Origin: a bacterium
GTDB taxonomy: Bacteria > UBP15 > UBA6099 > JAJRTR01
Assembly (NCBI GenBank): GCA_024278215.1
Contig: JAJRTR010000041.1
Location: forward strand, 1 to 16,938
DNA length: 16,938 nucleotides
Reading direction: 5' to 3'
The notes beneath the pieces were generated by a model that had not been told where the DNA came from, ran no database searches, and saw nothing but the letters and a program-made list of their open reading frames with translations. Shown in pieces: positions 1-16,938 of this stretch. The stretch's first letter is position 1; every line of letters begins with the position of its first letter. Made by a program: the position numbers and the translations under genes.

Positions 1-1
1 A

Positions 2-532
2 CTTGGAGTAACAGGGGCCATCACAGGATCGAGCACAGTACAGGGAACACGGTTAATCTCAACCGTAGCAATCGGCACTGCGCCATTGACCGTCACATCC
101 ACCACGAAGGTAACCAACCTGAACGCCGACATGACGGACGGCTACCACGTCAGCACGACGGCCAACGCCGCCAACACAATCCCGGTTCGCAATGCGAGCG
201 GTTATTTGTACCTAGGCTGGATCAACACGATTAGCGGCTCGACCACCTCCGCGATTTCACGTATTTATGCGTCGAATGACGCCTTTATAAGATATTACAC
301 GCCTGCCAACTTCGTAACGGCGATGGAGCCATACATGGGGTGCAAGAAAGTTTCGTACGGCGCGGCGCTTACCGGAACAGCTTCCGACCTGTCGTGCGGA
401 GCGGGTTTTTGCATTATGGGCATAGTAAACGACACAAACAACTATGTTATGGCGGGGGCCAGTTACTCGACAGACGGAGTCAGCCAGTTCACTGATGCCA
501 GTATTCTTTGTTGTAAATGCAACTATCCATGA
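2..532 (+). CDS. Phage tail-fibre-like structural protein, C-terminal part (5' truncated)
   Basis: The frame is open from base 2, with no stop before the window edge, and ends at TGA 530-532, so the true start lies outside. The first in-window start candidate is a TTG at 86, which is probably just internal. About 176 residues are visible. The N-terminal part is rich in Thr, Ser, Gly, Val and Ala with short beta-like repeats. It contains the stretch NLNADMTDGYHVS, which resembles the NLNADxLDG(Y/Q)HAS motif frequent in tail fibres, tail collars and related trimeric beta-structured proteins. The C-terminal third is different: it is cysteine-rich and ends in CCKCNYP. There is no transmembrane segment. 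The gene ends 30 bp from the convergent radical SAM gene. The role is inferred from composition and motif only: a prophage tail part or a surface-exposed fibre. Confidence 0.55.
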   Translation, partial: LGVTGAITGSSTVQGTRLISTVAIGTAPLTVTSTTKVTNLNADMTDGYHVSTTANAANTIPVRNASGYLYLGWINTISGSTTSAISRIYASNDAFIRYYTPANFVTAMEPYMGCKKVSYGAALTGTASDLSCGAGFCIMGIVNDTNNYVMAGASYSTDGVSQFTDASILCCKCNYP

Positions 533-562
533 TCCGGCCCTGATTTGGCTTCATTGCATCAA

Positions 563-2830
563 TCATTCTTTTCGCGCACCTTCACCATAGATGTAAAACC
601 CGCTGCAGGCTGATGCCGCTTCGCATGTCCGGCATACATCTTTTTTCATGCGCCGCCCGTCGAGATAATGGCCTAGGTTCATGCGCGGACTGTCCGCGAA
701 GACCATATCCCTTGAGTATTTACCTGTCTCCGGCTCGAACTTACCAGTCACTTTTTTCGTCACACACGGGAGTAGGTTTACAGTTTCCAATTTCAACCTG
801 TCCCTGTAGCCGGAGAGCACATCCGCAACTTCCGAATAGAGCGCCTCCTGATCGTATGCGCTGTAGTCCGCCGCATTGCCGAACGGGGTCAGAAACTGTA
901 TGTTGACGCCTGTCACACCGAGCGAGAGAATGAAATCGAAAAACTTCGACAGGAAAGGCGCGTTATATTCAGTGATGGTCGTATTGACGGCAAACTCAAT
1001 TCTGTCTGGTTTGAGTTCCACCACATGGCGTATACCTGCGACCGTTTTCTCGAAGCTTCCTTCCGTGCGTGTGTGGCGGTCATGGATCTCCGCATTGTGT
1101 CCGTGCAATGAAATAAGAACGCTTGTCAGGCCGCTGAGCAGGAATCGGGACGCGTATGATCTGTCCGCGAGTTTCCCGGCGTTCGTTGTGACATTTACAG
1201 CTTCGTATCCCAGTTCTTTCGCCATCGCGACCATATTGAAAAAATGAGGAAACAGCGTAGGTTCGCCGCCGTCGAAGTCAATGAGCCGAACACCGCGCAG
1301 CCTGTATTCGCGCAGCAGGCGGGCATATCTCTTCGCGTCGCCATGCTCCCTTGCCCTGTCGCCGACCGCGCAGAATATGCAGTTGTTGCTGCATTTATAT
1401 GTAAGGTTTATTATGACTTTATCTGTGCCCGACGCGGCGATCCTCTGTCTGAAAAAAGAGTTCATCCGGACAAGCTTTTCCAGCGGCAGAGCGGGATTGT
1501 CTATCACCGGAGTTTTCTCGAAGTATGAATATATCTTTTCCGGCACGAATCTTTTCAGCAACCCTTTCTCCGAACATTCGCGATGAATTCTCGATCCCGG
1601 CAGAGGCGCGCAATACTGGACCAGCGGCTCGGCGCCGTACTTTTCGCGCATCAAAACCGCATGGGTCAGGGTCGCGTTTACATCCTCCGGCCCCTCATCC
1701 GGGAGCCCCGTTATATAATGGATGCTCAGGGGCAGCGCGATGTCGCGGCACCAGCCCGCCACCTGCTCGACCTCGCCGGGCGACAGTCTTTTCCCGATGG
1801 TTTTCAACATTCTTTCGCTTCCGCTCTCCATGCTCACTTTCAGCGATCCGCCGACATCTTTCAGAAGCTTGAGGTGTGCCCTCGTAAGTTTGTCCGCCCT
1901 CAGTCCGTTCGGGAACTCGCACCTGATGCCCATCGAAGCGAGTATTTCGAGAACGGCTGTGAATCGATCCGCGTCGTAATTGGGAATGCTGTCGAGAAAA
2001 GCGAATTTTTCAACACTGTAGTTCCTTGCCGAGAAGGAAAAAAACTTCGCGAGATATTCCGGGGAATGCGCCCTGAAGCCCGATTCGCTTTTTCCGGGAT
2101 TGGACGTGCAGAAAGAACAATTATACGGGCAGCCCCTTGATGTCAGAGCCGGAAGTGTGCGCAAACTTTCCAGCGTTGCGCCGCGCCGATTGTAAAACCG
2201 TGCCACACGGCTTCGGAACGCATAATAATGTTCGAGCGAAATGAGGTCCCATGCGGGAAACGGGAGATCGTCCGGGACAACTTCCGAAGCATTGCATTCG
2301 ACGACACGGCAGCGGCTTTCCGGCGCCTTCGCGAGAAAGTCCGGCAGCACGCGCTCGCACTCGTACTTCACTACCGAATCCACCTGCGGGTAATGGTCGA
2401 TCATCTCCGTGCCTTCATATTCGATGTAGTGCATACCCGAGAAATTGCAATCAGCCGCAACGATATAACTATTGCAATATTTATCTTTTATTGCCGTCAG
2501 CACTTCGCCGAAATGAGATGTCTTCACATACGGCATAACAAAGGGGGGAAGTCCGACGACGACGGCACCGGGCTCGACGCTTCCGGCGGAATCCAGCAGT
2601 TCGGCGCTTGTACAGCCCATGAACACGCCGCCGTCTCCCTCGGCGGAAACGCCGCTGGACGGCAATGCCTGCGCATCTGCGACTGTGACGGAAAACCCGC
2701 TGTCCCTCAGCGCTCCCGCATTGGAAACTATTCCGAGGCTCGTGTAATATGGATAGTCGATGCAATACCTGCCGAGCCGCAGGGGTGGATTGACCATTAA
2801 AATATTCTGTTTGCCGGTTCTGCTTTTCAC
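563..2830 (-). CDS. Two-core radical SAM protein (B12-binding-like N-terminus, radical SAM, second radical SAM with Cys-rich tail)
   Basis: This 755-residue protein starts at GTG 2830. The upstream AAAGG is rather distant, and Met12 is an alternative start without a better ribosome site. Residues 1-185 resemble the Rossmann-like domain of B12-binding radical SAM proteins (NPPLRLG, SLGIVSNAGALRDSGF) but lack an obvious cobalamin DxHxxG motif. The first core has CxxxCxxC at C234, C238 and C241 within SRGCPYNCSFC, followed by SMESGSERMLKTIGK, typical of Elp3/MiaB-like cores. The second core has C480, C484 and C487 within YKCSNNCIFC, then FDGGEPT near 519-525. Its C-terminus has C689, C733, C736 and C742, resembling a SPASM or twitch auxiliary cluster domain. 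Both cores look intact, so the protein should bind at least two [4Fe-4S] clusters. The substrate is unknown. It is divergently arranged with another radical SAM gene, so joint control is possible. Confidence 0.85.
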   Translation of the reverse strand: MKSRTGKQNILMVNPPLRLGRYCIDYPYYTSLGIVSNAGALRDSGFSVTVADAQALPSSGVSAEGDGGVFMGCTSAELLDSAGSVEPGAVVVGLPPFVMPYVKTSHFGEVLTAIKDKYCNSYIVAADCNFSGMHYIEYEGTEMIDHYPQVDSVVKYECERVLPDFLAKAPESRCRVVECNASEVVPDDLPFPAWDLISLEHYYAFRSRVARFYNRRGATLESLRTLPALTSRGCPYNCSFCTSNPGKSESGFRAHSPEYLAKFFSFSARNYSVEKFAFLDSIPNYDADRFTAVLEILASMGIRCEFPNGLRADKLTRAHLKLLKDVGGSLKVSMESGSERMLKTIGKRLSPGEVEQVAGWCRDIALPLSIHYITGLPDEGPEDVNATLTHAVLMREKYGAEPLVQYCAPLPGSRIHRECSEKGLLKRFVPEKIYSYFEKTPVIDNPALPLEKLVRMNSFFRQRIAASGTDKVIINLTYKCSNNCIFCAVGDRAREHGDAKRYARLLREYRLRGVRLIDFDGGEPTLFPHFFNMVAMAKELGYEAVNVTTNAGKLADRSYASRFLLSGLTSVLISLHGHNAEIHDRHTRTEGSFEKTVAGIRHVVELKPDRIEFAVNTTITEYNAPFLSKFFDFILSLGVTGVNIQFLTPFGNAADYSAYDQEALYSEVADVLSGYRDRLKLETVNLLPCVTKKVTGKFEPETGKYSRDMVFADSPRMNLGHYLDGRRMKKDVCRTCEAASACSGFYIYGEGARKE

Positions 2831-2983
2831 AGGTGTGCGTCAAACCTTTGTTTGTGATGACTTGAGCTTGTTTTTTCCTTATAATTCACCAAAGGACATG
2901 CAAAACTTATATCATTGAACATATTATAACCAACGGTATAGGGGATGCCAGTCTGGGCGCACGGGAATGGTCGATGCGGAAAA

Positions 2984-4468
2984 ATGAGCGATCCGAACAA
3001 ACAAACAATATTATTGCTCCAACCGGGCCTCGGCTACATGGATTCGATGCGCACATCGCCATCGCTGCCGCTCGGCCTCCTGCACGCCGCGTCGCTTACC
3101 GTCGGGGAGTTCAATGTTGTTGTCTTCGATCAGCGAATAAGCGCCGACTGGCGGAGAGAGCTTGCGGACACCATCAAAAAGGAGAATCCGTTCCTGATCG
3201 GCGCAACAATGTTCATCGGACCTTCGGTCGGCAACGCGCTCGATATGCTCGAACTGGCCGGAGAGGTCTGCAACGCGCCGCGTGTCGCCGGCGGTGTGCT
3301 TCCCAGCATCATTCCCCGCACCTGTCTGGAAGACCCCCTCGGCAGAATCGACTTTGTGATCGAGGGGGAAGGCGAAAAAACACTGTCGGCGCTGGCAAGC
3401 CGTATAGAAAATGGAGAGACGACAGAAGGCATACCGGGCCTGTGGCAAAAAGCCGGTGGTCGGATCAGTACAGGCGACCACGCCCCCCTGCTCGATCTCG
3501 AAACGCTGCCCGACATCCCGTACCACCTGTTGCAGGTCGAACGGTATCTTCCCGAATATGGCGGTGACATCACCTTTTATATGGAGACATCGCGCGGTTG
3601 CCCGATGAAATGCCGATATTGCTATAACGCAAACTTCAACCGGGGCATATGGCGGGGACAGTCCGCTGCCAGAGTCAGGGAAAGACTCGAAAATATCAAA
3701 GATAAATACGGCGCGAACCATATATATATTGTCGACGATAATTTTTTCATCGACAAGGCGCGCGGAATGCAGATTTCTTCCATATTCAAGGAACTCGACA
3801 TGCAATGGCAAATTCAGGGTGTGGACATTCCCAGCCTGAAAAAGATGTCGGACGACGACCTGGCCCTGCTCAGGAATAACGGGCTTCAGAGAATCACGAT
3901 AGGCATCGAATCGGGCTCCGGCAGGATAAAAAAACTCCTTGGAAAAAGGTATTCGAACGAAGATGTGATCGGGATCATCAGGCGACTTAAGAAGTTCGAT
4001 TTTATCGTCTTTTGCAGCTTCATGTGCAACATACCCACGGAAACGATACCGGAAATCCGGCAATCCGTGTCGCTGATGCTCGAACTCATCGACACGAATC
4101 CGAATTTCCGCACATCGCCTTTCTACAGGTATGTCCCGGCACCCGGAACAGGCTTATTCGATCTCGCACTGGAACAGGGCTTCAGGCCGCCGACGGATAT
4201 GGACGGGTGGAGCGCGGTTTCTTTCGACGATAATAAAACTTCCGGGATCAGCGATGATCGCGACAGGTTTTACAAGTGCCTTTATGTCGCGACTCTCCTG
4301 TGCGATTCCAAAAGCCGGGAGTACTCGAGTTCGCGACTGTTCCGTTTCCTTTCCGCACTCTACAGGCCCGTGGCCAGGTTGCGACTGAAATATATGTTTT
4401 TCAAACTTATGCCGGAGACGCCACTTTTCTTTTTCCTGCTGAACCGCAACACAGGCAGGTCCGGATAA
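2984..4468 (+). CDS. B12-binding-domain-type radical SAM protein
   Basis: The protein has 494 residues from ATG 2984. A longer start at ATG 2945 would add 13 residues. I prefer 2984 because the family-like N-terminus (QTILLLQPGLG) follows directly and the GGGG before 2945 abuts the ATG. Numbering here is from the 2984 start. Residues 1-170 form the Rossmann-like B12-binding domain. The pattern GGVLPSIIP...DFVIEGEGEKTL matches the usual GGxHPSxxPE...GEGE region, although the His is replaced. The radical SAM motif SRGCPMKCRYCYN supplies C206, C210 and C213, and TIGIESGSGRIKKLLGKRY is the conserved strand after it. The C-terminal 60 residues are basic and aromatic and may contact membrane. Relatives act in methyl transfer, ring formation or lipid, hopanoid and tetrapyrrole modification, but the substrate cannot be read here. 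It lies 95 bp before the Memo/AMMECR1 gene, which seems to have its own promoter. Confidence 0.85.
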   Translation: MSDPNKQTILLLQPGLGYMDSMRTSPSLPLGLLHAASLTVGEFNVVVFDQRISADWRRELADTIKKENPFLIGATMFIGPSVGNALDMLELAGEVCNAPRVAGGVLPSIIPRTCLEDPLGRIDFVIEGEGEKTLSALASRIENGETTEGIPGLWQKAGGRISTGDHAPLLDLETLPDIPYHLLQVERYLPEYGGDITFYMETSRGCPMKCRYCYNANFNRGIWRGQSAARVRERLENIKDKYGANHIYIVDDNFFIDKARGMQISSIFKELDMQWQIQGVDIPSLKKMSDDDLALLRNNGLQRITIGIESGSGRIKKLLGKRYSNEDVIGIIRRLKKFDFIVFCSFMCNIPTETIPEIRQSVSLMLELIDTNPNFRTSPFYRYVPAPGTGLFDLALEQGFRPPTDMDGWSAVSFDDNKTSGISDDRDRFYKCLYVATLLCDSKSREYSSSRLFRFLSALYRPVARLRLKYMFFKLMPETPLFFFLLNRNTGRSG

Positions 4469-4507
4469 TCAACCGGGCACCCGATCTTACAAGCAAGACG
4501 AATTGTT

Positions 4508-4534
4508 TTGAACATCCATGATATGGGTTATAAT
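4508..4534 (+). promoter_or_regulatory. Putative sigma70-type promoter of the Memo/AMMECR1 gene
   Basis: A perfect TATAAT lies at 4529-4534. Upstream TTGAAC at 4508-4513 can serve as a -35 box with a short 15-bp spacer. Transcription would begin near 4541, about 30 nt before the chosen ATG 4573. The -10 is strong but the -35 spacing is imperfect. Confidence 0.4.
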
Positions 4535-4572
4535 ATTTATGGAGTAGCTATGAAATTCAGGATGTGAACAAT

Positions 4573-6231
4573 ATGCTTGGAAAATACTTGCGTGTGTTTC
4601 TTTCTGTGCTGGCCCTCTGTGCGCTGGTCTCGTGTGTCGGCGGCAGTGGCGAAACCGGTGCCACCGAAACCACGGGCGGCAAAGCCCCTCGAATGATCGC
4701 ATCATCATCGACAGACCCACAGGTGCCGCAGGTGCCCGGTAAAGACGTTTTCGTGTGCACGAGCGCCGGACAGTGGTTTCCCGCCGACCCGCAGCAACTC
4801 AGGGCCGCTGTCGGCGGCTTTCTTGCAAAGGCAAAAAACAGGGACATCAAGGGCCGCATCGTCGGCCTCATATCGCCGCACGCCGGCTACCCCTACTCAG
4901 GCCCCGTTGCCGCCTACTCCTATAAACAGATCGAGGGCAGGCACTACGACACGGTCGTCGTCGTCGGGTTCCTCCACAGGACATACAGCAAGGACATAAA
5001 CATCTTTGCCGGCGACGCATATAAAACACCGCTCGGCGAGATTGAGATCGACAAGGAAATCGCCGACGCACTTATTGCATACAGCGACAGAATAGTTCAC
5101 AACCCGGCGGTTTTCGCAGGCGAGCATTCGCTCGATACGCAGCTTCCGTTTCTCCAGTACACGCTCGACAGCTTCAAACTCGTGCCGGTGCTTGTCGGCA
5201 TGCAGAACAGGCAGAATCTCGAGACTATCGCGCTCGCACTGGCATCGGTGCTGAAAGGCAAAAACGTGTTGATGGTGGCGAGCACAGACATGTCGCACTT
5301 CTGGCCTTATGATGAGGCCAACAGGCTCGACGCGGAAATGATCGACCGGATCAAAGCCTACGACATCATGGGAATGGAACGGTTGATGGAGGGCGATGCG
5401 ACCGGCCGCCGAATGTGCGGACACGGCGTTGTGCGTGCCGTTATGAGCGCGGCGCGCGAACTGGGCGCGGACGAGGCGGTAATATTAAAACACGCCAATT
5501 CACAGGACACATACGGTCCTACAGGCAACGGTGTCGTCGGCTACCTCGCCGCCGCGCTCGTGGATACCGACACGGCGCAAAAGTCCGCCGCCGCTGCCGT
5601 AAAAAAACAAAAGGAGCTACCGATGGAAGAAAATAAAGTCGCCGGAGAGCTTACTAAAGAGGAACAAAAAGAACTGCTCGCTATCGCACGCAATTCGCTG
5701 GAAACATTCATCAGAACCGGCAAACGGATCGACGTCACAACGAAAACGCCCGCCCTGCAAGAGAAAAAAGGAATGTTCGTGACACTCGAGAAAAACAATA
5801 TTCTGCGCGGTTGCATGGGTCACTTCGAGCCCGACACCCCCATCGGCAAACTCGCCGCAAGCCAGATAATCGTCTCTGCCACACACGACCCGCGGTTCCC
5901 CACCGTCTCCGAGAATGAACTATCGCAGATCGACATCGAGATATCCGTTCTCTCCGTACCGGAATATGTTGATTCTTATGAAGATATCGAGGTAGGAAAA
6001 CACGGCGTGATACTCCAGAAAAACGGTCGCGCCGCCACTTTTCTGCCACAGGTGGCACCCGAGCAGGGCTGGGACCGCGACACCATGCTCGATCACCTCT
6101 CATGGAAAGCCGGACTCAGCACCGGCGCATGGAAACAGGGCGCGCGTTTCCAGGTCTACACCGCTCAGGTTTTTGGCGAAACGGATTTTACCCCGGATTT
6201 CTCACAAAGAAATCCGAAGGAATCGCGATAG
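4573..6231 (+). CDS. Memo-AMMECR1 fusion lipoprotein (AmmeMemoRadiSam proteins B and A)
   Basis: I chose ATG 4573 because AGGA at 4559-4562 sits 10 nt upstream; an in-frame GTG at 4564 would add three residues and lies too close to that site. Residues below are numbered from the GTG. The N-terminus is a lipoprotein signal: a positive start, a hydrophobic core and lipobox LVSC with C24. Residues about 60-335 are a Memo domain (AmmeMemoRadiSam protein B): SPHAGYPYSG with H106, GFLHRTYS with H138, GEHSLDTQLPFLQ with H188, STDMSHFWPYD, and C285, the positions expected for the metal-site residues of Memo. Residues about 365-540 are AMMECR1 (protein A), with the signature LRGCMGHFEP and HDPRFPTVS. 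The cellular role of this family is not settled. The partner radical SAM enzyme of typical systems is not evident. The linker contains an A7 run and an internal ribosome site (separate entry). Confidence 0.85.
   Translation: MLGKYLRVFLSVLALCALVSCVGGSGETGATETTGGKAPRMIASSSTDPQVPQVPGKDVFVCTSAGQWFPADPQQLRAAVGGFLAKAKNRDIKGRIVGLISPHAGYPYSGPVAAYSYKQIEGRHYDTVVVVGFLHRTYSKDINIFAGDAYKTPLGEIEIDKEIADALIAYSDRIVHNPAVFAGEHSLDTQLPFLQYTLDSFKLVPVLVGMQNRQNLETIALALASVLKGKNVLMVASTDMSHFWPYDEANRLDAEMIDRIKAYDIMGMERLMEGDATGRRMCGHGVVRAVMSAARELGADEAVILKHANSQDTYGPTGNGVVGYLAAALVDTDTAQKSAAAAVKKQKELPMEENKVAGELTKEEQKELLAIARNSLETFIRTGKRIDVTTKTPALQEKKGMFVTLEKNNILRGCMGHFEPDTPIGKLAASQIIVSATHDPRFPTVSENELSQIDIEISVLSVPEYVDSYEDIEVGKHGVILQKNGRAATFLPQVAPEQGWDRDTMLDHLSWKAGLSTGAWKQGARFQVYTAQVFGETDFTPDFSQRNPKESR
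5601..5636 (+). promoter_or_regulatory. A-heptamer slip site, internal ribosome binding site and ATG at the Memo/AMMECR1 junction
   Basis: Seven A residues (5601-5607) lie in frame as A_AAA_AAA, the classic -1 slippery form. A -1 shift there would meet TAA at 5634-5636, giving a Memo-only product. Immediately downstream, AAGGAG at 5611-5616 is followed after 6 nt by ATG 5623-5625. This is a near-ideal start for a separate AMMECR1 protein of 202 residues beginning MEENKVAGEL. The layout looks like two overlapping genes fused in one frame. It could reflect programmed slippage, internal initiation, a recent fusion, or a one-base homopolymer error (eight A residues would split the genes). Confidence 0.5.
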
Positions 6232-6331
6232 CACCTGTTTCAAGGGAATACCCTCCCTGGTGAAATAAACATGCGGGTTAAATACAATTTCGATGATCAC
6301 GGTCACACACCCGGGTTTTATTATTATTATC

Positions 6332-6360
6332 TTGACAAAATATAATTAATAACATAAAAT
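6332..6360 (+). promoter_or_regulatory. Strong sigma70-type promoter upstream of flagellin
   Basis: A consensus TTGACA (6332-6337) is separated by exactly 17 bp from TAAAAT (6355-6360), in an AT-rich setting. Transcription would start near 6367, giving a leader of about 325 nt before the flagellin ATG 6692. This is unusual for flagellin genes, which are often read from sigma28 promoters. Confidence 0.6.
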
Positions 6361-6380
6361 GATTAATAACTATTAAAAGT

Positions 6381-6405
6381 ATTTGCGTCCCAGCCAGACG
6401 CGAAT
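6381..6405 (+). other. 9-bp hairpin near the 5' end of the predicted flagellin leader
   Basis: ATTTGCGTC (6381-6389) pairs along its whole length with GACGCGAAT (6397-6405), with one G-T pair, around the 7-nt loop CCAGCCA. It would start about 14 nt after the predicted transcription start. It could stabilise the transcript's 5' end or form part of a regulatory leader. No known riboswitch family was recognised. Confidence 0.4.
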
Positions 6406-6576
6406 CGATACGAAATTTAAAAAACACCCTGAAAATTCTAAAATTTTTGCTGTTTGGTTTTGTTGCGTATTCCTCTCGCAATAACTGTCTATAGCACTTG
6501 TTTTTCAGTACAGTAGAGGGTTTCTTTTTGTATATTATATATAGCACGAGCGGAAACAGAATAAATGTACTTTATG

Positions 6577-6585
6577 AAGGAGGTG
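6577..6585 (+). promoter_or_regulatory. Orphan perfect Shine-Dalgarno sequence in the flagellin leader
   Basis: AAGGAGGTG matches the complement of the usual 16S rRNA 3' end over nine bases, yet no ATG lies at a normal distance. A TTG at 6587 is only 3 nt beyond GGAGG and is in frame with flagellin, which would add 35 residues with no likeness to flagellin. It also contains a GGA, so it may act as a ribosome standby site or an extra CsrA contact rather than a start. Confidence 0.35.
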
Positions 6586-6641
6586 GTTGTATCGAAGATT
6601 ATTAACAACTGAATATCGGTCGGCGGCGACGATCATCGACA

Positions 6642-6666
6642 TGCTTAATGCAAGGATGCTTAAGCA
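6642..6666 (+). promoter_or_regulatory. CsrA-type binding hairpin in the flagellin 5' leader
   Basis: TGCTTAA (6642-6648) pairs with TTAAGCA (6660-6666). After a bulged T, GCA (6650-6652) pairs with TGC (6657-6659), leaving the loop AGGA (6653-6656). The region ATGCAAGGATGC (6648-6659) matches 10 of 12 positions of the CsrA SELEX consensus RUACARGGAUGU, and the GGA is in the loop as CsrA prefers. A second GGA-rich site is the flagellin ribosome binding site GGGAGGA at 6681-6687, about 30 nt downstream, within the reach of a CsrA dimer. The layout mirrors the two-site hag leader of Bacillus subtilis, where CsrA blocks flagellin translation and FliW relieves it. Confidence 0.6.
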
Positions 6667-6691
6667 AAGAATAGTATTCAGGGAGGATATC

Positions 6692-7549
6692 ATGTCAATC
6701 GTCAACACTAACTTCAACTCAATTTCAACACTGCTTCAGAGCAAGAATGTCGTAACCGACATCAGTACCACAATCGAGAGACTGTCAAGCGGTCTCCGAG
6801 TCAACAGTGCTTCCGATGATCCGTCAGGCAAGGCCAATTCATTATTCTACGAAGCTCAGATTAAAGGCATCAGGCAGGCGACCATAAACGCCGAGGAAGG
6901 CCGTCTTATGGTGGAAACTGCGTCTTCTGCTGCCGCGCAGACACAGGAGATCCTTATTCGGATGCGCGATCTTGCATTGCGCACCATGAATTCGGCCACC
7001 ACTACCGCGGCAGAAATCACTGTATACCAGTCAGAATTCGAGGACCTGCGCGATGCCATTATCGACAAGTATTATAACCTGACCTTCAACGGAATGAACT
7101 TCTTCAGCCAGAACGGCAAAACCGTCCAGGTCGGACAGAACACCGGTGCCGGAAACCAGATGAGTCTGGGCATAGACAATGCACTGAAGGTACAGCTTTC
7201 GGGTGCGTTGCTCGACCTGTATCTGGTGAAACTGTCCGGCGACGTACTTGACAGTGCCGCTGGACATGCGGCATCGGCTATGGTCGCCGTCAGCTATGCT
7301 TCCTACACGGGGGGCCTTGTGCAGACCACGCTTGGAGCGCAGGAATACAGGCTCGACACAGCTATCGAGGACCTGTCTGCCCAGGAAGTATATAATGCTG
7401 CCGCCAAGTCTAATATTCTGGATGCCGATCTGGCTTCAGAGATCACGCATTTCGCCAAGTTGCAGATTATTTCGCAGGCCGGCACTGCCGTGCTCGCACA
7501 GACGAACAATATCAACCAGCGTGTCGTGAACATTCTTAATGGTCTTTAA
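6692..7549 (+). CDS. Flagellin
   Basis: I set the start at ATG 6692, 5 nt after a strong GGGAGG (6681-6686), because MSIVNTNFNSI is the typical flagellin N-terminus. The frame extends upstream to TTG 6587, but those 35 residues are not flagellin-like. The protein has 285 residues. The N-terminal D0/D1 helices run to about residue 140 (ERLSSGLRVNSASDDPSGKA, RMRDLALRTMNS, FNGMNFF). A short variable middle follows, and the C-terminal D1/D0 helices cover about 210-285 (DTAIEDLSAQEV, NILDADLASEI, LQIISQAGTAVLAQTNN). It is near the short end for flagellins, with almost no D2/D3 domain. It should be secreted without a signal peptide by the flagellar export system and form the filament. Control is probably translational through the CsrA-like leader. 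The nonulosonic-sugar genes 7 kb away may supply its glycans. Confidence 0.93.
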   Translation: MSIVNTNFNSISTLLQSKNVVTDISTTIERLSSGLRVNSASDDPSGKANSLFYEAQIKGIRQATINAEEGRLMVETASSAAAQTQEILIRMRDLALRTMNSATTTAAEITVYQSEFEDLRDAIIDKYYNLTFNGMNFFSQNGKTVQVGQNTGAGNQMSLGIDNALKVQLSGALLDLYLVKLSGDVLDSAAGHAASAMVAVSYASYTGGLVQTTLGAQEYRLDTAIEDLSAQEVYNAAAKSNILDADLASEITHFAKLQIISQAGTAVLAQTNNINQRVVNILNGL

Positions 7550-7690
7550 CCCGGATTGGTGAAGTGTGCAGGATAAGTTCGCTGTCGTTTGAAAGCTGCA
7601 AACGTATTAAACGCCGCCGTCGGCAGTAATGTCGCACAGAGTTTATGCAGTGTCTTGTCAACAAAGAAAAGACATAAGATGGGCCAGCGT

Positions 7691-7819
7691 AAAAACGACA
7701 AAAGTGTAGGGCGCGGGCACCGTACCGCGCCTTAACTTGTGCCTGTAAAAACCGTTTTCGCGAGAAATATGCTCTGGCCGGGTTCGGTGACCCCGCCCTT
7801 GTCTACACTCAAAACGTCG
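7691..7819 (-). ncRNA. Candidate structured RNA or terminator-like compound inverted repeat
   Basis: An outer helix is formed by CGAC (7696-7699) with GTCG (7816-7819) and AGTGTAG (7703-7709) with CTACACT (7803-7809). It encloses three hairpins. One is GGCGCGG with CCGCGCC across 7710-7731, one is TTTC-GCGA-GAAA near 7756-7767, and one is GGGT with ACCC around TCGGTG near 7780-7793. On the minus strand the closing stem is followed at once by TTTTT (7695-7691), so that strand could carry a terminator or a small RNA downstream of the LmeA-like gene. No known RNA family was recognised. A palindromic repeat element is an equal possibility. Confidence 0.35.
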
Positions 7820-7876
7820 ATACAAAGTTGCCACGATACCATGTTGTTTCACGATTTCACATACGCAATTCCTATT

Positions 7877-8052
7877 GAGCCAATTACAAAATTCTGATTC
7901 TGCTGCGGTCGGCTGCTATTGTCCATAGCTGCGTTGTCGGCGCGAAATCGTCCTCGACGTACTATATAGCACGCCTGCGAGGATTTTACACCTCCGCCTT
8001 GCTCTGAACAATTTCGTCGACCTCGCTACGAACATAATTTTGCAATTGGCTC
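7877..8052. repeat. MITE-like element A, 176 bp with 20-bp terminal inverted repeats
   Basis: The left end GAGCCAATTACAAAATTCTG (7877-7896) and the complement of the right end (8052 back to 8033) agree at 18 of 20 positions. Inside are nested palindromes, such as CCTCG...CGAGG around CTATATAG (7952-7982) and CGAAATCGT against ACAATTTCG. There is no coding capacity. The first 40 bp are 80 percent identical to element B at 12161, and the right ends also match (12 of 14), so the two belong to one dispersed family. A non-autonomous mobile element or a palindromic intergenic repeat both fit. No clear target-site duplication was seen. Confidence 0.6.
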
Positions 8053-8165
8053 TATGTCAATACAGTTTTGTTTTCAATCGTTGCATCTTTCCTGTGACAG
8101 GCGGATCGTAAGAAAAAGAACCTTTACATTATTCCGCATCAGCGGCACGATACAATCAATGAAAG

Positions 8166-8948
8166 TCAGGGATCATTGTCCTCTTTCGCGCTGTTGTTTT
8201 TTTCTGGGGCCGGCACAAGTTCGATGATGCCGCGCACCTCGACGGTGCCGTCTTTTATGTCGATGTCCTGCAACTTTGTGGCGGGCATGTGGTGTTCAAT
8301 TACTTCTATCCGGTTCCGCTGCAACATGTTGTTTATGTCTTCGGACTTGATGATCGGGTTGGCTATGGACATGATTGTCCGTACGACAGTCTGCGCGGGC
8401 GAAAATCCGAAAGCGCTGACGCGAGAGAGTTCGAGCCGCACGTTGTTGCGCGAGCTGACGCACAACTTGCCGCAGAAGGTGAATGTTTCCCTGATCGACA
8501 GGAGTCTGGCTATACCGGCCGGACGATGGAGAGTGATACCGGTCGGTTCTATTTTCACGACGACGCTTCCGAGGAGCGGACCTCGCGAGGCGAGAAAATC
8601 CTGGAGTCCGGCGTCGGTGATTCCGAGTTTCCAGTTTGTTGTTCCCGCGCTGCGCACACGGGCGACGCCCCTGATAAATGTCATAAAGGGCCGTATCCTG
8701 ATCCTGTTTACATCAAAATAGAAGTAATCCGTTTTCAGGCCGCCGATTGTAAGGCCGCGAAGTTCTATCTCCACGCGGCGGCAGTATCCGAACAGTAGAA
8801 ATGCCGGTCTGATTGCATCAATTCTGACCCTGGCGCTCTCGAGTCCGGGGATGCCGTCCATCATCTTTTCCTCGAGATTCTTCTCTATCGGCCTGAAAGC
8901 AGGCAGAAACAGGAAAAAACTGAGTATGACGTAAAGGTAAACTCTCAT
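8166..8948 (-). CDS. DUF2993 / LmeA-like exported lipid-binding protein
   Basis: This 260-residue protein starts at ATG 8948. A GGAG lies 12 nt upstream, a slightly long gap, but the start is supported by the signal peptide that follows at once (MRVYLYVILSFFLFLPAF). After it come alternating beta patterns, with VEIELRGLTIGGLKTDYFYFDVNRIRI near residues 59-86. This resembles the repeated amphipathic strands of DUF2993/LmeA proteins, which are periplasmic or secreted and are thought to bind phospholipid. The C-terminus (GTVEVRGIIELVPAP) gives a last strand before a charged tail. It is the last gene of the minus-strand run. Its link to the phosphodiesterase and permease upstream is positional only. 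Assignment rests on pattern and not on a catalytic motif. Confidence 0.6.
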   Translation of the reverse strand: MRVYLYVILSFFLFLPAFRPIEKNLEEKMMDGIPGLESARVRIDAIRPAFLLFGYCRRVEIELRGLTIGGLKTDYFYFDVNRIRIRPFMTFIRGVARVRSAGTTNWKLGITDAGLQDFLASRGPLLGSVVVKIEPTGITLHRPAGIARLLSIRETFTFCGKLCVSSRNNVRLELSRVSAFGFSPAQTVVRTIMSIANPIIKSEDINNMLQRNRIEVIEHHMPATKLQDIDIKDGTVEVRGIIELVPAPEKNNSAKEDNDP

Positions 8949-9022
8949 CTACAATATTTACTCCAGAGCTCCCAGCGCTCTATATGCGGCAAAACCGACT
9001 CGCTAAAAGTTAACACTCTTGC

Positions 9023-9044
9023 GATAGGGGGCACACGCCCTATC
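9023..9044 (-). terminator. Hairpin between the TIM-barrel and LmeA-like genes
   Basis: GATAGGG (9023-9029) pairs perfectly with CCCTATC (9038-9044) around an 8-nt loop. It lies about 105 bp after the TIM-barrel stop on the minus strand. There is no U-tract close to the stem, so termination is uncertain. Confidence 0.25.
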
Positions 9045-9150
9045 CCAAAAGACAACACCAACATCCTGTCCCACTTGATTACTGGTCTCAGCAAAGTGTT
9101 TTGTCATGCAAAGAGAAGGTTTCAGTGCATATTGTTCAGCGCATATAAAT

Positions 9151-10053
9151 TCAATCGTTGAATTGTTTCAGATATTCAATGCTGTCTCTCAGGCTGTCTT
9201 CCTCGCGGTCCACCTTCCAGAGAGGAAGATTCACTTCGATGGAATAAAGGCCGTCGTAATTATGATTGCGCAGGATTTCGATTATCGAGGGGATATCAAC
9301 TTCGCCCTCTCCGAGTGGAACACTCAGCAATAGCGGCCCGGTGTGTGCCATGTCCTTGATGTGCGTGTAGTCCACGAAAAATGCGAGTTTTTCGGCTGTC
9401 TCGACGGGGTCTTCCCTGTGAAAGAGCGCGTTGCCTGTGTCAAGTGTCACTTTCAGCTTGTCGTGGTCTACGCGGTCGAGTATTTCGAGCATCTCGGAGA
9501 GTGTATAATCCGTGTGGTTTTCAAGTGAAACGGTGAAACCTTCCAGGGCGGCGTCTTCGGTGAATATTTTAAGTTTCCGGGCTACATCGTTTATTTCTTT
9601 TTCCTTATTCAGGACAATATGAAAAGGTTTGTGGAACATATTGGGGAGAACAAAACCACCGCACACTCGCAGTGTTTTGCAGCCGAAATCATGTGCGAGG
9701 TCGAACATCTCTTCCTTGCGGCTTTCCATGATCTGGTGAAATATTTCAGGCAGTGCAAACGGTATACCGAAACCAAGAACTACGTCGAGTTCGTTCTCCT
9801 GAAGTAATTCCTTGAGCGCCGCAGGGTCTTTTCTCGCTTCCCTGGACATCATGAAATAGTCGAACCCGATGCCTTCGACATCCATTCCCCCGACTGTCTC
9901 TATCACATCTTCCAGCGACATTCTGTTGATCATCATCGAGTTGTGGAAACACCATTCGTCCACGCCGATGCGGATCGGCAAAACCGGTTCCATGAAATCT
10001 TCGCCGCCGGAAGCCTTTTCGGGTGCCTGCTCTTTAATTTTTTCGTCTGCCAT
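9151..10053 (-). CDS. Sugar phosphate isomerase/epimerase-like TIM-barrel protein (AP endonuclease family 2 fold)
   Basis: The protein has 300 residues from ATG 10053, with GGGAGGG about 4-6 nt upstream. After a charged tail of 25 residues it follows the xylose-isomerase-like TIM barrel. The expected metal-site residues are visible: E178 in VSLENHTDY, D205 in VTLDTGNAL, H231 in DYTHIKD and E273 in YSIEV. This supports an active isomerase, epimerase or dehydratase acting on a sugar or polyol. The substrate cannot be told from the sequence, and the family is broad. No signal peptide is present, so it is cytoplasmic. A promoter is predicted just upstream (10097-10125), so it may be transcribed apart from the phosphodiesterase gene behind it. 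Confidence 0.8.
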   Translation of the reverse strand: MADEKIKEQAPEKASGGEDFMEPVLPIRIGVDEWCFHNSMMINRMSLEDVIETVGGMDVEGIGFDYFMMSREARKDPAALKELLQENELDVVLGFGIPFALPEIFHQIMESRKEEMFDLAHDFGCKTLRVCGGFVLPNMFHKPFHIVLNKEKEINDVARKLKIFTEDAALEGFTVSLENHTDYTLSEMLEILDRVDHDKLKVTLDTGNALFHREDPVETAEKLAFFVDYTHIKDMAHTGPLLLSVPLGEGEVDIPSIIEILRNHNYDGLYSIEVNLPLWKVDREEDSLRDSIEYLKQFND

Positions 10054-10096
10054 ATTTCCCTCCCGGAGCGGAAGCCTGCCGCCTTCAAGTTATAAA

Positions 10097-10125
10097 ATCG
10101 TACATCAACTACCTTTTTACGTCAA
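10097..10125 (-). promoter_or_regulatory. Putative sigma70-type promoter for the TIM-barrel gene
   Basis: On the minus strand TTGACG (10125-10120) and TACGAT (10102-10097) are separated by exactly 17 bp. The start of transcription would be near 10090, about 37 nt before ATG 10053. The -35 matches five of six bases and the -10 four of six. Confidence 0.45.
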
Positions 10126-10174
10126 ATATACACACCGGGAGGTATAAGCCCACTCGCAACATATCTTACCGGCA

Positions 10175-11779
10175 TCAGGAGAAATAGCCGAGTCCTTTTA
10201 AAGTGTCTGCAATTGCGTCCCTGTCTTCGTCGCGGAGCTGACCGGGCTGCTCCTTCGATTCATCACTTTTCGCACCGGCGCCACTCGAATCATCACGTTG
10301 ACACTCGACGGGATTATTTTCAATATGTTCTTCAGTGAAAATATTCTTCATAACGCGACCGTCCATATTTGCCGGGCCGGCAAGACCGAAAAGATGCAGG
10401 GCGGTAGGAGCGACATCAATTATTCTCAGGCCTTCGACGCGTCGGCCCCGCCTGATACCGGGTCCGCGGGCCGCGAAGATTACGTATCGTGTATGTATGC
10501 CCAACTGTCCGTTTGTCGCCAGCCGCCACGGGATAATATCTTCTATCGGACCGGCGCCGGCGGTTTCCGAGAAACAGTTGAACTCATCACATTCGAGCAA
10601 CAGGTCCGGAGCGGCGGTCGCCCTCGGGCCGGAAAACATATCAGCGGGTCTATGGGCTTTGGTCACAGGTTTCAGGCCGGTCGCGGGGTCCGTCCAGGAT
10701 TCGAATTTTTCAGCAACCTCCGCAATCAGATTTTCGTATTCTTCGCCTGGTACCGTTCCATATTCGGTTCTTCCGATTCTGTTCACGAAAATCTCGACAA
10801 AAGAGTTCGACAGGGCCGGCCCCATGAACACACGTGTTTTCTGAAGACCGAAACGCAGTCTCCTCGGCACGAACATTTTATCCGCATCAGGGGGTTCAGT
10901 CTCTGCACCGTCGTCGCCGGTGACGAGATACCCCCAGTCGCGCAGAAGCCTGTTCGGGAAGAAAGCGTGTTTCGCGGGTCCGAAGCCATGGTCGGAGACG
11001 ACAATCACGGTGGTTTCCGGTCCGGCGTAAGCGTCTATAACAACTTTCAGGTTTACATCCGCCATTTTGTATGCCAGATTCACAACCTGCGGCTCCCACT
11101 CTTCATCACAGAGATTGTGTGCGGGATGCGAAGTGTCGTGCGCATACCAGAAGGAATGTTGCAGTTCGTCGGTAATAGTGAAAACCCCCATGAAGAAATC
11201 CGGGGCCGTTTCGGAAAGCTGCGCTGCAAGCTTGATCCGCGCGACCTCTTGGTTCATGCGCTGCTGGAATATTGCCAGCTTGTTCGTAATATATTCTCCG
11301 TTGTCGGAAGCGCTGATTCCGGCGCAGCGGCGGCAGGTTTCCAGCAGTGGCGCGAGTTTCGGCGGAAAAATCTCGACACAAGAACGGGGCAGTCCGCTGA
11401 CCATGAATCCATCCACATGCTCGACCGGAAAAGTCAACGGCACATTGAAAACGCCGGTTTTATAGCCGTTTCGATTCAGGATATGCCATATTTTGTCGCC
11501 GCAGATGTCGCCGGAGGAAACGGGCTTCTCCGTGAAGTCCCCGCCCATAGTAAAGAAATTGAAAACGCCGTGCTTGCCCGGATTGAGACCGGTCGTGCAG
11601 GAGGTCCAGGCAACAGCGCTCTGCCAGGGCGTCGTGGATTCGAGAGGGCCGCTGCAACCGGTGTCGATGATGGCTTTTAACGCCGGCATTTCGCCGTTTT
11701 CCATCAAAGGGCGTGCTACGTCGAATGTCGCGCCGTCCATTCCGAATATAATGACTTTCGCTTTTTTTGTCATGGTCAT
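10175..11779 (-). CDS. Alkaline-phosphatase-superfamily phosphodiesterase (type I phosphodiesterase/nucleotide pyrophosphatase-like)
   Basis: The protein has 534 residues. ATG 11779 is followed by a second ATG at 11773, and either may be used because the ribosome site is weak. The metal and nucleophile set of the family is visible: D15 in FGMDGATFD, S54 in the region before AWTSCTTGLNPGKHG (at the usual Thr/Ser nucleophile position by my alignment), D204 and H208 in TDELQHSF, D263 and H264 in VSDHGFGPAKHAF, and H429 in GIHTRYVIF. It should hydrolyse phosphodiesters or phosphomonoesters, but the substrate is unknown. There is no signal peptide. The C-terminus carries a polar, low-complexity stretch (490-520) ending in LKGLGYFS. 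It begins 6 bp after the small exported protein's stop, so the two are probably one transcript. Confidence 0.88.
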   Translation of the reverse strand: MTMTKKAKVIIFGMDGATFDVARPLMENGEMPALKAIIDTGCSGPLESTTPWQSAVAWTSCTTGLNPGKHGVFNFFTMGGDFTEKPVSSGDICGDKIWHILNRNGYKTGVFNVPLTFPVEHVDGFMVSGLPRSCVEIFPPKLAPLLETCRRCAGISASDNGEYITNKLAIFQQRMNQEVARIKLAAQLSETAPDFFMGVFTITDELQHSFWYAHDTSHPAHNLCDEEWEPQVVNLAYKMADVNLKVVIDAYAGPETTVIVVSDHGFGPAKHAFFPNRLLRDWGYLVTGDDGAETEPPDADKMFVPRRLRFGLQKTRVFMGPALSNSFVEIFVNRIGRTEYGTVPGEEYENLIAEVAEKFESWTDPATGLKPVTKAHRPADMFSGPRATAAPDLLLECDEFNCFSETAGAGPIEDIIPWRLATNGQLGIHTRYVIFAARGPGIRRGRRVEGLRIIDVAPTALHLFGLAGPANMDGRVMKNIFTEEHIENNPVECQRDDSSGAGAKSDESKEQPGQLRDEDRDAIADTLKGLGYFS

Positions 11780-11785
11780 TTCGGA

Positions 11786-12118
11786 CTATCTCGGCAGCAC
11801 ACGGATATATTGCACCTGGCCTGTGTTGATGTAATATGTACCGTCAGGCTGTTCGAGCTTCATGTTGTCACCGAACACGACGTCGCTGTAATCGCTCTCG
11901 GTGGTTGCTATCCTGAATGTTTCGCCGTCCGCCATCTTGATCTCGACTGTATACCGGGCCGCGCCGCCGGTGCCGCCCTGCGCCGTGCCTGCGCCGGAAC
12001 CTTCGGTTGTGCCCTTATCGTCGAAAATAAGGTCCCAGATTTTACTTTTCGATGAGGCGACGGACACGCTCCCGGCGACGAACAATACGATAAGGATAAA
12101 GCCGGCTATTCTTTTCAT
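11786..12118 (-). CDS. Small exported protein of unknown function
   Basis: I chose ATG 12118 because GGGAGG lies 7 nt before it and a signal peptide starts there (MKRIAGFILIVLFVAGSVSVAS). The longer in-frame start at 12139 adds seven residues without merit. The protein has 110 residues. A Gly/Thr-rich linker (about 37-53) joins the signal peptide to a small beta-rich domain with YTVEIKMADGETFRIATTESDY and a final strand GQVQYIRVLPR. No family was recognised. It is probably periplasmic or secreted. The 6-bp gap to the phosphodiesterase gene suggests co-expression. Confidence 0.75.
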   Translation of the reverse strand: MKRIAGFILIVLFVAGSVSVASSKSKIWDLIFDDKGTTEGSGAGTAQGGTGGAARYTVEIKMADGETFRIATTESDYSDVVFGDNMKLEQPDGTYYINTGQVQYIRVLPR

Positions 12119-12160
12119 GTAAGAACCTCCCGTGCACATTTAAACTATTGGTGAAATACT

Positions 12161-12209
12161 GAGCCGATTGCAGAATTCCGATTCGGCTGTGGCCGACTGC
12201 GATCGGCTC
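12161..12209. repeat. Palindromic repeat B, short relative of element A
   Basis: The ends GAGCCGATTGCAG and CTGCGATCGGCTC pair at 12 of 13 positions, enclosing TCGGC-TGTG-GCCGA, so the whole 49 bp can fold into one long hairpin. Its first 40 bp match element A (7877-7916) at 32 positions, with seven of the eight differences being transitions. Its right end matches A's right end at 12 of 14. It looks like A with the middle removed, or like the basic unit from which A is built. It sits between the permease and small exported protein genes and could act as a transcript terminator or stabiliser there. Confidence 0.6.
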
Positions 12210-12228
12210 TATTGATATGCGTATATGG

Positions 12229-13353
12229 TCAGGGTTCGGTGGACCTGCGGCCAGCCGGCGGGTCGTGTCCTTCGCCCTCGGCGTCCACATCGACTTCGGA
12301 CCCGCTTTCGACATTTCTGCCCGCCTGCTGAAGAATGTACTCGCCGGTTATCTTCACAGCGGCCACAAGCGGCACAGACAGGACCATTCCACCGATTCCC
12401 GCAAACTGCCCCCCGGCGAGCAGCGCCATGATGACTATCAGTGGATGAAGCCCCATTTCAGAACCCATGATTTTCGGTATGAACACCAGGTTCTCAAGCG
12501 CCTGCACGATCAGAACCATTACAAGCACCTGTAGAATCTTCCCCGTTATGAGCCCCACGATGCACGCCGGTATCGCCCCGACAACCGGTCCGATATAAGG
12601 GACAAACTCGCATATTCCCGCTATCAGCCCGAGTATCACCGGATATGGAACTTTCAGGACGGCAAGCCCGATTGTCATACCGATGCCGACCACGATACAG
12701 AGCTTCAGCCTGCTGCGAATGAAGTTGCCGAACGACCTGCCTATATCCCCGAGAAGCGCGTCGATGCTTTTCCTCTTATTCTCGGGGAAAAGCGTAATGA
12801 ATGTCTGGTGAAAACGATTTACATCTTTCAGCAGATAAAACGTCGCCAGTGGAATGATGAGGAACGCGTAGAGTTGTGAAAATATTCCTATGATGCTGTT
12901 GATGCCCCTCTGGAGAATACTGATGCTGTATTCCTGCAGGCCGGCCATAAATCGGTCCGGTACGTTTTTCACATTGTCCGGCAACTCCGATGTCTCCAGC
13001 CAGCCGCTTAATTTGTCTATGTGGGTCTGGGCCTGCGTTACATACTCTGGAAATTCATGCGCGAAGCTGTTTATTTTTCCGTTGAGATATGGAATTATCA
13101 GCACAAGGAACAGGGTCAGCGATCCGATGACAATGATAAAAATAATTGAAACCGATATTGTCCTGCTCAGACCGCGCGACGACAGTGAGTTCACCGGGCC
13201 GCTGAGCAGATAAGCAATCATAACCGATATGAGGAAATAGCCCCATATCTCTTTTGTGCGATAGAAAAACCAGCCGCTCATCACCACACCCGCCACGAGC
13301 AACAGTATCGTCACAGGTGACCGGGTTTTAATTACATCCTCTATTATCTTCAT
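12229..13353 (-). CDS. AI-2E/PerM-family membrane transporter
   Basis: The protein has 374 residues from ATG 13353; the only purine-rich ribosome site, GAAGG, abuts the ATG. The fold is that of the AI-2E family transporters: two N-terminal membrane helices (about 12-52), a third near 62-90, a long soluble region to about 150 (HEFPEYVTQAQTHIDKL), a helix near 160-175 followed by PLATFYLLKDVNRF, and a C-terminal block of four or more helices. That block includes the family signature EFVPYIGPVVGAIPA near 253-267 and later VFIPKIMGSEMGLHPLIVIMALL. Some family members export autoinducer-2 and others are Na+/H+ antiporters, so the substrate is open. The last 30 residues are an acidic, cytosolic-looking tail. 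Confidence 0.88.
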   Translation of the reverse strand: MKIIEDVIKTRSPVTILLLVAGVVMSGWFFYRTKEIWGYFLISVMIAYLLSGPVNSLSSRGLSRTISVSIIFIIVIGSLTLFLVLIIPYLNGKINSFAHEFPEYVTQAQTHIDKLSGWLETSELPDNVKNVPDRFMAGLQEYSISILQRGINSIIGIFSQLYAFLIIPLATFYLLKDVNRFHQTFITLFPENKRKSIDALLGDIGRSFGNFIRSRLKLCIVVGIGMTIGLAVLKVPYPVILGLIAGICEFVPYIGPVVGAIPACIVGLITGKILQVLVMVLIVQALENLVFIPKIMGSEMGLHPLIVIMALLAGGQFAGIGGMVLSVPLVAAVKITGEYILQQAGRNVESGSEVDVDAEGEGHDPPAGRRSTEP

Positions 13354-13523
13354 CCTTCACGCGCTTTCATCACTGTCGCTGAACAACACCTATCTTATAT
13401 CATATCGCCAATATCCTTTAATGATAATGGGGCCGCCCAGATAAATATTACAACATAATCATTTTTTCATCATCTTTTACCACCGGTTTTTTTCGAGTAT
13501 CATAGTAACCGGAGGCGAGCGGG

Positions 13524-14486
13524 ATGAAAAAACTTCACGGCGGTATCAATCCGGTGCTGGTAACTCCGCTGAAAGAAAACGGGGAGCTCGATGTGGAAGC
13601 TCTTCGGCAACTCGCAGGGCGTATGATCGAGAGCGGAGTCCACGGCGTAGTGGTTCTCGGCAGCATGGGCGAACTGCCCTACCTTGCTCAGGCTGAACGC
13701 CGCGCGGCTGTCGAGGCTGTCGCGGAGGAAGCCGGAGGCCGCGTCCAGGTCATCGCCGGTGCGACTGCTTTCGGCGCGATGGAGGCCGCGCGGAACGCCG
13801 CCGACGCCGTACGCGACGGAGCCGATGCTCTCCTCGTGCCGCTTCCCGTATACTTCGCGCCGAACTTCAGCGAAGTCTGTGAATACTACCGGCGGGTCTG
13901 CGGCGCGGTCGATATACCGGTAATCTACTACCACATTCCGTCTGTCACTCACCTGGACCTCGACGCCGCGGAAATCGCGGAAATCTTCGAGATCGACGGC
14001 GTCAAAGGCATCAAGGACAGCATAATGGACCTTCCCGTGATACTCGAGCATATAGACCTGTTGCCGCGCGACGCCGTCGTGTTCAGCGGATCGACCTTTC
14101 TACTTAAATCCGTTATCGAACACGGCGGACACGGTGCGATCTGCCCCGTACCGCTTATTATGCCCGGCACGGCTGTGAACCTCTATGACGCCTGCGTGAA
14201 CGGCGATGCAGGCGCGGCGCTGAAATACGAAAACGAACTTCTGAAACTCGTTCCTCTCTTTCTCGATATGGAAACCGACCCGGAAACACTCGGCAGACTC
14301 GCTCTGGAATGTGTGAAGAACGGTGTCCGCCTCGACTGGGTTTCGTCACCTCACGCTCGCGTCAAGGAAATGTTGCGCCTGATGGGCGACATGATTATAC
14401 CTCGCGTGAAAGCGCCATTGCCGCCTCTCTGCGAGGCAGACGCGGCCCGCGTCAAAGAAGTCGCCACTGCCGCCGGCCTCATCTGA
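13524..14486 (+). CDS. DHDPS/N-acetylneuraminate lyase family aldolase-like protein
   Basis: The 320-residue protein starts at ATG 13524, 8 nt after GGAGG (13511-13515). It shows the (beta/alpha)8 class I aldolase pattern of the DapA/NanA family: INPVLVTPLKENGELD at the start, the Schiff-base Lys K164 in VKGIKDS, and Y136 in IYYHIP at the place of the catalytic Tyr. It is not a true dihydrodipicolinate synthase. The GTTGE loop reads GSMGE (46-50), so the second Thr is replaced by Met, and the Arg that holds the DHDPS substrate is Val141 in IPSVTH. It could be a lyase or aldolase for a 2-keto sugar acid. Its place beside nonulosonic acid genes suggests, but does not prove, a link to sialic-like sugars. 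It converges on the synthase gene and is transcribed separately. Confidence 0.82.
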   Translation: MKKLHGGINPVLVTPLKENGELDVEALRQLAGRMIESGVHGVVVLGSMGELPYLAQAERRAAVEAVAEEAGGRVQVIAGATAFGAMEAARNAADAVRDGADALLVPLPVYFAPNFSEVCEYYRRVCGAVDIPVIYYHIPSVTHLDLDAAEIAEIFEIDGVKGIKDSIMDLPVILEHIDLLPRDAVVFSGSTFLLKSVIEHGGHGAICPVPLIMPGTAVNLYDACVNGDAGAALKYENELLKLVPLFLDMETDPETLGRLALECVKNGVRLDWVSSPHARVKEMLRLMGDMIIPRVKAPLPPLCEADAARVKEVATAAGLI

Positions 14487-14509
14487 ATCGACTTGTTTTC
14501 TCCGCGAGG

Positions 14510-14552
14510 AGTTCCGACCCGGAATCAATGGTACAGTATGCCGGGCGGAACT
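14510..14552. terminator. Stem-loop in the convergent gap, possible bidirectional terminator
   Basis: AGTTCCG (14510-14516) pairs with CGGAACT (14546-14552). After a bulged A, CCCGG (14518-14522) pairs with CCGGG (14541-14545), leaving an 18-nt loop. The 12-bp stem sits in the 103-bp gap between two converging genes. No clear U-tract follows on either strand. Confidence 0.35.
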
Positions 14553-14589
14553 TGTGGGAGCGGATAATACCTTCATAACTGAATTGATG

Positions 14590-15603
14590 CTATGTGATAT
14601 TCTCTATATCAACCGGCCTGTTTTTCCTTATTTCCGTTATCGTTCTCCTGCCGACTATTTTTTCTATATCTTCAGGACCGGCACCTTTTTGCGGCCTGAC
14701 AAATTTCAACATCCGCATTTCAATCGGTGTGCCAGCCGGGATGTCAACAGCGGCATATACTCCGCGACGCATGAGATGCCGGATCGCCATTTCCTTTTCA
14801 GAGACAACTTTTCGCGCAACGCCCATCGCCGCGGTTACGGCTTTCATTTTTTTTATCAGGTCCGCCAATTCTTCCGGCTGGATGGCGAATGAATGGTCCG
14901 GCCCCTCGTCGCCGCGATTCAGGGTGAAGTGTCGCTCATAGGCAACCGCGCCGTTGGCCGCGGCAGCCAGGGCGGCGGCTTCGCCCATCGTGTGGTCCGA
15001 GTACCCTGTATGAACACCGAATTCGCCGCATAGCGCCACCATCGCCGCAACGCCCGCGTCCGCTGTTTCAGCCGGATAAAGCGGCACACACTGCAACAGG
15101 ATAATCCGCGCATTACCTTTGTCCTTTATTGCAGCGACCGCCCTTTCTATTTCATCCGGCGAACATGCGCCGACGCTCATCAGAATGGGCTTTCCCGTTT
15201 CGGCAACACGTGCGACCAGGGGCAGGTATGTGACATCGCCCGAAGCTATCTTGTATGCCTCGACACCGACACCTTCCAGATCGTCGACAGCAGACATCTC
15301 GAACGGCGTCGAAATAAAAACAACTCCCCTCCCCTCGCATCGCGCTTTCAGCTCGGGTAGCCACCGGGCGGGCGTCTTTATTCTCTCCAGAAGTTCGCGG
15401 GCTTCGGGAAGTTCCTCAGGGTTTACAAGCCCGTCGCCGGAAAAAGACTGGAATTTCACGGCGTCCGCGCCCGCTTCCGCCGCGGCGTCTATCATCGCGA
15501 GTGCCTTCCCGAAATCACCGTCGTGATTCGAACCGATCTCGGCGATTACGAACACCTCACAACCGGTGCCCAGTTTCTTCCCGCCTATCTTTATGTTTTC
15601 CAT
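14590..15603 (-). CDS. NeuB/PseI/LegI-family nonulosonic acid synthase
   Basis: The protein has 337 residues. It starts at ATG 15603, 2 bp after the stop of the PseG-like gene, with GGAG about 9-10 nt upstream inside that gene, so translation is probably coupled. Residues 18-260 form the synthase TIM barrel: E22 in IAEIGSNHDG, AVKFQ (48-52), YKIASGD, CVPLYPAE, HTGYSDHTMG (198-207) and the metal-binding H225 and H237 in ERHFT and GPDHSF. Residues 279-310 (RRGVYAAVDIPAGTPIE) begin the C-terminal SAF domain. The enzyme condenses phosphoenolpyruvate with a six-carbon amino sugar to give a nine-carbon acid. The GPDH form resembles sialic or legionaminic synthases more than pseudaminic ones, but I cannot fix the substrate. 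Products usually go to surface glycans or flagellin. Confidence 0.85.
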   Translation of the reverse strand: MENIKIGGKKLGTGCEVFVIAEIGSNHDGDFGKALAMIDAAAEAGADAVKFQSFSGDGLVNPEELPEARELLERIKTPARWLPELKARCEGRGVVFISTPFEMSAVDDLEGVGVEAYKIASGDVTYLPLVARVAETGKPILMSVGACSPDEIERAVAAIKDKGNARIILLQCVPLYPAETADAGVAAMVALCGEFGVHTGYSDHTMGEAAALAAAANGAVAYERHFTLNRGDEGPDHSFAIQPEELADLIKKMKAVTAAMGVARKVVSEKEMAIRHLMRRGVYAAVDIPAGTPIEMRMLKFVRPQKGAGPEDIEKIVGRRTITEIRKNRPVDIENIT

Positions 15604-15605
15604 CG

Positions 15606-16679
15606 TCAGCCACTCCGTTTTTCAGCAAACTTTTTTATCAGCCGCGCGATTCGTTCCGTGCCGCACCCGTCGAAAAGTTCGAGCGCCGCACGGCTCCTCT
15701 TTTCCCACACTTCCCGCGAAGTCAACAGCTTTTCCGTCGCACCGCACAACCTTGAGGGGTCGAACCTGTCGGCTCTTCCCGCGTGTACCGCGCACCCGTA
15801 TTTGTCGAATCGCGAAGCGAATGTTTCCTGGAGTTCAGCCTGCGACACTATCACACACGGGACGCCGAGCGTAAGAAATTCATACAGCGTGTTGCCTACA
15901 CCGCATATTGCGACATCGGCGCCAGCCATGAGCCGGGGCAGATTCGGCGGCTTCAGCAGTATTTCGAGACGCCCACAGAAAGCTTCTTTCAATTCGCGTG
16001 CCTCATCGAAGTCCCTGTTACACGGTCCGAACACGGCTGTAATTTTACTTTCCTTTTTAAGTTCGAGCAGACTGCGCAGCACTATTATCGTCGCGTGCTG
16101 TGGATCGGAACCGCCGAACAGAACAAGAATTTTTCCACCGCCGTACTTCTTTTCAGCCGGTTCCTGTCGCAACGCGAGCACGTCTTCGCGAATGATACAG
16201 TAGCGCGGCCCGCCGTGAATCGCGGCTTGAAAACTATTTCTTATTTCATCGGGAATCGTATCCGCGCAAACCTCGATATCGATACCCGTCACAACGTCCG
16301 CCAGCGCACCTCCTGCCCCGAGATCATCAATGCAGACAACACTTCCGCAACATTTCTTCACATCCTTCATGAACCAGGCGGGTGTATCGAGAATGTCGGT
16401 AAAAAGAACATCGGGTTTTATCTCGTCGCAAACTTCGACAGTCTGCACGAGCATCTGCTCGCGCCTGTCGGGATACCACGGCGGAAGAGTTCGTACGCGC
16501 GGCGACACCTGTCGCAGACTCTCGACGGAAAAGTGATCCTCGACAGTCAGGAACGACACGCGCAGGCCGGGCATTGCGGCGAGTGTGCGGCCCAGCGTGG
16601 TGCAGCGGTATATGTGGCCCAGTCCACGCTCATAAAAACCGTCCGTTCTTATCAGAATGTCCCGGTGCTTTCCAGTCAT
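15606..16679 (-). CDS. PseG-like UDP-sugar hydrolase / glycosyltransferase-fold protein
   Basis: The protein has 357 residues from ATG 16679. The start lies 50 bp inside the trmL-like gene in another frame. It is supported by the N-terminal motif DILIRTDGFYERGLGHIYRC (residues 7-26), which matches PseG (RxDxxxxIGxGHxxRC) with the catalytic-type His H22, and no later start would keep it. Further features are FGGSDPQ (188-194) and GVGNTLYEFLTLGVP (260-274), the nucleotide-sugar binding region of the GT-B fold. PseG removes UDP from the altrose-type sugar just before the PseI condensation step. The protein is longer than most PseG proteins. It is cytoplasmic, and with the synthase gene following 2 bp later it forms a biosynthetic pair. 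A related hydrolysing glycosyltransferase on another UDP-sugar is the main alternative. Confidence 0.8.
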   Translation of the reverse strand: MTGKHRDILIRTDGFYERGLGHIYRCTTLGRTLAAMPGLRVSFLTVEDHFSVESLRQVSPRVRTLPPWYPDRREQMLVQTVEVCDEIKPDVLFTDILDTPAWFMKDVKKCCGSVVCIDDLGAGGALADVVTGIDIEVCADTIPDEIRNSFQAAIHGGPRYCIIREDVLALRQEPAEKKYGGGKILVLFGGSDPQHATIIVLRSLLELKKESKITAVFGPCNRDFDEARELKEAFCGRLEILLKPPNLPRLMAGADVAICGVGNTLYEFLTLGVPCVIVSQAELQETFASRFDKYGCAVHAGRADRFDPSRLCGATEKLLTSREVWEKRSRAALELFDGCGTERIARLIKKFAEKRSG

Positions 16680-16938
16680 CTTCGGTCACGTCCTTCACGT
16701 GCGGGAAATCGAGTTGTTTCAACGCTTCGTATACTATTATGCCGGTGGAAGTGGCAAGATTGAGGCTTCGCACGCACGGCCTGATGGGAATACGCCATGA
16801 AGTTTCTTTGTTCGCATCGAGAATTTCCTTCGGCAGGCCTGTGGTCTCCGCGCCGAAAACAAGGTAGTCGCCGTACTCGAACCGCGCCTCGTAATATGGT
16901 CTGTCGGCAGTCTTTGAAAAGTAGTGGAAGCGCGCGCC
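16630..16938 (-). CDS. trmL: TrmL-like tRNA (Um34/Cm34) 2'-O-methyltransferase, C-terminal part
   Basis: The gene is cut by the right edge and 102 residues are visible before TGA at 16632-16630. They include the SPOUT (trefoil-knot) SAM-binding motifs YLVFGAETTGLP near 25-36 and IPIRPCVRSLNLATSTGIIVYEALKQL near 50-76, typical of the TrmL/YibK/SpoU family. These enzymes methylate the 2'-OH of the wobble nucleotide of tRNA-Leu in Escherichia coli. The stop lies 50 bp inside the PseG-like gene, in another frame, an overlap longer than usual that suggests one transcript. The assignment to TrmL rather than another SpoU methylase is likely but rests on the C-terminal half only. Confidence 0.82.
   Translation of the reverse strand, partial: GARFHYFSKTADRPYYEARFEYGDYLVFGAETTGLPKEILDANKETSWRIPIRPCVRSLNLATSTGIIVYEALKQLDFPHVKDVTEDDWKAPGHSDKNGRFL

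Follow-up and report, generated by a model that had tools for sequence, protein, structure and literature searches.

A Memo-AMMECR1 fusion gene of predicted lipoprotein type with a putative internal start for free AMMECR1

Memo and AMMECR1 are proteins conserved from bacteria to humans, and we know of no joint function of the two. The closest described system is AmmeMemoRadiSam of NCBIfam, in which TIGR04335 is the A protein (AMMECR1), TIGR04336 the B protein (Memo) and TIGR04337 the radical SAM enzyme. As for genes with more than one product, -1 programmed frameshifting takes place at an A-rich slippery heptamer in dnaX. By internal in-frame initiation, Cas11 is made within cas8 or cas10 (type I-B, I-C and I-D), for example within cas8b (PMC11899642). 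Mycobacterial ClpB and AerR of purple bacteria are each described as a full-length protein with a shorter isoform (PMC6168691, PMC6199135). A literature search for AMMECR1 together with Memo and for AmmeMemoRadiSam, with subscription journals largely outside its scope, found no functional paper; internal initiation is an established mechanism, and its use in a Memo-AMMECR1 gene appears to be new.

The window analysed here is the whole 16,938-nucleotide stretch of DNA. It contains a single open frame of 555 codons in which a Memo domain and an AMMECR1 domain are both in frame. The features are as follows (positions in the window).

4564-6231, plus strand: Memo-AMMECR1 fusion ORF (PF01875/TIGR04336 and PF01871/TIGR04335 in a single frame); the fused relatives of the same order are 55-59% identical
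4573-4635, plus strand: predicted signal peptide of a lipoprotein, lipobox LVS-C (by direct reading)
4759-5553, plus strand: Memo domain; counterparts of the human MEMO1 metal ligands H49 and H81 (alignment to 7kq8), and a CG motif in the place of C244
5601-5607, plus strand: A7, in-frame A_AAA_AAA, a potential -1 slip site judged incidental (read directly and by comparison)
5611-5616, plus strand: internal Shine-Dalgarno (SD) sequence AAGGAG, anti-SD duplex -7.2 kcal/mol
5623-5625, plus strand: internal ATG at which free AMMECR1 (about 202 residues, ending at 6231) is proposed to start; the AMMECR1 profile begins 17 codons further on
5634-5636, plus strand: TAA that would terminate the -1 frame product, read directly
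5680-6174, plus strand: AMMECR1 domain with the LRGCMGH signature, the sole AMMECR1 detected in this genome

In the profile searches, the Memo domain (PF01875, 209 bits) was assigned to residues 66-330 of the fusion and the AMMECR1 domain (PF01871, 172 bits) to residues 373-537, and the scores with TIGR04335 (162 bits; cut-off, 99) and TIGR04336 (246 bits; cut-off, 26) passed the cut-offs. The metal ligands of human MEMO1 are H49, H81 and C244 (PMC11081632); the alignment to 7kq8 spans both histidines, and the cysteine is outside its reach, the CG motif being at the place expected for C244. ATG 4573 is more likely to be the start of the fusion than GTG 4564. From ATG 4573 the N-terminus reads MLGKYLRVFLSVLALCALVSC, where LALCALVSC was recognised by eye as the context of a lipobox cysteine; a lipobox is present at the N-terminus of the fusion of a relative (G001) too. 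This signal peptide and cysteine bear out the sequence-only reading of this DNA, which had predicted that the fusion would be a lipoprotein. Among the fusions with an internal ATG and a readable N-terminus, a hydrophobic export segment was found in 27 of 28. Separately, window positions 4541-4567 hold a five-codon ORF, ATGAAATTCAGGATGTGA (MKFRM*), with GGAG 5 nt upstream; it overlaps GTG 4564 and terminates just ahead of ATG 4573, its ribosome site is spaced better than that of the fusion itself, and coupling to or regulation of the fusion might be its effect.

The junction codons, read directly, are GTA AAA AAA CAA AAG GAG CTA CCG ATG, with CTACCG as the 6-nt spacer between AAGGAG and ATG. 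When the sequence was re-read, the A7, AAGGAG, the spacer, ATG 5623 and the -1 stop TAA 5634 were all found at the positions first given. From these elements three products of one gene had been proposed, of which the lipoprotein fusion and the internally started AMMECR1 were well supported by sequence comparison and the slip-made free Memo was not. G001, G006 and G005, the three relatives from the same order, each have an in-frame SD sequence and ATG at this place of the junction: G001 and G006 have AAAGGAG-GACGTC-ATG (fuller form, ACAAAGGAGGACGTC-ATG), and G005 has GGGAGGAAACAGAAT-ATG (fuller form, CGGGAGGAAACAGAAT-ATG). The linkers of this genome (G000) and G001 are unequal in length and about 50% identical (domains, 59% identical), and AAAGGAG and ATG nevertheless align despite the divergent linker. 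The A run is absent from the junctions of the relatives, which counts against the slip, and the ribosome site is kept, which counts for the internal start. Conservation of the SD site exceeds that of the surrounding sequence, as judged from the relatives and from the recoding control described below. Note that AAGGAG-N4-9-ATG was observed once in the window against 0.65 expected; a single SD with ATG is thus not striking alone, and it is the position and the conservation in relatives that place it above chance. RNA structure near the internal start is weak (z +1.45), and the SD sequence of this gene ranks about midway in strength when the 31 genomes that carry an internal SD-ATG are compared.

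For a wider survey, 107 distinct fused Memo-AMMECR1 ORFs were collected (106 genomes, with G005 added by hand, were used in the gene-content tests); viral contigs were searched too, and none carried the fusion. In-frame ATGs with an anti-SD energy of -8 kcal/mol or lower numbered 22 in 3,825 linker codons and 26 in about 49,300 codons outside the linkers of the same genes, so that the linker is 11-fold richer per codon. The frame control (-6 kcal/mol or lower) showed the signal to be specific to the reading frame, the numbers being 32 of 70 ATGs in frame 0, 10 of 79 in frame +1 and 2 of 10 in frame +2, and the signal went down to background when the SD window was moved by at least 10 nt. A linker rich in Lys and Glu will hold somewhat more SD-like sequence (mean over the synonymous versions, 20.6 vs 32 observed), and in the recoding control the observed counts were above all 300 synonymous versions (32 vs a maximum of 28; 22 vs a maximum of 20). 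The internal ATGs are located at -9 to -28 codons from the AMMECR1 profile start (commonest, 9 codons), and the starts of standalone AMMECR1 genes at -8 to -24 codons, a range that includes the ATG of this gene (17 codons). The state of the internal ATG changes at least 17 times in a tree built from the fused domains without the linker. An A-rich context 5' of the SD sequence was seen as a trend (0.44 vs 0.40, p = 0.10). Counting internal GTG and TTG starts as well brings in noise, since codons for Val and Leu are frequent.

The gene content of the genomes was then compared. Standalone AMMECR1 was found by PF01871 searches and free Memo by a PF01875 search, a free Memo ORF being 260-345 aa. 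A standalone AMMECR1 ORF was found in none of the 31 genomes with a strong internal SD-ATG vs 24 of the 75 without one (Fisher p = 8e-5); the contrast by family was 0/22 vs 21/63 (p = 0.001), and permutation within GC quartiles reached it in 0 of 20,000. When weak or fused copies were included, any second AMMECR1 was present in 4/31 vs 31/75 (p = 0.006). With GTG and TTG starts admitted, the standalone contrast was 4/39 vs 20/67 (p = 0.03), and that for any second AMMECR1 gave p = 0.13. Among the genomes without standalone AMMECR1, the internal ATG was present in 25 of 31 with free Memo vs 5 of 32 without it (p = 2e-7; by family 17/21 vs 4/26, p = 8e-6). In the set as a whole, free AMMECR1 had a gene of its own or an internal start to come from in 39 of 45 genomes with free Memo vs 8 of 35 without. 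In the order, free Memo proteins have no signal and begin right at the domain. Independent phylogenetic pairs on supported branches numbered 0-3 for and 0 against in the standalone contrast and 2-5 for and 0-1 against for free Memo, and significance was reached in neither. The correlation is thus strong in counts and, after full correction for descent, confirmed in direction only, because the independent pairs are too few for a sign test. There were 27 of 80 genomes with no internal ATG, no standalone AMMECR1 and no free Memo. The genome studied here has the AMMECR1 of the fusion as its single AMMECR1 and no standalone AMMECR1 gene. A short free Memo was not found in it; the assembly is 95% complete, and a gene may be missing. 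What it has is only a Memo variant of 411 aa (L156, contig 126, 5580-6815, minus strand), which is extended at the N-terminus by about 115 residues and carries no signal. Memo-matching ORFs of 410-480 aa recur in many genomes (G040, G153, G185, G315 and G326), and these may form a separate subfamily of Memo.

A TIGR04337 radical SAM enzyme is present in 79 of 80 genomes with the fusion. This genome has two above the cut-off (373 and 290 bits), on contigs other than that of the fusion; the enzyme of contig 171 carries a twin-arginine signal, MKFSRRAIISGGIKAGAALPFAACAGS, and that of contig 151 is without a signal. A radical SAM enzyme outside the cytoplasm would be unusual. By predicted signals, a pair of an exported and a cytosolic radical SAM enzyme occurs in most genomes whose N-termini were read. 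The gene of the predicted exported AmmeMemoRadiSam enzyme is located at 4298-5542 (minus strand) of contig 171 (L154), and twin-arginine signals on this enzyme are common in other fusion genomes; a neighbour gene on the same strand (5848-6915) has a twin-arginine-like start, MKDNKNSRRDFFRKAAGAAAGLAGLSALGPSCA, and may belong to the same exported system. The window itself encodes, at 563-2830 on the minus strand, a protein of 755 aa that contains two radical SAM stretches, one half being of B12-binding type and the other MoaA/HxsC-like; among the NCBIfam equivalogs listed, none was above the cut-off for it. A cytosolic radical SAM enzyme was considered as sole predictor of the internal start and rejected; it is also present in G140, G075, G345 and G334, all without the start, and free Memo predicts the start better. 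The two-compartment account does not hold generally, because several of the 27 genomes lacking internal ATG, standalone AMMECR1 and free Memo have a cytosolic radical SAM enzyme.

Four other explanations of the junction were weighed. The A7 could be a programmed -1 frameshift site, free Memo then being a third product: A_AAA_AAA has the register required, the -1 stop comes soon after the heptamer, and A_AAA_AAN is 5.7 times commoner in the linkers of the fused genes than in the rest of the genes (4.7 vs 0.8 per 1000 codons). Lys-Lys is, however, 4.6-fold enriched in the linkers (17.5 vs 3.8 per 1000 codons), and the excess of A runs is mostly explained by this almost equal enrichment. In the background sample of this genome (275 kb, 190 ORFs, 76,024 codons), in-frame A_AAA_AAA occurs 23 times, 4 of them in the window, and a gene of the size of the fusion is expected to hold one about one time in six. 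The heptamer is absent from the same junction of the three nearest fused relatives (G001, G006 and G005; same order, 55-59% identical), the RNA 3' of it has no unusual structure (fold z -0.46), and no SD sequence was found ahead of it (upstream sequence, GCCGCCGCTGCCGT). The A7 as a functional slip element, and with it the earlier suggestion of a slip to free Memo, was rejected on its background frequency, its non-conservation at the junction and the absence of stimulatory structure. Such a frameshift is highly improbable, and the A7 is probably a chance Lys-Lys codon pair. A run of seven identical bases is also a plausible error site, at which assembly or base-calling may have dropped one A, so that two genes would truly overlap in different frames. 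This alternative, already raised when the junction was first read, was judged unlikely, indeed barely credible, since the same in-frame fusion is carried by G001, G006 and G005 with no A run at all, and since fused genes are widespread (107 collected).

The ribosome site itself may be a functionless remnant of a former operon whose genes were fused by loss of the Memo stop. The start position and SD sequence do resemble those of standalone AMMECR1 genes, as expected for a fused operon, and several of the internal sites are known solely from closely related pairs. Against this, the site survives between G000 and G001/G006 where the linker DNA is about 50% identical and the domains are 59% identical; families with at least two members are all-or-none for the site, with the exception of f37 (one member with GTG); and the site correlates with gene content, which is unexpected for a relic. 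We regard a relic as unlikely. Alternatively, free AMMECR1 could be made from the same ATG on a separate transcript from an internal promoter. One sigma-70-like match, CAGACA-17-TATGAT, is located at 5285-5313; it is weak and more than 300 nt upstream, and a consensus match is no evidence of a promoter. A separate transcript is very unlikely, and with it, too, the internal ATG would be in use.

The SD and ATG kept in three relatives, the enrichment in linkers and the gene-content correlation argue for the internal start of free AMMECR1 that had been proposed from the junction. We consider it likely that one gene gives both an exported lipoprotein fusion and a cytosolic AMMECR1 by internal initiation, the A7 being incidental. 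Translation from the 5' start would give a Memo-AMMECR1 lipoprotein that is lipidated, exported and anchored outside the cytoplasm. Initiation of ribosomes at AAGGAG-CTACCG-ATG (5611-5625) would give AMMECR1 alone, which, without the signal, would stay cytosolic and would be the sole source of free AMMECR1 in a genome without a standalone gene. This short form would probably serve a cytosolic AmmeMemoRadiSam set with the signal-less radical SAM enzyme of contig 151 and a Memo protein, and the fusion would work in a parallel, exported set together with the radical SAM enzyme of contig 171, which has the Tat signal. We put forward more tentatively, at somewhat below even chances, that in many families one fused gene equips two AmmeMemoRadiSam systems in two compartments, with the lipoprotein outside and, inside, the internally initiated AMMECR1, free Memo and a radical SAM enzyme that has no signal. 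On this view the internal start would substitute for a standalone AMMECR1 gene and would have been gained or lost many times. The gene-content comparison ties Memo and AMMECR1 together as a required pair, and the findings point to an exported version of the AmmeMemoRadiSam system, made up of lipoprotein and Tat-signal components. Annotation pipelines would miss a case like this one, in which a gene fusion appears to retain its inner ribosome site to serve two compartments.

The locus resembles AmmeMemoRadiSam in that the fusion passes the cut-offs of both A and B and in that the radical SAM partner accompanies the fusion in all but one of the 80 genomes. It differs in that A and B are here one polypeptide, predicted to be exported, with A probably also made alone by internal initiation, and in that the genes of the radical SAM enzymes lie on different contigs from the fusion. 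The A-rich slippery heptamer in register at 5601-5607 is shared with dnaX, but the junction here is without a stimulatory stem-loop, an upstream SD sequence or conservation. What it has in common with genes of internal in-frame initiation is an SD sequence and in-frame start at a domain boundary (AAGGAG-6-ATG). As with Cas11, the C-terminal part of a large protein would also be made alone, Cas11 working as a separate subunit (PMC11899642); the proteins are unrelated, and the Cas11 products share one complex and compartment, whereas the two forms of the fusion are expected in different compartments. ClpB and AerR form isoforms of a single protein, and the short product proposed here would be one half of a two-protein fusion.
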